Below, piece after piece: positions 1 to 64,000 of a stretch of 64,000 nt of DNA. The notes below the pieces were generated by a model that saw only the letters and a list, made by a program, of their open reading frames with translations, was not told the DNA's origin and did not search any database. The number at the start of each line of letters is the position of its first letter. Position 1 is the first letter of the stretch. Origin of the DNA: a virus; the IMG/VR virus record IMGVR_UViG_3300027749_002876, positions 434,001-498,000 of that record; one strand, written 5' to 3'. The position numbers were made by a program, and so were the translations under genes.

Positions 1-102
1 AAAGAATCAACTACAAGTATGCGTGTGTTTGATTTAGAAAAGAATGAGTGGCGCAGTTTCACTCTTAAAAAAGTAAAACAAGTTAATATCTCTATACCAT
101 GA
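1..102 (+). CDS. C-terminal end of an unidentified protein (partial)
   Basis: An open frame enters from the left edge and stops at TGA 100-102. The 33 visible residues (KESTTSMRVFDLEKNEWRSF and a short lysine-rich tail) look like the end of a small beta-rich phage protein. The stop overlaps the next start as ATGA, so the two genes are probably translationally coupled. Too little is visible for a function. Confidence 0.5.
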   Translation, partial: KESTTSMRVFDLEKNEWRSFTLKKVKQVNISIP

Positions 103-1427
103 ATGACTTTGAGCAAGGTAACATTCACTATATGGCTAAAGAATATTATGAAGCCACAGAATGTTATAAAAGATTTTTACAACAAGAGCCAGAAAATTAT
201 GTAGCATTACATAATCTTGGTATCGCTCTTTGTCAACTAGGACAGGATCAAGAAGCATTAGAATGTTTTGAATTACCTTGTAAACATGATTATGCAGAGA
301 GTTGGCTTAGTCGCGGTACCGCCTTGCGTAATCTGGGTAGATACAAAGAAGCATTAATTACCTTTGCACATACATTTGCATTGGATCCTAAACATCCCAC
401 TGCATACAGTAACTACGGGAATACATTACGTGAGTTTGGATTACCTGAACTTGCTGTACCATTCTTAAAAATAGCACAAGAACTAAAACCAAATGATGTA
501 AACTATGAATTGAATGAATCAGTGTGTCATTTGATGAAAGGTGATTTAGTTGAAGGTTGGAAAAAATACAATGCTCGTTGGTATTATCAAAGTGATATCA
601 GTTTTAAACCTAATTTACCCGGTCCCGAATATGATGGTTCACAAGACATTGTGAATAAAAGAGTATTGGTATATTATGAACAAGGGTTTGGTGATAGCAT
701 ACAATTTATTCGTTTCATTAACGTATTAAAACAAAAAGGTGCTATCGTTTTATTGATAACTAAACCTCAATTGTATGATTTGTTTAAGTTTAATTTTCCT
801 GATTTGTTAGTATTAAATGCAGATGAACACTTACCTGTATATAATTTTCATGTAGCACTGATGGATCTTCCCAAATGCTTTGGTACTACAATTAATACTA
901 TACCTAGTCCATCTGCATATTTGGATGTAGATGAAGGAATGAAACAAACATGGAAACAACTATTAGGCCCTAAAACAAAGAAACGTATTGGGTTACTATC
1001 TAGTCCAAATAAGGTTGCATTCATATCTCGTTTTCGTAGGATAGAGTTAGAAAAGTTATTGTCAATTGTAAGTGATGAATATGAATTCGTTAGTCTATCA
1101 TATGAAGTAGATGAACAAATATTAGAATTGTTAGCAAAATACAATGTTAAAACATTCCATGAAAATATATCAGGCTTCTACAATACAGCAGGATTGATTA
1201 GCCAATTAGATTTAGTGATATCAATTGATACCGTTATACCACACTTATCCGGAGCACTTGGTATACCCACATGGGTGATGTTAACTGATTACGGTTGTGA
1301 TTGGCGATGGTTTATGAACCGAAATGATAGCCCATTCTACAGTTGTATGAGGTTGTTCCGTCAAACAAATGGTACATGGGATACTGTACTAGAATCTATA
1401 AAACTAGAACTACAAAATTTTAGTTGA
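99..1427 (+). CDS. TPR protein with glycosyltransferase-like C-terminal domain
   Basis: 442 residues. The N-terminal third holds three to four tetratricopeptide repeats (roughly residues 5-135; for example AKEYYEATECYKRFLQQEPE and GRYKEALITFAHTFALDP). The C-terminal part ends with GLISQLDLVISIDTVIPHLS and then GALGIPTWVML, the sugar-nucleotide-binding end seen in GT9/GT41-like proteins that follow TPRs. In phages such proteins are often assumed to glycosylate virion proteins or DNA; no acceptor is visible here. The start ATG overlaps the preceding stop. The stop TGA (1425-1427) lies inside the TTGACA -35 box of the next promoter. Family call is good; catalytic activity is inference. Confidence 0.7.
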   Translation: MNDFEQGNIHYMAKEYYEATECYKRFLQQEPENYVALHNLGIALCQLGQDQEALECFELPCKHDYAESWLSRGTALRNLGRYKEALITFAHTFALDPKHPTAYSNYGNTLREFGLPELAVPFLKIAQELKPNDVNYELNESVCHLMKGDLVEGWKKYNARWYYQSDISFKPNLPGPEYDGSQDIVNKRVLVYYEQGFGDSIQFIRFINVLKQKGAIVLLITKPQLYDLFKFNFPDLLVLNADEHLPVYNFHVALMDLPKCFGTTINTIPSPSAYLDVDEGMKQTWKQLLGPKTKKRIGLLSSPNKVAFISRFRRIELEKLLSIVSDEYEFVSLSYEVDEQILELLAKYNVKTFHENISGFYNTAGLISQLDLVISIDTVIPHLSGALGIPTWVMLTDYGCDWRWFMNRNDSPFYSCMRLFRQTNGTWDTVLESIKLELQNFS

Positions 1428-1453
1428 CATAAATACGTTTCCTATGCTATAAT
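1424..1453 (+). promoter_or_regulatory. sigma70-like promoter, probably giving a leaderless mRNA
   Basis: TTGACA (1424-1429), 18-bp spacer, TATAAT (1448-1453). Only 7 bases separate the -10 box from the ATG at 1461, so the transcript would start at or next to the start codon. Confidence 0.75.
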
Positions 1454-1460
1454 ATGCATT

Positions 1461-1619
1461 ATGAAACGAAAAATCTTATCTTTTACTGTTGAACAGCCCA
1501 AACATCGGGCCCACAAAGTGTTGTTTTCTAGCAACACTCCGTTCAAACCTAAGGTCGTACAGTCCAAAAAAGGTCTGTACATTCGTAAACCCAAACATCC
1601 AAAACTCAACGAAATTTGA
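1461..1619 (+). CDS. small basic protein, 52 aa, unknown function
   Basis: ATG 1461 to TGA 1617-1619 encodes a 52-residue, very Lys/Arg/His/Pro-rich peptide (starts MKRKILSFTVEQPKHRAHK). It sits immediately downstream of a near-consensus promoter with no room for a ribosome binding site. Its stop codon lies within the -35 box of the following promoter. The charge suggests nucleic-acid or ribosome contact, but no family is recognised. Confidence 0.6.
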   Translation: MKRKILSFTVEQPKHRAHKVLFSSNTPFKPKVVQSKKGLYIRKPKHPKLNEI

Positions 1620-1644
1620 CAACAAATGGTGTTGGGTATATAAT
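1616..1644 (+). promoter_or_regulatory. early cassette promoter
   Basis: TTGACA (1616-1621), 17-bp spacer carrying the recurring AAATGG and GTTGGGTA blocks, TATAAT (1639-1644), then AGAGTCTTA. It drives the gene at 1674 with AAAGGAG as ribosome binding site. Confidence 0.85.
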
Positions 1645-1673
1645 AGAGTCTTATTCAGTCAAAAGGAGTTCAA

Positions 1674-1949
1674 ATGAACATCAAGCAAATTAATACTGCT
1701 ATCATGCAGGGTGACTTCACTAACGAAGAATTGAATAGCATCGGTGATGCAATGCGTTTTGCCCGTGCCCAACTAGTAGTACGAAACAAATCGGCATTGA
1801 CGATCGGTTCCAATGTGAAATTCACAAGTTCAACCCGTGGTACAATCTCCGGTGTTGTAAAGAAAATCAATCGTAAATTTATTATTGTAGATCAGCCGGG
1901 TCAGTTCCGTAGTTGGAAAGTGCCCGCTAACATGTTGGAGGTATTGTAA
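1674..1949 (+). CDS. early protein with SH3/KOW-like segment
   Basis: 91 residues. The N-terminal half is helical (MNIKQINTAIMQGDFTNEEL); the C-terminal half has the alternating beta pattern of a small barrel (IGSNVKFTSSTRGTISGVVK, then INRKFIIVDQ). I recognise this as a recurrent hypothetical protein of large phages, without assigned function. Strong SD (AAAGGAG) and a promoter of the shared early cassette precede it; its stop overlaps the next start (TAATG). Confidence 0.75.
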   Translation: MNIKQINTAIMQGDFTNEELNSIGDAMRFARAQLVVRNKSALTIGSNVKFTSSTRGTISGVVKKINRKFIIVDQPGQFRSWKVPANMLEVL

Positions 1950-2122
1950 TGAGCAAGATGGCTAATCTGTATATGGAGATTGAGGAAATGCTTGACAAAG
2001 GCACACATCCTGCAACTATCTCCGCGGTGCTTGATGTACCGGTGATTTTTATCTATGATGTAGTAGAATCTATTGAAGGTCAGACTGAAGAATTTAGTCC
2101 TTTTAGGACAATAAATTCTTAA
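1949..2122 (+). CDS. small early protein, 57 aa, HTH-like pattern
   Basis: ATG 1949 overlaps the preceding TAA, indicating coupling. The middle (DKGTHPATISAVLDVPVIFI) has the spacing of a resolvase-type helix-turn-helix (start THPATISAVLDVP), as found in small phage DNA-binding proteins. Acidic C-terminus. DNA binding is inference. Confidence 0.6.
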   Translation: MSKMANLYMEIEEMLDKGTHPATISAVLDVPVIFIYDVVESIEGQTEEFSPFRTINS

Positions 2123-2127
2123 AAAGG

Positions 2128-2156
2128 TTGACAATAAATCGGTTTGGGTATACAAT
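2128..2156 (+). promoter_or_regulatory. early cassette promoter
   Basis: TTGACA (2128-2133), 17-bp spacer AATAAATCGGTTTGGGTA-like, TACAAT (2151-2156), followed by the shared AGAATCTTAGACAG transcript start region. Confidence 0.85.
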
Positions 2157-2188
2157 AGAATCTTAGACAGTAAAGAAAAGGAATAGAA

Positions 2189-2320
2189 ATGTACAAAGCA
2201 AATGGTTATTTGTTTAGAAGTGTTGAAGCACTAGGTGAATACTTAAAGATTCATTCTGGCAAAGATATTGTTGTCACCTATGTCACCGAGTATTTTCTTG
2301 GTGACCCGATGGAACAATAA
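2189..2320 (+). CDS. small early protein, 43 aa
   Basis: Own cassette promoter and a good ribosome binding site (AAAAGGA) precede ATG 2189. The 43-residue product starts MYKANGYLFRSVEALGEYLK; no family recognised. The coding evidence is the promoter-SD-ATG context and tight packing against the next promoter. Confidence 0.6.
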   Translation: MYKANGYLFRSVEALGEYLKIHSGKDIVVTYVTEYFLGDPMEQ

Positions 2321-2321
2321 C

Positions 2322-2350
2322 TTGACAATAAATGGATTTGGTGTTATAAT
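2322..2350 (+). promoter_or_regulatory. early cassette promoter
   Basis: TTGACA (2322-2327), spacer ATAAATGGATTTGGTGT (17 bp), TATAAT (2345-2350), then AGAATCTTAGACAG. Confidence 0.85.
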
Positions 2351-2382
2351 AGAATCTTAGACAGTAAAGAAAAGGAAACAAA

Positions 2383-2799
2383 ATGGCTTATATGAATCAG
2401 GAACGCAAAGCAAAGATTACTAAAATGCTTAAGCCCATAATGGCTAAGTACAAAGTTAAAGGCTCACTGAGTGTCCGCAATCATAGTACTATTGTATTAA
2501 CGCTCAAATCGGGTGCTATTGACTTTATTGGCAACAGTAATCGGGTTTGCGGTAATGACTTTTATCAGGTACAACGTGGCTTCAAACCTACTACAAATGG
2601 TTACGATCAGGTGAATCCTTACTGGTTTCAGGATCACTATGATGGCAAGGCTAAATCTTTCTTAACTGAAGCATTCAAAGCATTGAAGTCGGCCGATTGG
2701 TATGACGAATCCGATGCAATGATTGACTATTTCAACACTGCCTACTATGTCGATGTTAACATTGGCAAATGGGACAAGCCCTATAGTTTGGAAAAATAA
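2383..2799 (+). CDS. conserved early phage protein, 138 aa
   Basis: Starts MAYMNQERKAKITKMLKPIM, then a basic stretch and KGSLSVRNHSTIVLTLKSGA, a pattern I associate with a widespread phage and plasmid family resembling large polyvalent protein-associated domains. The C-terminal half is rich in Tyr, Trp and Asp. Likely soluble and nucleic-acid related, function unknown. Cassette promoter and AAAAGGA site upstream; the next ATG follows its stop directly. Confidence 0.7.
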   Translation: MAYMNQERKAKITKMLKPIMAKYKVKGSLSVRNHSTIVLTLKSGAIDFIGNSNRVCGNDFYQVQRGFKPTTNGYDQVNPYWFQDHYDGKAKSFLTEAFKALKSADWYDESDAMIDYFNTAYYVDVNIGKWDKPYSLEK

Positions 2800-2901
2800 A
2801 TGTTAGAAAAAATCTTTACATTTATTGGTACCCACGCTGAATCAATCGGCTGGCTATCGCTAGTCTTAATAGGTCTTTCACTATTGTGGAAGAACAACTA
2901 A
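2800..2901 (+). CDS. 33-aa single-span membrane peptide
   Basis: ATG immediately follows the preceding TAA. The peptide has a short amphipathic start, one hydrophobic helix (IGWLSLVLIGLSLLW) and a basic end KNN, so it should insert in the inner membrane. Could be a holin-like or host-membrane modifier; function not visible. Confidence 0.5.
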   Translation: MLEKIFTFIGTHAESIGWLSLVLIGLSLLWKNN

Positions 2902-2919
2902 TAATGGGTAACACAATGG

Positions 2920-2948
2920 TTGACAACAATGTCCGTTTGTGTTATCAT
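2920..2948 (+). promoter_or_regulatory. sigma70-like promoter
   Basis: TTGACA (2920-2925), 17-bp spacer, TATCAT (2943-2948). Long 5' leader of about 55 bases to the ATG at 3013. Confidence 0.65.
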
Positions 2949-3012
2949 TATAACAGTGCTGAGAAGTTATCGGCACATTTTTTAAACTTAGCTTTTATTT
3001 AAAGGAAACACA

Positions 3013-3393
3013 ATGGCTAATTCTAATCAAACTTTCAAAATCGCTGGTATTACTATTCACAATGGTAACGCTAAAGTTCGTTTCACAGATGACATGGTCC
3101 GTCGTATCAAGCAGTTCACTAAAGGTGGTGCTTCACGTGTGGACTTTGTTGAGCTACCTTCAGAAATGACTAAGGTAGAAGCATTGAAGTATCTTGCTAC
3201 ATTACCTGAGTTTGCTAGCGCAAGCGATCAGGCAACTATCAGTGATACACTAGAAGATAAAACTAAAGAGGCAAGTAAAGGTGAAGTTAAAGTAAAAGCT
3301 TCCAAAACAAAGCCAAGCATTGATGCAATTAAAGCACGTGCTAAAAAATCACAAGTGTCCGCAGAAGATGTATTGTCTGCTATTGCTGAATAA
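3013..3393 (+). CDS. conserved early phage protein, 126 aa
   Basis: N-terminal compact part (SNQTFKIAGITIHNGNAKVR, FTDDMVRRIKQFTKGGAS) followed by a Lys/Ala-rich linker and a short C-terminal helical segment (IDAIKARAKK, AEDVLSAIAE). AAAGGAAA precedes the ATG. No function recognised. Confidence 0.7.
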   Translation: MANSNQTFKIAGITIHNGNAKVRFTDDMVRRIKQFTKGGASRVDFVELPSEMTKVEALKYLATLPEFASASDQATISDTLEDKTKEASKGEVKVKASKTKPSIDAIKARAKKSQVSAEDVLSAIAE

Positions 3394-3418
3394 TTAATAG
3401 GGCTTAGGCCCTCTTACT

Positions 3419-3631
3419 ATGAACATGAATTTATCTACATTTCGCCGCTCATTTAATCCTCGTAGAGAATTTAATCCAGCAAATAAAAAAGATTTGCTAG
3501 AATTTAAATACTTTAAACAGAAAGGCAAATGGAAGAATGGTTGTCCATTCTATTTAGAGGATCCATTCGTTGAGATTCCGGCAATGTGTGAAAACAAATT
3601 CACAACTTATATGCTAGAGAAGATGAAATAA
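3419..3631 (+). CDS. small basic early protein, 70 aa
   Basis: Starts MNMNLSTFRRSFNPRREFNP; aromatic and basic with two cysteines. Last gene of the rightward early block, its stop abutting the terminator. No clear SD: GGCCC precedes the ATG. Function unknown. Confidence 0.6.
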   Translation: MNMNLSTFRRSFNPRREFNPANKKDLLEFKYFKQKGKWKNGCPFYLEDPFVEIPAMCENKFTTYMLEKMK

Positions 3632-3657
3632 AAATGCCCCTTAATTGGGGCATTTTT
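3631..3657. terminator. bidirectional intrinsic terminator
   Basis: AAAATGCCCC, six-base loop, GGGGCATTTT: a GC stem flanked by A and T runs, so it works on both strands. It separates the rightward early genes from the leftward fibre genes. Confidence 0.9.
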
Positions 3658-4492
3658 ATGGGTTATTAACTGATTTGATAATCCAGTAATCATCGCTCAT
3701 TGATGGACTGATGATATCAAATGGCATATAGAAATATCCATTATCACCCCAATTAGTTCCCCAACTGTTTCTTGCAATCAATACTTTTTTACTTTTATTG
3801 TATCCAACAATCAATACAGCATGACCACCTAATAGTACTTCACGTTTTGTATTTGGATAAGGCATGACACCTGTTCTAGCAACATTATTTGACATAAAAC
3901 TTGTATAGACATTGAAACCCATAATGATTGGATATCCATTTGACAATGCATCTATAAAGCCTTCTAAATCGGCTATACGTTCATAGCGAGTTACCTTACG
4001 ATTTAGTGCATCATTTTTTGCTTCAATGATTGGTTCATACCTGTATTTCTTAATATCATACGGCCAATAACTTTCTAAGCTTGCTCCATATTTATTAGTT
4101 GCTTTGATACCATCACGTATATAAGCACCGCTATCATAATTAACTGTACCTAATATTAATCGTTCATAATAGTATATGAACAGTCTACTGATATCCCTAT
4201 AGTTGCCATTGCGTTTGTTTAATAATTCTATTGCGCCGGCAATTGCCTGTCCAGTACAGCTTCCAAGACTACCTTGATTTTCGATTGGACTACAATAATT
4301 TCTTAAATCAATACTATTAGGACTTGTCTTTGTTGTTAGTTGGTATTTGTAATCTCTACTATCTAATTTATCAGGTACCCATTGCAAATTGAGTTTGTTT
4401 GCAAGTGTCCTAACTTTGATTTTTTTAGTGACAGGCTTATTAAAGGTATGATCCTCGTCCGTGTTTATAATCGTGCGAGGATCTTGCTTCAT
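3656..4492 (-). CDS. papain-like (C1A) cysteine protease
   Basis: 278 residues with the papain order of catalytic elements: Gln73/Cys79 in IENQGSLGSCTGQAIAG, His224 in GGHAVLIVGYN, Asn242 in ARNSWGTNWGDNGYF. A Thr follows the catalytic Cys where papain has Trp. No signal peptide is visible, and a 60-residue N-terminal extension could be a propeptide. It is the last gene of the leftward fibre cluster, 3 bp after the LamG protein. It may process a virion protein or act on the host surface or cytoplasm. Catalytic competence looks intact; substrate unknown. Confidence 0.85.
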   Translation of the reverse strand: MKQDPRTIINTDEDHTFNKPVTKKIKVRTLANKLNLQWVPDKLDSRDYKYQLTTKTSPNSIDLRNYCSPIENQGSLGSCTGQAIAGAIELLNKRNGNYRDISRLFIYYYERLILGTVNYDSGAYIRDGIKATNKYGASLESYWPYDIKKYRYEPIIEAKNDALNRKVTRYERIADLEGFIDALSNGYPIIMGFNVYTSFMSNNVARTGVMPYPNTKREVLLGGHAVLIVGYNKSKKVLIARNSWGTNWGDNGYFYMPFDIISPSMSDDYWIIKSVNNP

Positions 4493-4495
4493 ATT

Positions 4496-5233
4496 TTATA
4501 AACCAAATCTTGCTTTGTTAGCATTCCAGCTGGTAGTAACTCCTGACTGACCAATAGCATTATCATATACTTTGACAATGGCCAATCGGCCGCCCCAGAA
4601 CCCACCTGAATCCCAACGAGTCATCAATCCATACCCGATTCCAGGGTTGGCAGCGGCACCGGGTGGAGCATTGGCCGTCTGTACCAGGGTGTTGTTTACA
4701 TACAAGTTGAGAGTAGTGCCATTAAATGTGCCCACAATCTGATACCAGGCACCGGGTGTTAGTGAGTACCCAGACGGAGTAGTTTGAAATCCCGCACTAT
4801 AATACCATGCCTGTAAATCAGTATCAGCACCGTTGGCACCCAGTCCAAGATTGATAGTGCCGCCGCCGTATGGGTATTCTGTGAATATGTTGGGGCCAGC
4901 AGAAGTATTAGTACCATCATAGTAATGCCACGCTTCAATACTCCAGTTAGCAAGTGTACCTAAGTTTGTAGGGCTGGCTGCATACTGTCCTGAACCAGGA
5001 TCGAACTGTATGTATCCACCGTTGGCACTGTTGTATGTGGGACCATTAACAAGAGTAAATGTCATTGATCCAATGGTGTCAGTCCAGGTAGAGTAGCCCC
5101 CTGCTCCAGGATAACTTGCAGGGTTGCCTGCATCTAAACTCAACAATAAGTTCGCAACAGGGCCTGCGCTACCTATGTCGATACCGCCCCCGATATCTAT
5201 TCCTTCGCCTATTCTTATTCCCGGTGCTACCAT
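4496..5233 (-). CDS. virion protein with LamG/concanavalin-like domain
   Basis: 245 residues. The N-terminus is a short glycine/isoleucine motif (GIRIGEGIDIGGGIDIG) that recurs in the LamG protein at 16766. From about residue 30 a laminin-G-like jelly roll follows (SLDAGNPASYPGAGGYSTWT, LANWSIEAWHYYDG, PGAWYQIVGTFNGTTLNLYV). Such domains in phage tails usually bind carbohydrate. Weak late-promoter-like GTTAAATA (5250-5257) and AAAGGG lie upstream. Receptor-binding role is inference. Confidence 0.75.
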   Translation of the reverse strand: MVAPGIRIGEGIDIGGGIDIGSAGPVANLLLSLDAGNPASYPGAGGYSTWTDTIGSMTFTLVNGPTYNSANGGYIQFDPGSGQYAASPTNLGTLANWSIEAWHYYDGTNTSAGPNIFTEYPYGGGTINLGLGANGADTDLQAWYYSAGFQTTPSGYSLTPGAWYQIVGTFNGTTLNLYVNNTLVQTANAPPGAAANPGIGYGLMTRWDSGGFWGGRLAIVKVYDNAIGQSGVTTSWNANKARFGL

Positions 5234-5249
5234 GTTATACCCTTTTGTC

Positions 5250-5257
5250 TATTTAAC
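5250..5257 (-). promoter_or_regulatory. weak late-promoter-like element
   Basis: GTTAAATA on the minus strand, one mismatch from the recurring NATAAATA, 17 bases before the ATG at 5233. Confidence 0.35.
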
Positions 5258-5270
5258 TTATAACTAACTT

Positions 5271-6776
5271 TTATAGTTTTGTATAACCATAACTAACAAC
5301 AGCGTTAGCACCGCTGTTGTTAGTGATACCAAATGTAAATACATTGGCTGTGTTGCCTGAGTAAGGTGCCGCATTGCTAATTACACCCTGTGTTCCAACA
5401 AACTGATTTGGTATTGATGTAAGTACTAATGCATTTCCTGCTAAATAATACCAACCATATTGTTCACCTAGCACTGGTACATTTGTATTTGTAACGACCG
5501 CAGTAGCAGTATATGTTATAATACCGTTTGGAATATTACCGTTAATCCAAATTGAGTAAGTGCCACTTGTTGGAACATTAATATTCGCTGTGTTAACTCC
5601 AGGTGTAAGTGTCCAATTACCTGTTGTTTGTGTAGGAATACCAGTAAGTTGACTTCCATTACCAATAAAGTTGTTAGCAGTCACATTCCCTGCAACGCTT
5701 ATTGTGTTACCGTATGTAACTTCTTTGCTAGTAGCATTGTAGAACATAACTTCAGCAATATTTGAAGTATCATTGCGGACTGGTGATACTGTGAATGTAT
5801 TGGCTGTTGTTTGATCCAACGGATTACCAGTAGCATTCAATATGATTGAATTGTTGCCTTGATTAACGTTACCAGCTTTTGCACCAATTGCTATAGATTG
5901 CTGACCTTGGCCTTGATTACCGGCCTTAAAGCCAATAGCTATTGCTTCAATACCTTGTATATTAGCTCCAGTGTCTGTACCAATGGCCACTGCGGCTTGG
6001 CCTTGACCATTACCACCAGCACCTGCTCCAATTGCTATTGAAATAAAACCCTGGTTGTTTTCGCCTGCGTCAATTCCAATTGCTACTGCACTATTGCCTT
6101 GCGTGTTTGAGCCAGCATTTTGACCTATAGCTAGTTTTGTAGGCCCATTAGTATTGTTAATATTACCAATATTAGCCCAGTCCGTGTTACCACCAAAGCC
6201 ACCTGTATAAGCAGTGGTTTGAACTGAACTATCAGGGAATGATATACTACCGTTAGCATTAAAGTCCCATAGATTAGGACCACTGTTGCCACCATTTTGT
6301 CCTACTGCTATTCTAACAATACCTGACCCTACTGTAGGATTGGTATATACTGCCGCTATGTTACTACTGCCGATACCGCCGATATTTTCTACCCAGAGAC
6401 TTGATGTACCACCGTTACTACCACTTGATATTGATAGTAATGGTAGATCAGGATTCGATTGTAATAATGCAACATTTGATCCAAATACACTAGTGTTGCC
6501 TGTTATTACAAGATTACCCGGGATAGTTAAGTTACCAGTATTGTCAAAACTCCAAGTGCTTGTATTAGCAGTAATTTGAGTTGTATTAGGAGAAGTAATA
6601 CTTACCGAAACATTACCTTGGAGCACGAGGCTAGTATCTTCATAAACTGATGAATCACCGGACCAAGTAATACTTTGAGATATGTTCATAGCATATACAT
6701 TTGCGATATTACCCGTAATGTTTCCTGCTGTAGTAAATCCACCGTCTGATGTGATTGGTATTAAATTTGCTGACAT
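5271..6776 (-). CDS. tail fibre/adhesin with YadA-head-like repeats
   Basis: 501 residues, low complexity and rich in Asn, Gly, Thr and Ala. Residues around 220-310 hold a run of NSAVAIGIDAG, FISIAIGAGAG, AAVAIGTDTG, EAIAIGFKAG, QSIAIGAKAG, the left-handed parallel beta-roll repeat of trimeric autotransporter heads. An upstream GNLTIP block is shared with the 1498-residue neighbour. A trimeric fibre is expected. The start has AAGGAAAA upstream. Confidence 0.75.
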   Translation of the reverse strand: MSANLIPITSDGGFTTAGNITGNIANVYAMNISQSITWSGDSSVYEDTSLVLQGNVSVSITSPNTTQITANTSTWSFDNTGNLTIPGNLVITGNTSVFGSNVALLQSNPDLPLLSISSGSNGGTSSLWVENIGGIGSSNIAAVYTNPTVGSGIVRIAVGQNGGNSGPNLWDFNANGSISFPDSSVQTTAYTGGFGGNTDWANIGNINNTNGPTKLAIGQNAGSNTQGNSAVAIGIDAGENNQGFISIAIGAGAGGNGQGQAAVAIGTDTGANIQGIEAIAIGFKAGNQGQGQQSIAIGAKAGNVNQGNNSIILNATGNPLDQTTANTFTVSPVRNDTSNIAEVMFYNATSKEVTYGNTISVAGNVTANNFIGNGSQLTGIPTQTTGNWTLTPGVNTANINVPTSGTYSIWINGNIPNGIITYTATAVVTNTNVPVLGEQYGWYYLAGNALVLTSIPNQFVGTQGVISNAAPYSGNTANVFTFGITNNSGANAVVSYGYTKL

Positions 6777-6797
6777 TTTTATTTTTCCTTATTCTTA

Positions 6798-9700
6798 TTA
6801 ATCTTGTGGTATACCAAACTCTGTTGCATCGTATGTTATATAAGCTGGTTTAGAGCCTGAGTTAATTGTTAATGTAATCTGCATAACACCTGAACCATTC
6901 AAGTTAACCAACACAGTAGTATCTGTGATTGTAGGTGGCTTAAGTCTATTACTTACTGAGTAATAAGTATCACTACCTGTATAGGTCGCTGACACATCAA
7001 ACATCTCAATTCTGAATCCTGAGTGTTGAACTTGAACCGTTACTTTCATTGAAGTTATTGCACTACTAGTTGCAGTGTACACTACAGTTGGGTCCGGGAA
7101 AGCACTATTAATAATTGCGCTCCAATGGTATGGTGGAATAATCTTACGCTGACTACGGATTGTAGTCTGCTCGGTCAATCCAACATCTAATACAGTAACT
7201 GGTAAGGTCAAGTTACCATCTGCACCAAATGTCCAACCTTGAGTTGTTCCACCAGTATTAGCACTAATATACACATCTGTATTAGCATACAGTTGTATCG
7301 TGTCTTTCTGAAGGTACAAGGCTGTTGTATCATTATTAGTAGTACCAAGATATGCTGTGTTAGGGCCATCAGTAACCATATCAAGTCGAGAATACCCTGC
7401 TCCAACTATAGCTTTTGGTACAGTCAAGTTACCATCAGAAACAAAGTTCCATATATGGAATGTAGACGGGCTAACTGAAGTAATAGCTACATTAGCCGGT
7501 ATAGTAGTACCTACTACTGAAGGGAATACCCAATCACCTACTACAGTATTTCCATTACTATCACATGGTCGAAGTGAAAATGTATTTGGACTACCTGGGA
7601 ATTGTACATATACATAAGTGTTAAGTTGCGTGGTGCTACCATTAGACCATGTTGTAGCAACTATTGTTTCTGGCGCTATGCCGGCTGTAACTAATGCATT
7701 ATATAAAGTACTATCAGTAAATATAATTTTTGTAAATCCAGTATTGTTATATGTATTACCAACTATTGATCCAGGACTTGCTACCACTGCATTAGCTAAG
7801 TCACTAACTTGTATAGTAACTCCACCGTCGTAACTTACTTCTGCATTATTTTTTATAGTGCTGTTAGCTGGTAATGTTAAGTTACCATCCACACCAAATG
7901 TCCACTGTGCTGAGTTGCTGATGAAATCAGAAGTACCAATTTTTACGTTGCCGTCAGCTTCCAGTTTTACAAACTTGCTGTCGTCGCCAAAGTATTGATC
8001 GTAATAACGGTTGTTGCCCGTATCTAAATGTATGTGTGAAGCAACATCACCACCACGAACTCTTAAGTATTGTAGATTTGCTGTGCTGTCTAGTCCAGGA
8101 GCTAGATACAATCCGCCACTGCCATCATTGCTTCCGGTGCCTACTACCACTTGGTCGTCAAATGTCACATTACCTGTGTTAGCACCACCGCCTCCACCAT
8201 ATGGGCTACCATTAGCATAGTTGATGCTAGGAGTTCCTGTGGGTAATGTTAGATTACCATCTATGCCAAATTTCCACTCATTATCGGTTGATGTGTTATT
8301 ATTAAAATGCCGTATCGTAAATCCTACATTACTGGTATATGCCCAAGTATAATAATCACTACCATCGTAGGGATTACCATTTCCTATGTTGCCATTCCAA
8401 TATAATTGTGCAAATCTGGTGTTCCCACCGGCATTCAAACTTGCGACATTACTAGAGTCCGAAATAGTGGCATCATTTGGTAATGTTAAGTTACCATCTC
8501 CGCCAAATGTCCAAACACCACCTTGAGTATTAGTATTAACATCCCAAGACTGTATATAAACATTGCCGTCCCAACTTGTCATTACATTAGATTGCTCGTC
8601 TTTACCTAATATAAGATTTGCACTTGCGCTAGCAACAAGGTGAATGTCTGGACCAGATGATATGAAGATATCTAAATATGAACCAGCGTTAGCAGGATCT
8701 GGTTGTAAGTTTAAGTTACCTGTGCCAATGATATTAATGTCATTGAATGTGATATTACCTGTGTTAGCATTGCCACCACCGCCATATGGACTACCATTAG
8801 CGTAATTGATACTTGATGTATTACTTGGTAATGTTAGATTGCCGTCACCGCCAAATGTCCAAGCATTACCGTTTGAAATAATAGATGAATTGTTTGCTAT
8901 GGTTCCAATATAAAGTGCTTCAGCAAGTGTACCTGAATTTGCAACTTGTAGCAACAACTCTGTGCCCGGAATTAAAGTTAGTGGATCAGTACTTGGTGTA
9001 AAGTTACCAGTGTAAACTGCTGTACCAACAACATAACGCATATTTGTTATTAAACCAACGTACTGCGAATTTATACTTTCAGTACCTGTTGTACCATCTA
9101 CTGTTGGGCTACCGATGCTTAGGAAATAACCGTTTGCAGGATCGTAAGCAATATCATCTGGTATGGAAACAGAATTAAATGCTACACCGTCCTGATAGAT
9201 AGTTACTGTACCTGATGAACGAACTACAGCAATATGTTGCCAAACGTTTAATGTATTATTCCAACCAGAGAAGGGATTATAACCAGATTGTGTCTGTATT
9301 GCTATATTGTTAGAGCCACCTTCAAATAACCCCACTAACAAACTATTAATGTTACCACAGCAAATACCAAGACTGAATGGTCTTGGATATCCATGACCAT
9401 CGCTAGTTACATATTGATACCATTCAATGGTAAAGTCACCTGTGCCAGGAGCAAATCTTGCTTCATTGGGTACTACTAAGAAATGATTTAATTCGTCACC
9501 TGCGAATTCTAAACTACCACCACTACTTAATGGAGAAGCACTATTATAGGCAACGTTGCCTATATTGTTCATTGTGACAGATATATTTCCTGTAGTACTA
9601 GAATAAGGTAATGTTAGGTTACCATCTGTGCCAAATGCCCATTGATTGCTGTTAGTTCTGTCACTGACAACAAAATTATTATCACCATTTCCAAGAATAC

Positions 9701-11294
9701 CAAAATCCCATTGTTGGGTAGCATTGGATTGATCTTGCACTGACAAGTAAGCACTGCGTGGTGTGTTATAAAAAACGTTGTCTGCATATCCAGTTATTTG
9801 AATAGCGGGCCCAGCAACAATTCCAAAGTCAGTGCTTTCTACTCTAGGTGCAAGTATTTGCATGTAAGGTGAGTAATCAACCCGTTGTTGATATGCGTTA
9901 GTTCCATTCAATGTTGGCATTCCATTGCTGTCAAACTGTAGTGTACTATAGGTATCTCCGGGTGTGCCGCCTTGATTAGAGAAATTTCCTTGCCAGTTGA
10001 ACTGTGCTGCACCAGAACTTCCAGCCGGAGTACCTAATGGTACTTGTGTACCGTTGGCATAGTTAACAGCAAATGTATTAGCAGGTAATGTTAAGTTACC
10101 ATCAGCATCAAATGTCCATGTATGTGAGTTAGCACTATAATTTGTACCAATATATGCATTGCTAGCATCTACCCACATCCAAGTGTTTTCGGGGTTACCA
10201 CTGTTTGGACCAATTGTGATACCAGTATAATTTAACTCACCGGTACCAGGTACACCCCGTAGAGTTGATCCATTGATAATACTTTGATCGGGGAGATGAA
10301 GAACACCGTTTGTATCTAAGTTTAAGGTATAGTGTTGAGTAGGTTGAGTAAGATTTGTACTGTACAAGTTACTTGTACTGACTTGATTGTTGCTGTTAAG
10401 TACAAAACCATTGCCCAAAGCCATAATACCCGGTGTTGAGTTATTTGCAATGGGAACATTTTCACCTAATTGTACAGGATCACCGTTAGCATAATTGACA
10501 GCAAATGTATTGCTTGGCAATGTTAAATTACCACTAGCACTAAAATTCCATGTCTGTACATTTTGACTATTGCCAATATTACCTGCTAATAAAGTGATAT
10601 CGCCATATGTATTATATAATGATACTGCGTTACCGTCACCTTGTATAGGAATACTCATCCCTGCAGTTTGACCATTACCTAAATCTGAATTGTTTACAAC
10701 AACACCGCCGTTAGAATAAATGACATTGTTATCAAATCCTATGTTACCTAGACCAGGGCCACTTGAGACATTAGACCAAACTAATGCTCCTGAACCATTA
10801 GTACTTAACACTTGTCCATTTGTACCACCTTCAATGTGAACATTGGAAACATCACCTAAATTAGTAGCACCTATTACATTTAAATTGCCTGCACTTAAAT
10901 CACCATCATATGATGTTAAAAAGTCTGCAACATTACTATTACCATATGAATTATTATTTGTAACTTTGTAATTGTTAATTGTTTGATTGACAGCACTAAC
11001 AGAAATTTGTTTTTCAGTATTATATACTGTTACAATGTCATTGGAATCATTATTATTTGAAGATACAATAAACAGTTCAGTACCTGAACTAGCTTGTGTA
11101 GCTTGATTGTATGTTGTTGTATCTCCGGACGTTTTGGGAGCAATACCCCTAGTTACCGTACCACCAGTACTTGTTGCTGTACCATTAGCAGAAACTGTAG
11201 GGGGAGATGTTCTTGCTACTGAAGGTGTTTGATTTTCAAATGATTTTGCTAGTGCCGGATCAGCAGGTCCAACTAGTTTTGGTGATGTAGCCAT
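6798..11294 (-). CDS. giant repeat-rich fibre/adhesin with internal LamG domain
   Basis: 1498 residues. Nine copies of a W.F...GNLT(L/V)P motif (for example WTFGGDGNLTLPSNT), several followed by NYANGSPYGGGG, alternate with variable blocks. A LamG-like domain lies near residues 600-770 (GDFTIEWYQYVT, WQHIAVVRSSGTVTIYQDG). The architecture suggests a long modular fibre in which repeated hinges separate binding domains. The repeats offer sites for in-frame recombination. No cleavage or chaperone domain is recognised at the C-terminus. Confidence 0.75.
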   Translation of the reverse strand: MATSPKLVGPADPALAKSFENQTPSVARTSPPTVSANGTATSTGGTVTRGIAPKTSGDTTTYNQATQASSGTELFIVSSNNNDSNDIVTVYNTEKQISVSAVNQTINNYKVTNNNSYGNSNVADFLTSYDGDLSAGNLNVIGATNLGDVSNVHIEGGTNGQVLSTNGSGALVWSNVSSGPGLGNIGFDNNVIYSNGGVVVNNSDLGNGQTAGMSIPIQGDGNAVSLYNTYGDITLLAGNIGNSQNVQTWNFSASGNLTLPSNTFAVNYANGDPVQLGENVPIANNSTPGIMALGNGFVLNSNNQVSTSNLYSTNLTQPTQHYTLNLDTNGVLHLPDQSIINGSTLRGVPGTGELNYTGITIGPNSGNPENTWMWVDASNAYIGTNYSANSHTWTFDADGNLTLPANTFAVNYANGTQVPLGTPAGSSGAAQFNWQGNFSNQGGTPGDTYSTLQFDSNGMPTLNGTNAYQQRVDYSPYMQILAPRVESTDFGIVAGPAIQITGYADNVFYNTPRSAYLSVQDQSNATQQWDFGILGNGDNNFVVSDRTNSNQWAFGTDGNLTLPYSSTTGNISVTMNNIGNVAYNSASPLSSGGSLEFAGDELNHFLVVPNEARFAPGTGDFTIEWYQYVTSDGHGYPRPFSLGICCGNINSLLVGLFEGGSNNIAIQTQSGYNPFSGWNNTLNVWQHIAVVRSSGTVTIYQDGVAFNSVSIPDDIAYDPANGYFLSIGSPTVDGTTGTESINSQYVGLITNMRYVVGTAVYTGNFTPSTDPLTLIPGTELLLQVANSGTLAEALYIGTIANNSSIISNGNAWTFGGDGNLTLPSNTSSINYANGSPYGGGGNANTGNITFNDINIIGTGNLNLQPDPANAGSYLDIFISSGPDIHLVASASANLILGKDEQSNVMTSWDGNVYIQSWDVNTNTQGGVWTFGGDGNLTLPNDATISDSSNVASLNAGGNTRFAQLYWNGNIGNGNPYDGSDYYTWAYTSNVGFTIRHFNNNTSTDNEWKFGIDGNLTLPTGTPSINYANGSPYGGGGGANTGNVTFDDQVVVGTGSNDGSGGLYLAPGLDSTANLQYLRVRGGDVASHIHLDTGNNRYYDQYFGDDSKFVKLEADGNVKIGTSDFISNSAQWTFGVDGNLTLPANSTIKNNAEVSYDGGVTIQVSDLANAVVASPGSIVGNTYNNTGFTKIIFTDSTLYNALVTAGIAPETIVATTWSNGSTTQLNTYVYVQFPGSPNTFSLRPCDSNGNTVVGDWVFPSVVGTTIPANVAITSVSPSTFHIWNFVSDGNLTVPKAIVGAGYSRLDMVTDGPNTAYLGTTNNDTTALYLQKDTIQLYANTDVYISANTGGTTQGWTFGADGNLTLPVTVLDVGLTEQTTIRSQRKIIPPYHWSAIINSAFPDPTVVYTATSSAITSMKVTVQVQHSGFRIEMFDVSATYTGSDTYYSVSNRLKPPTITDTTVLVNLNGSGVMQITLTINSGSKPAYITYDATEFGIPQD

Positions 11295-11310
11295 TGAAGG
11301 GTCCTTTGTT

Positions 11311-11328
11311 ATTATAGTAGTATTTAGT
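11311..11328 (-). promoter_or_regulatory. possible promoter of the giant fibre gene
   Basis: The 79-bp gap holds ACTAAATA (11321-11328, late-like with one mismatch), a TATAAT (11311-11316) without a good -35 box, and the sequence ACTATAATAAAG twice. AAAGGACC precedes the ATG. Assignment is weak. Confidence 0.35.
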
Positions 11329-11373
11329 CTAACTATAATAAAGTTAGTCTGCTAATACTATAATAAAGACGGT

Positions 11374-13146
11374 TTATGCGAACACTGTGCCGTTATTTCC
11401 TATGCAGAACCATTTGCTATTTACATATTGTAGTGTACATGCACTACCCACAACACTGAAAGTCATTGTGCCAGCGCCACCCCATCCTGGATTGGTAACT
11501 GTAATAACCATATCCCCACCGTAGCCGTTCATCATAAATGTTTTAATTTGACCCGGTGCACCGGCAGCGAGTGTAGCGGTTTCAGCGGCTACTGTTGTAA
11601 AATAACTAGCTGTAACTAATAGATTTGCGGCTGCGGCATTTGCTAAATCTTCACCGCTGTTTAATAATAATATACCTGTAGTATTTAAATTACCACCGGT
11701 GATGTTACCAGTAGCAGTAATTACACCTGTACCAATGTTACCAACATTAGCATTACCTGATACACTTAAACTAGTTAATGTACCTGTACTTGTTATATTT
11801 GATTGTGCGGCTGTTGTTAATGAACCGGCTACTGTTGTAAACACACCTGCTGTTGCACCAATATTACCCACAGATATATTACCTGTAGTTGTAATTGTGT
11901 TACTTCCATAACTATTTAAAAATGTAGCAACTTGACTATTACCATACGCACCTGTAATATTACCGGCATTGATATTAGTTAACCCAGCACCGTTACCAAC
12001 AAATACACCACTAGTGGATGTAATGTTACCAGTAGCAACAATTAATCCACCGGTACCAATGTTACCTACGTTTGCATTACCAGTTACACTTAAACTGGTT
12101 AGTGTACCAACTGACGTTATATTAGCTTGAGCCGCTGTAGTTAATAAACCTGCAATATTGGTAGCACTTAGTGTATTGGTAGTTGTGTTAAATGTTAAAT
12201 TAGCACTAGCACCAAAATCATTTGCACTGTTAAATTGAATCTGTGTATTGGATCCTGCAGGTTGTTGCATATCTAATGGCGTACCATTAGCATAATAATA
12301 ATTATTAGTTTTGATTCCACCAACAACTGCATTGCCTGTAGTGATTAAATTACCACCAGTAATATTACCTGTTACTGATACAGTATTTGCTAAATCAACT
12401 GTTATAACACCAGACGATGTAATAGTTCCGCCCGTAACTGTTAATGTATTACTTGTAATTGTAATTCCAGTAACAGTACCGCCTGATGCTGTAGTAGAAA
12501 CAGTAACGTTGCCGTTACTACCGCTGACACTTATACCTGTACCGGCTGCAATTCTAGTAACACCCGTATTGGTAACAGTAATAGAACCTGCACTGGTAAT
12601 TGGACTATTGGTAACTAATATACCAGATCCAGGAGTAATACCTACACTTGTAACAGTTCCGGCAACTGTATTATTCGACACAGTAGTTACTCTACCGTAT
12701 GAATCTAATGTAACTGTGGGGTTAGTATAAGTACCAGGAGTGATTCCAGTTGCAGTAAGATTAAGAACAATATTACCTGCGCTTAATATAGGACTATTAC
12801 TAACTGTTAATGTGCTAGAAGAAACACCTACACTGCTTACTCCGCCCCCATTTCCACCACCGGTTGCAGTAATTAATATATTACCATTTGAACCAGTTAA
12901 GTTAATACTGCTATCACCTGCAGTTAAACTTAGTACACCGGTATTGGTAATAGTTATTGTATTAGTATTTGAATTGGTATTTGCGTCAATACCAGCATTG
13001 CCAATAAATGTGTTGTACGGGCTGGCACATGCAAATAATGTTGCAAAATTGTCTACTGTTTTATTGAATGCGGTGTATAATGAATCGCTGTTAGCGGATT
13101 CGTTTTGCAATCCCACCGCTATTATTTGTTGTCCGGAAATTGCCAT
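11374..13146 (-). CDS. repeat-rich tail fibre/virion protein
   Basis: 590 residues, mostly Gly/Asn/Thr/Val beta-structure. It contains two near-identical modules (ANITSVGTLTSLSVTGNANV and SNITSTGTLTSLSVSGNANV), each followed by an IGTG...ATGNIT segment, and VFVGNGAGLTNINAGNITG. The start MAISGQQIIAVGLQNESANS is non-repetitive and could attach to the tail. Late promoter GATAAATA upstream; AAGGA precedes the ATG. Confidence 0.75.
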   Translation of the reverse strand: MAISGQQIIAVGLQNESANSDSLYTAFNKTVDNFATLFACASPYNTFIGNAGIDANTNSNTNTITITNTGVLSLTAGDSSINLTGSNGNILITATGGGNGGGVSSVGVSSSTLTVSNSPILSAGNIVLNLTATGITPGTYTNPTVTLDSYGRVTTVSNNTVAGTVTSVGITPGSGILVTNSPITSAGSITVTNTGVTRIAAGTGISVSGSNGNVTVSTTASGGTVTGITITSNTLTVTGGTITSSGVITVDLANTVSVTGNITGGNLITTGNAVVGGIKTNNYYYANGTPLDMQQPAGSNTQIQFNSANDFGASANLTFNTTTNTLSATNIAGLLTTAAQANITSVGTLTSLSVTGNANVGNIGTGGLIVATGNITSTSGVFVGNGAGLTNINAGNITGAYGNSQVATFLNSYGSNTITTTGNISVGNIGATAGVFTTVAGSLTTAAQSNITSTGTLTSLSVSGNANVGNIGTGVITATGNITGGNLNTTGILLLNSGEDLANAAAANLLVTASYFTTVAAETATLAAGAPGQIKTFMMNGYGGDMVITVTNPGWGGAGTMTFSVVGSACTLQYVNSKWFCIGNNGTVFA

Positions 13147-13164
13147 TTTTTAATCCTTATTGTG

Positions 13165-13172
13165 TATTTATC
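13165..13172 (-). promoter_or_regulatory. T4-type late promoter
   Basis: GATAAATA on the minus strand, followed by a leader of about 13 bases with AAGGA before the fibre gene at 13146. It overlaps the stop codon of the upstream Fe-S carrier gene. Confidence 0.7.
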
Positions 13173-13497
13173 AATTAGGACTAAAGGAACTCCCGCAACC
13201 ACAGGTTGTTGCCGCATTTGGGTTAGATATTTTAAACTGTGATCCAGATAAATCTTCAACATAATCAATATTTGCATTAGTTAAATATTGTGCGGAAATA
13301 CTATCAACTAGTACGCTCATTGAGCCAGCTGGTATTTCAAAATCATCTTCGTTCTGTTCTTCATCAATAGTGAAACCATATTGCATTCCACTACATCCAC
13401 CACCTTGAACAAATACACGTATTTTAGCTTTAGGATTGTTCTCCTCAGCTAAGATATCGGATATTTTTGTTGTTGCGTTTTCAGTTATTGTTATCAT
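13171..13497 (-). CDS. erpA-like: A-type iron-sulfur carrier (ErpA/IscA family)
   Basis: 108 residues, family-typical length. The three cluster ligands are present: Cys35 in [11 protein letters not shown], Cys99 and Cys101 in TTCGCGSSF. The family receives Fe-S clusters from the scaffold and delivers them to apoproteins in the cytoplasm. The start matches the family N-terminus, yet sits only five bases after a CATAAATA late element, so the mRNA is probably leaderless. A phage copy could supply virion or host Fe-S proteins; the window also encodes a ferredoxin. Confidence 0.92.
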
Positions 13498-13502
13498 GTA
13501 GA

Positions 13503-13510
13503 TATTTATG
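13503..13510 (-). promoter_or_regulatory. T4-type late promoter, leaderless arrangement
   Basis: CATAAATA then five bases (TCTAC) then ATG 13497. In T4 late promoters the octamer ends at -6, placing +1 on the A of the start codon. Confidence 0.75.
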
Positions 13511-13525
13511 CGTTTTCACAAAAAA

Positions 13526-13533
13526 CATAAATA
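13526..13533 (+). promoter_or_regulatory. T4-type late promoter (divergent)
   Basis: CATAAATA followed by AAGGAG and ATG 13561. Divergent from the minus-strand late element at 13503-13510. Confidence 0.65.
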
Positions 13534-13560
13534 AATTATAAGGAGTAAAGTCTAACTATT

Positions 13561-14331
13561 ATGGATAAAAAGTATAAATTTAGGGGTGAAAGAATTTCTG
13601 AAGCCAAAAGAATGAAACAATCAGAATTTTTAGACAGAGCCATTGCAGTGCATGGAAGTATATATGATTATTCTAACTCATTTTATGTGAATGCACATAC
13701 CAAAATAAAAATTGGTTGTTCATACCACGGAATATTTGAACAACGTCCGCACGATCATGTTAAGGGTAAAAATGGATGTCCGGCATGCGGTACAATTAAT
13801 AGAAGAAAAAACCATTCAAAACAAGCATTTGATAAATTTTTAATATTGGCAAAAAAAATACATCAAAACAAATATCAATACATTACTGAATCATATACCG
13901 GAATAAAAGATTTGATGGAAATAGTTTGTCCAATACATGGCGTATTTAAACAAAGTGCGGATGTTCATAAAAGAGGAAATGGTTGCCAAAGATGTGGCTC
14001 TGGTCCTATTTCAAATATGTCACGCCGGTGGCTTGATTCTTTGAATGTAATAGATCGAGAATACTGGATAATAATTAATGGAAAAAGATATAAAGTGGAT
14101 GGGTATGATATTAATTCAAATACTATTTACGAATTTTTAGGTGATTATTGGCATGGAAATCCAAAAGTACATCATCCGGAAAAAATTAATTCTCATAATA
14201 AACATACCTTTAAGGAACTTTATGAAGGTACTATTCTAAGATTAGAAACTTTTAAAAAAGCAGGATATAATTTAATTTTTGTATGGGAGAATGATTATTT
14301 AAACCCGCCTAACAATTCTTCCCTTGGATAA
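13561..14331 (+). CDS. free-standing homing endonuclease-like protein (DUF723 fingers plus VSR/EDxHD-like nuclease)
   Basis: 256 residues. Two related zinc-finger modules: about residues 20-82 ([25 protein letters not shown]) and 95-155 ([22 protein letters not shown]). A C-terminal VSR-like nuclease core follows ([29 protein letters not shown]). This architecture is typical of phage homing endonucleases. It is the only plus-strand gene between 3.7 and 17.6 kb, and its 3' end overlaps the 3' end of the IF-1 gene by 33 bp, as expected of an inserted selfish gene. Activity not proven. Confidence 0.8.
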
Positions 14332-14514
14332 ATCATACGGTGAAAATTCTATTGAAACTGTATCACCTAATAGAATTTTAATGTCGTGCTGTCGCATTTT
14401 ACCCGAAATATAACCAGTGACTGTGGATCCACTATTTAATTTAACTCTAAAAACAGCATTAGGTAATACGTCTATTACCTTGCCATCTATTCTAATACCT
14501 TCTTCTTTTGCCAT
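14299..14514 (-). CDS. infA: translation initiation factor IF-1
   Basis: 71 residues, the normal IF-1 length, with the complete OB-fold signature: [59 protein letters not shown]-1 occupies the A site of the 30S subunit and modulates IF-2 and IF-3 during initiation. Virus-encoded IF-1 is rare, so this is a notable acquired gene. It follows the 130-aa gene by one base, with GAGAAGG as ribosome binding site. It would act with host ribosomes, alongside the phage S21 at 37895. Confidence 0.93.
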
Positions 14515-14515
14515 T

Positions 14516-14908
14516 CTACCTTCTCATTTTTGATATATCAATCGCTTCTTCTCTACTAAATACCGGAACTGCATTACTTTTATGTAATGTAGAAATCCCA
14601 ACAATGGCATTGCCTGTATATTGTGGAATATCTTTTGTGCGAACAGCACCTGAGTGACCTGTGTCACGGCTGGCAATACGTACAGCCTCACGACCTGCAG
14701 GTGCGGACAATGTATATTGTAATGGCTCAGCCGCTAGTGCCCGTTTACGCTTTTTGTCATCAGCGTCAACTTCCCATTTTTTCTGTAGTTCTTTCCAGTC
14801 AGCTTCAAGTTGCCTAGCTTTTTGTGCCTCTGCGCTATTGCGAAACTTAACTTTACCTTTGCGTTTGCCGCCAGTACTGAGCCAGGGGCCTTCTAAGTGC
14901 ATGGTCAT
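14516..14908 (-). CDS. conserved phage protein, 130 aa, unknown
   Basis: Starts [20 protein letters not shown]; two possible ATGs (14908, 14902). A basic N-terminus and Lys/Glu-rich middle ([20 protein letters not shown]) precede a C-terminal region with [21 protein letters not shown] associate it with hypothetical proteins of large T4-like environmental phages. First gene of a two-gene unit with infA, driven by the promoter at 14941-14969. Confidence 0.65.
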
Positions 14909-14940
14909 AATGTGTATGTCATAGTTATTAAACAGTTTCT

Positions 14941-14969
14941 ATTATAGCAGAGTATCTATTATTTGTCAA
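14941..14969 (-). promoter_or_regulatory. sigma70-like promoter
   Basis: TTGACA (14969-14964), 17-bp spacer, TATAAT (14946-14941) on the minus strand, upstream of the 130-aa gene and infA. Confidence 0.8.
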
Positions 14970-14972
14970 ATT

Positions 14973-15449
14973 TTACTTCTTTAGTATTGACCAAACCTTC
15001 TCTTTTTCAATGATTTCTTGTTCTAATTCTTTATAGCGTTTGCCCAATTCTTTTAACTCATCCCACTTATCTTCTAGTTTAGGATTTGGGTGAAGAATTG
15101 CTAATCGTTCTTCAATCTTATCTAACATGTCAGTAAGGCTTTTGCCCTTGATAGTTACATCACCTTCAAAATCAGCATCACCTTTAACACTAAGTGTGCT
15201 TCCCTGTAAATCAGGATCAGCTAATGATATATTAGACCAACTGCCACCTGTTGTATTTGTAGTATATACTTGCCCAGAACTGCCGCTATTTACTCCCCAA
15301 TATATACCACTTGAACCGGTTGAAGTGCCGGATATATTACTAACAGTATATGTAGGTGAACTACTCGAACCGGTTAAGGTAATCGTATCTATGGAGTCGC
15401 TAGACATTATTGCGCTAGCCATCATTGTATCATTACTAGGAATTGTCAT
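14973..15449 (-). CDS. virion-type protein with C-terminal coiled coil
   Basis: 158 residues. Ser/Gly/Thr-rich beta region (residues 20-105) with GSTLSVKGDADFEGDVTIKG, a pattern typical of phage fibre shafts, then a charged helical coiled coil (LTDMLDKIEERLAILHPNPK, ELGKRYKELEQEIIEKEK). Probably a small tail or fibre-associated protein. Overlaps the AbrB-like gene by four bases (ATGA). Confidence 0.6.
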   Translation of the reverse strand: MTIPSNDTMMASAIMSSDSIDTITLTGSSSSPTYTVSNISGTSTGSSGIYWGVNSGSSGQVYTTNTTGGSWSNISLADPDLQGSTLSVKGDADFEGDVTIKGKSLTDMLDKIEERLAILHPNPKLEDKWDELKELGKRYKELEQEIIEKEKVWSILKK

Positions 15450-15631
15450 AGTTTTTTAAGTATAATTCTGCCTTTATCATCAATTGAAAAGTCAATATCA
15501 TCTCCCTCTTTCCAACCCAATTGTTTTAATAAACTTGGTGGAATAGGTATAAGCATGTCGCCAGTGTCTGGATCTTCTTGTGTGATAACTTCATAGCTAT
15601 CATAACTCTGTGCTGGATTTTTTTTAGGCAT
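15446..15631 (-). CDS. AbrB/SpoVT-type DNA-binding protein
   Basis: 61 residues ending in the swapped-hairpin beta-barrel pattern LIPIPPSLLKQLGWKEGDDI then DFSIDDKGRIILKKL, as in AbrB and MazE. These proteins bind DNA as dimers. No toxin partner is adjacent, so a regulator or a domain recruited for virion use are both possible. Confidence 0.75.
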   Translation of the reverse strand: MPKKNPAQSYDSYEVITQEDPDTGDMLIPIPPSLLKQLGWKEGDDIDFSIDDKGRIILKKL

Positions 15632-15634
15632 ATA

Positions 15635-16195
15635 TTACTTATTCTGTAGATAGGGTCTGTAAATCTTTTCTAATTCATTAATGGTATGTTGCGTATTGCC
15701 ATCTTCATGTTTAACTGCAATACCACCTGCGTTACTCCAAAGATTCAAATACTTACCATAGTCATCTACCAATACATTTGGCTCACCATTACTCAATGCG
15801 TATTTGTGTTTATGTTGTGTAAAGATAGCATCACGTGTAGCACTAGGATTGTGTTCATCTAACCAGTCTTTTTTAGCCTCTACACTGGCTTTGGCATATG
15901 GTCCACGTAATGGTGCACTTAATACTGTATACGGAATGTTATTTTGATTTAACCATTGTACTACTTTGTTTCCACCTTCTAGAGGTTTAAGTTCTCTAAA
16001 AAACTTATATACTTCTTCAGGGCTACTCGTAGCTAACTCATTGATTGATGTTTCAGTATCAGGAATCTCTTTGTAATTACCAACATTATGTTTTGCCGCC
16101 CAAGCTCCAAAAAAGTCAGCCTGTACTCCATCCATATCTAAGTATAGATGTGGCATTTTTTTGTTTGTATCTTCCATCAATTCATTAAGTTTCAT
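15635..16195 (-). CDS. HAD-family 5'-nucleotidase-like protein with capsid-targeting-like N-terminus
   Basis: 186 residues. The HAD core begins MPHLYLDMDGVQADFFG, with nucleophile Asp20 and general acid Asp22, motif II around YTVLSAP, a basic KKDWLDEH segment, and NVLVDDYGKYL as motif III. It resembles 5'(3')-deoxyribonucleotidases. Thirteen residues (MKLNELMEDTNKK) precede the usual HAD start. They match the form of T4 capsid-targeting sequences, with LxE at residues 6-8 as a possible prohead protease site. Lies in an operon behind a late promoter. Confidence 0.8.
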   Translation of the reverse strand: MKLNELMEDTNKKMPHLYLDMDGVQADFFGAWAAKHNVGNYKEIPDTETSINELATSSPEEVYKFFRELKPLEGGNKVVQWLNQNNIPYTVLSAPLRGPYAKASVEAKKDWLDEHNPSATRDAIFTQHKHKYALSNGEPNVLVDDYGKYLNLWSNAGGIAVKHEDGNTQHTINELEKIYRPYLQNK

Positions 16196-16202
16196 TTAGT
16201 TA

Positions 16203-16739
16203 TTATATCACAAATGGTAGAATAAGCCAAATGCCTTGGGTCAATAGTATTGTTCCAAAAATACTAACACCAATGCTTCCCCAAAACATACGCTTACTCA
16301 CAGCCAGTATACTAGCGGAAAGTAATACAATAGCTAACTGAAATGCCATACCAGCAAATGTTAACCATGGTGTATGTTTTTTGGCATCATCACGTTCACT
16401 TTCAATCTGTAATGCTTTAGCCATTAATTCTTTCTTACCTTCACCTTTAGCAGGGTCACTTTCATAGCGGTCAATTTTAGCTTGTAATTGTTCTCTACGC
16501 TTTGAGTCTTTAGCATCTTCTAATTGCCCTTCAGCAATACTTTGCTTGATACTTTTAGCTTGATAAAAGTTCCAAGTGTCATTTGCTTTGATAGTATTGG
16601 TTAGTATCTTGCTACTATATCCATTGGCTACATATGTTGTTACTGCTAATAATAATGCTATGACAGTAATGACCCATCCTGCTCTATCTTTGATTTGTGC
16701 CTCACGTTCACTGCGTGACAGTGGTTTTACTTCTACCAT
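16203..16739 (-). CDS. DUF4337-like membrane protein
   Basis: 178 residues with a basic cytoplasmic start (MVEVKPLSRSEREAQIKDR), one TM helix (WVITVIALLLAVTTYVA), a charged coiled segment (residues 55-120), and two further TM helices (FQLAIVLLSASILAV, IFGTILLTQGIWLILPF). The layout and the NDTWNFYQAKSIKQ motif fit DUF4337, a bacterial family of unknown role. A perfect TATAAATA late promoter and AAAAGGAAA precede it. Confidence 0.7.
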   Translation of the reverse strand: MVEVKPLSRSEREAQIKDRAGWVITVIALLLAVTTYVANGYSSKILTNTIKANDTWNFYQAKSIKQSIAEGQLEDAKDSKRREQLQAKIDRYESDPAKGEGKKELMAKALQIESERDDAKKHTPWLTFAGMAFQLAIVLLSASILAVSKRMFWGSIGVSIFGTILLTQGIWLILPFVI

Positions 16740-16755
16740 TTTATTTCCTTTTGAA

Positions 16756-16763
16756 TATTTATA
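16756..16763 (-). promoter_or_regulatory. T4-type late promoter (perfect TATAAATA)
   Basis: TATAAATA on the minus strand, 16 bases before ATG 16739, with AAAAGGA between. Identical to the T4 consensus. Confidence 0.8.
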
Positions 16764-16765
16764 GT

Positions 16766-17518
16766 TTATGGGTGCAAGGTGCTATAGGTAACTGCACCAG
16801 CGTTTGTAACTGTGAGAGCATTATTACTCGTATCAGTTATATAAGTACCAGCAGATGCAACTGCTAACAATAATTGAGTTGAAGTGCCTGTGATTGTCGC
16901 ACTAGGTGAACCGTTGATATTGGCGCTTTGTGTAGCAGTTAGAGGCGTAGTTGACGGTGTAAAGTTTGAAGTATAAACTGCCAGCCCCTTAACAATTCTC
17001 ATGCTGGTCATGTAACCATTGAATGGGTTATTGTTTTGATTGGCACTCCATCCAATTTCTAAACTTCTATTGGTGTTGGAATTATACACACTGGTAGAAG
17101 TCAATACCGAGATGCCACCCACATACACTGTGACTGTGCCACTGGCCCTAACCAAAGCAACATGTTGCCATATTCCTGCTGTGACAACTCCATCGGAACT
17201 ACCAGGGTATGCACTGCCACTATAATAATTGAGTTTGCCATTATTGTTGAGATCAAGATTGTCACTATTGGATCCAAACCACCATAATCTTTGACTTACA
17301 GTGACTGACGTAGGATTTATCCAAGTTTCTACGGTATAATCACCGGTGCCAAAAGCAAATGCAGACCCTGCTGTAACAGAAGAAATTACTAATTCATTAT
17401 TGGCACCTGCGTTAGTTCCATTAAAAAATAAACTGCCGGTAAATGAAGAAATACTATCAGTAGTTAATGAAATGCCTGGTCCAATGTTAATTCCTCCACC
17501 AATTTGTATTCCTGCCAT
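16766..17518 (-). CDS. virion protein with LamG-like domain
   Basis: 250 residues. N-terminal IQIGGGINIGPGISL motif as in the protein at 4496, then a concanavalin/LamG jelly roll (GSLFFNGTNAGANNELVI, FGTGDYTVETWINPTSV, WQHVALVRASGTVTVYVGG, GYMTSMRIVKGLAVYTSNFT). It closely resembles the LamG segment inside the 1498-residue fibre. Carbohydrate binding is a family-based inference. Confidence 0.75.
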   Translation of the reverse strand: MAGIQIGGGINIGPGISLTTDSISSFTGSLFFNGTNAGANNELVISSVTAGSAFAFGTGDYTVETWINPTSVTVSQRLWWFGSNSDNLDLNNNGKLNYYSGSAYPGSSDGVVTAGIWQHVALVRASGTVTVYVGGISVLTSTSVYNSNTNRSLEIGWSANQNNNPFNGYMTSMRIVKGLAVYTSNFTPSTTPLTATQSANINGSPSATITGTSTQLLLAVASAGTYITDTSNNALTVTNAGAVTYSTLHP

Positions 17519-17574
17519 TTTATTTCCTTTGTTATGACTTATGCTATTTGATTAAACTTAATCAATTAAATATA

Positions 17575-17582
17575 TATTTATA
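17575..17582 (-). promoter_or_regulatory. probable late promoter in divergent AT-rich region
   Basis: TATAAATA on the minus strand within an AT-rich stretch (17555-17582), about 57 bases before ATG 17518. The same stretch could serve the plus-strand gene at 17605. Confidence 0.5.
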
Positions 17583-17604
17583 CACAATCAAAAGGAGCAT
17601 ACCA

Positions 17605-17766
17605 ATGAGTTGGTTCAAGCACAAACCCAGAACAAAAACACCCCCAAAATTACATGTATATCATACAAGTCCTATAGCAGAAAAACTATTAAAAGAGACA
17701 AAACTTGAAGTCACTGGTGTAAAAGCCAAGTTAGCAGAAGTAGAGAAAAAGAAAAATGAACGGTAG
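17605..17766 (+). CDS. small basic protein, 53 aa
   Basis: ATG 17605 is preferred over an upstream in-frame ATG because AAAAGGAG lies at the right distance. Starts MSWFKHKPRTKTPPKLHVYH and ends in a Lys/Glu helix (LAEVEKKKNER). Overlaps the next gene by 11 bases. Function unknown. Confidence 0.6.
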   Translation: MSWFKHKPRTKTPPKLHVYHTSPIAEKLLKETKLEVTGVKAKLAEVEKKKNER

Positions 17767-17929
17767 AGAACTACAACAAATGTATCAACAATGGTGTCAA
17801 GGAAATGATGATTACAATTTTCGTTGGTTAGATTTTGTTGAGATGGCCGCAAGACAGTTTCAGCAACCTGAAAGTGAAGTCATTAGAGAGTTACAGAAAC
17901 ATTATTGGTTTGTAAAAAACAATAAGTAG
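17756..17929 (+). CDS. small protein, 57 aa
   Basis: ATG 17756 to TAG 17927-17929. Starts MNGRELQQMYQQWCQGNDDY and is rich in Gln and aromatic residues. Coupled by overlap to the preceding gene; a late promoter for the next gene follows. Function unknown. Confidence 0.6.
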   Translation: MNGRELQQMYQQWCQGNDDYNFRWLDFVEMAARQFQQPESEVIRELQKHYWFVKNNK

Positions 17930-17936
17930 ATTTATT

Positions 17937-17944
17937 GATAAATA
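17937..17944 (+). promoter_or_regulatory. T4-type late promoter
   Basis: GATAAATA, then about 19 bases of leader with AGGA before ATG 17969. Confidence 0.7.
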
Positions 17945-17968
17945 CTACTATATTATAGGATTAACATT

Positions 17969-18874
17969 ATGGAATTCAGTGGAATGACAATAAGTGGTGG
18001 GGTTTCTATTGTGCCTCCCCCTCCCTCAAATAAGGCTATATTTGGTTATGGTTATCCCACCTATTCAATAACTAACTTAGTATCAATCACAGGTGTAGTT
18101 GCTACTAATACAACTGGTGTTGGTACCGGTAGACATGGTTTAGCAGCCGCAACTTATGGTACTGATAAAGCTATATTTGGTTATGGTAATGACACTAATA
18201 TCAGGCTATCAATGACCAATCTTGTATCAAATACAGGTGTAGTTGCTACAGATACAACAGGTGTTGGTACTGCTAGAAATAATTTAGCAGCCACAGGTTA
18301 TGGCACTGATAAAGCTATTTTTGGTTATGGATATATTGGCTCAGCTACATCAATAACTAATCTAGTAAGTAATGCAGGTGTAGTAGCAACTGATACTGCA
18401 GGTGTTGGCACTGCTAGGTACGCAAGAGCAGCCACAACTTATGGCAGTTCTGGACAAGCTATATTTGGATATGGTAATGGTCCTGTATCAGTAACCAATC
18501 TAGTATCAAGTACAGGTATAGTAGCTACTGATACAACCGGTGTTGGTACCGCTAGATCCGACCTTGCTGCCGCAGGGTATGGTACCGATAAAGCTATTTT
18601 TGGATATGGCGCCACTAGCAGTAATACTGCAATAACTAATCTAGTAAGTAACACCGGCGTAGTCGCAACTGACACAACAGGTGTAGGCACTGCTAGGAGT
18701 AGTCTAGCAGCCGCGGGGTATAGTAGTGATAAAGCTATTTTTGGATATGGTGATAATTCAGGTGCTTTATCAATGACCAATCTAGTAAGTAATACCGGTG
18801 TTGTTGCTACTGATACTGCAGGTGTCGGTACTGCTAGATTGGCGTTAGCAGCCGCAAGTTACGGCCTCAGTTAA
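17969..18874 (+). CDS. KAIFGYG-repeat protein, six repeats
   Basis: 301 residues. After a shared start (EFSGMTISGGVSIV, then PPPPSNKAIFGYG) come six repeats of about 45 residues. Each has AIFGYG, a variable stretch of 4-9 residues, then TNLVSNTGVVATDTTGVGTA and a short LAAAGYG link. Repeats of this size suggest a beta-propeller or beta-prism virion protein, with the variable stretches forming exposed loops. First of three paralogues (also 19154 and 20912). Receptor binding is inference. Confidence 0.75.
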   Translation: MEFSGMTISGGVSIVPPPPSNKAIFGYGYPTYSITNLVSITGVVATNTTGVGTGRHGLAAATYGTDKAIFGYGNDTNIRLSMTNLVSNTGVVATDTTGVGTARNNLAATGYGTDKAIFGYGYIGSATSITNLVSNAGVVATDTAGVGTARYARAATTYGSSGQAIFGYGNGPVSVTNLVSSTGIVATDTTGVGTARSDLAAAGYGTDKAIFGYGATSSNTAITNLVSNTGVVATDTTGVGTARSSLAAAGYSSDKAIFGYGDNSGALSMTNLVSNTGVVATDTAGVGTARLALAAASYGLS

Positions 18875-18901
18875 AAATACAATTAACTTATTAGAGTTAG
18901 A

Positions 18902-18909
18902 GATAAATA
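18902..18909 (+). promoter_or_regulatory. T4-type late promoter
   Basis: GATAAATA, then AAAGGAG and ATG 18932. Confidence 0.7.
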
Positions 18910-18931
18910 CATTATCATAAAGGAGAATATA

Positions 18932-19147
18932 ATGATAGACTTAGAAAACATGCCTGCTCCAACACAAGAGCAAATCGCAGAAGCAAGAGAAAACGCATTC
19001 AATGCAGAGCATCCAGCATCATGGACATGGAATGAAGAAGCAACTTCATATGTTGCTCCAGTAAGTGTTCCAAATGATGGCTATCCTTATTTATGGGATG
19101 AAGCTACAACTAATTGGACACCATTTCCAGATTATCCTAGAGAGTAA
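18932..19147 (+). CDS. small virion-associated protein, 71 aa
   Basis: Starts MIDLENMPAPTQEQIAEARE. The Trp/Tyr/Pro-rich C-terminal part (NDGYPYLWDEATTNWTPFPD) resembles short tail-fibre accessory proteins of T4-like phages, by my recollection. Lies between two KAIFGYG proteins and precedes the second by six bases, so the two are probably co-expressed. Confidence 0.6.
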   Translation: MIDLENMPAPTQEQIAEARENAFNAEHPASWTWNEEATSYVAPVSVPNDGYPYLWDEATTNWTPFPDYPRE

Positions 19148-19153
19148 TCTTTA

Positions 19154-20101
19154 ATGCAATTCAGTGGAATGACAATATCGGGTGGGATAACGGTAGTTTA
19201 TATCCCTCCTCCCTCAAACAAGGCTATATTTGGATACGGCGTCAATAATGCCGATAGTATGGTTTCAATTACAAACCTAGTATCAAACACTGGTGTTGTT
19301 GCGACTGATACTGCAGGTGTCGGTACTGGTAGGCGAAACCTAGGCGGTGCAGGTTATGGTACTGATAAAGCTATCTTTGGATATGGGCAAACTAGTAGTT
19401 TATTATTCTCACTGACCAATCTTGTAAGTAATACAGGAGTAGTTGCCACAGATACAGCAGGTGTTGGTACTGCTAGAAGTAATCTTGCGGCTGCTGGGTA
19501 TGGTGGTGATAAAGCTATATTTGGATATGGGGCAAATCTCAATCAAGATGTGATGTATTCATTAACTAATTTGGTATCAAACACTGGTGTAGTTGCTACA
19601 GATACTACAGGCGTTGGTACTAGTAGATTCCAACTGGCAGCCGCAGGTTATGGTACTGATAAAGCTATCTTTGGATATGGGTACAATAGTAGTTTTACTC
19701 CACTTTCAATTACTAACCTAATAAGTAATACCGGTGTAGTTGGTAATGATGTTACTGGTGTTGGAACTGCTAGAACTGCACTAGCGGCTACTGGATATGG
19801 CACTGATAAAGCTATTTTTGGATACGGATACGCAGGAGGCGTTCAATCAATAACTAACCTAGTATCAAATACAGGCGTAGTGGCCAGTAATACAACAGGT
19901 GTAGGTACTGCTAGATATAACCTTGCGGCCGCAGGTTATGGTGTTGATACTGCTATTTTTGGATATGGAGTTGGTCCTGCAAGTCCACCGTATCTATCAA
20001 TGACCAACCTAGTATCAAACACAGGGATAGTCGCAACAGATACCACAGGTGTAGGTACTGCTAGATACGGATTGGCAGCCGCTAGTTACGGGTTATCATA
20101 A
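19154..20101 (+). CDS. KAIFGYG-repeat protein, six repeats
   Basis: 315 residues, paralogue of the protein at 17969: start QFSGMTISGGITVVYIPPPS, then six AIFGYG repeats with variable stretches such as VNNADSMV, QTSSLLF, ANLNQDVMY, YNSSFTPL. The scaffold segments are nearly identical at protein and DNA level between repeats and between genes, while the post-GYG stretch differs every time. Same proposed role as its paralogue. Confidence 0.75.
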   Translation: MQFSGMTISGGITVVYIPPPSNKAIFGYGVNNADSMVSITNLVSNTGVVATDTAGVGTGRRNLGGAGYGTDKAIFGYGQTSSLLFSLTNLVSNTGVVATDTAGVGTARSNLAAAGYGGDKAIFGYGANLNQDVMYSLTNLVSNTGVVATDTTGVGTSRFQLAAAGYGTDKAIFGYGYNSSFTPLSITNLISNTGVVGNDVTGVGTARTALAATGYGTDKAIFGYGYAGGVQSITNLVSNTGVVASNTTGVGTARYNLAAAGYGVDTAIFGYGVGPASPPYLSMTNLVSNTGIVATDTTGVGTARYGLAAASYGLS

Positions 20102-20133
20102 ACCCTAAAAATTTTTACTCACACAAATTAGCT

Positions 20134-20164
20134 AATAAATATCTCTATACACAACCTATAGAGA
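20134..20164 (+). promoter_or_regulatory. late promoter with 5' stem-loop
   Basis: AATAAATA (20134-20141) is followed directly by TCTCTATA (20142-20149), a 7-base loop and TATAGAGA (20157-20164), an 8-bp hairpin at the mRNA 5' end. The 3' arm contains the purine-rich ribosome binding region of the gene at 20171. Confidence 0.55.
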
Positions 20165-20170
20165 GAAAAA

Positions 20171-20839
20171 ATGGCATCAAATCTAAATTCAGAATTTAAC
20201 TACCGTTACCAGGTGATCGGTTCAACACCCTGGGAAAAAATCAAAACACTTCAAGGCTTCTATGTAGGTCGCAAACGAGCGGCCGTACTAGAAGAAGTGG
20301 CTGAATTAAAATATCAAGCTAAACTTGAAGAACTAAAACATCTAAAAACAGTTCCAGCACTACCGCATATTATGCTTAATCTACAAGCAGAAATCATTGA
20401 GTTGGAATCACACTTGGATGACCAAAAACATGCTTTCGAACTTAATCGCAAAGAGATTAAAATATTAGAAAAATACATGGCTGAACTTTATGCTGAAGTT
20501 GAACCAACAAGACTTAAGCATCCAGATGGTACACCGTATACCGATGATGAGATGTTTGAAGCTAATGCTAACTATGAATTCACAGTCACAGTTGGTCGTG
20601 AGATTCAATCGGAAATCATTGCAATGGGTAGACCTAGTCCAGCTAAACTACTCAATGCTATGAGTAATCCACAAACATTAAATTCATTAATGCAAATTGG
20701 TCTTGTACCACAAGGTACTATATTACTAGAGCAGAAAGATATTATGTTAGAATTAACTAATCAATCAACTACAACAGTAATGGATGCACCAAAAGAATTA
20801 GAAAGTAACACTTCTAAGAAGAAAACAAAGAAAAAGTAA
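20171..20839 (+). CDS. coiled-coil phage protein, 222 aa (tail or scaffold accessory?)
   Basis: Largely helical: residues 25-110 are a long charged coiled coil (EELKHLKTVPALPHIMLNLQ, AEIIELESHLDDQKHAFEL), with a Lys-rich tail (SKKKTKKK). Lies between KAIFGYG genes behind a late promoter and ends at a terminator, so it is probably structural or an assembly chaperone of the repeat proteins. No family recognised with certainty. Confidence 0.55.
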   Translation: MASNLNSEFNYRYQVIGSTPWEKIKTLQGFYVGRKRAAVLEEVAELKYQAKLEELKHLKTVPALPHIMLNLQAEIIELESHLDDQKHAFELNRKEIKILEKYMAELYAEVEPTRLKHPDGTPYTDDEMFEANANYEFTVTVGREIQSEIIAMGRPSPAKLLNAMSNPQTLNSLMQIGLVPQGTILLEQKDIMLELTNQSTTTVMDAPKELESNTSKKKTKKK

Positions 20840-20856
20840 TAGTATAATACTTACAG

Positions 20857-20885
20857 AAAAGAGGCTCACTATGAGCCTTTTTTTG
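20857..20885 (+). terminator. intrinsic terminator
   Basis: AGGCTCA (20862-20868), CTA loop, TGAGCCT (20872-20878) followed by a run of T. The T run touches the next late promoter. Confidence 0.88.
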
Positions 20886-20892
20886 ATAAATA
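20885..20892 (+). promoter_or_regulatory. T4-type late promoter
   Basis: GATAAATA immediately after the terminator T run; GAAGGAAG precedes ATG 20912. Confidence 0.65.
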
Positions 20893-20911
20893 AGTTGAAG
20901 GAAGATATATT

Positions 20912-21283
20912 ATGTCAATAACGATAACAGGTGGTTTTACATTGGCTGGTGGTGGATGGACTGTTGCTCCCGCACCACCTACAGGTAATAAAGCTATCTT
21001 TGGATACGGTAGCAATGGATCTAATGTGTCAATGACTAACCTAGTAAGTAATGCAGGTATTGTTGCTGCTGACACTACTGGAGTAGGTACTGCTAGACGT
21101 TATCTAGCAGCCGCAGGTTATGGTACTGATAAAGCTATATTTGGTTATGGAACTATTGCTGGTAATCTTGGGGATACCTATTCACTAACTAACCTAGTAT
21201 CAAACACGGGTGTAGTAGCTACAAATACTGCTGGTGTAGGTACTGCCAGATACAGCCCTTCGGCTGCAGCCTACAGCTCATAA
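20912..21283 (+). CDS. KAIFGYG-repeat protein, two repeats (short paralogue)
   Basis: 123 residues: start SITITGGFTLAGGGWTVAPA, then only two AIFGYG repeats. It shares scaffold and DNA similarity with the six-repeat proteins at 17969 and 19154. Could be a contracted copy produced by recombination between repeats, or a functional short form. The reading frame is intact with its own late promoter. Confidence 0.7.
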   Translation: MSITITGGFTLAGGGWTVAPAPPTGNKAIFGYGSNGSNVSMTNLVSNAGIVAADTTGVGTARRYLAAAGYGTDKAIFGYGTIAGNLGDTYSLTNLVSNTGVVATNTAGVGTARYSPSAAAYSS

Positions 21284-21330
21284 CCTAACAAACCAAAGGG
21301 TAAATCAAACTAGCATTTACCTACACATTC

Positions 21331-21339
21331 TGTTATAAT
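21331..21339 (+). promoter_or_regulatory. extended -10 promoter
   Basis: TGTTATAAT (extended TGn-TATAAT) without a recognisable -35 box; ATG 21358 is 18 bases downstream of the -10 box. Confidence 0.55.
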
Positions 21340-21357
21340 CAAACGAATAGGATAAAA

Positions 21358-21672
21358 ATGAAATATCTACTACTCGCCGTATCCTTAGGAATAACAAACA
21401 TCTCCTATTCGCAAAAACTAGAACAAACAATAAAAGCTGAATTACCTTGTTATGATACAACAGAACTCTTTAAAAGTCTTAGAGAGAAATTCAAAGAACT
21501 ACCTTTACTAACAGGCAAAGCAGATGATGAAGCAAACTCAACAATGAGTCTTTGGTTGAATCCTGTTGATAACAATTGGACAATAATCGCAACTAAGAAA
21601 GAACTAAGTTGTGTTGTTGGAGCTGGAACTGATATGAAAATTATCTCAACCAGAAAAGGAACAAATGTATGA
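21358..21672 (+). CDS. secreted phage protein, 104 aa
   Basis: Signal peptide MKYLLLAVSLGITNISYSQ, then a mature part with two cysteines (LPCYDTTELF and KKELSCVVG) that could form a disulfide in the periplasm. Overlaps the DD-peptidase gene by four bases (ATGA), so both periplasmic products are co-translated. I recognise it as a common but unnamed phage protein. Confidence 0.7.
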   Translation: MKYLLLAVSLGITNISYSQKLEQTIKAELPCYDTTELFKSLREKFKELPLLTGKADDEANSTMSLWLNPVDNNWTIIATKKELSCVVGAGTDMKIISTRKGTNV

Positions 21673-22406
21673 TTAAAAAACTGTTAGTAATATTAACACT
21701 GGTAACAAGTTCTGTATATGCTGACCAAACATTAACAGCACAAGCTTGGCTAGTAGCCGATCACAATGGAAAAATACTTGAAGGTTCCAACACAACAGAA
21801 ATTCGTAGTATAGCAAGTATCACTAAACTAATGACTTCAATGGTTGTACTAGATGCAGGACAATCACTCACAGAAATCATTCCAAAAAAATTATACAACA
21901 AGCAACTAACCAGAGAAACACTAATTGATTTGGCAATTGTAAAATCAGACAACAATGCTGCCAAACTATTATGTGATTACTATCCGGGAGGATATGACAG
22001 TTGTATCATAGCAATGAATAACAAAGCACATTCATTACAAATGAATCAATCAACATTTACTGATCCAACTGGCAGGATGCATACAAATGTAAGTACTGCG
22101 GAAGATTTGATTAAGTTAGTATTTGCGGCAAGTACATACCCACTCATAGTTCAAGCAAGTAATATGGATGCAGTACGTTGGAACGTCAATAAGAAGAAAA
22201 ATGTTGAGTTAAGAAACACTAACACTTTAGTAGGACATGGTTATAAATTCCTAGTCAGTAAGACAGGATTTATCAACAAAGCAGGTGGATGTATCGTTAT
22301 GATGATTGATACTGTATATGGTATCAGAACAGTTGTATTGTTAGGAAGTAAAAATACAAAGACCCGTATCCCTGAAGCACAGATGCTATCGCAGGTTATT
22401 CGATAA
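21669..22406 (+). CDS. periplasmic D,D-peptidase (PBP5/PBP7-like, S11 family)
   Basis: 245 residues with a signal peptide (MIKKLLVILTLVTSSVYA) and the full serine DD-peptidase triad of motifs: SITK (Ser50, Lys53), SDN (93-95) and KTG (198-200). It lacks the C-terminal domain of PBP5, so it is closer to PBP7-type endopeptidases. It would trim peptide stems or cross-links of peptidoglycan in the periplasm. A role in remodelling the wall during infection or in lysis is inference. Confidence 0.85.
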   Translation: MIKKLLVILTLVTSSVYADQTLTAQAWLVADHNGKILEGSNTTEIRSIASITKLMTSMVVLDAGQSLTEIIPKKLYNKQLTRETLIDLAIVKSDNNAAKLLCDYYPGGYDSCIIAMNNKAHSLQMNQSTFTDPTGRMHTNVSTAEDLIKLVFAASTYPLIVQASNMDAVRWNVNKKKNVELRNTNTLVGHGYKFLVSKTGFINKAGGCIVMMIDTVYGIRTVVLLGSKNTKTRIPEAQMLSQVIR

Positions 22407-22665
22407 TCTTTTTGTATTGACTAGCATCACGCTTTGGGATGTAATCAACTCCGGGTACAGGACTGAAATCTCTCACAAGTTCTTGCTTCATCTCATCACC
22501 ATACTTCAATGTAATATAGCTGAATGACTGTTCATGCTTATCATTCATACCAATAATTAAATATTGATACCAACGGAATCTTTCATCAATTATTTTTTTG
22601 ACAATGGTATCATTGAGTATATCATCAAAGTTATTGTTTTCACGGTAAAAGGTATAGTATTTCAT
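22396..22665 (-). CDS. phage protein, 89 aa, unknown
   Basis: ATG 22665 overlaps the upstream stop (ATGA) and is preferred to an in-frame TTG at 22674. Starts MKYYTFYRENNNFDDILNDT; contains WYQYLIIGMNDKHEQSFSYI. Its 3' end overlaps the convergent DD-peptidase gene by 11 bases. No function recognised. Confidence 0.6.
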   Translation of the reverse strand: MKYYTFYRENNNFDDILNDTIVKKIIDERFRWYQYLIIGMNDKHEQSFSYITLKYGDEMKQELVRDFSPVPGVDYIPKRDASQYKKIIE

Positions 22666-22862
22666 TTTTTCCAAAGTATAAAGTTTATGTAATCGGATTC
22701 AGTTTCAAAATAGAAATCATATAATCCACCATCACGTCCAGCTGGTACTACACAATCATAGCCCCAATCATTAACACAGTTTCGCTGACACCAATCGATG
22801 ACGGGTTTTAGTTCCCCATAACCAATTGTGATTCTAGTCTTGTATTGAGTATTTGGTGACAT
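22662..22862 (-). CDS. small phage protein, 66 aa (paralogue of 63020)
   Basis: Has a DWC motif (VIDWCQRNCVNDWGYDCV) and ends DFYFETESDYINFILWKK. The ending is the same pattern as DEKDYIHFMLRWR in the gene at 63020, where a WCVDTFG segment also occurs. A small family duplicated within this genome; function unknown. Confidence 0.6.
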   Translation of the reverse strand: MSPNTQYKTRITIGYGELKPVIDWCQRNCVNDWGYDCVVPAGRDGGLYDFYFETESDYINFILWKK

Positions 22863-23334
22863 TCACACCGCCTTGTTCTAAAAATTCTAATCCTCTACTA
22901 TCTCTATATGCATCACGATAATAAATCTGTTTGATACCAGATTGATATATAGCTTTTGCACAATGGATACAAGGAGCATGTGTCACAAATAATGTAGCAC
23001 CATCACTAGATTCAGTACTTGCGGACACTTTTGAAATTACATTCATTTCTGCGTGGAGTACCTCATCCTTAGTAACTAGTCGATATCTACGATTACTTTC
23101 TACAGTAATATCATATTCTTCAAATGGATATAGTTGTCCGTCCCAATTATCACCGGGCATGTATTCTTTATATTCACATTCGTTAGTCCATCCAGTTGGC
23201 ATACCATTGTATCCTGTACCTAGAATTTTGTTACCTTTAACAATAACAGCACCGACATTTAATCTAATAGCACTACTTAACTTACTAGTTAGTTCAGCTA
23301 TATCCATGTAATAATTTATAAATTTTTGTTTCAT
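22834..23334 (-). CDS. deoxycytidylate (dCMP) deaminase
   Basis: 166 residues with the zinc and catalytic signature of cytidine-deaminase-fold dCMP deaminases: HAEMNVISK (His and catalytic Glu) and [13 protein letters not shown] (two Cys ligands), plus [19 protein letters not shown]. Converts dCMP to dUMP for dTTP synthesis. The T4 homologue is gp cd. A second ATG at residue 10 ([11 protein letters not shown]) is possible because the first start overlaps the ferredoxin stop. Confidence 0.92.
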
Positions 23335-23660
23335 TCAATAATTTCAATGCGTTTGTTTGGTATACCATCATATTCACTTGCATCAGGTAATGGTGATTTC
23401 TTTTTAGTAATGACTGACCATTTATTACTAAGTCGTACATTAACATCGAACCAATATTGATTTTCAACTGGATCTTTAATATCTTCCTGTGCTACAATAG
23501 CATTGACCGGACATTCAGGGATGCATACTGCACAATCAATGCACTCATCAGGATTAATTACAAGGAAGTTAGGTCCTTCATAAAAACAATCTACTGGGCA
23601 AACATCAACACAGTCTGTGTGTTTACATTTGATACAATTCTCTGTAACTAAGTGTGTCAT
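23331..23660 (-). CDS. fdxA: 7Fe-8S ferredoxin (FdxA family)
   Basis: 109 residues. Nine cysteines in the FdxA arrangement (Cys9, 12, 17, 21, 25, 40, 43, 46, 50; motifs [19 protein letters not shown] and [16 protein letters not shown]). The family carries one [3Fe-4S] and one [4Fe-4S] cluster and is a cytoplasmic electron carrier. Very close to proteobacterial FdxA, so acquired from a host. Neighbours are dCMP deaminase and small unknown genes; an electron acceptor such as the radical-SAM QueE at the right edge is only a guess. Confidence 0.93.
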
Positions 23661-23890
23661 TCTAAATACTGTTCCTCTATTAATTCTCTTGCTAAATCTT
23701 CATCAAATAAACATTTTAATACTGTGTCGTTGATATCAAATTTTTTACAAAAAGCTTTTCCAAATTTCACACCTCTGATATGTTCGAAAATATACTCTTT
23801 GCAAAAGATTTCATAATCAGTTTTACTTATTTTGTATTTAGGTGAATTCAAATTCTCTAACGTGTTAATCATACTGCTAAAACAATTCAT
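23657..23890 (-). CDS. phage protein, 77 aa, unknown
   Basis: ATG 23890 is chosen because it follows the upstream stop by one base; longer in-frame versions would run back through that gene. Cys-containing, helical ([32 protein letters not shown]). Overlaps the ferredoxin start (ATGA). Confidence 0.5.
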
Positions 23891-23891
23891 C

Positions 23892-24431
23892 TTAATCCCA
23901 CAAACTTCTATAATACTTACCAAACAATTCGAGTCCTTCTTGAATTCGATCTTCATGTAGTTGATGCCCTTCACTATCATACCAATGTTTATCAGGGTTT
24001 TTATCAACCATTTTATATGTTGATTCTACTTTACCTGTTATAGGGTTGGGGAATGTTTTATCACTTTTAACCCAATCATACTCACTAGTACCATGATGAT
24101 ATTTGTTACTATAATCATCTACTGTAAGTTGTTGGAAACTCCAAATCATTTTATCTAGTATTTCATCCCACTTTTTTGATGCTATCTCCCAAGCTTCATC
24201 ATGTGTTTCTTTATAGAAATCAAAACTCTGCTGATCCACATAATCTTCACCACCTACATTTTCTACTATTCCACCTGGCACGCCATTCTTTGAAGCTTTA
24301 AGCTGTAGTAATCCTGGGTAAATGATATGAGCAAGAGTGTGGTCAAAACTCCATGTATCAAACTTATCAATTTGTATATCAATTTTTCTTCTATTGCCCT
24401 TTTTAGGAAAGGGCCCAATTTTAACTTTCAT
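23892..24431 (-). CDS. conserved phage protein, 179 aa, unknown
   Basis: ATG 24431 (MKVKIGPFPKKGNRRKIDIQ) has AAGGA upstream and is preferred over the ORF start at 24458. Contains FDTWSFDHTLAHIIYPGLLQ and a C-terminal HEDRIQEGLELFGKYYRSLW. I recognise the family as a recurrent hypothetical protein in T4-like and other phages. No catalytic motif is evident. Confidence 0.65.
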   Translation of the reverse strand: MKVKIGPFPKKGNRRKIDIQIDKFDTWSFDHTLAHIIYPGLLQLKASKNGVPGGIVENVGGEDYVDQQSFDFYKETHDEAWEIASKKWDEILDKMIWSFQQLTVDDYSNKYHHGTSEYDWVKSDKTFPNPITGKVESTYKMVDKNPDKHWYDSEGHQLHEDRIQEGLELFGKYYRSLWD

Positions 24432-24777
24432 TTTTTTCCTTAACACTACCATCAACAAATACTAACATTTCTTTATTATGTTCTACTATGGCGTATTGTA
24501 TGTTCTTATATTTTTGTGCCAATTTTGCCAACTCACCTAATGTTTTACCCTGACATATAAACGTATTTTTTTCATATTCATATAGATACATTATATCATT
24601 ATTATATTCAACAAACAGTTTATCAATAGTTGGCTTAGCTTCTTCATCTAAATCAATAAGAATACCTTGCAATTTAGCTTCCTTATAAATCAAATGACGT
24701 ATACGATATGCAAATATCGACTCACCTACATAAAAGCCAATAGCAAACACGACCAACAGTATAATAATTTCGAACAT
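24421..24777 (-). CDS. membrane-anchored phage protein, 118 aa
   Basis: One N-terminal TM helix (MFEIIILLVVFAIGFYVGES) followed by a soluble domain of about 95 residues. Overlaps the next gene's start by 11 bases. Function unknown. Confidence 0.55.
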   Translation of the reverse strand: MFEIIILLVVFAIGFYVGESIFAYRIRHLIYKEAKLQGILIDLDEEAKPTIDKLFVEYNNDIMYLYEYEKNTFICQGKTLGELAKLAQKYKNIQYAIVEHNKEMLVFVDGSVKEKNES

Positions 24778-24780
24778 AGC

Positions 24781-25062
24781 TTATTTAGTAATAGTTAGAT
24801 TAGACCATTGTTTCAGTTTTTTAAACTTTGCTTTTTTGGCTTCTTTAAGACCCTGTGTAGTGACACCTACCTTATTATCAATAAGTAACTCAATCATTGC
24901 TTGCAAGTCTCCTATTTCTTTTTGTAATCGTTCCATATTAGTAACGTTCATGCCTTCCATCATTTGGTCTGGACCAAATCTAAAACATTTGCTAACCTCT
25001 ACAATAACCTCAGCACATTCTTCTTGTAGAATGGTTAGTATTTCTTTTGTGTCATCATTCAT
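24781..25062 (-). CDS. MazG-like nucleotide pyrophosphohydrolase
   Basis: 93 residues with the all-alpha NTP pyrophosphatase signature EECAEVIVEVSK (EExxE) followed by LQKEIGDLQAMIELL (ExxD). Such small phage MazG proteins hydrolyse noncanonical or excess (d)NTPs or lower alarmone levels; which applies here is unknown. Fits the neighbouring nucleotide gene for dCMP deaminase. Confidence 0.75.
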   Translation of the reverse strand: MNDDTKEILTILQEECAEVIVEVSKCFRFGPDQMMEGMNVTNMERLQKEIGDLQAMIELLIDNKVGVTTQGLKEAKKAKFKKLKQWSNLTITK

Positions 25063-25063
25063 A

Positions 25064-25225
25064 TTAAACTCCTAACTTATCGGTTATATATAAAAAAACA
25101 ATTGCAAAATTAACTGCAAACACAATTCCGTCCATGTAATACATCCATTTTGGATTAAGTGTGTAATCTTTGGTAGCAAGTAAACGACCAAAAAATAACA
25201 CAACACCTATATTTATTAATATCAT
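25064..25225 (-). CDS. small membrane protein, 53 aa
   Basis: ATG 25225 to TAA 25064-25066, two hydrophobic helices (ILINIGVVLFFGRLL and IVFAVNFAIVFLYI) around NPKWMYYMD. Overlaps the cupin gene stop by four bases (ATGA), supporting real translation. Function unknown. Confidence 0.55.
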   Translation of the reverse strand: MILINIGVVLFFGRLLATKDYTLNPKWMYYMDGIVFAVNFAIVFLYITDKLGV

Positions 25226-25737
25226 TTTTCTTTCCTAGTTGCTTTACTCATAACATATTTTTCGTGATAGGGTTTCCAATCAGTTAAGTAATGTTCGCTT
25301 TTAACCCAACGATCTCGTCCTGTTCTTGTTTTAGTCAAGAAACCCCATTCACGTTGTTGAGGTCCCATAAAAAACAATGTAGTAGCAGTAGTACCTTCTT
25401 CTAATTCAAGCCAATGATACTCACCTGCACTACGCTTGATGATACTACCAGGACCACGCCATGTTTGAAATTCAGTAATCATTTTACCATCATTGTCAAA
25501 CACTGGGGTATGCTCCCAATAACCACCACTCAATATAATTGTCATATAAGCCCAAGGATGATCGTGCATGATTGGATCATCACTGCGTACAATTTTATGT
25601 AGTGTGACATTGAATGGGAACCAAGTACGGTCTTTGAGAAATAAGTAGTATCGATGCATGTAATCTAGACCTGTTCTACGGTCGGGAATCAAACGATAAC
25701 GACCTAATTTATTCATAATTTTGTGAAATAAACTCAT
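25222..25737 (-). CDS. cupin-fold protein, 171 aa
   Basis: Metal-cupin-like pattern: LHKIVRSDDPIMHDHPWAYM (HxH), then ILSGGYWEHTPVF, GPGSIIKRSAGEYHWLELEE and TLFFMGPQ. I recognise it as a phage cupin family of unknown substrate. Promoter at 25762-25790, with AGGAG before the ATG. Confidence 0.7.
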   Translation of the reverse strand: MSLFHKIMNKLGRYRLIPDRRTGLDYMHRYYLFLKDRTWFPFNVTLHKIVRSDDPIMHDHPWAYMTIILSGGYWEHTPVFDNDGKMITEFQTWRGPGSIIKRSAGEYHWLELEEGTTATTLFFMGPQQREWGFLTKTRTGRDRWVKSEHYLTDWKPYHEKYVMSKATRKEK

Positions 25738-25761
25738 TGGAAACTCCTATTGCGATGTATC

Positions 25762-25790
25762 ATTATAGCATACTATTGAATTAAATGCAA
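25762..25790 (-). promoter_or_regulatory. sigma70-like promoter
   Basis: TTGCAT (25790-25785), 17-bp spacer, TATAAT (25767-25762), serving the cupin gene at 25737. Confidence 0.7.
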
Positions 25791-25803
25791 GATATAGATG
25801 TGG

Positions 25804-25832
25804 TAAAAGGGTGACGAATCACCCTTTTTGTT
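25804..25832 (-). terminator. intrinsic terminator
   Basis: AAAGGGTGA (25806-25814) pairs with TCACCCTTT (25819-25827) around CGAA, flanked by A and T runs. It ends the leftward unit containing the gene at 25850. Confidence 0.85.
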
Positions 25833-25849
25833 TTATCTCAATACAGAGA

Positions 25850-26110
25850 TTAAACTAGACCAAGTGCCATTGCACGATAGCCTGCGGCTACCACTGCACG
25901 TGCTGGTGTACCCAAACGATACTTAGTGAATGTCTCACCACGCTTGTTTGTACGCTTGTTAGCGTAAACAGCAAAACCACCGCGGATGCGAAGGTCGCTT
26001 ACGGTTGCTGTTGGATTAGCAATACCGAATCGTGCGGTGATTTGCTTTGCAGTGAGTTCTTCACCGTTCTTTAGTGCCTCGAGTAAGGCTGTTTGCTTAG
26101 TTACGTTCAT
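25850..26110 (-). CDS. winged-helix-type DNA-binding protein, 86 aa
   Basis: ATG 26110 has AAGGAAA upstream and is preferred over the far upstream ORF start. MNVTKQTALLEALKNGEELT, AKQITARFGIANPTATVSDL and RIRGGFAVYANKR form a typical winged helix: helix-turn-helix with A-T-V-S recognition helix, then a beta wing. Probably a transcriptional regulator or nucleoid protein. Own promoter, 5' hairpin and terminator, so a monocistronic unit. Confidence 0.75.
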   Translation of the reverse strand: MNVTKQTALLEALKNGEELTAKQITARFGIANPTATVSDLRIRGGFAVYANKRTNKRGETFTKYRLGTPARAVVAAGYRAMALGLV

Positions 26111-26130
26111 TTTATTTTCCTTAAAAATTT

Positions 26131-26146
26131 CGTTGTTCTCACAACG
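26131..26146 (-). ncRNA. 5'-terminal GNRA-capped hairpin in mRNA leader
   Basis: On the minus strand CGTTGT, GAGA, ACAACG: a perfect 6-bp stem with a GAGA tetraloop. It begins one base after the predicted transcription start. It may protect the mRNA 5' end or be a protein target; it could instead be an operator palindrome. Confidence 0.5.
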
Positions 26147-26153
26147 TGTATAG

Positions 26154-26182
26154 ATTATACGATATATTCTACTATCGTACAA
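26154..26182 (-). promoter_or_regulatory. sigma70-like promoter
   Basis: TTGTAC (26182-26177), 17-bp spacer, TATAAT (26159-26154), for the winged-helix gene. Confidence 0.7.
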
Positions 26183-26206
26183 GATATTCTGGACACCTTG
26201 TTTCAT

Positions 26207-27049
26207 TTAGATGTCCAAAAACTTTAACTCAAACACATCGGCTTGAGGATCATGGCCCTTATAACCACGAGGATTACATACCACTCTGGTTGAGCCAATA
26301 GTATAATCAAATGGATCATGCATATGACCATGAGTCCATAATACAATCTCTGGATGATCCATAATAAATTCATCTAAGTCACTGCGATAACCACCATTCA
26401 TGTGTGTCTCGTATTGATATCTAGGATGTGTACTCTTTGCAGAAGGACCGTGATGGCCTACAAACACAACCTTCTTATCCTTCATGTCGGGCAATACTGC
26501 TTTGAGATAACTCATTGTTTGATGATGACGTTTTATTGTACTATCAGGATGCAATCTAGCAAACTCATGTTCATCGTTGCGAATAACACGATAATCATTC
26601 ATCATGCCATTCAATGTCAATATGGTTAATCTATCGTTTCTATTACAGTCAGTCCATAGTGTAGCACCAATAAAGGACACTTCATTGATAACCTTGATAT
26701 CACGTTCTAAAAAGTAAATATTTGGATATCTGTCACATTCAGTGCGTAGATGGTCTAAACTTTGGTTCCATCTGCCGTGATAGAATTCATGGTTACCCGC
26801 AACATAAACAACATGAGGAAACTCGTTACTTACTCTATTTAAAAAAGCACGGAACTTTTGTGCGGTTTTTTGTCGTTTACTCAATTCAGCATATGGAGCA
26901 TACGGATTTGTTACAGTAGGAGGATGACTATGTAAATCTGCCGCCAACATAATATCACCCGATAATATAAGGACCTCAGCACCTTCTGTATTTTTGAGGT
27001 TAATATCTTCAAATTCTAAATGCAGGTCACTACATAATGCTATTTTCAT
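26207..27049 (-). CDS. calcineurin-like metallophosphoesterase
   Basis: 280 residues with the full dimetal set: SDLHL (Asp8, His10), LSGDIM (Asp32), AGNHEFYHG, VGHHGPSAKSTHPRY and THGHMHDPFDY, ending VVCNPRGY. Typical of small phage and bacterial phosphodiesterases or phosphatases; substrate unknown. Its catalytic residues are intact, unlike the related protein at 34310. Confidence 0.88.
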   Translation of the reverse strand: MKIALCSDLHLEFEDINLKNTEGAEVLILSGDIMLAADLHSHPPTVTNPYAPYAELSKRQKTAQKFRAFLNRVSNEFPHVVYVAGNHEFYHGRWNQSLDHLRTECDRYPNIYFLERDIKVINEVSFIGATLWTDCNRNDRLTILTLNGMMNDYRVIRNDEHEFARLHPDSTIKRHHQTMSYLKAVLPDMKDKKVVFVGHHGPSAKSTHPRYQYETHMNGGYRSDLDEFIMDHPEIVLWTHGHMHDPFDYTIGSTRVVCNPRGYKGHDPQADVFELKFLDI

Positions 27050-27054
27050 TTTAT

Positions 27055-27297
27055 TTAACTATGTTTCAAAACAAAGAATACCTCATCTGTATTGATTTGT
27101 ATTCTACTCAAAGAACCTTTTTTATCCAATATATATTCAATATCGTAATTGTATTTGTTCTTTAGTAAATTTTTTACTAGGGGTCTAAACTCTCCCTGAA
27201 TATACCTAGTATCTTTTGTTGCTTCTCCAATTAAATTACAAACAGCAATTGCAACATTTCCGTGTTTCCAAGGATCAGTCATGTCAATGTCAATCAT
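27055..27297 (-). CDS. phage protein, 80 aa, unknown
   Basis: Starts MIDIDMTDPWKHGNVAIAVC; basic middle (LVKNLLKNKYNYDIEYILDK). Overlaps the SWIM gene stop by four bases. No family recognised. Confidence 0.55.
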   Translation of the reverse strand: MIDIDMTDPWKHGNVAIAVCNLIGEATKDTRYIQGEFRPLVKNLLKNKYNYDIEYILDKKGSLSRIQINTDEVFFVLKHS

Positions 27298-27623
27298 ACT
27301 AACTCCGCAATATGTTTACATGTACCACGATACATGTAGCCGGGGCATGTACATGTTTTGTCTTCGGTATCGATGGAATAGACATTACCTTTACTACCGG
27401 ACACTTTAACGATTGTACTCTTTTCCTTAACTGCCTTGAAAGGATTGGGTTTTACTGTAGTAAACTTACGACCACGCTTGTCAATTGTGATCGGGGTTTT
27501 GAAATAGACAGGAGTAGTAGAACCAACCTTGATGTATGCAACCATTTTGGTTCCATCAAGTAAGTATGTGTGATTAGCAAGGTTGCTATCATTCCAAACA
27601 GTTGTTTCTACTACTGCTTCCAT
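27294..27623 (-). CDS. SWIM zinc-finger protein, 109 aa
   Basis: The C-terminus carries the SWIM pattern CxCx(n)CxH (KTCTCPGYMYRGTCKHIAEL), preceded by VYSIDTEDK, the usual strand entering the finger. The basic N-terminal region (TIDKRGRKFTTVKPNP) could contact DNA. Small SWIM proteins in phages have no settled function. Confidence 0.75.
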   Translation of the reverse strand: MEAVVETTVWNDSNLANHTYLLDGTKMVAYIKVGSTTPVYFKTPITIDKRGRKFTTVKPNPFKAVKEKSTIVKVSGSKGNVYSIDTEDKTCTCPGYMYRGTCKHIAELV

Positions 27624-27624
27624 A

Positions 27625-28095
27625 TTAAGCTACCTCTAATTCTGCTTCTTTGGCAATTGCCTCTGTCAACAACTTAAAGTCTCCACCATGATCGGATACG
27701 AACCAAGTAGCAACACCATCGATGTTTCGCAAAAGATAATCGTATTCTTCTTCTTGACCATCAACTAAAAAATGTAGATAATCGTTATAGTATGTTGCAT
27801 CGGATTGGCCTTCACCACGATCACGACCATAGAATGTACACATGTCACGATACAGGTTAACGTATTCATCCTGTGTCATGTTTGCTTCAAACATACTGAA
27901 GGGATGTTTTGTACCAATTGTTGGGTGCAAGCTAGACAAGCTACCGAGGTCGATCAAATCACGCAAGATAAAGGGATTAGAATAATACTCTTGCAACATT
28001 TTACCGTTGTGAGACAAGTAACCATCCCAGTGACAATACACTTGACCGATAGTACCATCTGCAAATTCGAGAGCGATTGTTGAACGTGTAGCCAT
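27625..28095 (-). CDS. conserved phage protein, 156 aa, unknown
   Basis: Starts MATRSTIALEFADGTIGQVY then CHWDGYLSHNGKML, the signature of a family widespread in phages and some bacteria, unnamed. Acidic, with VATWFVSDHGGDFKLL near the end. ATG preceded by AGGA. Confidence 0.7.
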   Translation of the reverse strand: MATRSTIALEFADGTIGQVYCHWDGYLSHNGKMLQEYYSNPFILRDLIDLGSLSSLHPTIGTKHPFSMFEANMTQDEYVNLYRDMCTFYGRDRGEGQSDATYYNDYLHFLVDGQEEEYDYLLRNIDGVATWFVSDHGGDFKLLTEAIAKEAELEVA

Positions 28096-28110
28096 TTTGT
28101 TTATCCTATA

Positions 28111-28356
28111 TTAGAAAAAAATTACTTCTGTGGTAACAACAACTGTTAAGTCTGTTCTGGAAGTTTGATATGATGACATATGCCCGGGGGTACCGTATAC
28201 GTTCATGTATGAAGATTGGTGCTTTGCACGATTTTCTGTTGACAGTGATTTGACAATCTCAGGTACCTGAGATTTAATGTCAACACCATCAACCCATTTG
28301 TAAACTTCCCAACGATTGTCAGTCTTGCTAAGACCATAAGTGAAAAAATTGCTCAT
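28111..28356 (-). CDS. early protein, 81 aa
   Basis: Starts MSNFFTYGLSKTDNRWEVYK; Ser/Thr-rich C-terminus. Preceded by an early cassette promoter and AGGAGAAA. No function recognised. Confidence 0.65.
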   Translation of the reverse strand: MSNFFTYGLSKTDNRWEVYKWVDGVDIKSQVPEIVKSLSTENRAKHQSSYMNVYGTPGHMSSYQTSRTDLTVVVTTEVIFF

Positions 28357-28390
28357 TTATTTCTCCTGTTGTTTAACTGTTTAAGATTCT

Positions 28391-28419
28391 ATTATATACT
28401 CAAATCCATTTATTGTCAA
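28391..28419 (-). promoter_or_regulatory. early cassette promoter
   Basis: TTGACA, 17-bp spacer ATAAATGGATTTGAGTA, TATAAT (28396-28391), then AGAATCTTAAACAG. Confidence 0.88.
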
Positions 28420-28422
28420 ATT

Positions 28423-28695
28423 TTACACCAAGTCAACTTGGACTTGTTTACCACGGATTGTATGACCTAGGCCTGTAGGAACTTCCTCATTTTTACGTTT
28501 TGCTTCATAACGCAAATAAGACAATTTAATTAGTGCATCCCAGCAAGTAGCACGGGCGTTTACCGTAGCAAACATTTCCGTCATTTGCTGGACCGTCATA
28601 TACATACCGATATCGTTTTCGGATCCGTCACCCTTGAAAATTACACGGAATTTTTGTGAGTTATTAAATCCGTCAATGATAGTTTTTGTACGCAT
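28423..28695 (-). CDS. early protein, 90 aa
   Basis: Starts MRTKTIIDGFNNSQKFRVIF; helical middle (MTVQQMTEMFATVNARATCW). AAAAGGAC upstream. The promoter driving it lies inside the 3' end of the upstream gene at 28712. Confidence 0.65.
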   Translation of the reverse strand: MRTKTIIDGFNNSQKFRVIFKGDGSENDIGMYMTVQQMTEMFATVNARATCWDALIKLSYLRYEAKRKNEEVPTGLGHTIRGKQVQVDLV

Positions 28696-28711
28696 TTTCT
28701 AGTCCTTTTCT

Positions 28712-28933
28712 TTATTGTCTAGATTCTATTGTAACAGAAACACCATTTATTGTCAAGTTTTGGTCAAGTTTAAAGTCCTCAAAATCTATCTCATTTTCCA
28801 CATCGGAGATAACATTGCTAAGGTTGATGGACATGTCAAAAGCCTCGTCCGCATCACCAAATATTTCCTCAATGAGATCCTGAGCCTCGTTGAGCAAACT
28901 CAACAATTCCTGGAGGTTTTCAAATTTAGTCAT
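28712..28933 (-). CDS. acidic early protein, 73 aa
   Basis: Strongly acidic and helical (LQELLSLLNEAQDLIEEIFG, DADEAFDMSINLSNVISD). Its last 18 codons (LDQNLTINGVSVTIESRQ) are written over the early cassette promoter of the next gene. AAAGGTAA upstream. A DNA-mimic or anti-host protein is conceivable from the charge, but this is speculation. Confidence 0.6.
   Translation of the reverse strand: MTKFENLQELLSLLNEAQDLIEEIFGDADEAFDMSINLSNVISDVENEIDFEDFKLDQNLTINGVSVTIESRQ
28728..28756 (-). promoter_or_regulatory. early cassette promoter inside a coding region
   Basis: TTGACA (28756-28751), 17-bp spacer starting ATAAATGGTGTTT, TACAAT (28733-28728), then AGAATCTAGACA. Located within the 3' end of the 73-aa gene. 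Confidence 0.8.
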
Positions 28934-28946
28934 TTAGTATTACCTT

Positions 28947-29168
28947 TTAGATATAGAATTCAGTATCAAAATTCAAAGCGGTATAGACACATTCACGGAC
29001 TTCTGTATCCATTGCTTCACCGAACAATTCATAGTCGCTGTCGGCCAAGTCACGCAAATTTTGATAGACAACGGGCCAAGTGCTTTTCTGCATTTTGTGG
29101 AATTCAATAATATCGGCAATTTGTTTGTTACCGTTTTCGCTAAACATTCCGTATGATACTGTAGTCAT
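28947..29168 (-). CDS. early protein, 73 aa
   Basis: Starts MTTVSYGMFSENGNKQIADI; acidic C-terminus (EAMDTEVRECVYTALNFDTE). Early cassette promoter and AAAAGGAC upstream. Unknown function; co-transcribed with the acidic gene at 28712. Confidence 0.65.
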   Translation of the reverse strand: MTTVSYGMFSENGNKQIADIIEFHKMQKSTWPVVYQNLRDLADSDYELFGEAMDTEVRECVYTALNFDTEFYI

Positions 29169-29201
29169 TTCTAAGTCCTTTTCTTTACTGTCTAAGATTC
29201 T

Positions 29202-29230
29202 ATTATATACCCAAACCCATTTATTGTCAA
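29202..29230 (-). promoter_or_regulatory. early cassette promoter
   Basis: TTGACA (29230-29225), spacer ATAAATGGGTTTGGGTA, TATAAT (29207-29202), then AGAATCTTAGACAG. Confidence 0.9.
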
Positions 29231-29234
29231 ATTT

Positions 29235-29495
29235 TTACATTGACCAATAAGTCTCTGTTGCAGGATTACAACAGTGTGGGGTGTCGGCATCAATTTCTAT
29301 TTCCTTACCGGACATGAGATTTTTAACTGTTTTCTTGGGGAAAACGAATCCAGGGTTAAGAACCTTGAAAGCTTCCAAAGTCTTAGCAGTTTGTGCTAAC
29401 GGGTTAGTTTCAATGAATTTAATCATTGACAGAAAAGTCATACCCAAAAATTCTGCGTCTTTTTGAATAACTTTGATTGCTGTAACTTGTTTCAT
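29235..29495 (-). CDS. early protein, 86 aa
   Basis: Starts MKQVTAIKVIQKDAEFLGMT; C-terminal DTPHCCNPATETYWSM with a Cys pair. Early cassette promoter; AAAGGAC upstream. Function unknown. Confidence 0.65.
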   Translation of the reverse strand: MKQVTAIKVIQKDAEFLGMTFLSMIKFIETNPLAQTAKTLEAFKVLNPGFVFPKKTVKNLMSGKEIEIDADTPHCCNPATETYWSM

Positions 29496-29526
29496 TTGTG
29501 TCCTTTAGTTGACTGTCTAAGATTCT

Positions 29527-29555
29527 ATTATATACCCAAAACCATTTATTGTCAA
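29527..29555 (-). promoter_or_regulatory. early cassette promoter
   Basis: TTGACA, spacer ATAAATGGTTTTGGGTA, TATAAT (29532-29527). The -35 to -10 region is identical to that at 48967-48995, 19 kb away. Confidence 0.9.
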
Positions 29556-29559
29556 CCTT

Positions 29560-29850
29560 TTATCGTTTGTCGCAATACTCAAAAAGTATCCATTTTGCAC
29601 GATTGAGGGCTTGACGGGCATCTTCGGCTCGCATATAGTCAATTTCACCATATTCGGTGTTAATCATCTCTTGGGCATCACTCATCAAACTAGCGGCCAT
29701 CATTGCAGGACCCGAATGACGAAAAGTAATACTTTGTTCTACAGCCTCACGCATTTGGGCTTCTGTGCAACCATACATGCGGATCTCACGTTTTTCTTGC
29801 ATATCACGGTTAACAGCATTGACGATAGAAGAACGAAAATCAACTGTCAT
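29560..29850 (-). CDS. early protein, 96 aa
   Basis: Starts MTVDFRSSIVNAVNRDMQEK; helical, with EAQMREAVEQSITFRHSGPA and DARQALNRAKWILFEYCDK. First gene of the leftward early array; AAAGGAG upstream. Function unknown. Confidence 0.65.
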   Translation of the reverse strand: MTVDFRSSIVNAVNRDMQEKREIRMYGCTEAQMREAVEQSITFRHSGPAMMAASLMSDAQEMINTEYGEIDYMRAEDARQALNRAKWILFEYCDKR

Positions 29851-29882
29851 AAAAACTCCTTTAATTAACTTACTAAGACTCT

Positions 29883-29911
29883 ATTATATACCCAAAACTA
29901 TTTATTGTCAA
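29883..29911 (-). promoter_or_regulatory. early cassette promoter
   Basis: TTGACA (29911-29906), spacer ATAAATAGTTTTGGGTA, TATAAT (29888-29883), then AGAGTCTTAG. Confidence 0.9.
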
Positions 29912-29925
29912 ATTTTGGTAACCGT

Positions 29926-29953
29926 AAAAAAGCCCCGTTTCCAGGGCAAAACG
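29926..29953 (-). terminator. intrinsic terminator after clpP
   Basis: On the minus strand GCCC, 8-base loop, GGGC, then six T. Separates clpP from the early array. Confidence 0.75.
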
Positions 29954-29962
29954 TAATATTTT

Positions 29963-30550
29963 TTATTCTCGTTTTTCGATAATTTTATCAATCAATCCAT
30001 AGTCTAATGCTTGTTTGGCTGACATAAAGTTATCACGTTCCATATCAAGTGTAAGTTGTTCAAACGTTTTACCTGCACTGTTATGTTTGACATATATTTC
30101 AGTAAGGTTCTTTTTCATTGCTAGAATTTCTTCTACTTGAATCAACATATCAGTTGCCTGACCACGTGCGCCACCACTAGGTTGATGAATCATATGTCGT
30201 GCATTTGGCAACATAAAACGTTTGTCTTTGGCACCTGCTGTTGCCAATAGACTGCCCATACTACAAGCCTGACCCATAACGATTGTTTGCACATCAGGTT
30301 TGATGAATTGCATACAATCATAGATGGCCATACCAGCAGTTACGCTACCACCTGGACTATTGATATACATTGAGATATCTTTCTCACCCTCTGATTCTAA
30401 AAATAATAGCTGGGCAACGATTAGATTTGCCATTTGGTCGTGTACTTCACCTTCAAGCAAAATAACACGGTCACGCAATAGACGGCTGTAGATATCGTAA
30501 CTACGCTCGCCTTTAGCGGTTTGTTCAATAACGATTGGGACTAGACTCAT
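29963..30550 (-). CDS. clpP: ClpP protease subunit
   Basis: 195 residues, the size of mature ClpP. Catalytic triad in place: Ser in [12 protein letters not shown], His in [14 protein letters not shown], Asp in [20 protein letters not shown] lines the active site. Forms the barrel that degrades substrates fed by ClpX or ClpA. Here phage ClpX and ClpS are encoded 5-9 kb away. Unlike those genes, clpP is monocistronic with a strong sigma70-type promoter and its own terminator, so it is probably expressed early. Confidence 0.96.
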
Positions 30551-30578
30551 AAACTTCCTTTATAAAAATATTTCTATT

Positions 30579-30607
30579 ATTATAACAAGAGTTTATGCTG
30601 TTGTCAA
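30579..30607 (-). promoter_or_regulatory. sigma70-like promoter of clpP
   Basis: TTGACA (30607-30602), 17-bp spacer, TATAAT (30584-30579). Confidence 0.85.
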
Positions 30608-30620
30608 ATGTTTTTGGTAA

Positions 30621-32189
30621 TTAACGTGTCTTACGTTTTTTACGACCTGCACCACCCGTATCAGTATCAACGGGTTCAATTGTTCTAGGTTCTTTCCTAC
30701 GTTTTGGATCAACAATATCAGCCGCCGCAACAGTTACGTCATCGCCGTATTCATCAGATTGAACTACATCACCTGTAGCACCATCTGGACCTGGATCTTC
30801 ATAGTCTTGTGCATTTCTACCCAATTTGAAACTGAACCCTGCACTACTTGGTTGTTTTGCACTAGATTTGTTTTCTAATGTAACAACACCTTCTAGCTTA
30901 GATGGCCATTGGGTTGCAAAGGTCAATTCACCGTTAGCATGATAATCAGTGTATTGTTGAATGAAGTTCATTTCCAAAACTTGTAAGATAGTATCAGCAA
31001 ACTCAGGTATTGCATTATCTTCATTCACCGCACGTGATATTGTTTTCTTAATTAGATATACTAATTTACCACCTTCTGTAGCAACCTCACTATTAACAGT
31101 TGCAAGTAAAGGTTGATATGATGCTGGTAATCTAGAGCCATTGTTTATACTATCAATACTTTGTTGTAATACTTTAGGTGATGTGGTTTCAAATGGTAAA
31201 AACTTATGCCATACTTTAGGAATGCTATTCGGATTTACTTTGAATAAAAAATCCATAATCTTAAATGCTTGAACGATAGTACTTGGCCCGGTTTCGTCTT
31301 TTCCTGCCTGACACAACTCAATAAGTTTAACTGCGTTTTTTAGTTTACCATTACGCTTGATATCATCACTAACCTTTAAGCCTGATACAGCAGGAGCCGC
31401 TCCTCCTCCGGTGCCTTTACTTGAAATGTTTAAGCTATGACTTGTTCCTGGATTAGTAATAGTAGCATAACTATCAGCAATATTATTGTTAGCCGCACTC
31501 GGAAAGTTTAATACTAGTGAACCCATATCACCGCCTAGCCATTCTAGGAATTGACGTTTTCTAGGGAAGCGAGTACGGTCATATAATAATGCTAGTACAC
31601 CTAAGTATTCACCGGCATAATCAACAATGGCCTTACGTTCTTTTTCTTTTTCTTTTGTTACGTAGTTTTCAGGTAGTTGAACATATTCACCTGACACAAT
31701 ATAAGTAGCAAGTTGTTGTACTACTTGTCCGTAATCTGTACTAGCTAATACTTGATTGTTCTCAATAGTATCGTATAAGTCTGATGCTGGGATATTTCTA
31801 TCTGTGATTTTAATCAATGATGGTTTTAATAAAACAGATTCTTTTGTACTACCACCAAATTCTTCATTCTTAGCTAACTGTGCCATTGGGATTTCTCTAC
31901 CATCTTTGGTTATAATAGTAATCTTTTCACCGATAAAATCACCTGAATCTTTAAGTTGAGTTAACCGATTTACTTCGCTAGCTTTGATATAAATATCTTC
32001 ACCGGTATAGTTATCAACAAATGGTTTATTAGTTTTTATTTTATTGATTAACAAATTCCATCTTTCAGGTTTTTTATTAATCTGTGTTGGAGTTAAACCG
32101 TTAGCAAACAAAGTAGAAGGAGCGTTAGGATCCTTCTTTTTAGCTTCATCCATAGCTAAGTTTTCAAGTAATGTTAATAAATCACGCAT
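30621..32189 (-). CDS. large phage protein, 522 aa, with capsid-targeting-like N-terminus
   Basis: Starts MRDLLTLLENLAMDEAKKKD: LLE at residues 7-9 matches the [LI]xE prohead protease consensus of T4-type capsid-targeting sequences. The middle is mixed alpha/beta (EWLGGDMGSLVLNFPSAANN, IVQAFKIMDFLFKVNPNSIP) and the C-terminus is very charged (RKEPRTIEP, then GRKKRKTR). No enzyme motif recognised. Late element CATAAATA six bases before the ATG suggests a nearly leaderless late mRNA. Proposed internal head protein. Confidence 0.65.
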   Translation of the reverse strand: MRDLLTLLENLAMDEAKKKDPNAPSTLFANGLTPTQINKKPERWNLLINKIKTNKPFVDNYTGEDIYIKASEVNRLTQLKDSGDFIGEKITIITKDGREIPMAQLAKNEEFGGSTKESVLLKPSLIKITDRNIPASDLYDTIENNQVLASTDYGQVVQQLATYIVSGEYVQLPENYVTKEKEKERKAIVDYAGEYLGVLALLYDRTRFPRKRQFLEWLGGDMGSLVLNFPSAANNNIADSYATITNPGTSHSLNISSKGTGGGAAPAVSGLKVSDDIKRNGKLKNAVKLIELCQAGKDETGPSTIVQAFKIMDFLFKVNPNSIPKVWHKFLPFETTSPKVLQQSIDSINNGSRLPASYQPLLATVNSEVATEGGKLVYLIKKTISRAVNEDNAIPEFADTILQVLEMNFIQQYTDYHANGELTFATQWPSKLEGVVTLENKSSAKQPSSAGFSFKLGRNAQDYEDPGPDGATGDVVQSDEYGDDVTVAAADIVDPKRRKEPRTIEPVDTDTGGAGRKKRKTR

Positions 32190-32195
32190 AATGAG

Positions 32196-32203
32196 TATTT
32201 ATG
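32196..32203 (-). promoter_or_regulatory. T4-type late promoter, near-leaderless arrangement
   Basis: CATAAATA, six bases, then ATG 32189. Confidence 0.75.
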
Positions 32204-32250
32204 CTTTTAAACAGATTTTGATATTTAAACCATTGCCTAATAGGCAAGTG

Positions 32251-33390
32251 TTAACTCAACATGAGGTTAGCCTCACGGCTAACATAATTGTCATAGTCTT
32301 TTGCAAGTAATAACACCGTATCATGTGGTGTGTTAATATTCCTTGCTACACGGGCTCTAACATACTTGCTTACATTTTTTGCAAGTAACATCAATGTTTC
32401 AGGTGGAGTGCTTCGATTTGATGCTACATTCATTTGAACATCTACGACTGGGTCTTTTGCAAGTAACATCAATGTTTTAGGTGGGGTGCTTGGATTTGAT
32501 GCTACTAACTCTCTAACATCTATATCCTTATCTTTTGCTAGCAACATCAATTGTTCGGATGGAACTTCTTCCCGATCGGCAATTAATTTTTTTGTTTTTA
32601 ATGGCATTTTAGATACATCAATTTTAGAGAAGTCGTAATGTGCTCTAATAGCTGATTGTGTATCCAAATAACTGCTACTACGTAGACGATAGTTGCCTTC
32701 AGGACTATTAGAATTTGCAAACTTACAAAATTTATCAACTACTTCTCTAAAGCCAGCTACATTAGTTCCGTACGCATTATCTGGAAAAAGTACCATATGA
32801 TTTTTGTAATAATATGGCTTTATCAATATTCGAGCCAATGGGTTATCAATATTTTTATCATTTTCTCTAATCAAGTATGCAATGATTGCTCCGTTTTTAA
32901 TGTCTGCTGGTATATATTTATTATTAACAGTCGGACCGTCATCTAAATCCATACATGAAACCCAACCACGGTCTGTACTCATACCTGCAATATCAATCGG
33001 ATCTCTTGAAAACACCACCTCAAGTGGAGAAGCCTGCCGTGTCGCGGCCCTAATTGGGTCATTTGCAAATTTATTTAATAACTTTTTATCCTTGATTAAT
33101 TTTCCAATTTTTATTTTTTTACTTGGATCACTAGATTTTTTTGCCAATCCATGCTTATAGTCATCAATTTCATACCCAAGATTAGAAATTGCATTTTGTA
33201 GTTCTTTTTGAGTGGATGAAATTTCTTTACCTGAATCGGAAGATTGTACTTCTAGAGGTGCATAAATCCGAGATTTTCCATTAAACACATTATCGTGTAT
33301 ATTAGCATCGTACTCTGACCCTAAATCTTTGTATAATTTTGCAATTTGTTCAGGTGTTAGTGCTTCAATTAAAAATTCTGTGGCTCTCAT
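32251..33390 (-). CDS. capsid-tagged protein with C-terminal variant leucine-rich repeats
   Basis: 379 residues. The N-terminus MRATEFLIEAL has LIE at residues 7-9, as in T4 capsid-targeting sequences. The central domain contains MSTDRGWVSCMDLDDG, then DIKNGAIIAYLIREND and LARILIKPYYY, a conserved but unnamed phage domain. From about residue 275 come four LRV-type repeats (SEQLMLLAKDKDIDVRELVA, SNPSTPPKTLMLLAKD, and so on). Possibly an effector injected with DNA; inference only. CATAAGTA lies five bases upstream of the ATG. Confidence 0.7.
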   Translation of the reverse strand: MRATEFLIEALTPEQIAKLYKDLGSEYDANIHDNVFNGKSRIYAPLEVQSSDSGKEISSTQKELQNAISNLGYEIDDYKHGLAKKSSDPSKKIKIGKLIKDKKLLNKFANDPIRAATRQASPLEVVFSRDPIDIAGMSTDRGWVSCMDLDDGPTVNNKYIPADIKNGAIIAYLIRENDKNIDNPLARILIKPYYYKNHMVLFPDNAYGTNVAGFREVVDKFCKFANSNSPEGNYRLRSSSYLDTQSAIRAHYDFSKIDVSKMPLKTKKLIADREEVPSEQLMLLAKDKDIDVRELVASNPSTPPKTLMLLAKDPVVDVQMNVASNRSTPPETLMLLAKNVSKYVRARVARNINTPHDTVLLLAKDYDNYVSREANLMLS

Positions 33391-33395
33391 ATTAG

Positions 33396-33403
33396 TACTT
33401 ATG
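33396..33403 (-). promoter_or_regulatory. late promoter variant, leaderless arrangement
   Basis: CATAAGTA, five bases (CTAAT), then ATG 33390. Overlaps the end of the upstream SprT-like gene. Confidence 0.65.
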
Positions 33404-33890
33404 CTTTAAACAAATCCTGGTGCTTAAACCACTTGCGCTTACTGTGAGCACCTTTTAATGAAATTCTATGTTTCTTTAATTTATCTCGGAATACAAAGAA
33501 GCTAGGACCATGACTCATTAGAGGTTGTTTACCTCGTTGAAGTCTTTCCATTCCTTGAATATCCCATTGATATTGATGGCACATTTCGTGTGCTAATACT
33601 GTGATAAGCCACTGCTTACAGTACCACTTGTCCATCACTCTTATTTTACAGTAGCTCTTAGTCCTACTAGGCATTTCTAATGAACCGTAACACATGCCCC
33701 AATATTTTCTACAACGTGGCATAACTTCAATCTCAGGCATTATTAGCTTGTTATTAAATATTGTTTTATTCAGCATCCTATAAAGTGATATAACTTCATC
33801 ACGGTTGGTTCTATAACAAAGACGTTTTTGATATGTGATTGGTGGCAATTCCTCACGCATAAGGTCGATAATAGAAGTTTTTTTGAACAT
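33399..33890 (-). CDS. SprT-like zinc metalloprotease
   Basis: 163 residues. Zinc-binding and catalytic HEMCH in LITVLAHEMCHQYQWD, with downstream residues SHGPSFFVFRDKL supplying the third ligand as in SprT/Spartan proteins. Spartan-type enzymes cleave proteins cross-linked to DNA; bacterial SprT is less defined. Basic C-terminus (HSKRKWFKHQD) could contact DNA. Late element CATAAATA is four bases before the ATG. Confidence 0.85.
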   Translation of the reverse strand: MFKKTSIIDLMREELPPITYQKRLCYRTNRDEVISLYRMLNKTIFNNKLIMPEIEVMPRCRKYWGMCYGSLEMPSRTKSYCKIRVMDKWYCKQWLITVLAHEMCHQYQWDIQGMERLQRGKQPLMSHGPSFFVFRDKLKKHRISLKGAHSKRKWFKHQDLFKA

Positions 33891-33894
33891 AATG

Positions 33895-33902
33895 TATTTA
33901 TG
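33895..33902 (-). promoter_or_regulatory. T4-type late promoter, near-leaderless arrangement
   Basis: CATAAATA, four bases (CATT), then ATG 33890. Confidence 0.7.
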
Positions 33903-33962
33903 ATACTATTTAAATACGAATAATACACATATTACGGAAAAAATATATAACTTCTCTATCCG

Positions 33963-33970
33963 ATTAAATA
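33963..33970 (+). promoter_or_regulatory. late-promoter-like element
   Basis: ATTAAATA (one mismatch), then TAGGAG and ATG 33990. Weak. Confidence 0.4.
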
Positions 33971-33989
33971 TATGTTTAGGAGAAATCAA

Positions 33990-34310
33990 ATGGAAATTAT
34001 TATAGGATTGGTCATTTTGGCCGGAGTAGCTTGGTTCTTTTTCATGCGTAATGATAAGAAATCAGATGAGGTAGTCACATCTGCTACAGATAACGTCACT
34101 GCCCCGTACAAAGTACCAGAACCATCCGCTACTACACCAATACCGTTGGTCGCAGAAGTTATCCCAGCTGGTACGGAAGCTACAATGGCTGCACCAACTA
34201 AAGCTAAAGCACCAGCAAAGCCAAAGGCGCCGGCTAAGCCAAAAGCAACAACTGCTAAAGTTTCGGCAAAAGCTAAAGCACCTGCAAAGCCAAAAGCACC
34301 AAAAGCTTAA
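33990..34310 (+). CDS. membrane-anchored Ala/Lys/Pro-rich protein, 106 aa
   Basis: ATG 33990 is chosen for its TAGGAG site. One TM helix (MEIIIGLVILAGVAWFFFM), an acidic linker, then a histone H1-like tail built from AKAPAKPKAP repeats. The basic tail would lie in the cytoplasm or virion interior and could bind DNA. Shares its stop with the next start (TAATG). Confidence 0.65.
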   Translation: MEIIIGLVILAGVAWFFFMRNDKKSDEVVTSATDNVTAPYKVPEPSATTPIPLVAEVIPAGTEATMAAPTKAKAPAKPKAPAKPKATTAKVSAKAKAPAKPKAPKA

Positions 34311-35011
34311 TGAATATAGGGTTTGATGTTATTAGCGACCTTAATCTGGCCGCTGAAGATAGCTTTGATTGGGAAGATAAGGCAACAAGCCTATACCTAA
34401 TTATAGCAGGAAATATAAGCAATGATTTGCGAGTAATACATCAAACACTGGTTCATCTATCAAAATTTTATCAGGGTATCTTTTATATGCCCGGATCGTT
34501 AGAACACGATTCAATGCACCTTATAAAAAACAGATACAGAGAAATAGTAGAACTCTGTAGACCATTGAAAAAAGTAGCATGTCTATATAGATATGTAGTT
34601 ATCATCAATGGTGTTGCCGTTCTAGGAGCAAATGGATGGTACGGTAATAAAAATGATTTGACCGACTCTTTAGAGAAGCTACATCTACATTCACAGCAAG
34701 TAGAAGATGTAACTTATCTGGGTGCTAGTTTAGAAAGACTTCAACTACATCTGGACGTTAAGAAAATAATTGTAGTTACACATAGTTCCCCTAGTCCCGA
34801 GTTGTTCTTTAAAGAAAATCCACCCGATCTTGATGTTCAAATTCCAATGATGCAAGTATTAGGAAATGATTCAGAAAATAAAGTAGTTACTTGGGTTTAT
34901 GGTAGCTACAACAAAAATGTTGAAACTACTATCAATAACATAAATTATGTAAACAATTCATGTTATGATAAAAATCCTTATTGGCCTAAAAGAATTGATG
35001 TAGAAGTTTAA
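34310..35011 (+). CDS. catalytically degenerate metallophosphoesterase-like protein
   Basis: 233 residues that follow the calcineurin-phosphoesterase order while losing its metal ligands. FDVISDLNL has Asn12 for His. LIIAGNISND has Asn35 for Asp. FYMPGSLEHDS replaces GNHE. The WVYGSYNKN segment replaces the GHxH motif. One His remains in VVTHSSPSPEL. Related overall to the intact enzyme at 26207. It could be a binding protein or decoy. The frame is intact and coupled to the preceding gene, so it is not simply decayed. Confidence 0.65.
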   Translation: MNIGFDVISDLNLAAEDSFDWEDKATSLYLIIAGNISNDLRVIHQTLVHLSKFYQGIFYMPGSLEHDSMHLIKNRYREIVELCRPLKKVACLYRYVVIINGVAVLGANGWYGNKNDLTDSLEKLHLHSQQVEDVTYLGASLERLQLHLDVKKIIVVTHSSPSPELFFKENPPDLDVQIPMMQVLGNDSENKVVTWVYGSYNKNVETTINNINYVNNSCYDKNPYWPKRIDVEV

Positions 35012-35316
35012 TTAACATCAGCTTCAACTTTAACCTGTAGAGGGAATCCCTGACTACGTGCATCAAGTGTAACTTCAATCCCGCGCTGTTCTGCAATCTC
35101 ATATGGTAATACAGCAACTATAGCACTACCCTGTTGATGAATATTTTCAGTTAGTGATGTAGCAGTATCTTGATTATAATTAAAATACCCGATTAAACTG
35201 TTAACCACAAAATTCATACTGGTAACTTCATCGTTCATATAAATGACTCTATAGAGTGGTGGTTCAGCAAGATTTATGTTTGGGCTGATTTTAATTTTAA
35301 TATCTGTTTTGGACAT
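35008..35316 (-). CDS. clpS: ClpS adaptor
   Basis: 102 residues with the ClpS core PPLYRVIYMNDEVTSMNFVV, including the Asn-Asp pair that recognises N-degron substrates, the pocket His in NIHQQGSAIVAV, and a closing PLQVKVEAD. ClpS normally delivers N-end-rule substrates to ClpA; no clpA is seen in this window, so it probably works on host ClpAP. It overlaps the convergent gene at 34310 by four bases. Perfect late promoter upstream. Confidence 0.9.
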   Translation of the reverse strand: MSKTDIKIKISPNINLAEPPLYRVIYMNDEVTSMNFVVNSLIGYFNYNQDTATSLTENIHQQGSAIVAVLPYEIAEQRGIEVTLDARSQGFPLQVKVEADVN

Positions 35317-35334
35317 AGTGTTAAGTTAGTTATA

Positions 35335-35356
35335 TGTGCGAGTGTTACCCCGCACA
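35335..35356 (-). ncRNA. 5' leader hairpin of clpS
   Basis: TGTGCG and CGCACA form a 6-bp stem around a 10-base loop, starting at the predicted late transcript start. No T run follows on the minus strand, so it is not a clear terminator. Confidence 0.45.
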
Positions 35357-35358
35357 TT

Positions 35359-35366
35359 TATTTATA
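35359..35366 (-). promoter_or_regulatory. T4-type late promoter (perfect TATAAATA)
   Basis: TATAAATA on the minus strand, 42 bases before the clpS ATG. Confidence 0.75.
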
Positions 35367-35380
35367 TAAAATTTATTATA

Positions 35381-35830
35381 TTACTTAGTGTAATTTATTG
35401 CAATAGATTTCGGCTTCTTTTCTTCAGGAACTTTACGTTCTAAAAAGATAGAAAGAATTCCATTCTTTACTTCAGCATGTATAACCTCCACATGTTCAGC
35501 TAATGGGAATGTCTGTGTGAAATCTCTACTGCTTAGTCCTCGATGTAAATATTCATAATTAATTACTTCTTCACGTACCCTAGATCCAGATACAATTAGT
35601 GCATTGTTATCTAATTTAACATCTAATTCATCTTCACCAAACCCGGCTACTGCAATTTCAATGGTTACAGTTTCCTCACCTGTTTTAATTACATTGTGTG
35701 GTGGATAATTAGTATTAGTTTGTCCAGCTGTTAAACGCATTAGTTCGTCTAACATAGAATCAAATCCGATTCCAAATTTGTGTATAGATGGAATATCTAT
35801 AGCACGAAGGGTTAAAGTTTTTGTTGTCAT
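35381..35830 (-). CDS. hsp20: small heat-shock protein (Hsp20/IbpA family)
   Basis: 149 residues with an alpha-crystallin domain: YPPHNVIKTGEETVTIEIAV, AGFGEDELDVKLDNNALIVS, YLHRGLSSRDFTQTFPLAEH, VKNGILSIFLER. The C-terminal SIAI resembles the I-x-I motif used for oligomerisation. Holds unfolding proteins for DnaK refolding; dnaK is directly upstream. The leader carries a hairpin shared with the dnaK leader. Confidence 0.92.
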   Translation of the reverse strand: MTTKTLTLRAIDIPSIHKFGIGFDSMLDELMRLTAGQTNTNYPPHNVIKTGEETVTIEIAVAGFGEDELDVKLDNNALIVSGSRVREEVINYEYLHRGLSSRDFTQTFPLAEHVEVIHAEVKNGILSIFLERKVPEEKKPKSIAINYTK

Positions 35831-35836
35831 GTTTTT

Positions 35837-35887
35837 CTCCTATTAAGCAAGTTTATGACTATCGGGCCCGCAGAATGCGGCACCCGA
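35837..35887 (-). ncRNA. structured 5' leader of hsp20 (homologous to dnaK leader)
   Basis: Hairpin 35862-35887: outer arms TCGGG/CCCGA, TG bulge on the 5' side, inner arms CCGCA/TGCGG, TTC loop, single G on the 3' side. It is followed by CTTGCTTAATAGGAG, nearly the same box that precedes dnaK. Confidence 0.6.
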
Positions 35888-35888
35888 T

Positions 35889-35896
35889 TTTTTATC
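35889..35896 (-). promoter_or_regulatory. late-promoter-like element of hsp20
   Basis: GATAAAAA (one mismatch from GATAAATA), directly before the hsp20 leader hairpin, at a position similar to the dnaK promoter. Weak alone. Confidence 0.45.
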
Positions 35897-35900
35897 TAAT

Positions 35901-37796
35901 TTAATTAGATTCTTTTACTTCCGCATCAACTACATTGTCATTAGCATTCTTTGCTTCTGTAGCTTCTTTGGCTTTTTGTTCCTCATCATATTTGATTTTT
36001 GTGATGGGACTAATTGCTTCGTATAAGTCTTTGATTTTGTTTTCAATTTCTTCTACGTCTGTTCCAGCTAATGCAACTTCCAATGCATCAATGCTATTAG
36101 ATGCTTTTTCTTTTTCTTCTGCTGTAACACTATCTCCGTGCTTCTCGTAGTCTTTACGGAAACTGTTCAATGTTGATTCGCCGTTATTTTTTGCTTGAAT
36201 AAATTTAACTTGTTTGGCATCAGATTCAGCATTTGCTTCAGCATCATTAACCATTTGTTGAATTTCTCTTTCAGTTAGTCCTGAATCAGATTTGATAGTA
36301 ATCTTATTCTCTTTGCCTGTACCTTTATCTTTGGCACTTACATTAAGAATACCATTTGCATCAATATCTAACGTGACTTCAATTTGAGGAACACCACGCA
36401 TTGATGGAGGAATGCCCTCTAAATTAAATTCACCTAATATCTTATTGTATGTAAACAAATCACGTTCACCTTGTGCAACCTTAATAGTTACTGCAGGTTG
36501 ATTGTCTTCCGCTGTACTAAACACTTGACTATGCTTAGTTGGGATAGTTGTATTCTTCTTAATCAATTTAGTGAATACACCGCCACTTGTTTCAATACCC
36601 AAACTCAGTGGTGTCACATCCAATAACAATACGTCAGTGCGTTCACCGGCTAATACACTACCTTGAAGTGCCGCACCTGCCGCCACTGCTTCATCAGGAT
36701 TAACATCTTTGCGTGGTGCCTGACCAAACAACTTCTCAACTGTTTCTTGTACTTTGGGCATACGTGTCATACCACCAACAAGAATAACCTCATCAATGTC
36801 AGCAATTTTAACACCGGCATCTTGTATAGCTTGTTGACATGGTTTGATACTACGTTGAATCAATTCATCAACTAACAATTCTAATTTAGCACGACTTAAT
36901 TTAACATTTAAGTGTTTAGGTCCACTAACATCGGCTGTGATATATGGCAAGTTAACATCTGTTTGAGCACTACTACTTAACTCAATCTTTGCTTTCTCAG
37001 CCGCATCTTTCATCCGTTGCAATGCCAATACATCTTTGGTTAAGTCAATACCGTTGTCTTTCTTAAACTCATCAACTAAGAAGTCCATGATACGTTGGTC
37101 AAAGTCTTCGCCACCTAAGAACGTATCACCATTTGTTGATAATACTTCAATTTGTGTTTCACCATCAACATCTGCTAATTCAATAATACTTACATCAAAT
37201 GTACCACCACCTAAGTCATAAACAGCAATCTTACGGTCCGTTTTATCTTTTTTATCTACACCATATGCTAGTGCAGCCGCAGTAGGTTCGTTGATAATAC
37301 GCAATACTTCTAGTCCTGCAATACGTCCTGCGTCTTTAGTTGCTTGACGTTGGCTATCATTGAAGTAAGCTGGAACTGTAATAACTGCTTGAGTAACTGT
37401 TGTACCCAAATAGTCTTCAGCAGTCTTTTTCATCTTACGTAATACTTCAGCACTGATTTGCGGTGGTGCTAATTTTTGCCCATTAGACTCAACCCATGCA
37501 TCGCCATTGTCTGCCTTAATGATTTTGTATGGCATCAAGTCAATATCTTTTTGAACCGCTTGTTCTGTGAACTTACGACCAATCAATCGCTTGGCAGCAT
37601 AGATTGTATTCTTTGGGTTTGTAACTGATTGACGTTTGGCACTTGCACCTACTAATATCTCATCATTGGCATAGGCAACGATTGAGGGTGTAGTTCTTGC
37701 ACCTTCACTGTTTTCAATTATTTTGGGGATTCCGTTTTCAATAACGGCTACGCAGGAATTTGTGGTTCCGAGGTCTATTCCAATTACTTTGCTCAT
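35901..37796 (-). CDS. dnaK: molecular chaperone DnaK (Hsp70)
   Basis: ATG 37796 ([20 protein letters not shown]) with AAAGGAG is preferred over an in-frame start 51 bases upstream. 631 residues, full length: ATPase domain with [23 protein letters not shown] and [10 protein letters not shown]; linker DVTPLSLG; substrate-binding domain; acidic tail. No dnaJ or grpE is visible, so host co-chaperones are presumably used. The late promoter and structured leader suggest expression during virion assembly. Confidence 0.97.
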
Positions 37797-37801
37797 TTTT
37801 T

Positions 37802-37850
37802 CTCCTTTATAAAGCAAGATTCTAATTTCAGACCCGATAATCGGCATCTG
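37802..37850 (-). ncRNA. structured 5' leader of dnaK (homologous to hsp20 leader)
   Basis: Hairpin 37829-37850: outer arms CAGA/TCTG, TG bulge, inner arms CCGA/TCGG, TTA loop, single G on the 3' side, then CTTGCTTTATAAAGGAG before the ATG. Same shape as the hsp20 leader with compensating stem changes. Confidence 0.6.
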
Positions 37851-37856
37851 AGTACA

Positions 37857-37864
37857 TATTTATC
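37857..37864 (-). promoter_or_regulatory. T4-type late promoter of dnaK
   Basis: GATAAATA on the minus strand, 60 bases before the dnaK ATG. Confidence 0.7.
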
Positions 37865-37894
37865 ATATTGATAATACGTAAAAAATTCTATTAT

Positions 37895-38110
37895 TTAAAA
37901 GTCTTTCTTAGGAAGACTTTGGTCTCTTAAAAATTTCTGCCACCTACGTTTAGCTTGACTTTTTGCTAGTTTACGTTTGATAGTAGGTTTTACGAATTCT
38001 TGACGGTCACGTACCTCTTGTAAGGTGCCGTAGTCTGCGATAACTTTTTTAAATTTCCGCAATGCTTTGTCTACGTTTCCATCCTGAACTAAAACTTTCC
38101 TACCTCTCAT
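37895..38110 (-). CDS. rpsU: ribosomal protein bS21
   Basis: 71 residues: [20 protein letters not shown], then FKKVIADYGTLQEVRDRQEF, VKPTIKRKLAKSQAKRRWQK and SLPKKDF, the S21 layout with helical, highly basic C-terminal half. S21 sits on the 30S platform near the anti-SD region and influences mRNA selection. Phage-encoded S21 is known in several environmental phages. Overlaps the clpX stop (ATGA), so it is co-translated with clpX. Confidence 0.95.
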   Translation of the reverse strand: MRGRKVLVQDGNVDKALRKFKKVIADYGTLQEVRDRQEFVKPTIKRKLAKSQAKRRWQKFLRDQSLPKKDF

Positions 38111-39309
38111 ACTATAACTGTTGGCTCCAAAATTTGTTTTCTATCTATATTTATGTTTAGTACATTATTATCACGGTACTTTTTAGTGTAGAACATGTGA
38201 GGCATCAATACACGCTCAATTTCAGTATGCAATCCACGTGCCCCTGTCTTAAGTGACAATGTATTCTCTGCTAATTGGTCTAGTGCATCTACCGTAAAGC
38301 TTAAATCAATGTTGTCCAAGCTTAACAAGTACTTGTATTGGTCAATATAGTTATTTTTGATTCCGGTCAATACTGTGATTAACTCATCTTTTGTCAAATC
38401 TTCCACATTGACTGTTGTAGTAAAACGACCAATGAACTCGGGAATCATACCAAATTTAACTAAGTCATCTGGACTAACATTACTTAAATTACCATCAGTG
38501 TTGGCGTTTTTAATTTGAGCGCCAAATCCAATACTTGTACCGTTTTCACGATTGCTAACAATACCCTTTAATCCAACAAATGCACCGCCAGCAATGAATA
38601 AGATATTCTTAGTATTGATTTCAATCATATCTCCACCGGGATGTTTACGTCCACCACCAGCTGGAATACGACAAACAGTACCTTCAACCAGTTTAAGTAA
38701 TGCTTGTTGAACACCTTCACCTGACACATCACGTGTGATATTAGCACTTTCACCTTTACGGGCAATCTTGTCAATCTCGTCAATGAATACAATGCCACGC
38801 TCGGCTAGTTTAACGTCACCACCTGCGGCATTGAGTAGCATACTAATCATTGATTCAACATCATCACCTACATAACCTGCTTCTGTAATACTTGTTGCAT
38901 CTGCTACGATGAAGGGCACTTTAAGATATTTTGCTACTGTTTTAGCAAGTAAGGTTTTACCTGAACCAGTTGGTCCTACTAGTAATACATTACCTTTAGA
39001 AATCTCTAAGTCTTTAGGTGGTTTGTTGATACGTTTATAGTGATTAGCAATAGCCACACTTAATACTTTTTTAGCATTGTGTTGACCAACTACATGAGTA
39101 TCAAGGAAATCTTTAATAGACTCTGGATCATATGATACTGCATCTTCTATTACAAATTCGTTCTTGGATTCATCGTCTACCATTAATGTATTGCATAATT
39201 CTACGCAATCACTACAGATAGCTACTTCTTCACTTACAATCAATTTTTTTACATTGTCTTTGTGGTTATCACAAAAGGAACAACGGTTGAGTTTATTTTC
39301 TGTTGACAT
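38107..39309 (-). CDS. clpX: ClpX unfoldase
   Basis: 400 residues. N-terminal zinc domain ([22 protein letters not shown]), Walker [14 protein letters not shown], pore loop [12 protein letters not shown], Walker [14 protein letters not shown], an IGFGAQIKN loop that docks on ClpP, and sensor region [10 protein letters not shown]. All needed elements are present, including the IGF loop, so it can pair with phage or host ClpP. The ATG lies five bases after a GATAAGTA late element. Confidence 0.96.
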
Positions 39310-39314
39310 ATTAA

Positions 39315-39322
39315 TACTTATC
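39315..39322 (-). promoter_or_regulatory. late promoter variant of clpX, leaderless arrangement
   Basis: GATAAGTA, five bases (TTAAT), then ATG 39309. Same variant (A to G) as at 33396. Confidence 0.65.
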
Positions 39323-39346
39323 TACAATTTATTGTTTAAATGATTT

Positions 39347-40315
39347 TTATGGACAACTACTGTCATCTACTACTGACAACTCAATATTGTGAATATATTT
39401 TATTGCCTCTTCCATATTGGTTAGTCTTAATTCTATTAAGTTTTTTTCTGTTTGATTTCCGTATACTACTAGTGTAGAACCCAAATCATAAAAAGCTGGC
39501 TTCTTACCTACAACAGAATCTGGCACATAACATTGCTTAAACGTTATAGTATTCTTAAAATCTTTAATAGTTAACAAAATGTTAGGTTTATTTCTTTGCA
39601 TTTTATCTCTAATAGTCGATGTAATAATCATATCGTTAAACTTATATTGATTTTTACTACCAATAACCCAATCTTTAGGATCCTTTGCCATTACAGTAAC
39701 ATTGCTCGGGCTGGGTGTTAACAATCCATTACTGCCATCCTCTAATATCTTCAATGCTTCATTAAATGAAACAATGTAGTTATAGTTCCATTTCAATTCT
39801 AATGGAATTTCAATGATACCATTGCGATAGCTATCCACTTTAAATTGATGAACCCCTTGAGTAACAGTAAATGCTTTTTTGGGATAGTCATTTAATACTT
39901 GGTTTAACAATCTATCTGCGTTAGCTTTTACTTGTAGAAATGTTTTATATTGGTTAGAGTGTTTATCAGTATCAAAGTTTTTAACTTCTTTACCCACTCC
40001 TAATATTCTATCGGATAACTTACTACTGGCTACTTGAACATCAACAATAACTTGAATATGATTTCCCAATTTAAATGTGTTAATGATTTTGTAATCAGTT
40101 ACATAACCGGCACTATAAACTAAAATTTCATCTTTAACTAGTTTATAGTTGACAGATTCACGTTCTGTGGTTACGACTGAGCCAGCAACAATCTCAATCG
40201 CTGTTCTAAAAGCATTTAGTTTAGCTTCCTCGAACGTAGATCCTTGACCACTAACCTGCAATGCGTTAGCAAAAGGTGCTACCAGACATAATAACACTAA
40301 TAATAGTCTTTTCAT
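39347..40315 (-). CDS. secreted protein with FlgT/LPP20-like N-terminal domain
   Basis: 322 residues with a signal peptide (MKRLLLVLLCLVAPFANA). Next comes GQGSTFEEAKLNAFRTAIEI and GSVVTTERESVNYKLVKDEI, the pattern of FlgT N-terminal or LPP20-type periplasmic domains. C-terminal half is beta-rich with a Cys pair region. Directly follows the lipoprotein gene, sharing one base, so the two probably form an envelope-located pair. Role unknown. Confidence 0.65.
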   Translation of the reverse strand: MKRLLLVLLCLVAPFANALQVSGQGSTFEEAKLNAFRTAIEIVAGSVVTTERESVNYKLVKDEILVYSAGYVTDYKIINTFKLGNHIQVIVDVQVASSKLSDRILGVGKEVKNFDTDKHSNQYKTFLQVKANADRLLNQVLNDYPKKAFTVTQGVHQFKVDSYRNGIIEIPLELKWNYNYIVSFNEALKILEDGSNGLLTPSPSNVTVMAKDPKDWVIGSKNQYKFNDMIITSTIRDKMQRNKPNILLTIKDFKNTITFKQCYVPDSVVGKKPAFYDLGSTLVVYGNQTEKNLIELRLTNMEEAIKYIHNIELSVVDDSSCP

Positions 40316-40983
40316 TATTGACCAAAGCGTTTACGCATATACATTGCGGCACGTTCAGTATCATGGTCCCAACGAATAACTGCCTTAACAGTTTGTCTAT
40401 CTACGATTTCAGCATCTTTAAGTAATGCACCACGTAGTTTACCTTCAGCATTGTTACGAATGCTTTCACTCAGTGTACGAACAACCTCGTTATTGTTTTC
40501 ACGTACAGCAAAGTTTGTGTCTTTGCTTGCATCTTGGTCACTCATTTCAACTGCTTCATCGGCACTGATACGATTTTTAATACGATCCTGAGCCTTCTCT
40601 ACATTCTTTGTAACAGTATTAGAAAAGTTGTTTGAACTAACACCCTCATTCATAAAACGAATTAGTCTTGCCTTCGCATCCATCTCTGCGGCAATAAATG
40701 CACGTTCACGTAATGCTTCACTATTGCCAAAACTATTTGCATAGCCGGTAACTTCAATAGATTGGATTTCACCCTTGACACACAATGCATCAGTAACACC
40801 AAACATACCTGTGCCAAATGCACAAGACCATTCAATCTTGATACCCTGTCGTTTAAAACTAGAGGTAAGTTTTTGTGTATTAATTGCAGTAATGGGCGCA
40901 GATTCTACACTTGCTTTTTTACTGGTTGACGAACATCCAGCTAGCACCAATGCTACTGAAATTGCTACTAGTTTGAGTTTCAT
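40315..40983 (-). CDS. LPP20-like lipoprotein
   Basis: ATG 40983 gives a clean lipoprotein signal (MKLKLVAISVALVLAGCSST, lipobox LAGC, Cys17) with GGAG upstream; the longer ORF does not. 222 residues. Contains ALRERAFIAAEMDAKARLIR, the LPP20 helix pattern. Would be anchored in the outer or inner membrane. The CFGTGMF region has extra Cys. Together with the gene at 39347 it may alter the host envelope or block superinfection; inference only. Confidence 0.75.
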   Translation of the reverse strand: MKLKLVAISVALVLAGCSSTSKKASVESAPITAINTQKLTSSFKRQGIKIEWSCAFGTGMFGVTDALCVKGEIQSIEVTGYANSFGNSEALRERAFIAAEMDAKARLIRFMNEGVSSNNFSNTVTKNVEKAQDRIKNRISADEAVEMSDQDASKDTNFAVRENNNEVVRTLSESIRNNAEGKLRGALLKDAEIVDRQTVKAVIRWDHDTERAAMYMRKRFGQ

Positions 40984-41013
40984 ATATACTCCGATTTTGT
41001 TAAAGATGTGTTT

Positions 41014-41042
41014 ATTATACACTACTTTTAACTAAACGTCAA
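41014..41042 (-). promoter_or_regulatory. sigma70-like promoter
   Basis: TTGACG (41042-41037), 17-bp spacer, TATAAT (41019-41014), for the lipoprotein operon. The upstream gene's TGA stop is embedded in the -35 box. Confidence 0.8.
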
Positions 41043-42574
41043 CTATTTTGGTTACCCTTTTGAATTTTAATGTAATCTTCAATTTGGTAACGCTCATTGT
41101 CTGACAACAATTCTGGGTCATACTCGCCCTTTGCAATCATATCAATAAGGTAATCAATGTATTTGGTATTGTACAAGTATGTATTGCTAGAAGTTTTGGC
41201 AATTTCAATCCAATTTTGTCCATCAAATTTGTAAACTTTATTGGGTAATACATCTACACGGGTGAACACATCACCTTTATCCGAGGAATCAGGAAACTTT
41301 GGTCCAAACCCACTGGTAATCTGTTTACCCGAATCTACTGAGATTTTTAAGAATTCCGGATGCATACTGAATAATGCTTCTTTTTGCATATGTTTACCTT
41401 CGTATGCAACATATCCGCCTGGTAATTCTTTAAACGGTAAATCCTGTTTTACCAACATAGTGTGATCCTCATCTGCTGTGAGTTCAACATCAGGTTCTTT
41501 TGTAGCAACCATTGGCTTAGTATCAAAATGAACGAATGGTTTATTCAAATATGGATGTTGTTTTAGTATTGATTCTTCTTCAAAAGGACCATCACTAACG
41601 TCACATAATTTATTTGGGCAAAATAGACCGATGCCAGTAGCATTTATCAATTCAGTACCACACATATAACAGTTGATTGGTTCATTAACCGATTCTTTAA
41701 TCTGTACAATTTGGCCATCTGTTAATGGCCCATCATCAGGTTCATATGCTGGTTCTGTGACAGTGGGAGTTGATACTGGTTCAGTCCCTAGAGGGCTGTC
41801 ACCCTCCTCATCCCATTCTTTACTTGCATTGGCAGCTAATACTAAAGCAATAGCTAAAGGATCAAATACAATAACAAGTAAAATAATAACCCAACGCACT
41901 GATGCCTCTAACATATTGGTATCAGCGTTGTCACCATATATCAACGCGGCAATGTATTTTATCGGACCGACTTCTGCCTCAACCTTGCGTACCTCGGAAG
42001 CAATAGGGGCTCGTTCTTCATTAAGTATTGTAATTTTTTTCTGTTCGGCTTCAATCTCAGCAAGGAGACGCCCACGTTCCTTTTGTTGACCCCTACGTAC
42101 AGCCACGGCCTTATCTGCACCCGTTTCTGTTGTACTTCGACCCATAATTTGGTCCACTGCCTCATCCATTTGTTTGAGAGCTTTGCGATTAACATCTATA
42201 TTTTCCTTTGATATTTTAATCTTCTCATCGTATAATGCAATCTTAGATTGTACATCACCTGAGGTAACACCTTGTTCCATGTGTGCTTTGCTTAAGAAGC
42301 CAAAGATACCCATGCTTGTTAATAGTGCAAGTGCAATAACAGCAGGTACAAGATATAGTTTAAGTAAGAAGCCGGCACGATTCCAATACTTACGTAGCCA
42401 AACAGTTGTGGTAATCTTACCTATTTCAAGGATACCGCCCATGATGATAACAGGAACAACCGCACCTGCAAAGATGGCGGTTAATCCAATGATACTATAC
42501 CAGGCTGCGACTGAGCTAAGTGCAAGAGCAACCAATAGTGTAAGATTTGAGAATGATAGAAATTTTAAGCGCAT
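41039..42574 (-). CDS. multi-span membrane protein with coiled coil and zinc ribbon, 511 aa
   Basis: Four hydrophobic helices (LTLLVALALSSVAAWYS, IFAGAVVPVIIMGGILEIG, VIALALLTSMGIFGFLS and, after a coiled coil of residues 115-205, WVIILLVIVFDPLAIALVLA). The cytoplasmic C-terminal part has a zinc-ribbon-like CYMCG...CPNKLC. I recall similar membrane proteins from marine T4-like phages. Function unknown. Confidence 0.65.
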   Translation of the reverse strand: MRLKFLSFSNLTLLVALALSSVAAWYSIIGLTAIFAGAVVPVIIMGGILEIGKITTTVWLRKYWNRAGFLLKLYLVPAVIALALLTSMGIFGFLSKAHMEQGVTSGDVQSKIALYDEKIKISKENIDVNRKALKQMDEAVDQIMGRSTTETGADKAVAVRRGQQKERGRLLAEIEAEQKKITILNEERAPIASEVRKVEAEVGPIKYIAALIYGDNADTNMLEASVRWVIILLVIVFDPLAIALVLAANASKEWDEEGDSPLGTEPVSTPTVTEPAYEPDDGPLTDGQIVQIKESVNEPINCYMCGTELINATGIGLFCPNKLCDVSDGPFEEESILKQHPYLNKPFVHFDTKPMVATKEPDVELTADEDHTMLVKQDLPFKELPGGYVAYEGKHMQKEALFSMHPEFLKISVDSGKQITSGFGPKFPDSSDKGDVFTRVDVLPNKVYKFDGQNWIEIAKTSSNTYLYNTKYIDYLIDMIAKGEYDPELLSDNERYQIEDYIKIQKGNQNS

Positions 42575-42581
42575 CTAATAT

Positions 42582-42788
42582 TTAGTCTTTAAATAGGTAG
42601 CCATAAGTGTTGATAAATTCCTCTACTCCCATTACATATCTGACAGGTATACCAGGTCCTGTTTTAGTCATATAAGTGACCCAGTATATCCCTTCATCAC
42701 GTAATTTAATTTGTGTGACAGTGATTGTAGCACCATCTTCAAATACAAAAGATTTACCAACTAGCTTTTCTAGTTCTGGTGGAATCAT
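42582..42788 (-). CDS. small phage protein, 68 aa
   Basis: Starts MIPPELEKLVGKSFVFEDGA; beta-rich middle (TITVTQIKLRDEGIYWVTYM). Overlaps the upstream gene by four bases. Unknown function. Confidence 0.6.
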   Translation of the reverse strand: MIPPELEKLVGKSFVFEDGATITVTQIKLRDEGIYWVTYMTKTGPGIPVRYVMGVEEFINTYGYLFKD

Positions 42789-44110
42789 TTTGCATTATGA
42801 TACACATCAAACTGTGACCACTGACCTCGCCAGTTTTCATGTTCACTATCCATACCTTCATCACCAAGTTCTTCACCATCATATACTAATCGTGTGACTA
42901 CGCTTGTGCCTTGAATATCCCAGTTGAATACTTTCAGTTTCTTAGGTTCAAATGCACCTTCAATACTTGTTTGAATACAACTGCCCTTACCACCTTGTGT
43001 CCACATCAACCAGTAACCTTTACCTAGATGTTCTGGATAGAGTTCTTCTACTTCTTCTGATGCTTCCCAACGGCTATCTTCTTCTCCGTGTGCGTCACTA
43101 AAGAATGATTCAATGTCGCCGTCATAGATTGTCTCGCCTGCACTATTTTCAATGGTCATACGGGTATCGTCTTGGTCAAAGCCCCAGAATGAATGTTTAC
43201 CTTGATACTCATAATAAGGCAAATCAAATCGTGCCGCCTTAGGAGTTTTGTTCTCATCGTAGTCATAATTCTCGTTAAGTGCATCACTCAAGTCATCTTC
43301 GTGATCCTCATTACTCCAGTAATCATATTGTTGTTTCTTAATCTTATGTACGCCAATCTCACGTGTACGACCCCAGATACGAATTGTATATGTATCTTCA
43401 GGATAAATTTCTTTTAATGAATCATCATCCTCAACTACAATATTTTCAAAGGGCCATTCAGCAGTTTCTACGAAATTACTATCTGGAGTGGGCCATTGTG
43501 TAGTAGGAGTATCCACTATTAATTTTTCAAACTCCAGTTTGAGTTCTTCTAATCCTGCTTCTAACTCAGCAGTATCTACATGTTCTTCTTCCTCTTCATC
43601 AAGGGCTTCTTTAGCCCAACGTGCTTCACGTTCTGCTTTTTCTTGTTCTTCTTTAACACCGGCTTCTGTTAATACGAGATTGCTATCACACATTGGACAA
43701 ATCTTAACAGCCTCATCTAATTGTTTGCCACCTTTATATACCCAAGACATTTCAGCATCATAACTTTGACCAACCCATTTACAATTACTACATTTGTGCG
43801 TGGGTTTTGGTGGCTCGGGTTCAACATGCCAACTAGATTTGTCACCTAATTCATATGTAACTTCGTAACCACCTTTGCGGTCAGTCCAACAGTCATCATA
43901 TTGAAATTCCCATTCAATGTCAACATCATTTTCGTTGGCATCGTCAAGCACTTCTTCATAATCAATTTCACCTGCCTCGAGGTCTGCGAGTTTTTGTGCA
44001 ATCTCATCTTCATCTAAGTCAGGATAGATTTCACTTAATAGTGCTTCATCAATTTCAATAGCATATTGTCTATCGTGTTGATGCCATTCATGTTTTACGA
44101 CTGTTACCAT
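42785..44110 (-). CDS. acidic phage protein with zinc ribbon, 441 aa
   Basis: Extremely acidic (runs such as DEEEEEHVDTAELEAGLEEL) with a CSNCKW...CPMCDS zinc ribbon near residue 110-145 and many Trp/Tyr. The motif TAEWPF recurs as TTAWPF at the end of the protein at 46006. No enzyme motif recognised; could be a DNA-mimic or scaffold. AGGAGG precedes the ATG. Confidence 0.6.
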   Translation of the reverse strand: MVTVVKHEWHQHDRQYAIEIDEALLSEIYPDLDEDEIAQKLADLEAGEIDYEEVLDDANENDVDIEWEFQYDDCWTDRKGGYEVTYELGDKSSWHVEPEPPKPTHKCSNCKWVGQSYDAEMSWVYKGGKQLDEAVKICPMCDSNLVLTEAGVKEEQEKAEREARWAKEALDEEEEEHVDTAELEAGLEELKLEFEKLIVDTPTTQWPTPDSNFVETAEWPFENIVVEDDDSLKEIYPEDTYTIRIWGRTREIGVHKIKKQQYDYWSNEDHEDDLSDALNENYDYDENKTPKAARFDLPYYEYQGKHSFWGFDQDDTRMTIENSAGETIYDGDIESFFSDAHGEEDSRWEASEEVEELYPEHLGKGYWLMWTQGGKGSCIQTSIEGAFEPKKLKVFNWDIQGTSVVTRLVYDGEELGDEGMDSEHENWRGQWSQFDVYHNAK

Positions 44111-44225
44111 TTTGTGCCTCCTTAGCGTTCTGGTAAATTTTCTTTAATATATCTACTATTGGACGAACTATCCATCCACCCCAAACTATACCACAAATAA
44201 AATAAATCCATTCATTGAAAGTCAT
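44088..44225 (-). CDS. 45-aa membrane peptide
   Basis: ATG 44225 to TGA 44088-44090. One TM helix (WIYFICGIVWGGWIV) then a basic amphipathic end. Overlaps the next gene's start by 23 bases. Supported by tight fit between the ligase stop and the next gene; function unknown. Confidence 0.45.
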   Translation of the reverse strand: MTFNEWIYFICGIVWGGWIVRPIVDILKKIYQNAKEAQNGNSRKT

Positions 44226-44237
44226 AATGTCATTGTA

Positions 44238-45572
44238 TCACTTATCGTCACGGAAACGAACAAATCTGGGGAAACGCAAACTATATGTACCATCTTGGTT
44301 CTGTGTAATTACATCACATAAGACTTCACAAGTGCGACCAATGACCAAATTACGGTTAGTGTAATAATCATCTCTATCAACATCACTAAAGCCACTACCC
44401 ACATTGACTGTAATTTCTTTCCCGTCGTCAACTCCATGACAAACCAGTGCTCCAAGTCTTCCCAAGTTTCTACCAGTACCTTCTTCAACACCTACGACCT
44501 CCAAATCTACAGTTAATGTTGGCTTCCATTTCATCCAATCAGTGCTACGTTTACAGATATATGGAGCTTCTAATTCTTTAATCATAATGCCTTCAAACCC
44601 TGCATTGACATTGTCCTTAGCATAACGCATCAATTGATCCTTACCTGCGGCTGTATCTAAGTCAACCATGATGTGTGGTAATAGTTCAACATTGGGCATA
44701 GTGTCAACCACGTGCCGAATGTGTTCAAGGATATCGATACGTTTACGCAGTTGACTATTCCAATGTCCTTCACGGAAATCACTCAATGGAATAATATCAA
44801 AGATATTAAACACACTGTCATCAGCCTGCACGTTGTCTTTTCTACGTGCTTGTCGCATCAGTTCTTGGAATGTATTACCGATCACTTCACCGTCTAATAC
44901 GAACCCGTTAATCAATGCGTTCTGATGTCCTCTAGCAATTTTAATCCAGTTCTCACGCACCTGTTCTTCAATGTGACCAAAGTTGTCAAACTGTTTGCCG
45001 TTACGACTGAAACAGATAGTAGTCACATCACCAAAGTCACTTGGGATAACCATTAGTAACACACGAACACCATCAAGCTTTGGCTCAAGACGTTTAACAC
45101 CTTTCATCTCAGGACGACCCTCGCTATTAGTTGCTAGTTGACAACCAAAGATTGGGATCTCGTAATCAGTTTTTTTACAGATTTTATTAACTGTCTTATC
45201 GCTGATACCTGCACGTAAGTCTCTACGCAATACAGGTGCTAAGAATGTATTCCATTCACTACTATCAAAACGCTCTGCCATTTCCTGAATAGCATCACGT
45301 GCGGCATGACCTGTCAATCTACGTTGGCTAAGTTGTAACATCAATTCATTAAACTCTTCCCAGGGATTTTCTGCATCACTAATACCTACTGTGTCTGGTA
45401 CTTGGCGAACACCAAACGTAACGTAAGGATTGTAACACGCTTTTACAAAAGACAAGAAATTGATAGCGTTTGTACTACCTAGGACACTTGCCTCTAATGC
45501 TTGTTTGATAACGTCTTCCTTGTGTAGGCGACTATCTGATTCGTTTAGTTTATTAATCCAACTTGCACTCAT
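44238..45572 (-). CDS. ATP-dependent DNA ligase
   Basis: 444 residues. Adenylation lysine Lys165 in LEPKLDGVRV (motif I), FSRNGKQFDNFG (motif III region), FVLDGEVIG, EGIMIKELEAPY (motif IV) and DWMKWKP (motif V). An N-terminal helical domain and a C-terminal OB-fold part complete a T4/T7-type phage ligase. Seals nicks in replication and repair. Its start overlaps the stop of the 49-aa gene (ATGA). Confidence 0.93.
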   Translation of the reverse strand: MSASWINKLNESDSRLHKEDVIKQALEASVLGSTNAINFLSFVKACYNPYVTFGVRQVPDTVGISDAENPWEEFNELMLQLSQRRLTGHAARDAIQEMAERFDSSEWNTFLAPVLRRDLRAGISDKTVNKICKKTDYEIPIFGCQLATNSEGRPEMKGVKRLEPKLDGVRVLLMVIPSDFGDVTTICFSRNGKQFDNFGHIEEQVRENWIKIARGHQNALINGFVLDGEVIGNTFQELMRQARRKDNVQADDSVFNIFDIIPLSDFREGHWNSQLRKRIDILEHIRHVVDTMPNVELLPHIMVDLDTAAGKDQLMRYAKDNVNAGFEGIMIKELEAPYICKRSTDWMKWKPTLTVDLEVVGVEEGTGRNLGRLGALVCHGVDDGKEITVNVGSGFSDVDRDDYYTNRNLVIGRTCEVLCDVITQNQDGTYSLRFPRFVRFRDDK

Positions 45573-45718
45573 TTTTCACTCCATTCACAGGTACAGTATT
45601 GAAACTCATGTCGGGTTTCATCTATAGGTAGATAATCAAACTCAGGGCAATAGTGTGCCTTCTCACCAGTCAATATCTTACCGTGTATTTGTAAGCAATC
45701 TTTTTCAAACTCGGTCAT
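45569..45718 (-). CDS. 49-aa Cys-rich phage protein
   Basis: ATG 45718; contains HYCPEFDYLPIDETRHEFQY and CTCEW, a zinc-binding-like arrangement I recall from many phage small proteins. Coupled by ATGA overlaps on both sides. Function unknown. Confidence 0.6.
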   Translation of the reverse strand: MTEFEKDCLQIHGKILTGEKAHYCPEFDYLPIDETRHEFQYCTCEWSEK

Positions 45719-46002
45719 TCTGTAACTCCAAAATGTTGTTTAATCAAATTCGAAGCAAGGAATGGTTCCGCAGTATCAGCAATCTCGGCGCATTTAAGAA
45801 CAATCAACTCAGCGAACTTTTCATATACTGTGTCGTCGGGCATTGTTACATATTTTACGCCCGCCTGTTCAAGTAGTTCTCTAATTCGTTCGTTCTTTTT
45901 AAGTTTTAGTTTAGGAGCATACGGACCTCTACTACAAACGTGTGCAACATCAAAGTCTGGGTAAGTGCCTGCACAATGCTGGCAAACAAATCGCTTATTC
46001 AT
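45715..46002 (-). CDS. zinc finger plus FAELIV-family domain, 95 aa
   Basis: N-terminal CQHCAGTYPDFDVAHVC finger, then the motif EKFAELIVLKCAEIADTAEP ending NLIKQHFGV. The second part belongs to a phage family with paralogues here at 47721 and 53976 and a diverged one at 47498. Function of the family unknown. Confidence 0.65.
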   Translation of the reverse strand: MNKRFVCQHCAGTYPDFDVAHVCSRGPYAPKLKLKKNERIRELLEQAGVKYVTMPDDTVYEKFAELIVLKCAEIADTAEPFLASNLIKQHFGVTE

Positions 46003-46005
46003 ATA

Positions 46006-46491
46006 TTATCCTGAGAATGGCCACGCTGTCGTTGCGACAAAAGGTGGACGGGGTTTAAGTTCTATTGTTTCAATAGTCTCATTATACACGTCCTCGTCAA
46101 TTTTGTCAACAGTAAACGGACCCAAAATAGTAATAGTATCCTCTTCAACTTCCCAATTATGTTCACCATCATAGAGCCAACCTGCACCACCGTCTGCCCA
46201 AAGTTGTTCAATTTCTTCTTTTTCTTCTTCGGTGAAACTGTCATCAAACTCAAAATCTACTGCACAAAGGTCCTCAAGTTCACAGCCCCAACCAATAGTA
46301 GGATCGACACAATGGTATCTGTCATCACTAAAGGGTAGTTCATCTTCATCTTCTACAAATCCTTGACCCCAACGATATAGTTCAGTAACACTCCAACCAC
46401 GGATATTACCTTGTTCATCTTTGCTGTAAACATCATAGTATGCCTCAACGGATTTTTTATCTTGTGGTTTAATTCTGTATAGTATATTCAT
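46006..46491 (-). CDS. acidic phage protein, 161 aa
   Basis: ATG 46491 (MNILYRIKPQDKKSVEAYYD) with AAGGAG is preferred over the ORF start. Acidic (FDDSFTEEEKEEIEQLWADG), ends VATTAWPFSG, similar to a segment of the 441-aa protein. Function unknown. Confidence 0.6.
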   Translation of the reverse strand: MNILYRIKPQDKKSVEAYYDVYSKDEQGNIRGWSVTELYRWGQGFVEDEDELPFSDDRYHCVDPTIGWGCELEDLCAVDFEFDDSFTEEEKEEIEQLWADGGAGWLYDGEHNWEVEEDTITILGPFTVDKIDEDVYNETIETIELKPRPPFVATTAWPFSG

Positions 46492-46909
46492 TATATTCTC
46501 CTTGTAAAAGCATATCAATATGCGCTGTTAAATTATCTACATCCAAACCATGTGCCAGATAACCTTCATATAAACAGTTATCATAACCCACACTTGGTGC
46601 AATTTCTGGACCTTTACTATTCATAATATAAGCCATAGCAACTGAACCATCAAGTAATACTACATCAATCTTATTATAATAATAAGGATAACCTTCTAAT
46701 CTATCTAATGATTTTTCACACTCAGGTGTAATCTCCCACAATACACCTTCCATTGCACTACCGGGAACAAGGTCAATATCGGCGTGGTGTCTAAACTTTA
46801 ACTCAAAGTTAGGCAATACACAACGACCGAGACTAACCGCTTTTGGACAACGATTATTCATCTCGGCAATATTTGTATTCATACCATATGCAAAATAATA
46901 TCTGTTCAT
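46469..46909 (-). CDS. gamma-glutamylcyclotransferase-like protein (AIG2 family)
   Basis: 146 residues with the AIG2/GGCT hallmarks: YYFAYGMNTN at the N-terminus, GVLWEITPECEKSLDRLEGY and YYYNKIDV. The family forms 5-oxoproline from gamma-glutamyl peptides; many phage copies have unknown substrates. The usual catalytic Glu is plausibly in LDRLEGY or later. Overlaps the following gene by 23 bases. Confidence 0.8.
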   Translation of the reverse strand: MNRYYFAYGMNTNIAEMNNRCPKAVSLGRCVLPNFELKFRHHADIDLVPGSAMEGVLWEITPECEKSLDRLEGYPYYYNKIDVVLLDGSVAMAYIMNSKGPEIAPSVGYDNCLYEGYLAHGLDVDNLTAHIDMLLQGEYNEYTIQN

Positions 46910-47337
46910 TACCAGCTACTGTTATAAAATACTTTCAATCCTAAGAACACTTCTGCCTTAGCGTTATTTACAAACTCAAGGTCTTGTTCATAGTAATGAC
47001 TGTCAGCGGGATTACCAAAGAAGAAACCTTGTGTATCTGGAAGTTGACTATGCCGAATCGCTCGTTCAAGTTCATCCAAATCATCCCAAGTTAGTTCAAG
47101 TTCAATGCCATTGAATGTAGCATCACTATTACCTGTACCGGGCATACCCTTGCTTCGCCAAAGACGTTCCATCCAACCATGCAAGTTAGGATGTTTACGC
47201 CAATAAGCAATTTCGTATGGCTTAGTAACAGTTGTACTTACAAATTCATTAACTGTTTTATCAAACTCGGCAGTTTCATAATAATCATTGTATTGCCCTT
47301 TCTTGTTGGCAACATATGCATACATATCTAGTCCCAT
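46909..47337 (-). CDS. conserved phage protein, 142 aa
   Basis: ATG 47337 (MGLDMYAYVANKKGQYNDYY) has GGAGGAG upstream. YWRKHPNLHGWMERLW is the family signature of MGLDMY-type proteins common in phages and bacteria, function unnamed. Shares one base with the next start. Confidence 0.7.
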   Translation of the reverse strand: MGLDMYAYVANKKGQYNDYYETAEFDKTVNEFVSTTVTKPYEIAYWRKHPNLHGWMERLWRSKGMPGTGNSDATFNGIELELTWDDLDELERAIRHSQLPDTQGFFFGNPADSHYYEQDLEFVNNAKAEVFLGLKVFYNSSW

Positions 47338-47366
47338 AATCTCCTCCACCTTTTTACGTTTATATT

Positions 47367-47495
47367 TCACTTTGTTTGTTCAATAGTCACTTCTTTAACC
47401 TTGTCTATGCTTTTATCAGCCATCTTAGCAATACCACTAAAGCCAACTGTTGAGACAACGATACCAAGAACAAAGCCTACTAATAAATTTATCAT
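47367..47495 (-). CDS. 42-aa membrane peptide
   Basis: ATG 47495 with CGGAG upstream; the longer ORF would read through the preceding gene. One TM helix (MINLLVGFVLGIVVSTVGFS) and a charged tail. Function unknown. Confidence 0.5.
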   Translation of the reverse strand: MINLLVGFVLGIVVSTVGFSGIAKMADKSIDKVKEVTIEQTK

Positions 47496-47497
47496 TT

Positions 47498-47731
47498 TCA
47501 AATCTCCGGAAATTCTAATTTTTGCCAATCTTCGGCATACTCTGTTTTTAACACAGTTGCCGCATCTGTATAGCCATGATTGACTAATGTTTGAATACAC
47601 TTTTCTACAATCAAACTAGCAAAAGCATCAGGATCAAAATCATATGTATATGTAGAACGATTACCTTCACCGTCTACTTCAACATAACCTTTGGCTTCTT
47701 TAAAAAGTTTTTCGATATCTTTATTCATCAT
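47498..47731 (-). CDS. small phage protein, 77 aa (diverged FAELIV family)
   Basis: Two adjacent ATGs (47731, 47728). DAFASLIVEKCIQTLVNHGY aligns with the FAELIV...EC motif of its neighbours. Overlaps the upstream gene by 11 bases. Function unknown. Confidence 0.6.
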   Translation of the reverse strand: MMNKDIEKLFKEAKGYVEVDGEGNRSTYTYDFDPDAFASLIVEKCIQTLVNHGYTDAATVLKTEYAEDWQKLEFPEI

Positions 47732-47927
47732 TCAACTCCACCATTCCAAAATGTATAAGTAAATCTCTACCCAATAACGGACCATGTTCCCATGCACTAC
47801 ATGCATAACGATTACATTCCTGAACAATCAACTCGGCAAACTTTTCCATATTATTCGGCAATCCAATTTCCAAAAAGTCTTTTGAGTAACCAGCCTGTTC
47901 AGCAAATTCTTTAAATAGAATGTTCAT
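47721..47927 (-). CDS. FAELIV-family protein, 68 aa
   Basis: MNILFKEFAEQAGYSKDFLE, then EKFAELIVQECNRYACSAWE and DLLIHFG, the same family as the C-terminal part of the protein at 45715. Coupled to the upstream gene by ATGA. Function unknown. Confidence 0.65.
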   Translation of the reverse strand: MNILFKEFAEQAGYSKDFLEIGLPNNMEKFAELIVQECNRYACSAWEHGPLLGRDLLIHFGMVELNDE

Positions 47928-48664
47928 ACAATAACCTTCACACGATTAAGTTGGGTACTATTGTCTCTATAACCTTTAACAGTACCATAAATGTCATACA
48001 TCTTTCCTACGTCTAATTCACTCTTGTAAGCAAAGAATACAACTTGGTCATCACTAGTGATACCAGTAATAAAATTTACATTGTAAGTTTGCGAATATGC
48101 CGATCTTAATACTTCAACACTCGTTGATATTTTATTACCAACTTGACCAATAAAACCACCAGTAGAAAAGTTAATACGCTGGTCTACTGTTTGACGTTTT
48201 ACACCACGCTCATAGCAACTTGGCAAACTTGCAATTACTGCCAAATCATAAGTACCAGTGATAACCTCACGATTGGCAATCAACATAGCATTGTTATCAA
48301 ACTCACTTAGTTGTTTACCTTGTAGTATTTTGAAAGTAAATGCCTGATAGAAAGCACGAACCTTTTTACCCTGTTCACGGTCTTCGTCAGTAATCAATGT
48401 AGTATCAACCAACAAACTTTCAACAATCTGACGATTGGATAGTTTGTTTTGGCTCTTGTCGTCCTCGGTCAATACACTCAGTTTAACATACGCACCATTT
48501 GTACGTTGTGCCTGACAGGCCGCGGCCCATACATCATCGGCATTAAGATTCAACACAACTTTTTTAGTGTTAGACCTTGCACGATATGGAGTAGTGTCAT
48601 CAGCATGACCCATGCGTTGGATCTGACGACTAGTCATATTTGATACGTTAGCAAATCCGTACAT
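47924..48664 (-). CDS. conserved phage protein, 246 aa
   Basis: Mixed alpha/beta protein; VVLNLNADDVWAAACQAQRT, then CYERGVKRQTVDQRINFSTG, and a beta-rich C-terminus (DVGKMYDIYGTVKGYRDNST). No known domain recognised. AGGAGA upstream; ATGA overlap downstream. Confidence 0.65.
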   Translation of the reverse strand: MYGFANVSNMTSRQIQRMGHADDTTPYRARSNTKKVVLNLNADDVWAAACQAQRTNGAYVKLSVLTEDDKSQNKLSNRQIVESLLVDTTLITDEDREQGKKVRAFYQAFTFKILQGKQLSEFDNNAMLIANREVITGTYDLAVIASLPSCYERGVKRQTVDQRINFSTGGFIGQVGNKISTSVEVLRSAYSQTYNVNFITGITSDDQVVFFAYKSELDVGKMYDIYGTVKGYRDNSTQLNRVKVIV

Positions 48665-48674
48665 AATTGTCTCC

Positions 48675-48932
48675 TTAAACGAATTCGTAAAACTTAACAG
48701 ATGGGTCTAACTTTTGCAATTCTTTAGCCGCCATTGTCAATTCCTTGTAGCGTTTCTGAACCAGACTACGGGGCAGTTCACCATCACAAGTCAAATTCTC
48801 GGGACTCAAATCACTATCGATTGAATCGGCAATCTTTTGACGGTCAGTAGCATTGTCTAATGTAAGTTCTTTGGCACCAAAGATTGTAGCGTAAGCGTTC
48901 TTGCGAACCAGATATGTTTTTAATGCTGACAT
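48675..48932 (-). CDS. early protein, 85 aa
   Basis: Starts MSALKTYLVRKNAYATIFGA; helical C-terminus (VQKRYKELTMAAKELQKLDP). Early cassette promoter and AGGAG upstream. Probably co-transcribed with the genes that follow. Function unknown. Confidence 0.65.
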   Translation of the reverse strand: MSALKTYLVRKNAYATIFGAKELTLDNATDRQKIADSIDSDLSPENLTCDGELPRSLVQKRYKELTMAAKELQKLDPSVKFYEFV

Positions 48933-48966
48933 TTTTAACTCCTGTTGTTTAACTGTTTAAGATTCT

Positions 48967-48995
48967 ATTATATACCCAAAACCATTTATTGTCAA
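48967..48995 (-). promoter_or_regulatory. early cassette promoter
   Basis: TTGACA (48995-48990), spacer ATAAATGGTTTTGGGTA, TATAAT (48972-48967), then AGAATCTTAAACAG. Identical core to 29527-29555. Confidence 0.9.
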
Positions 48996-48999
48996 CCTT

Positions 49000-49224
49000 T
49001 TAGCCACGAATTTCAAATGCAAATTCAGTGCCGGATCTAGTGACATAAATCTTACGGCCATAGACCGTGATATAACCCCACTCACCGTCTTGGTAAATGT
49101 CGTGCGGGTCCTTTTCAATAGTGACATTACGGACTATTTCACAGAAACCATTGCGCCATGTAGGCAGTTTCTGCTTAAAATACTTATCGTTGTCACGTTG
49201 AACAATGAAGATTTTTGATTTCAT
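49000..49224 (-). CDS. early protein, 74 aa, probably from a leaderless mRNA
   Basis: ATG 49224 (MKSKIFIVQRDNDKYFKQKL) is the first ATG after the promoter; the longer ORF would start upstream of the promoter. Six bases separate the -10 box from the ATG, so +1 is expected on or next to the A. Beta-rich (WGYITVYGRKIYVTRSG). Function unknown. Confidence 0.65.
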   Translation of the reverse strand: MKSKIFIVQRDNDKYFKQKLPTWRNGFCEIVRNVTIEKDPHDIYQDGEWGYITVYGRKIYVTRSGTEFAFEIRG

Positions 49225-49230
49225 AAATGT

Positions 49231-49259
49231 ATTATACACCCAAATCCATTTATTGTCAA
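49231..49259 (-). promoter_or_regulatory. early cassette promoter, leaderless arrangement
   Basis: TTGACA (49259-49254), spacer ATAAATGGATTTGGGTG, TATAAT (49236-49231), six bases, ATG. The usual AGAATCTTAGACAG downstream part of the cassette is missing here. The -35 box contains the stop of the upstream gene. Confidence 0.85.
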
Positions 49260-49522
49260 ATTTTGTATGAGCAATAACCACGGATTTTGCTTTGCTTATT
49301 GGTAAAACTCTCATTGAATTTTACTTCATAACCCTTGGATTTAAGAGCCGTCATCAGTGTTGACAGGTCACAGTCTTCCTCAAGGAAAGCATTAGTACCA
49401 TTTTGGTAACTGTAAGGGGTGATTTTATCAGCGATACCAAGACTGACCAACTTAGCTTTGGGGAAGCGAGCCCAGGCGTGTCCGGGGTCACCAAATACTT
49501 TGATAGAGATTTTCTTTGTCAT
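49256..49522 (-). CDS. conserved phage protein, 88 aa
   Basis: FGDPGHAWARFPKAKLVSLG, then TPYSYQNGTNAFLEEDCDLS: signature of a small protein family very common in phages, function unnamed. Early promoter with AAAGGAC upstream. Its TGA lies in the next -35 box. Confidence 0.7.
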   Translation of the reverse strand: MTKKISIKVFGDPGHAWARFPKAKLVSLGIADKITPYSYQNGTNAFLEEDCDLSTLMTALKSKGYEVKFNESFTNKQSKIRGYCSYKI

Positions 49523-49555
49523 TTCATAGTCCTTTATTTAACTGTCTAAGACTCT

Positions 49556-49584
49556 ATTATAGCACAGTGTCCATTTAATGTCAA
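49556..49584 (-). promoter_or_regulatory. early cassette promoter (variant)
   Basis: TTGACA (49584-49579), 17-bp spacer TTAAATGGACACTGTGC, TATAAT (49561-49556), then AGAGTCTTAGACAG. Confidence 0.85.
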
Positions 49585-49593
49585 ATTTTAGGT

Positions 49594-49624
49594 AAAAAAA
49601 GCCCCAAAAACAGGGGCATTTTTA
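49594..49624 (-). terminator. intrinsic terminator
   Basis: GCCCC (49601-49605) and GGGGC (49613-49617) around a 7-base loop, with seven T on the minus strand. Ends the unit containing the gene at 49638. Confidence 0.88.
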
Positions 49625-49637
49625 TGAACTAAAAGTA

Positions 49638-49907
49638 TTACTTTTTAGTAGTACCTTGGTTTACAAAACCGTACATCTTTTCAGCAGTTTCAAGGATCTT
49701 GTCTAGACCAGGAAACTCTGGCATGTTTACTTTGTTAACAATTTGTCCGGTCTTCTCATCACGTTCGGCACTGACTTCCCAGCCCATGTATTTGGCATGA
49801 TACTCTTGACCTACTAAGTCTTTAGCCATTGATAAAATATCGGTACGAATTTCGTAGCCATTTTTATTGAATTTAACTTCTGGTAGTTTTGGTGTAAAGT
49901 CTGTCAT
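49638..49907 (-). CDS. conserved phage protein, 89 aa
   Basis: Starts MTDFTPKLPEVKFNKNGYEI; GQEYHAKYMGWEVSAERDEK in the middle. I recall it from T4-like environmental phages, function unnamed. Own promoter and AAGGAAA upstream, terminator downstream: a monocistronic early unit. Confidence 0.65.
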   Translation of the reverse strand: MTDFTPKLPEVKFNKNGYEIRTDILSMAKDLVGQEYHAKYMGWEVSAERDEKTGQIVNKVNMPEFPGLDKILETAEKMYGFVNQGTTKK

Positions 49908-49930
49908 TTTATTTCCTTAAAAAGTGTGTG

Positions 49931-50032
49931 TTAATTGTAGTTTGTTTTGACTGGAATGTCAACGGGTTTTGGTAATGTACCATGATTAACCCACTCCCAG
50001 TCTTCGTCAGTCATAGGTTGCCATTGATTCAT
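49931..50032 (-). CDS. 33-aa peptide in a coupled microgene chain
   Basis: ATG 50032 to TAA 49931-49933 (MNQWQPMTDEDWEWVNHGTL...). Linked to the upstream 32-aa gene by ATGA. Its 3' end contains the promoter of the next gene. Short, so the call relies on the chain of overlaps. Confidence 0.45.
   Translation of the reverse strand: MNQWQPMTDEDWEWVNHGTLPKPVDIPVKTNYN
49934..49962 (-). promoter_or_regulatory. sigma70-like promoter inside a coding region
   Basis: TTGACA (49962-49957), 17-bp spacer, TACAAT (49939-49934), within the 3' end of the 33-aa gene; serves the gene at 49638. Confidence 0.75.
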
Positions 50033-50127
50033 ATCCAACCTTTAAATTCATTGTCAATGATTGGATGTACTTCCCAACCTTCATTAGCCCATTTGAATAG
50101 CATGATTAGGTCGTTGATACATCTCAT
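50029..50127 (-). CDS. 32-aa peptide in a coupled microgene chain
   Basis: ATG 50127 to TGA 50029-50031 (MRCINDLIMLFKWANEGWEV...). ATGA overlaps at both ends. Amphipathic, with aromatic residues. Function unknown. Confidence 0.45.
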   Translation of the reverse strand: MRCINDLIMLFKWANEGWEVHPIIDNEFKGWI

Positions 50128-50207
50128 TTTACTTTGCCCGCTTTGTATACTTTAAAGTCTCGGACTGTTTGTACTATTGATAATAGTAGTTGTTTGATTT
50201 TGTTCAT
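50124..50207 (-). CDS. 27-aa basic peptide in a coupled microgene chain
   Basis: ATG 50207 to TGA 50124-50126 (MNKIKQLLLSIVQTVRDFKV...). Basic amphipathic helix, ATGA overlaps at both ends. Function unknown. Confidence 0.4.
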   Translation of the reverse strand: MNKIKQLLLSIVQTVRDFKVYKAGKVK

Positions 50208-50398
50208 AGATACCTCTGTTGTGATTTTCTTTCAAATTCATTAGTCAACCGTTCAATATCACCAATATCCTTGGGATTTTTACTATTGATATATTGCTCC
50301 AATTGACTACCATATGATTGGTTAGATAGCAATCCCAATAAAGGAATTGCTATGCCAATCACAGTCATTGTAATGATTGTGAGTAATACTGATATCAT
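50204..50398 (-). CDS. 64-aa membrane protein
   Basis: ATG 50398 follows the upstream TAA by one base and is preferred over the overlapping ORF start at 50452. One strong TM helix (MISVLLTIITMTVIGIAIPL), then a charged soluble tail. Heads the chain of ATGA-coupled microgenes. Function unknown. Confidence 0.6.
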   Translation of the reverse strand: MISVLLTIITMTVIGIAIPLLGLLSNQSYGSQLEQYINSKNPKDIGDIERLTNEFERKSQQRYL

Positions 50399-50399
50399 A

Positions 50400-50669
50400 T
50401 TACTTAGATTTTTTTGTATTGAAAGCAGGAACCATTGCTTTGAATTGGTCACTCATTTCTGTGTAGAAATCTTTGCTTGTGAAAATCATACCCAAAGCCA
50501 TCATAGATTGCATTCCTGCATCTGCGGCTTGTTTTGTATATTTTGATTGTGCATCAACAAATGTAATCATTGCTGATTTGATGCCGTCGTGTTGAACTGT
50601 TTGTTCTACGAATTTCTTTTTAAAGTCTGAAACGCCGTCAATAAAGGCGTAAGTTGCTGTGTTAAACAT
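50400..50669 (-). CDS. phasin-like helical protein, 89 aa
   Basis: All-helical amphipathic protein (FIDGVSDFKKKFVEQTVQHD, AMITFVDAQSKYTKQAADAG, MGMIFTSKDFYTEMSDQF) with the look of phasin-family proteins, which coat hydrophobic surfaces. The family call is tentative. Late promoter with a leader hairpin upstream; AGGAGA precedes the ATG. Confidence 0.5.
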   Translation of the reverse strand: MFNTATYAFIDGVSDFKKKFVEQTVQHDGIKSAMITFVDAQSKYTKQAADAGMQSMMALGMIFTSKDFYTEMSDQFKAMVPAFNTKKSK

Positions 50670-50706
50670 TTTATATCTCCTATGTGTGTGTTTAAAATTG
50701 AGTTTT

Positions 50707-50739
50707 TATGAAGAACTCGTAACTTCATATATATTTATG
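50707..50739 (-). promoter_or_regulatory. late promoter with 5' stem-loop
   Basis: CATAAATA (50739-50732) followed by TATGAAG and CTTCATA, a 7-bp stem with a 9-base loop (50729-50707) at the transcript 5' end. Confidence 0.55.
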
Positions 50740-50740
50740 C

Positions 50741-50938
50741 CTAGTCATATATTTCTCTATATTTCGACATAGCCATTTCTCTAGCCAGAAACAATCTTAA
50801 TTGTACATAATCACTTAATTCCTCATCGTCATGTAAAGACGTTTCAATCTTTAATATGATACGACGGGAATTAACTAATATGTCCTCATCATCAATTAGA
50901 ACCTGATTTGGATCAAGTCCCCAAGTCCTAATTGCTAT
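50741..50938 (-). CDS. phage protein of about 65 aa without an ATG start
   Basis: A protein-like frame (RTWGLDPNQVLIDDEDILVN, YVQLRLFLAREMAMSKYREI) begins just after the stop of the gene at 50952, but no ATG, GTG or TTG is available near its N-terminus. ATA 50938 or ATT 50932 would have to be used. Alternatively a +1 shift at the AAG-TAA end of the upstream gene fuses them, or the sequence has an indel. Listed start is approximate. Confidence 0.45.
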   Translation of the reverse strand: MAIRTWGLDPNQVLIDDEDILVNSRRIILKIETSLHDDEELSDYVQLRLFLAREMAMSKYREIYD

Positions 50939-50951
50939 GAGTCTATATGGA

Positions 50952-51221
50952 TTACTTCTTAGGAGCTTCGGCTTTTTTATCTTCGGCTTTTGCTGGGGCT
51001 GGACTAGCAGGCTTTGCGTCACTTTTAGTGTCTGCCTTGGGAGCATCCTTTTTCTTAGCTAATTTCATTTCAGCTTTTGGAGCTTCTGTTTTAGCAGGTG
51101 CAGCCGGTGCTACTGCTGCCGGAGTAGTAGTTGCTGGGGCTGTAGTTGCTTTTGCTGGCTCAGCGGCAAAAGCTGTTGCTACTGATAATGTTGTGATTAG
51201 GGCGATTGCTAATGTTTTCAT
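50952..51221 (-). CDS. exported Ala/Lys/Pro-rich protein, 89 aa
   Basis: Signal peptide MKTLAIALITTLSVATAFAA, then a disordered, basic mature part made of Ala, Lys, Pro and Glu (KTEAPKAEMKLAKKKDAPKA). Resembles acid-shock or histone-like low-complexity proteins in composition only. Similar composition to the tail of the protein at 33990. Function unknown. Confidence 0.6.
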   Translation of the reverse strand: MKTLAIALITTLSVATAFAAEPAKATTAPATTTPAAVAPAAPAKTEAPKAEMKLAKKKDAPKADTKSDAKPASPAPAKAEDKKAEAPKK

Positions 51222-51298
51222 TTTAAGTTTCCTTTAAGTTAATGAAGTAGATTTATGTGTCTACATATATATAACGCAGTAGCTATTGATTCCGTTGA

Positions 51299-51306
51299 CA
51301 TAAATA
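51299..51306 (+). promoter_or_regulatory. T4-type late promoter, near-leaderless arrangement
   Basis: CATAAATA, six bases (CATATT), then ATG 51313. A TTGACA (51296-51301) overlaps it, but no TATAAT follows at the right distance. Confidence 0.65.
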
Positions 51307-51312
51307 CATATT

Positions 51313-51804
51313 ATGTTATATATATCTTATCAAGGAATCTACGATGGCCAAGACTATGAAAGTGCCAATACTCCCAAACAAATAAACAAAGCATTGGGTA
51401 AAGGCTATAGTTGTTTAATAGACGTTTGGAGAGTAGACAACAAATTGTATGTAGGAAATGGTCAACCGTTAATTGAAGTAACCGAGAAATATATACAGGG
51501 TAATAGATTTTGGATTAATGCTGTAAACACTGATATGCAAGATTGGATAGCTACACAATCAAGTACATTGTATCCAAACTACTTTAATTTTGCGGCAAGT
51601 ACCCCGCCCCCACCATATGCTACTGCTAGTAATGGGAAACTGATTACTCCCGGAACTGTACCTATCAATAGTAATAGTGTTATGTTTTTACCAGAGATAA
51701 ACGACCGTAGCTTATATACTATGGTTAAGGTAAAAAGCTACGGAATATGTAGCGGATTTTTAACCCTTATTAAACGTATGCGTAATGAAGGTGTTTGGTA
51801 TTAA
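51313..51804 (+). CDS. degenerate glycerophosphodiester phosphodiesterase-like protein, 163 aa
   Basis: The N-terminal 70 residues follow the GDPD barrel order, but the catalytic motifs are changed. SYQG (6-8) stands for the HRG motif. ANTPKQINKAL stands for ENT. CLIDVW stands for E-x-D, and YVGNGQP stands for the GHD motif. The rest (FAASTPPPPYATASNGKLIT, then LPEINDRSLYTMVKV) is unlike GDPD. Probably a binding or structural derivative. Late, near-leaderless expression is suggested. Medium confidence in homology. Confidence 0.5.
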   Translation: MLYISYQGIYDGQDYESANTPKQINKALGKGYSCLIDVWRVDNKLYVGNGQPLIEVTEKYIQGNRFWINAVNTDMQDWIATQSSTLYPNYFNFAASTPPPPYATASNGKLITPGTVPINSNSVMFLPEINDRSLYTMVKVKSYGICSGFLTLIKRMRNEGVWY

Positions 51805-51965
51805 CCACCACGCCCAGTACGTCTAACTACGCTAGCACCACCAAATCCTTTGCTAGGTTTGGGTGATTTTTGTTCTGTTTTCTTTCCATTAATCATTGGT
51901 GCATTTTTCTTTTTAGCTTCATTGGCTAAATTAATGAATGGATTTGGGTTTTTCTTTTCTGTCAT
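51801..51965 (-). CDS. small basic protein, 54 aa
   Basis: ATG 51965 overlaps the upstream stop (ATGA); TAA 51801-51803 shares bases with the convergent stop of the gene at 51313. Product is basic (LANEAKKKNAPMINGKKT) and ends GGASVVRRTGRGG. Function unknown. Confidence 0.55.
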   Translation of the reverse strand: MTEKKNPNPFINLANEAKKKNAPMINGKKTEQKSPKPSKGFGGASVVRRTGRGG

Positions 51966-52366
51966 TTTCTTACCTTTATTGAATCTAAGTAACTTACTAT
52001 ATCACCATATAGTTCAATCATCATAGCAATTTTGCTATCATATAATCTTATGTATGGTTTCTTTTTCTTACCTTCAATCTTATTTACACCCAAGTAGAAG
52101 GGGCATTTGATTTTTTTATTAATCTCCATAACATAAGCATGTTCACTAGTTCCCTCTCTAAGTTTAAAATCAGATTGATAATATTCAATCTCTGCCATTC
52201 TAAAAATGAAATCTCCATATTCTGTTAGTCGTAATCCATCTTGTCTACCACTGATCCATATACGCATCATTAAATTATCCGCAGTGGAATCAATGCTTTT
52301 ATTAGCAGGTAGTTCGGCCAATACGGCTTCGGTTATAATTTGTTTGATTGACTTACGATTAGTCAT
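51962..52366 (-). CDS. conserved phage protein, 134 aa
   Basis: Starts MTNRKSIKQIITEAVLAELP; contains LMMRIWISGRQDGLRLTEYG, then PFYLGVNKIEGKKKKPYIRL. I recognise the GLRLTxYG segment as recurrent in phage hypothetical proteins. The N-terminal IITE is only faintly like a capsid tag. Function unknown. Confidence 0.65.
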   Translation of the reverse strand: MTNRKSIKQIITEAVLAELPANKSIDSTADNLMMRIWISGRQDGLRLTEYGDFIFRMAEIEYYQSDFKLREGTSEHAYVMEINKKIKCPFYLGVNKIEGKKKKPYIRLYDSKIAMMIELYGDIVSYLDSIKVRK

Positions 52367-52652
52367 CTGGATAAACTTTTTGGCCGTTGTTCATAAAAAC
52401 GACACTAAATTTATCAGTTTTGAATTGTGCGTTTAATTTACGACACAGGTTCCTAGCGTGACCAGGATTGCTGAAGCTAGTTTTTTTATATTTTGGAGTT
52501 GCATCCGGATCTTGATAATGTTGGCTTTTTAAATTGATAGGTTGGTTATCATAGAAGACAGCCCAAATTCCTGCAGCCTCAACAATTTGATCGCACTTGT
52601 ATGTATTCTTATCTACGATTTCTAACAAAATCTTTGGTTGTGTCCTAGACAT
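52359..52652 (-). CDS. phage protein, 97 aa
   Basis: Starts MSRTQPKILLEIVDKNTYKC; contains a GIWAVFYDNQPINLKSQHYQ segment and SFSNPGHARNLCRKLNAQFK. Overlaps neighbours by a few bases in a tightly coupled series. Function unknown. Confidence 0.6.
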   Translation of the reverse strand: MSRTQPKILLEIVDKNTYKCDQIVEAAGIWAVFYDNQPINLKSQHYQDPDATPKYKKTSFSNPGHARNLCRKLNAQFKTDKFSVVFMNNGQKVYPDD

Positions 52653-52846
52653 TAAAATCTACCGCCGTTAATTTCTAGTTGAATAACATTATCATCGGTT
52701 GCTTTTTTGGTATTAAGTAACTCATAATTTTCTGCTATTAACTTAGCTATCTCATCACGCAATGTTCTAGCCTCATCTATGGGCAAAACTAAATTAGTCC
52801 CCTTAGTGGCTGAAACCTTGTCAATGAAACGCTTTATAATAATCAT
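52652..52846 (-). CDS. small phage protein, 64 aa
   Basis: Helical (LPIDEARTLRDEIAKLIAEN, YELLNTKK) with an N-terminal IIIKRFIDKV. Coupled at both ends. I recall similar small proteins from T4-like phages; function unknown. Confidence 0.6.
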   Translation of the reverse strand: MIIIKRFIDKVSATKGTNLVLPIDEARTLRDEIAKLIAENYELLNTKKATDDNVIQLEINGGRF

Positions 52847-53310
52847 ACATTATTTATCAAGGCCTCAGCTTCTTCTTCAGTTTTAAACGGACCTTGATAC
52901 TGATAACGCTGGATAAAGATGTATTTAGGGCAAAAAATTGATTTTTCTTCACTACCTTGCTTAAATGTGTACCATCCTGCGGCATGATAGCACTTACTTT
53001 TGGGAGTTTTAGTAAACAAATGTAATTTGCGTTTGATATCTAATACTGAATTATATACCTTATTTGTTGTGGGATATTCATTGAATGGTACTTCTTTCTT
53101 ATCACTACTAAATTTACTGAAGGTTAGAAATTCAATATTTGCTATTTTTTTAATAGTTTTTGTATTTTTGTAATGTGTTTTATTTCCGTTAAGTTTTACC
53201 TCAAATCCAGATCCATCAGCAAGTACATTGCCGACTTTCTCTGTACCATCAGTAACAATCCAGAATTGATTTTTAACTACAGGTTTTGCAATTAATGTTT
53301 TATTAGTCAT
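52843..53310 (-). CDS. phage protein, 155 aa
   Basis: Beta-rich, basic (FWIVTDGTEKVGNVLADGSG, YHAAGWYTFKQGSEEKSIFC). C-terminal segment FKTEEEAEALINN resembles a short repeat found in RNase H1 N-terminal-like domains, too short to rely on. Function unknown. Confidence 0.6.
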   Translation of the reverse strand: MTNKTLIAKPVVKNQFWIVTDGTEKVGNVLADGSGFEVKLNGNKTHYKNTKTIKKIANIEFLTFSKFSSDKKEVPFNEYPTTNKVYNSVLDIKRKLHLFTKTPKSKCYHAAGWYTFKQGSEEKSIFCPKYIFIQRYQYQGPFKTEEEAEALINNV

Positions 53311-53585
53311 TTTTTTCTTTTCTTTGTTTCAGGTTCATCGTCAAAATTTGTTAATCGTGTGACACCCTTATGCGTACATATTAACACATTTGTATATCTA
53401 TTGTCAACCTTTAAAGGTAAATCTAAATGAATATGTAATTCAGGACCTCGAACTTCACTAATTACAGTATCATTGCCCACACTACCTATCCAACGTATTT
53501 TACCATACATCCCGGTCACTCTAGCCATAAATTCATATTTAGGCTTATATCTATGTTGTTCGAAATATTCAGCTAGACTTGCCAT
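53307..53585 (-). CDS. phage protein, 92 aa
   Basis: Starts MASLAEYFEQHRYKPKYEFM; contains GRIRWIGSVGNDTVISEV-like beta strands (seen as MYGKIRWIGSVGNDT) and a Lys-rich end. Coupled to its neighbours. Function unknown. Confidence 0.6.
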   Translation of the reverse strand: MASLAEYFEQHRYKPKYEFMARVTGMYGKIRWIGSVGNDTVISEVRGPELHIHLDLPLKVDNRYTNVLICTHKGVTRLTNFDDEPETKKRKK

Positions 53586-53769
53586 TTTTTAATTCCATAA
53601 CAGGTGCAATATTATTATCAAAAATCTGAGCCATTGTCTTATACAATCCTTTACGCTCGTCCGGCGTCATTCCTGCTACCCAGGGAGGACCATTTGGATC
53701 TTTATCTAATCCATAATCATGTCGATATGTATAACACATATCAGTAATGACTTCTTCCCGTGATTTCAT
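53569..53769 (-). CDS. small phage protein, 66 aa
   Basis: Starts MKSREEVITDMCYTYRHDYG; contains WVAGMTPDERKGLYKTMAQI. Shares a base with the upstream stop and overlaps the next gene by 17 bases. Function unknown. Confidence 0.6.
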   Translation of the reverse strand: MKSREEVITDMCYTYRHDYGLDKDPNGPPWVAGMTPDERKGLYKTMAQIFDNNIAPVMELKNGKSS

Positions 53770-53966
53770 TATAGTTGAAACTTTTTCAAGTACTCTTTAG
53801 CCAAATTATAATCTTCTACAACTGGCTCATCTAACATTTTTCTGTATTCAATAATGATTTCCATAGCATAGGCCTGATCCTCATCTTCTAATGAGTACCA
53901 CCACTCTTGTAATTCTTCCGGTGTTTTGTTTAAAATATATTGTAAGTTGTTGTAATCTCTACTCAT
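53769..53966 (-). CDS. small acidic phage protein, 65 aa
   Basis: Acidic, helical (LNKTPEELQEWWYSLEDEDQ, AMEIIIEYRKMLDEP). Preceded by TAGGAG. Function unknown. Confidence 0.6.
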   Translation of the reverse strand: MSRDYNNLQYILNKTPEELQEWWYSLEDEDQAYAMEIIIEYRKMLDEPVVEDYNLAKEYLKKFQL

Positions 53967-53975
53967 ATTATTCTC

Positions 53976-54170
53976 CTAGTTTTCCCAAGTTTCAAATCCA
54001 AAATGTTTTTTAATCAAATCATTAGCCTTGTACGGTTCTGCATTATCAGCAATATCAGCACATTCCTTGACAATTAACTCGGCTAACTTTCCTACATTGT
54101 CAACATTCATCCATTTGCCACTAACGTCGGTTCCCACTTGTGTAATCAATTCTTTAATTCGTTCACTCAT
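53976..54170 (-). CDS. FAELIV-family protein, 64 aa
   Basis: GKLAELIVKECADIADNAEP then DLIKKHFGF, the family shared with 45715 and 47721. Overlaps the nuclease stop by four bases. Function unknown. Confidence 0.65.
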   Translation of the reverse strand: MSERIKELITQVGTDVSGKWMNVDNVGKLAELIVKECADIADNAEPYKANDLIKKHFGFETWEN

Positions 54171-55168
54171 ACTAAACTTCCCTTATATGGACTGTTCAAC
54201 CATTTCGAATATATTTCCGCTTGTGCGCTAATTTTTTGTAAATCATACTTGCCACAGAATTTTAGAAAGTGTAGACCCACTTGAGGAATAGTCTCAACTC
54301 GGACACTTTCACGAATACGTTGATCCACAGCATCTTTAATTTCTTGGGGCTGTGCAGTCAAGTCAATGAGGGTTTTGTTGCGCTCAAATGCATCTTTAAC
54401 TCGCACCTCAACATTATTGTGATCGACAAAACGTTGCAACATAAAATTATTATAATTAAAGCCCATTTTATTTCGATCCTCAAATGCTTCACGAATACCA
54501 ACTTTATTCTTAGTGCCTTTTTCTCTGGCCCCGGGGTACGCCGCAAATACGTTGTCGCTTGAATCACCTCTGACCAATTTTTTAAATAATCCGTACTCGG
54601 GATCTTCTAAGAGTTTTGGTTCTTTAGTTTTCTTATCAATGACTGGTTTACCATTTTCTTTGAGATATCCATTAGTAGTTACAAGTTCATTGCCTACGCC
54701 ATTATATCTAGAAACTTTGTCTGTAATGAGTTGGTCGTAATCCGTGTCTGTGGAAATTATGTAGTGCCGATCTGATGGATGCAATGCGATGAAGCGGGCA
54801 ATCATGTCATCTGCCTCAGCACGTTCGTGTCGCAGGACACTTACGTTGGTCTTGGATTGAATGTATTCTGTAAATTTTGAATACGTGTCCCAAAACATTT
54901 TTGATTCTTCAGCCTCTTCCTCAGTAATAGACATAGCATCTACTACACGATTTTTTTTATATGGAGCATATAAATCTTTGCGAAAGCTACGGCCTTCGAG
55001 ACAGAAAACGCAGTGGTCAATTCCAAAACGTTTTACTGCTTGATTCACACTTGCTAGTGTAAGGTGCAAGGCCATGCCTATCTTCTCTTCCAAGGTACTA
55101 GAACGTGATGCCACGTGTCTAGCACGGAAGAAAGTATTTGCAGTATCGATGAGAGCGTATTTTGTCAT
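54167..55168 (-). CDS. rnh: T4 RNase H-like 5'-3' exonuclease (FEN family)
   Basis: 333 residues. FEN metal-site residues: Asp7 in YALIDTANTFF, the arch region EGRSFRKDLYAPYKKNR, AEADDMIARF, STDTDYDQLITD and GDSSDNVF. As in T4 Rnh it would remove RNA primers and 5' flaps, working with the ligase at 44238. Six bases separate the -10 box of its promoter from the ATG, so the mRNA is probably leaderless. First gene of the long leftward series. Confidence 0.88.
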   Translation of the reverse strand: MTKYALIDTANTFFRARHVASRSSTLEEKIGMALHLTLASVNQAVKRFGIDHCVFCLEGRSFRKDLYAPYKKNRVVDAMSITEEEAEESKMFWDTYSKFTEYIQSKTNVSVLRHERAEADDMIARFIALHPSDRHYIISTDTDYDQLITDKVSRYNGVGNELVTTNGYLKENGKPVIDKKTKEPKLLEDPEYGLFKKLVRGDSSDNVFAAYPGAREKGTKNKVGIREAFEDRNKMGFNYNNFMLQRFVDHNNVEVRVKDAFERNKTLIDLTAQPQEIKDAVDQRIRESVRVETIPQVGLHFLKFCGKYDLQKISAQAEIYSKWLNSPYKGSLV

Positions 55169-55174
55169 GTGTCT

Positions 55175-55203
55175 ATTATATACTACTATTTAGATGTTGT
55201 CAA
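55175..55203 (-). promoter_or_regulatory. sigma70-like promoter, leaderless arrangement
   Basis: TTGACA (55203-55198), 17-bp spacer, TATAAT (55180-55175), six bases (AGACAC), ATG 55168. Confidence 0.85.
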
Positions 55204-55206
55204 GAT

Positions 55207-55638
55207 TTAAAACCCTTCAAGATACTTTTCTGGGTGCTTTAATGCGGTCTTCATAAAATCTTTAAGATTTGGTGTCTCTCTGGTTAATGGTAAATGTTTC
55301 TTTTTAACAATGAAGATACCAGGAATACGTGCGATTTTAGAACGATAATATTCTTCTAAAATATCCACTGTAATTCCAGTGTCCTTTATGCTAATGTATT
55401 CTGTGCGGTTGTAACCATTGAATTTAGAAAAGTGTTTTTTGAAGTAAGCTTTTCCATCTTCTTCTAGAGTACGAATCTTACCCTCAAGCCCGGGCCGTGC
55501 GATACATGCAAAGTGAATGATAACTTGATTACCTCCTTTTGAATATCCACCGATACGAGAACCAAAATCCTCTGTAATCCCGGGCTTTGAGTACAATTCT
55601 TTACCCTGCACTTCAGCAATGTAAAGTCCCTGTGTCAT
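55207..55638 (-). CDS. GIY-YIG/T5orf172-like nuclease domain protein, 143 aa
   Basis: GLYIAEVQGKELYSKPGITE begins a GIY-YIG-like core (GLY, then YSKPGIT), followed by RIGGYSKGG (Arg in position) and a glutamate-containing helix (GLEGKIRTLEEDGKAYF). Such domains nick or cut DNA. It overlaps the ParB-like gene upstream by one base, and the two may form a DNA-acting pair. Activity not certain. Confidence 0.65.
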   Translation of the reverse strand: MTQGLYIAEVQGKELYSKPGITEDFGSRIGGYSKGGNQVIIHFACIARPGLEGKIRTLEEDGKAYFKKHFSKFNGYNRTEYISIKDTGITVDILEEYYRSKIARIPGIFIVKKKHLPLTRETPNLKDFMKTALKHPEKYLEGF

Positions 55639-56939
55639 TATCCCACCAAATCTTGTGTTTCTTGGGGTAATGCATCAAACAATGTATAATCATTATCATC
55701 GTAGTCTTCCAAGAATGTCCTAGATATATTCTTAAATGTACCACCGTGTTTGTAATATATTTGCAATAACAGTGCTAAAGATGCATCAGCAGGTGTACTT
55801 GGTATCTTCTCATCTGGATTAGATTCCTTGTGCCAAGTTCTGAACGTGCCTTCAGCAAGTCGACGGAACTCTGCCGGAGAACCTGAAATGTTACGAATGA
55901 TATTACCTAATGACATTACAAATTCTTTAATATCTTTTGATTTCAAAGACTTGTTACCTTTGATTTTATTACGCAAGTTAATCATAGGAATAACTTCAAT
56001 AGAGTCAACACTCCGATAGTCCCAATTCCACTGATGAATTTGACACCACCAGTGTACTTCTTCGTCTGTCAAGTCTTTTAACAAGTCAACACGAACAAAC
56101 GCACCCGGCAAATCTTTATTGTCATCATCTTCTTCATGTACCGGGACAATGCCATATGATTCCATGATAATCTGTTTAGCAAATGCTTCTTCGTATAATT
56201 CCTTAGTAACAGTATTTGGATTGTCTTGTCGCTTACACAAAACATAGTTCTTCCATTTATCAAAGTAAACCAGTCTACGCTTGTCCTCGCCGTTAATACC
56301 CAAGAAGTGTTCACGTGCAAAAGTAAAATTGTGAAACTCAATCACTTGACATTTGATTTCAACATCAAGCCAATTGTCAGCAGAAATACCATCATCAGCA
56401 AAGTGACCCCATTTAGACAATACACCATATGATACTGCGGTATGTTGACCGTCAATGATGTAGTAATGATATTTGTTTTTAACTTTGATTTTAAGAATGT
56501 TAACGTATTGCACTTTCTTGGGATCAAAGTTCTCTACGATTTTCTTAATGTGACCATGAATTAATGGACGTTGAACAGCAAGTGCGCTCAACAACTCACG
56601 CAATGGTATTGCTTCATAGTACGGTAAATTCTTGTAAGAAACTACCTTCTTACTTGTATTACGTTTTGCAATACCTGAAAGTTTATCATTCATAAATCCT
56701 TCAACCAATGCTTCAACAGTTTTAGCATCATGTTCATTGGGCTTCTTATCTAAAACGTTTACAGCACGTTCAGATGGGCTAATTGTATGGATATCTGCAT
56801 CATCAAATGCAAACAAATCAATCGGTGTAGTGAGAATAGCCTTCATAAGTGCCTTTTTTACTTTCTTTGCGCTAGGTTTTCTTACTGGATCTTCTTTCGA
56901 AAGTTTTGCAGATTGTGTTTTTTTAGCTATAGTTACCAT
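55638..56939 (-). CDS. ParB/DGQHR-like protein, 433 aa
   Basis: The central YHYYIIDGQHTAVSYGVL matches the ParB N-terminal (DGQHR) nuclease/CTPase-fold signature. PLRELLSALAVQRPLIHGHI precedes it and REHFLGINGEDKRRL follows. The start is very basic (KKTQSAKLSKEDPVRKPSAK). In phages such proteins act in DNA modification, nicking or segregation. Its neighbours here are a GIY-YIG protein and a nuclease-methyltransferase fusion. Strong promoter upstream. Confidence 0.7.
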   Translation of the reverse strand: MVTIAKKTQSAKLSKEDPVRKPSAKKVKKALMKAILTTPIDLFAFDDADIHTISPSERAVNVLDKKPNEHDAKTVEALVEGFMNDKLSGIAKRNTSKKVVSYKNLPYYEAIPLRELLSALAVQRPLIHGHIKKIVENFDPKKVQYVNILKIKVKNKYHYYIIDGQHTAVSYGVLSKWGHFADDGISADNWLDVEIKCQVIEFHNFTFAREHFLGINGEDKRRLVYFDKWKNYVLCKRQDNPNTVTKELYEEAFAKQIIMESYGIVPVHEEDDDNKDLPGAFVRVDLLKDLTDEEVHWWCQIHQWNWDYRSVDSIEVIPMINLRNKIKGNKSLKSKDIKEFVMSLGNIIRNISGSPAEFRRLAEGTFRTWHKESNPDEKIPSTPADASLALLLQIYYKHGGTFKNISRTFLEDYDDNDYTLFDALPQETQDLVG

Positions 56940-56973
56940 GAAAAATTCCTATGAGTCAAGTTGATAAGTCTCT

Positions 56974-57002
56974 ATTATAGACCCAAACGGATTAATTGTC
57001 AA
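56974..57002 (-). promoter_or_regulatory. early cassette promoter (diverged)
   Basis: TTGACA (57002-56997), 17-bp spacer TTAATCCGTTTGGGTC-like, TATAAT (56979-56974), then AGAGACTTA. The upstream gene's TGA stop lies in the -35 box. Confidence 0.85.
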
Positions 57003-58060
57003 GTTTTATCTAATTTGTATCCGGTTACAATAAGCCCATATTGTGAAAATTCACGGTAAAATGCATCGATATCATTACCATAATATAGGAAACATTGTCC
57101 TCGGGTATTTACACTACTTTTTTTACCATCTACTGCAATAAAACTAATTCTATGGTCAGTGAAGCAAAGAGCATTAGCTGTATCTGCTAGTTTTTTAAAC
57201 CAACCTGTGTCGGTTGAATTGTTACACAAAATGATAGCTTGTTCAAAATTAGATTTTTCTAGCTCGGTCAAAAACTTATTTACTGCTACTTTCATAAGAG
57301 GACCATATGGTGGATTTAACCATACTGATTTGGCATTCCAATCCTTTGAACACCCATCATCTTTTTCTGTGAATATTCTTGAGGCTTTTACAGTTTCGTT
57401 TGCTTTGACACTACTAAACGGGTCCAAATCAATAGTTCCACCAAATACGTTACGTGCAGAATTTGTGTATTTTTCAGGTGTGTACCAGCTATCGCTGTCT
57501 CTATCTTTAGTATATGCTACGGGTGAAGAACCTACATATGCAATATTAACTTTTTTAGTGACCTTTTTCATTTGATTATTTATCACTTGGTCAATTTTAG
57601 TACAAGTACCTTCATAATCAAGCGCAACAAATTTGTTGTTTTTTATGCGAGAGGCTTCTAAATTTATTGCTTCTATAATAAGTTTCCCTCGCTTTTCTTT
57701 CCAATGCTTACCCATAGTTGCACACAAGTATTCTTGAAATATGCTTTTATTAGCATGAAATAATACACCAAGCATTTTTTCATCAACACTACCCGGTACC
57801 TCTTGTGTTTTCACTTCAATCCCTAATAAGGGAACAGTACCTTTAAACAAACCAAAATCGATTCTTCCAGGAGCACCAAACCAATTAGTATATGGATATT
57901 GTTTAACTGCAACGATTTTATCTTTTGGAATTATAGAATTTTGAAATGCACTATATGATTCATAAATTGTAATTCCGCTTTTTATTAAATGAGCGGCAAC
58001 TAATGAATCCCCTGCTTTACCTGAATCCTGTGCCAATGTGCCCTGACTGTGTTTAATCAT
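56999..58060 (-). CDS. fused PD-(D/E)XK nuclease and N6-adenine methyltransferase
   Basis: 353 residues. The N-terminal half has a nuclease-type core APGRIDFGLF (Asp68) ... GIEVKTQEVPGSVDEKML (Glu82, Lys84), as in restriction endonucleases. The C-terminal half (from about 190) matches phage Dam-type methyltransferases: SWYTPEKYTNSARNVFGG, IDLDPFSSVKANETVKA, and catalytic NPPYGP (249-254). One chain thus carries a cutting-type and a methylating-type domain, resembling single-chain restriction-modification enzymes. Whether the nuclease is active is untested. Confidence 0.75.
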   Translation of the reverse strand: MIKHSQGTLAQDSGKAGDSLVAAHLIKSGITIYESYSAFQNSIIPKDKIVAVKQYPYTNWFGAPGRIDFGLFKGTVPLLGIEVKTQEVPGSVDEKMLGVLFHANKSIFQEYLCATMGKHWKEKRGKLIIEAINLEASRIKNNKFVALDYEGTCTKIDQVINNQMKKVTKKVNIAYVGSSPVAYTKDRDSDSWYTPEKYTNSARNVFGGTIDLDPFSSVKANETVKASRIFTEKDDGCSKDWNAKSVWLNPPYGPLMKVAVNKFLTELEKSNFEQAIILCNNSTDTGWFKKLADTANALCFTDHRISFIAVDGKKSSVNTRGQCFLYYGNDIDAFYREFSQYGLIVTGYKLDKT

Positions 58061-58090
58061 TACTTGTGTCCTATAATATTTTTGAATAAA

Positions 58091-58510
58091 TTAACTAACC
58101 TCAGTACGGCCTTCGCCTAAGTTTTTAGTGCGTACCATTCGTAAGTCACGGTTCGTTGGATCGGCCTGTTGTTGTTCATAGACCTCGAGTGCAATATTTC
58201 TACAAATTGTTTGAAACCAACGATCTACTAACACGTTATCTGTATCAGTATCTTTTTGTTTATAACCTGCACGAATTAAATTTACAATAAACTTCTCATT
58301 CCAGTCAAGTTCAAATGCACCATTGTTAACATCATTGGGGTCAAGCTCCAAACTTAGAATGTTAATATACGGCTCACCTGCTGCCGTTGCTTTTTCTTTA
58401 GCAGTAAGTTCAGGTACTACTGGTGCAATTTTCTTTTCCTTAACTTTTTTAGGTTCGGGTTCAGATTTAACTTCTGGCTTTTTAAATAAATTCTTTATTT
58501 TTTCAAACAT
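58091..58510 (-). CDS. conserved phage protein, 139 aa
   Basis: Lys/Pro/Glu-rich N-terminus (FKKPEVKSEPEPKKVKEKK), then ILSLELDPNDVNNGAFELDW, NEKFIVNLIRAGYKQKDTD and VDRWFQTICRNIALEVYE. I recall this from T4-like environmental phages, where it lies near structural genes. Function unnamed. Overlaps the uvdE stop. Confidence 0.65.
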   Translation of the reverse strand: MFEKIKNLFKKPEVKSEPEPKKVKEKKIAPVVPELTAKEKATAAGEPYINILSLELDPNDVNNGAFELDWNEKFIVNLIRAGYKQKDTDTDNVLVDRWFQTICRNIALEVYEQQQADPTNRDLRMVRTKNLGEGRTEVS

Positions 58511-59520
58511 TTGTATCTCTCTAGTAATTTAAAGCTGGCTAAGTTTTTAGCTTTGCTTTCGCACATCATATCAAAATTATCAATGAATGTCAATGCCCAA
58601 TCGTTCACCGCTTCGTTCCAATAGTAATCACTATGTGCCCTAAGCTTCTGTTTACTGTATCCCGCTTCAATCAACGCACCATGAGAGGGTAATTGTGATC
58701 CGGAATGTCCGACAAGTACATCTTCACGGCTGACGGAGTAATGTAGAGTAGGCCTAACACCACGCCAGCTATCAATAACCATTTTAACACGGTCGTCAGT
58801 AGGTTGAATATATTCACCTTCCCTAATCCAATTATGGTGAATGTCCATGACCGTAGGTACGAGGTCAGATAATGATAAGCAGTCTGTAAGTCCATGTGTG
58901 TATTCCTCATTTTCTAGTGTTAGTGTGTTTCTTGCTTCGGGGCTGAGTCTTCCGTAGACTTCTCTGATTCCTTGGGGACCTCTTCGTCCTGAGATGTGGA
59001 CGTTGGTTTTAAAGTCCTGAAACTGTTTGCCGAAACCCATCCATCGAACCATGTCTGCATGATACTCAAACTCCTCTATACTCTTATTTACTACCTCATC
59101 ACGGTCACTTGCTAAAACTACAAACTGATCCGGATGAAATGATAACCGAACATCATTAGCTCTAGCTGTTTCACCGATAGGTGCAAACCATCGTTGTAAA
59201 CTATTTTGTACATCGGTTGATTGCCAAAATTCTTTGTAGCCATCCATAGTATAAAAACTAAGCATATCACTAGTAAGACGAACCATACGCAATTCGGGTT
59301 CTAATGTGGCAACACGCTTAACAAGTGCGTGAGTATTCATAATATTGCGTTTAGCAACATCCATAATCTTTTCTTCTACTACATTACGGTTATTACGCTT
59401 TGCCCACGCTTGTGTAGTACCACCTGTGTTAAGACCCTCGGCTGAAACAAGCTCACCTTTGTGATTGATTTCCGCCCATTTACAAGCAAAGCCGATGCGT
59501 TTGATAGATTGATTTGTCAA
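58495..59520 (-). CDS. uvdE: UV damage endonuclease (UvdE/UVDE family)
   Basis: 341 residues with the TIM-barrel UVDE pattern: RIGFACKWAEINHKGEL, RLSFHPDQFVVLAS, TLENEEYTHGLTDCLSLSDL (metal-binding Glu), PTVMDIHHNW and HYSVSREDVLVG. The enzyme nicks 5' to UV photoproducts. The start is TTG 59520: no ATG is available before the conserved IGFACKW segment. It has its own promoter. Would repair phage DNA in sunlit water; inference. Confidence 0.9.
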   Translation of the reverse strand: MTNQSIKRIGFACKWAEINHKGELVSAEGLNTGGTTQAWAKRNNRNVVEEKIMDVAKRNIMNTHALVKRVATLEPELRMVRLTSDMLSFYTMDGYKEFWQSTDVQNSLQRWFAPIGETARANDVRLSFHPDQFVVLASDRDEVVNKSIEEFEYHADMVRWMGFGKQFQDFKTNVHISGRRGPQGIREVYGRLSPEARNTLTLENEEYTHGLTDCLSLSDLVPTVMDIHHNWIREGEYIQPTDDRVKMVIDSWRGVRPTLHYSVSREDVLVGHSGSQLPSHGALIEAGYSKQKLRAHSDYYWNEAVNDWALTFIDNFDMMCESKAKNLASFKLLERYKCLKK

Positions 59521-59553
59521 AGTAATAGTCCAAAGTGATAAATAATAAGATAC

Positions 59554-59582
59554 AGTGTAACATATTTACGCAATAAAGTCAA
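59554..59582 (-). promoter_or_regulatory. sigma70-like promoter of uvdE
   Basis: TTGACT (59582-59577), 17-bp spacer, TACACT (59559-59554). Confidence 0.65.
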
Positions 59583-59600
59583 CTATTTACGGATACCACT

Positions 59601-60476
59601 ATGAGAATTAACGAATTTATAACAGAGTCTAGTAAGATTTGCCCACAATGTGGAATGAGAGGTTGCACGTGCAAACCTGGAAAATGTAATTGCAAACCAA
59701 AGCCTGGTTATCCAAAACAGGTTGATGAAGCCGCTAATCCAGCACAACAAGCCGCTATAGCTATTGCTATGAAAAAAGCTGGTAAAAAGCCAAAAAATAT
59801 GCATGAAGAAGATGAGGGTATGTTTGGTAGATCCAAAAACGATAAACGATATTTAGATAAATTTGATCCAACTGAAGTTATGAATATCAGTGATGATCCT
59901 AGTAAGGCACATAAAACAACGGGCAAGGGTTCATTAAGAACATCTAAGAAAGATTTAGAATTTGCATTTGGACCACCCGGAGAAGATGATACATGGGTTT
60001 TAGAATTTAAGAATGGTTTAATTGCCACTATATACCCACAATCTAACAGTGGTGGCATGGATTGGATCATAGGTGGTAATCATACAAACACTGAAGATTT
60101 TGTACATATGGCTTATTCAGCCGCACTTGATGAAAAACTTGAAGAGGATTGGAACAAGGTCAACCAGAAAGACAAAACATCTGGTATGAGCCGTAAGGCA
60201 GTAAAAGCATATCGTAGAGAAAATCCAGGTAGCAAATTACAAACAGCAGTTACTACTAAACCTAGTAAATTAAAGCCTGGATCAAAAGCTGCCAAACGCC
60301 GTAAGAGTTTTTGTGCTAGAATGAGTGGTAACAAAGGTCCTATGAAAAAGCCTAATGGTAAACCTACTCCCAAAGCATTAGCACTACGTAGATGGAATTG
60401 TGAGAGTGTAGAGCAAATGGAAGAATTGGTAATGTTAGCAGAACAATTTATCCGCAATCACAAGACTAAACTTTAA
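59601..60476 (+). CDS. capsid-tagged basic protein with Cys-rich motif and DUF6321-like C-terminus
   Basis: 291 residues. The N-terminus MRINEFITESS has ITE at residues 7-9, the T4-like prohead protease site. Next is CPQCGMRGCTCKPGKCNCKP, probably metal-binding. The C-terminal region MSRKAVKAYRRENPGSKLQT, GSKAAKRRKSFCARMSGNKG, ALRRWNCES is a common internal phage domain. A DNA-binding protein packaged in the head is plausible. No clear late promoter is seen. Its 3' end overlaps the epimerase gene by 11 bases. Confidence 0.75.
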   Translation: MRINEFITESSKICPQCGMRGCTCKPGKCNCKPKPGYPKQVDEAANPAQQAAIAIAMKKAGKKPKNMHEEDEGMFGRSKNDKRYLDKFDPTEVMNISDDPSKAHKTTGKGSLRTSKKDLEFAFGPPGEDDTWVLEFKNGLIATIYPQSNSGGMDWIIGGNHTNTEDFVHMAYSAALDEKLEEDWNKVNQKDKTSGMSRKAVKAYRRENPGSKLQTAVTTKPSKLKPGSKAAKRRKSFCARMSGNKGPMKKPNGKPTPKALALRRWNCESVEQMEELVMLAEQFIRNHKTKL

Positions 60477-61293
60477 GTAGTTCTTCTAAAGTATATAAGT
60501 TCTTCATATAGGGTGATACATTTTCTAGTACACTACTAGCAATGTCGCCCTTCCTTCTTGGGCCGTATTTCACGTTGAAGCTAACATCATTGACTTTTTG
60601 AAACTCATCAACAATCTCACTAACAGTATATCCTACTCCGTGACCTAAACATTCTACACTATTGCTAGGTTTCTCAATAGCTTGTTTTAATGAATCACAT
60701 ATCTCATTTACGTGTACATAGTCACGTACACAAGTACCATCAGGTGATACATCATAATCATTACCAAAAATTGTAAACTCTTTTGATTGCATGGCCATTA
60801 TTAAATTATACATTAATCCATCGGGGTTAGTGGGAGCAAAGCCTTCGCTTCCAATAACATTATAAAATCTAAAGATTGTATATGGGGTTGCTCGATGGGT
60901 TGTACAATATTCTCTTACCACATCTTCTGCCGCACGTTTGCTGATACCATAAGCACTACAACAATCTTGTGCGGCACCGGTGCTTGCAAAGATAAAGTTC
61001 TTTGTCTTAATCTTATTCAATACATTCATTGTACCATTCAAGTTAGTTATATAATATTGAATAGGTTTCTGCTCACTTTCACCCACATTAACTAACGCGG
61101 CCAAATGAATAACACAATCAAACTCATCTTCTAAACTAAAAGGTCGATTGATATCACAATGATAGAATGTATGCGGCGACTCTTGTGGTTCTACTTTATC
61201 TAAACCATACACTTGATATTCACCCTTCAATATCTTAGTAAGATGTGAACCAATGTAACCGCTATTACCTGTTATTAAAACTTTTTTTACCAC
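60466..61293 (-). CDS. NAD-dependent nucleotide-sugar epimerase (GalE-like)
   Basis: 275 residues of the extended SDR family: GNSGYIGSHLTKIL Rossmann motif, HLAALVNVGESE, active-site YGISKRAAED (YxxxK), FRFYNVIGSEGFAP, CVRDYVHVNEI. The GTG start (61293) overlaps the glycosyltransferase stop. Probably makes a sugar nucleotide used by that glycosyltransferase, for virion or host-surface modification. Exact substrate unknown. Confidence 0.88.
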   Translation of the reverse strand: MVKKVLITGNSGYIGSHLTKILKGEYQVYGLDKVEPQESPHTFYHCDINRPFSLEDEFDCVIHLAALVNVGESEQKPIQYYITNLNGTMNVLNKIKTKNFIFASTGAAQDCCSAYGISKRAAEDVVREYCTTHRATPYTIFRFYNVIGSEGFAPTNPDGLMYNLIMAMQSKEFTIFGNDYDVSPDGTCVRDYVHVNEICDSLKQAIEKPSNSVECLGHGVGYTVSEIVDEFQKVNDVSFNVKYGPRRKGDIASSVLENVSPYMKNLYTLEELLKV

Positions 61294-62618
61294 TGAAATA
61301 ATTCCTCACTAGTTTCTAATGCTGGTTCAAAGATCGGATCTTTGGTTAAATATGTGTCATTGTCTGTATAGATAACTCTAAATTTATGTTTGTTAGTCAA
61401 CACACTGCGAACATCATCAATACAAATTACATTACGTCCTAAATTCTTAATGAAGTCAGTATGTGTAATAGTTGTTTCATTGCAAATTTTGGCTGTATTA
61501 GTGTTAGATTTTTTACTATCAAACTCATTAAAACAATTATTCCACTTATGAAACACAGTAGCTTCTTGTTCTTGTGCATGTTGTAATGATCCTAAGTTAT
61601 ACCATCTTTCTGCTTTTTCAAAAATATCATATAACTCTTTTGCTTTACTTGCCATGTCTTTCTTTGTGCATTTGTAAAAGAAATTATCATTGAAGTTTTT
61701 AGTCCAGCGTTGATTTTCTAATACCAGTGTGGGCAATTGAATATGTTGTTCATAGAAAGCCATACCATAACTCTCAACAACACTAGGATTAAACGCAATA
61801 CGACTAGACTTAATAAAATCTACTTTCTCTTGTCCAACAATACTAGCACGAACATCATACATGACTCCTAGTTTAGACAATCTATCTTCAAACTTCTTTA
61901 CACCATTAGGACTAGTCATAACCTTAACCGGTAGTTTAGTCTGCTCAATCAATTCAATAAACAACTCAGGATTCTTACCTTCTTCCCATCGACCAACAAA
62001 CAGTATCCCCTCACGTTCACCTGTGTACACAGTTAATAAGTCTGGTTCAGTAATAGGTATAGGAAGATGATAGGATGATTCATTTAAATGTAGTTGATTG
62101 AATTTACTTTGAGTTCCTATATCAATGTTTGTTGTGCTTAATTGTTGGCGCATCATCACATTGGTGTTGTGTAAGAATGGATTCTTAGTGTCTTTGAATA
62201 TCTGGCTTTCTAAGTGAGTGTAGGCAATGATTTGAATACAATCCTCAAGACCCATAGTACTAGCTACTTGCACAGTTTCATATGTATTACATACAAACGC
62301 ATCGTATAAGTTATTCTCTAACGCTTTGATAATACTATTACGGAAATTAGCCATGCGTTCATAACAGAATGTATCACCATACATAAAGATGTTGCTATGC
62401 TCAGTATAACGTAATGAATCAGCAGGCGATATGATATTAGCCGGAATAGATTTGATAAACTCATTATCTTGCGGTTCTTTGTCAGTAATGATATCAACTT
62501 TAACATTATGACTATCCATTAACTCACAAAAACTTTTTGTAAATTGTCCTATGCCACCATGTGGTATTAATGTTTGATAGCTTACTAAAAAGCCAATTCG
62601 TTTATCGTATGTTCTCAT
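61287..62618 (-). CDS. glycosyltransferase (GT4-like)
   Basis: 443 residues. N-terminal Rossmann part with IPHGGIGQFTKSFCELMDSH; C-terminal donor-binding region GILFVGRWEEGKNPELFIEL, then SRIAFNPSVVESYGMAFYEQ, the E-x7-E-type motif of GT-B retaining enzymes. Adjacent epimerase supports sugar transfer. Acceptor (fibre, capsid or host surface) unknown. Start overlaps the 57-aa gene (ATGA). Confidence 0.85.
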   Translation of the reverse strand: MRTYDKRIGFLVSYQTLIPHGGIGQFTKSFCELMDSHNVKVDIITDKEPQDNEFIKSIPANIISPADSLRYTEHSNIFMYGDTFCYERMANFRNSIIKALENNLYDAFVCNTYETVQVASTMGLEDCIQIIAYTHLESQIFKDTKNPFLHNTNVMMRQQLSTTNIDIGTQSKFNQLHLNESSYHLPIPITEPDLLTVYTGEREGILFVGRWEEGKNPELFIELIEQTKLPVKVMTSPNGVKKFEDRLSKLGVMYDVRASIVGQEKVDFIKSSRIAFNPSVVESYGMAFYEQHIQLPTLVLENQRWTKNFNDNFFYKCTKKDMASKAKELYDIFEKAERWYNLGSLQHAQEQEATVFHKWNNCFNEFDSKKSNTNTAKICNETTITHTDFIKNLGRNVICIDDVRSVLTNKHKFRVIYTDNDTYLTKDPIFEPALETSEELFQW

Positions 62619-62788
62619 TTATCTTCTATAGTAGGTACATCTTGCCATTCAGTATATTCACGCTTTTTAGTAAAACTACCTTGAATAGTAGTTGTACTAT
62701 AATCAGTTACTTCAATTTGTGTTCTATATTGTAACACTTTTTCAGGTCCGTCCCAACCGCTTCGGACAAGATATCTTAATTCATACAT
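62615..62788 (-). CDS. small phage protein, 57 aa
   Basis: ATG 62788; MYELRYLVRSGWDGPEKVLQ, ending REYTEWQDVPTIEDK. Beta-rich, one domain, coupled to the glycosyltransferase by ATGA. The sequence type (EWxDVP ending) is familiar from phage small proteins, function unknown. Confidence 0.55.
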   Translation of the reverse strand: MYELRYLVRSGWDGPEKVLQYRTQIEVTDYSTTTIQGSFTKKREYTEWQDVPTIEDK

Positions 62789-62792
62789 ATAT

Positions 62793-63017
62793 TTACCTTT
62801 TTAACAACCACATAATATGGGCATTTTTATCGTGCCAACTGTGTTCTAAACTAATTTCACTTGGTCCAGCATAGATACTGGTTAGTCTATAAGCCCACTT
62901 TAACCAAATACATTTACCTGACAAATCACAAGTTTCAGGCAACCATGCAAACTTTAAATCTGCACCCAAGTATTTGTTACGATAGGAGTCATTGATACCC
63001 ATACTATCTAGTGGCAT
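62793..63017 (-). CDS. small phage protein, 74 aa
   Basis: ATG 63017 has GGAG six bases upstream and is preferred over 63029. FAWLPETCDLSGKCIWLKWA is a signature I recall from phage proteins annotated as hypothetical; a Cys pair and GPSEISLEHSW follow. Function unknown. Confidence 0.6.
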   Translation of the reverse strand: MPLDSMGINDSYRNKYLGADLKFAWLPETCDLSGKCIWLKWAYRLTSIYAGPSEISLEHSWHDKNAHIMWLLKR

Positions 63018-63019
63018 AA

Positions 63020-63262
63020 CTATCTCCATCGTAACATAAAATGAATATAATCTTTCTCATCTGTGAATTTGAACGTAGTTTCAAATCCATCATCTTGTGT
63101 ATCTTTATATTCATACGTCCACCTAGATTTTGTTCTACCAGGACCAAAAGTATCAACACACCAATCTAATGGATTATTTTTATCTCTTATAGAACCGTCT
63201 GGTCCCATATAGTGTTTCCAATAATCCCAAGATAATAAAGCAATGTGTTGATATTTTTTCAT
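63020..63262 (-). CDS. small phage protein, 80 aa (paralogue of 22662)
   Basis: ATG 63262 overlaps the queE stop (ATGA) and is preferred to an upstream GTG. Contains LDWCVDTFGPGRTKSRWTYE and ends TFKFTDEKDYIHFMLRWR, matching the C-terminus of the protein at 22662. The family probably adopts a small alpha/beta fold; function unknown. Confidence 0.6.
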   Translation of the reverse strand: MKKYQHIALLSWDYWKHYMGPDGSIRDKNNPLDWCVDTFGPGRTKSRWTYEYKDTQDDGFETTFKFTDEKDYIHFMLRWR

Positions 63263-64000
63263 GTGCCCCACTCGTTTTTGAAAAGAGGTACTTGAAGTCT
63301 ATCACTGTACCGATAACCACGATTCATTGCTTCAATAGCAACATTCTTAGCATTTAAGTTATACAATGATTCTACACCACCGCAAGGCATGAAGTATACA
63401 GGGCCTCTGAATCCACCATTACGAAATTCTAGTACAGCTTTGTCTGCTTCAATTGCATCTTCACTAGTAGCAATAACAAACTTAAGATACACAAAGCCAA
63501 TACTTTCATATTGACGAATGATGTTAGGACAAATTGCTTCACTCCACTTCTCGCCACTGATACTTAGTTTAGGACTAACACTAAATGTTAATGCATTCTT
63601 TTCTCTGTTAATCTTCCATTGTTGTAGATAGATTGATAGGTCTTGACTTAGTTCTTGTGTACCATTAGTTTCAAAAGTAATCTCTTTGAGACCTCTCATT
63701 TTTTCGTTTGAAAGTAATTCTGGATATGCTCTTTGCCATCCAAGAAGAGGTTCACCACCAGTGATAACAAGGTGCTCATCCATCCAGCGACCGTGAGGAA
63801 GGATAGTAAGAATAGAGTCAACAATAGAAACGGTACTGAGCATAGGACTAAGATGCTTAAATCTAGAGTCCCACGAGGCGTAGGAATCGCAACCTGTACT
63901 GACAAGCGGTAAGGATTTATAATCTGTATAATCTTGTGCTTTAATCGCAATAACATCTCTTTCACTACTCAATTCTCCTTTATTCATGCCGAAGCCACCA
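63259..64000 (-). CDS. queE: 7-carboxy-7-deazaguanine synthase QueE (partial, N-terminus outside window)
   Basis: The frame stays open to the window edge (GGFG precedes the first visible Met), so the N-terminal radical-SAM CxxxCxxC part is outside. Visible: LPLVSTGCDSYASWDSRFKH, VITGGEPLLGWQRAYPELL (the GGEP motif), ITFETNGTQEL, KLSISGEKWSEAICPN and PVYFMPCGG. QueE makes the deazaguanine precursor for queuosine or, in phages, for modified DNA guanines. Other pathway genes may lie to the right. Confidence 0.9.
   Translation of the reverse strand, partial: GGFGMNKGELSSERDVIAIKAQDYTDYKSLPLVSTGCDSYASWDSRFKHLSPMLSTVSIVDSILTILPHGRWMDEHLVITGGEPLLGWQRAYPELLSNEKMRGLKEITFETNGTQELSQDLSIYLQQWKINREKNALTFSVSPKLSISGEKWSEAICPNIIRQYESIGFVYLKFVIATSEDAIEADKAVLEFRNGGFRGPVYFMPCGGVESLYNLNAKNVAIEAMNRGYRYSDRLQVPLFKNEWGT

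Follow-up and report, generated by a model that had tools for sequence, protein, structure and literature searches.

Six-bladed Kelch-fold propellers with a variable face, predicted in many copies in one phage genome, as candidate virion-displayed binding proteins

The window analysed here is a stretch of 64,000 nucleotides, spanning positions 434001-498000 in a virus record of 524,565 bp from a giant phage, and it carries three genes of a repeat family that numbers 17 genes in the whole record, 14 of which lie outside the window and were missed by the first-pass annotation. Computation on the sequences gives this copy number, a nearly constant count of six repeats per gene, variable sites on an otherwise constant scaffold, and an N-terminal anchor shared with proteins of other kinds. 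The fold predicted for the six-repeat proteins is a propeller, and we think it reasonably likely that these six-bladed Kelch-fold propellers with a variable face are late, virion-displayed binding proteins of different specificity.

The three window genes are on the plus strand and are present exactly as the first-pass annotation had claimed, with 6, 6 and 2 KAIFGYG repeats. Propeller gene 1 (17969..18874, 301 aa) consists of the anchor MEFSGMTISGGVSIVPPPPSN followed by six repeats, and gene 2 (19154..20101, 315 aa) has the anchor MQFSGMTISGGITVVYIPPPSN and again six repeats; gene 2 was modelled, and the Kelch fold of gene 1 is predicted from that model. The two-repeat gene (20912..21283, 123 aa) has an anchor of the MSITITGG type, and both its start and its end are intact. 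The N-termini are as had been described (SGMTISGG in the two long copies, an ITITGG-type start in the third), and the repeat, given earlier as about 45 residues, measures 45-50 residues in these genes and 44-53 residues across all 17 genome copies. The loop of 4-13 residues after AIFGYG, which was said to differ in every repeat, does so throughout the genome, where 98 of 98 loops are distinct. Each repeat follows the consensus SITNLVSNTGVVATDTTGVG and runs from strand B (KAIFGYG) through the variable BC loop, strand C (TNLVSN), the strand D region and RxxL to strand A (LAAAGYG). Its 14 in-register DNA copies are far beyond chance, and the genome holds 62 exact matches to the degenerate KAIFGYG motif and none to the reversed pattern. 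Between genes 1 and 2 lies the gene of a 71-aa protein beginning with MIDLENM (18932..19147, plus strand), which is weakly related to phrog_7759, and a close relative of this protein also sits between propeller genes in L341.

The 17 genes fall in six neighbourhoods of the record: two around 218-220 kb, five at 270-278 kb, one at 287 kb, four at 358-362 kb, those of the window at 452-455 kb, and two at 512-519 kb. Exactly six repeats were counted in 16 of the 17 copies, the two-repeat gene of the window being the sole exception. Relatives from IMG/VR were gathered in three ways, with a six-repeat protein query, with a two-repeat protein query and with a DNA pattern for one repeat motif, the last of which makes no selection for repeat number, and the repeats per ORF were counted with a profile of single repeats. 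Six repeats were found in 169 of the 187 distinct complete ORFs, 12 in one, 18 in two, and two to five in 15, and none of these ORFs has 7-11; the pattern scan alone gave six repeats in 117 of 130. Because 12 or 18 repeats occur and 7-11 do not, multi-domain proteins are built from complete sets of six. Of the short ORFs, at least three (L173, L216 and L198) resemble frameshifts or chimeras and their repeat counts were treated as such, and clean 3-, 4- and 5-repeat forms also exist among the relatives. Propeller repeats were also seen within a 3587-residue open frame in L118 (contig IMGVR_UViG_3300027733_000040), so the domain is also part of giant proteins.

The first-pass annotation had left the choice between propeller and prism to structure prediction. 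AlphaFold2, run on gene 2 with 65 sequences, gave an all-beta six-bladed propeller (mean pLDDT 90.9, pTM 0.85), and a Foldseek search of the PDB with this model returned KLHL12 as the best match (E = 7.4e-14), followed by Keap1, KLHL3 and other Kelch domains, with TM scores by target length of up to 0.86 for Kelch domains; a beta-prism was ruled out by the propeller model together with these matches. The model is a closed ring of six four-stranded blades. Strand B (KAIFGYG) comes first in the genes and strand A (LAAASYG) last, the gene 2 model has strands at 23-30 and 308-312, and the C-terminal A strand would close the ring by completing blade I. In Keap1 the C-terminal strand also completes the first blade (PMC4668279), and the substrate or binding face of Kelch domains is formed jointly by their BC and DA loops (PMC4668279, PMC6720452). 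Each six-repeat gene would encode one closed Kelch-fold ring, whose first blade is completed by the C-terminal strand LAAA(S/G)YG.

The phage proteins share with KLHL12, Keap1 and KLHL20 the predicted fold of six four-stranded blades, the C-terminal A-strand closure and the BC/DA binding face, but they have no BTB domain and their repeats are nearly identical in scaffold. The sequence signature of Kelch repeats is absent from the consensus, which has IFGYG where strand B should end in a double-glycine motif and lacks both the conserved Tyr of strand C and the conserved Trp of strand D. This accounts for the lack of Pfam hits: no Pfam Kelch model matches the window proteins, and PF24681 touches only 2 of 65 family members (best E 2e-4). 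Judged by the model, the proteins are of the Kelch fold and not of the Kelch sequence family. The symmetric six-bladed Kelch ring is also that of SAKe (8pjw, 8pjt), which is man-made, whereas the phage scaffold is natural, near-symmetric and equipped with variable loops. The propeller lectins PLL/PHL of Photorhabdus, which have seven blades, show weak sequence resemblance (E 4e-4 to 1.6e-3) and were not among the 50 structural matches listed; the seven-bladed PLL lectin family was set aside, since its matches are weak and in sequence only and the structure indicates Kelch.

Over 1010 repeats the scaffold columns are near-constant save for two sites, the loop after FGYG and the pair of residues within RxxL. 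The loop is of 2-18 residues and reaches 3.7 bits per position, and the two hypervariable RxxL residues, a site that the first-pass annotation had missed, reach 3.6 and 3.5 bits; the remaining positions after the loop stay at or below 1.8 bits, save for 2.2 at the loop edge. Overall, 911 of the 1010 loops are distinct, and they are rich in S, T, G, N and A and almost never contain Cys, Lys or Glu. In near-identical orthologue pairs 0.6% of the scaffold differs, compared with 1.9% of the loops and 3.0% of RxxL, in small numbers and from pairs that are not independent. By analogy with Kelch topology, the variable stretch of the predicted propeller is expected to be the BC loop and RxxL to lie in the DA loop, both exposed on the binding face; burial of the variable stretches, which had been named beforehand as evidence against a receptor-binding role, was not found. 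Both termini, and hence the N-terminal anchor, should be on the face opposite the variable loops, as deduced from the strand alternation of this topology. In the arrangement that we propose, selection would keep the scaffold constant while 12 short stretches, the six BC loops and the six RxxL pairs, vary and are gathered on one face. The diversified loops are best read as serving a binding role, and from this we infer receptor binding, with host surface glycans or proteins as the presumable target.

The way in which the propellers may be mounted is suggested by their N-termini. A profile built from these (anchors such as MADIVFSGVNFSGGFAITAPPP) was searched against the ORFs of the sampled regions and matched only three others, namely an FN3 and glycine-rich protein (E = 6e-13), a protein with three LamG domains (E = 9e-7), and the LamG (concanavalin A-like) gene of the window (16766..17518, minus strand, E = 4e-5), and the weakest match scored 17.7 bits compared with 7.8 bits for the best shuffled N-terminus. 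By inspection, LamG-type sequence and propeller repeats also occur together in one protein in L129 and in L205. The N-terminal peptide of about 20 residues could thus be a docking anchor, on the face opposite the variable stretches, that is common to other, lectin-like heads (LamG, FN3) of the same phage.

The motif GATAAATA, which we take to be of the late type solely from its likeness to the T4 late promoter TATAAATA, stands on the plus strand at 17937..17944, 32 nt upstream of gene 1; at 18902..18909, 30 nt upstream of the 71-aa gene, possibly with a transcript shared by gene 2; and at 20885..20892, 27 nt upstream of the two-repeat gene. Seven propeller copies have it 26-32 nt upstream, and it also precedes the genes of the tail tube and the head-tail adaptor; it is absent directly before the major head protein gene, and some propeller copies lack a motif of their own and would rely on readthrough. 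The propeller clusters adjoin the major head protein gene and sit among the tail sheath, tube and adaptor genes, and the major head protein shares 64-67% identity with its counterpart in jumbo phages such as PA5oct. Taken together, the late-type motif, the neighbouring structural genes and the anchor common to LamG and FN3 proteins suggest late synthesis of the propellers and their display on the virion, where they would form a set of binding proteins that differ in specificity.

Several other genes were observed in these surroundings. Next to the window cluster is encoded a protein that resembles D-alanyl-D-alanine carboxypeptidases (Peptidase S11) and has an apparent signal peptide (21669-22406, plus strand). 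A propeller gene elsewhere has as its neighbour the gene of a 467-aa protein that combines long Asn/Thr-rich repeats with an apparent signal peptide (L089:4532-5935, minus strand; genome 286032-287435). The minus strand of the window also carries a dCMP deaminase-like gene (22834-23334), a ferredoxin-like protein with 4Fe-4S motifs and a DUF3470 tail, which is possibly a phage-carried metabolic gene (23331-23660), and a full-length Hsp70/DnaK-like chaperone gene (35901-37847; Pfam HSP70, E 1.5e-255).

The high DNA identity between scaffolds had been taken earlier as the basis for loop swapping and for repeat-number change by unequal recombination. This identity is about 75% and is mostly explained by protein conservation, with a fourfold-site identity of 0.55 for repeats of one gene and 0.54 for repeats of different genes, compared with 0.38 expected at saturation by overall codon use. 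These values indicate that selection on the protein is the main force keeping the scaffold constant, and that a repeat is no closer kin to the others of its gene than to those of other genes. Loop swapping within the genome was accordingly not borne out, since all loops are distinct and two repeats of the same gene resemble each other no more than repeats of different genes do. Changes in repeat number are real, though rare. Close relatives do differ, L185, L217 and L147 having 6 repeats where L405 and L406 have 5, with blade 4 missing, so the lack of variation that would have spoken against the idea was not found. Another gene has 6 repeats in L405, including an exact 141-bp duplicated blade, and 5 in L406, with one copy of that blade, for which an assembly collapse is possible; a tandem pair of 3- and 4-repeat genes in L341 corresponds in pieces to one six-repeat gene of L017, with a hybrid third blade; and L060, L123, L135 and L158 have near-identical blades inside one gene. 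The first three cases are what would be expected if repeat number itself were the variable, with blades continually added and removed by unequal recombination and the two-repeat gene as one functional state, but we regard this as very unlikely, since exactly six repeats are found in 90% of the complete ORFs and none has 7-11, and the fourfold identity in this genome is no higher within genes than between them. The earlier claim therefore stands for single cases and not for a general mode of diversification. We propose that new specificities would arise by whole-gene copying followed by in-place divergence of the loops, and that unequal recombination would now and then remove or add a blade, non-six forms being seldom kept.

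This leaves the two-repeat gene, for which an origin by recombination, as first proposed, is plausible, and which is probably the result of an internal deletion of four blades. An alternative that would be compatible with the six-bladed reading is that its protein is functional as a homotrimer forming a six-bladed ring, in the manner of the Ralstonia lectin RSL, whose six-bladed propeller is a trimer of monomers with two sheets each (PMC10306066). The arithmetic of two times three fits, the start, end and upstream motif of the gene are intact, and the protein models badly alone (pLDDT 43 with 21 sequences), although the low value may stem from the shallower alignment. However, the only clean two-repeat ORFs are the window gene and L104, and their anchors are unrelated, so there is no conserved two-repeat lineage and deletion is the simpler reading; moreover, 4 and 5, which also occur as clean repeat numbers, do not divide six. 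We consider the trimer improbable.

Two further explanations concern the function of the whole family. The propellers may be virion decoration or structural spacers, bound through the anchor to head or tail, in which case the variety of the loops would be relaxed drift at sites of no consequence to the fold, and not the outcome of selection for binding. Loops rich in S, T, G, N and A would fit unconstrained turns, the clusters adjoin head and tail genes, and the absolute number of orthologue loop differences is small, but drift alone does not explain 16 retained full-length copies, nor an RxxL pair that is hypervariable amid conserved positions and lies on the same predicted face as the BC loops. 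The near-absence of Cys, Lys and Glu in the loops is a bias that also argues against drift, although low charge may be compositional, and we find this explanation rather unlikely. An intracellular role in the host, such as that of a protein-protein adaptor or a counter-defence factor, is suggested by the protein-binding adaptor role of eukaryotic Kelch domains and appears to us very unlikely, as the anchor is common to surface-type LamG and FN3 proteins, the neighbours are virion genes, the motif is of the late type, and the proteins of about 310 aa contain no other domain.

In a search of a viral structure library the best match was an unnamed phage protein, and this protein, UniProt A0A6J7XFV6 from uncultured Caudovirales phages, is 66% identical over its full length and has the same predicted fold, which places it in the same family; it is uncharacterised, neither named nor described. 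Among 50,697 GenBank phage records, tblastn with three queries and blastn returned no relatives, with the low-complexity filter as a caveat, and cultured-phage relatives were set aside on this ground. A pattern scan of bacterial genomes gave single matches without a repeat, except for one repeat-bearing ORF (L328:3-923), a six-repeat ORF cut by the contig start in a contig of a binned prokaryotic genome; this may be a phage contig binned with its host, and thus a possible host clue. None of the papers searched contains the string 'AIFGYG', and literature searches on phage Kelch adhesins and on the designed SAKe scaffolds turned up nothing directly relevant. As the window propeller proteins have no Pfam family match and no informative PHROG, standard phage annotation is blind to this family.

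Phage receptor-binding proteins diversified by diversity-generating retroelements likewise combine a constant scaffold with variable surface residues. Here, however, no match to reverse transcriptase (PF00078) was found in the record, which is possibly incomplete; such a retroelement was set aside on this basis, and the diversity is stored in many gene copies. We tentatively raise the possibility of a germline-like repertoire, in which 16 closed propellers with 96 different blades, twelve hypervariable stretches per ring on one face, and an exchangeable anchor that also bears LamG and FN3 heads would give virions of mixed specificities without a diversity-generating retroelement. If the binding role is true, the family would be a natural, near-constant six-bladed scaffold with antibody-like variable loops and many copies per genome. 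The propeller scaffold is present in hundreds of IMG/VR phage stretches, and comparing the copies could tie loop sequence to phage target choice.
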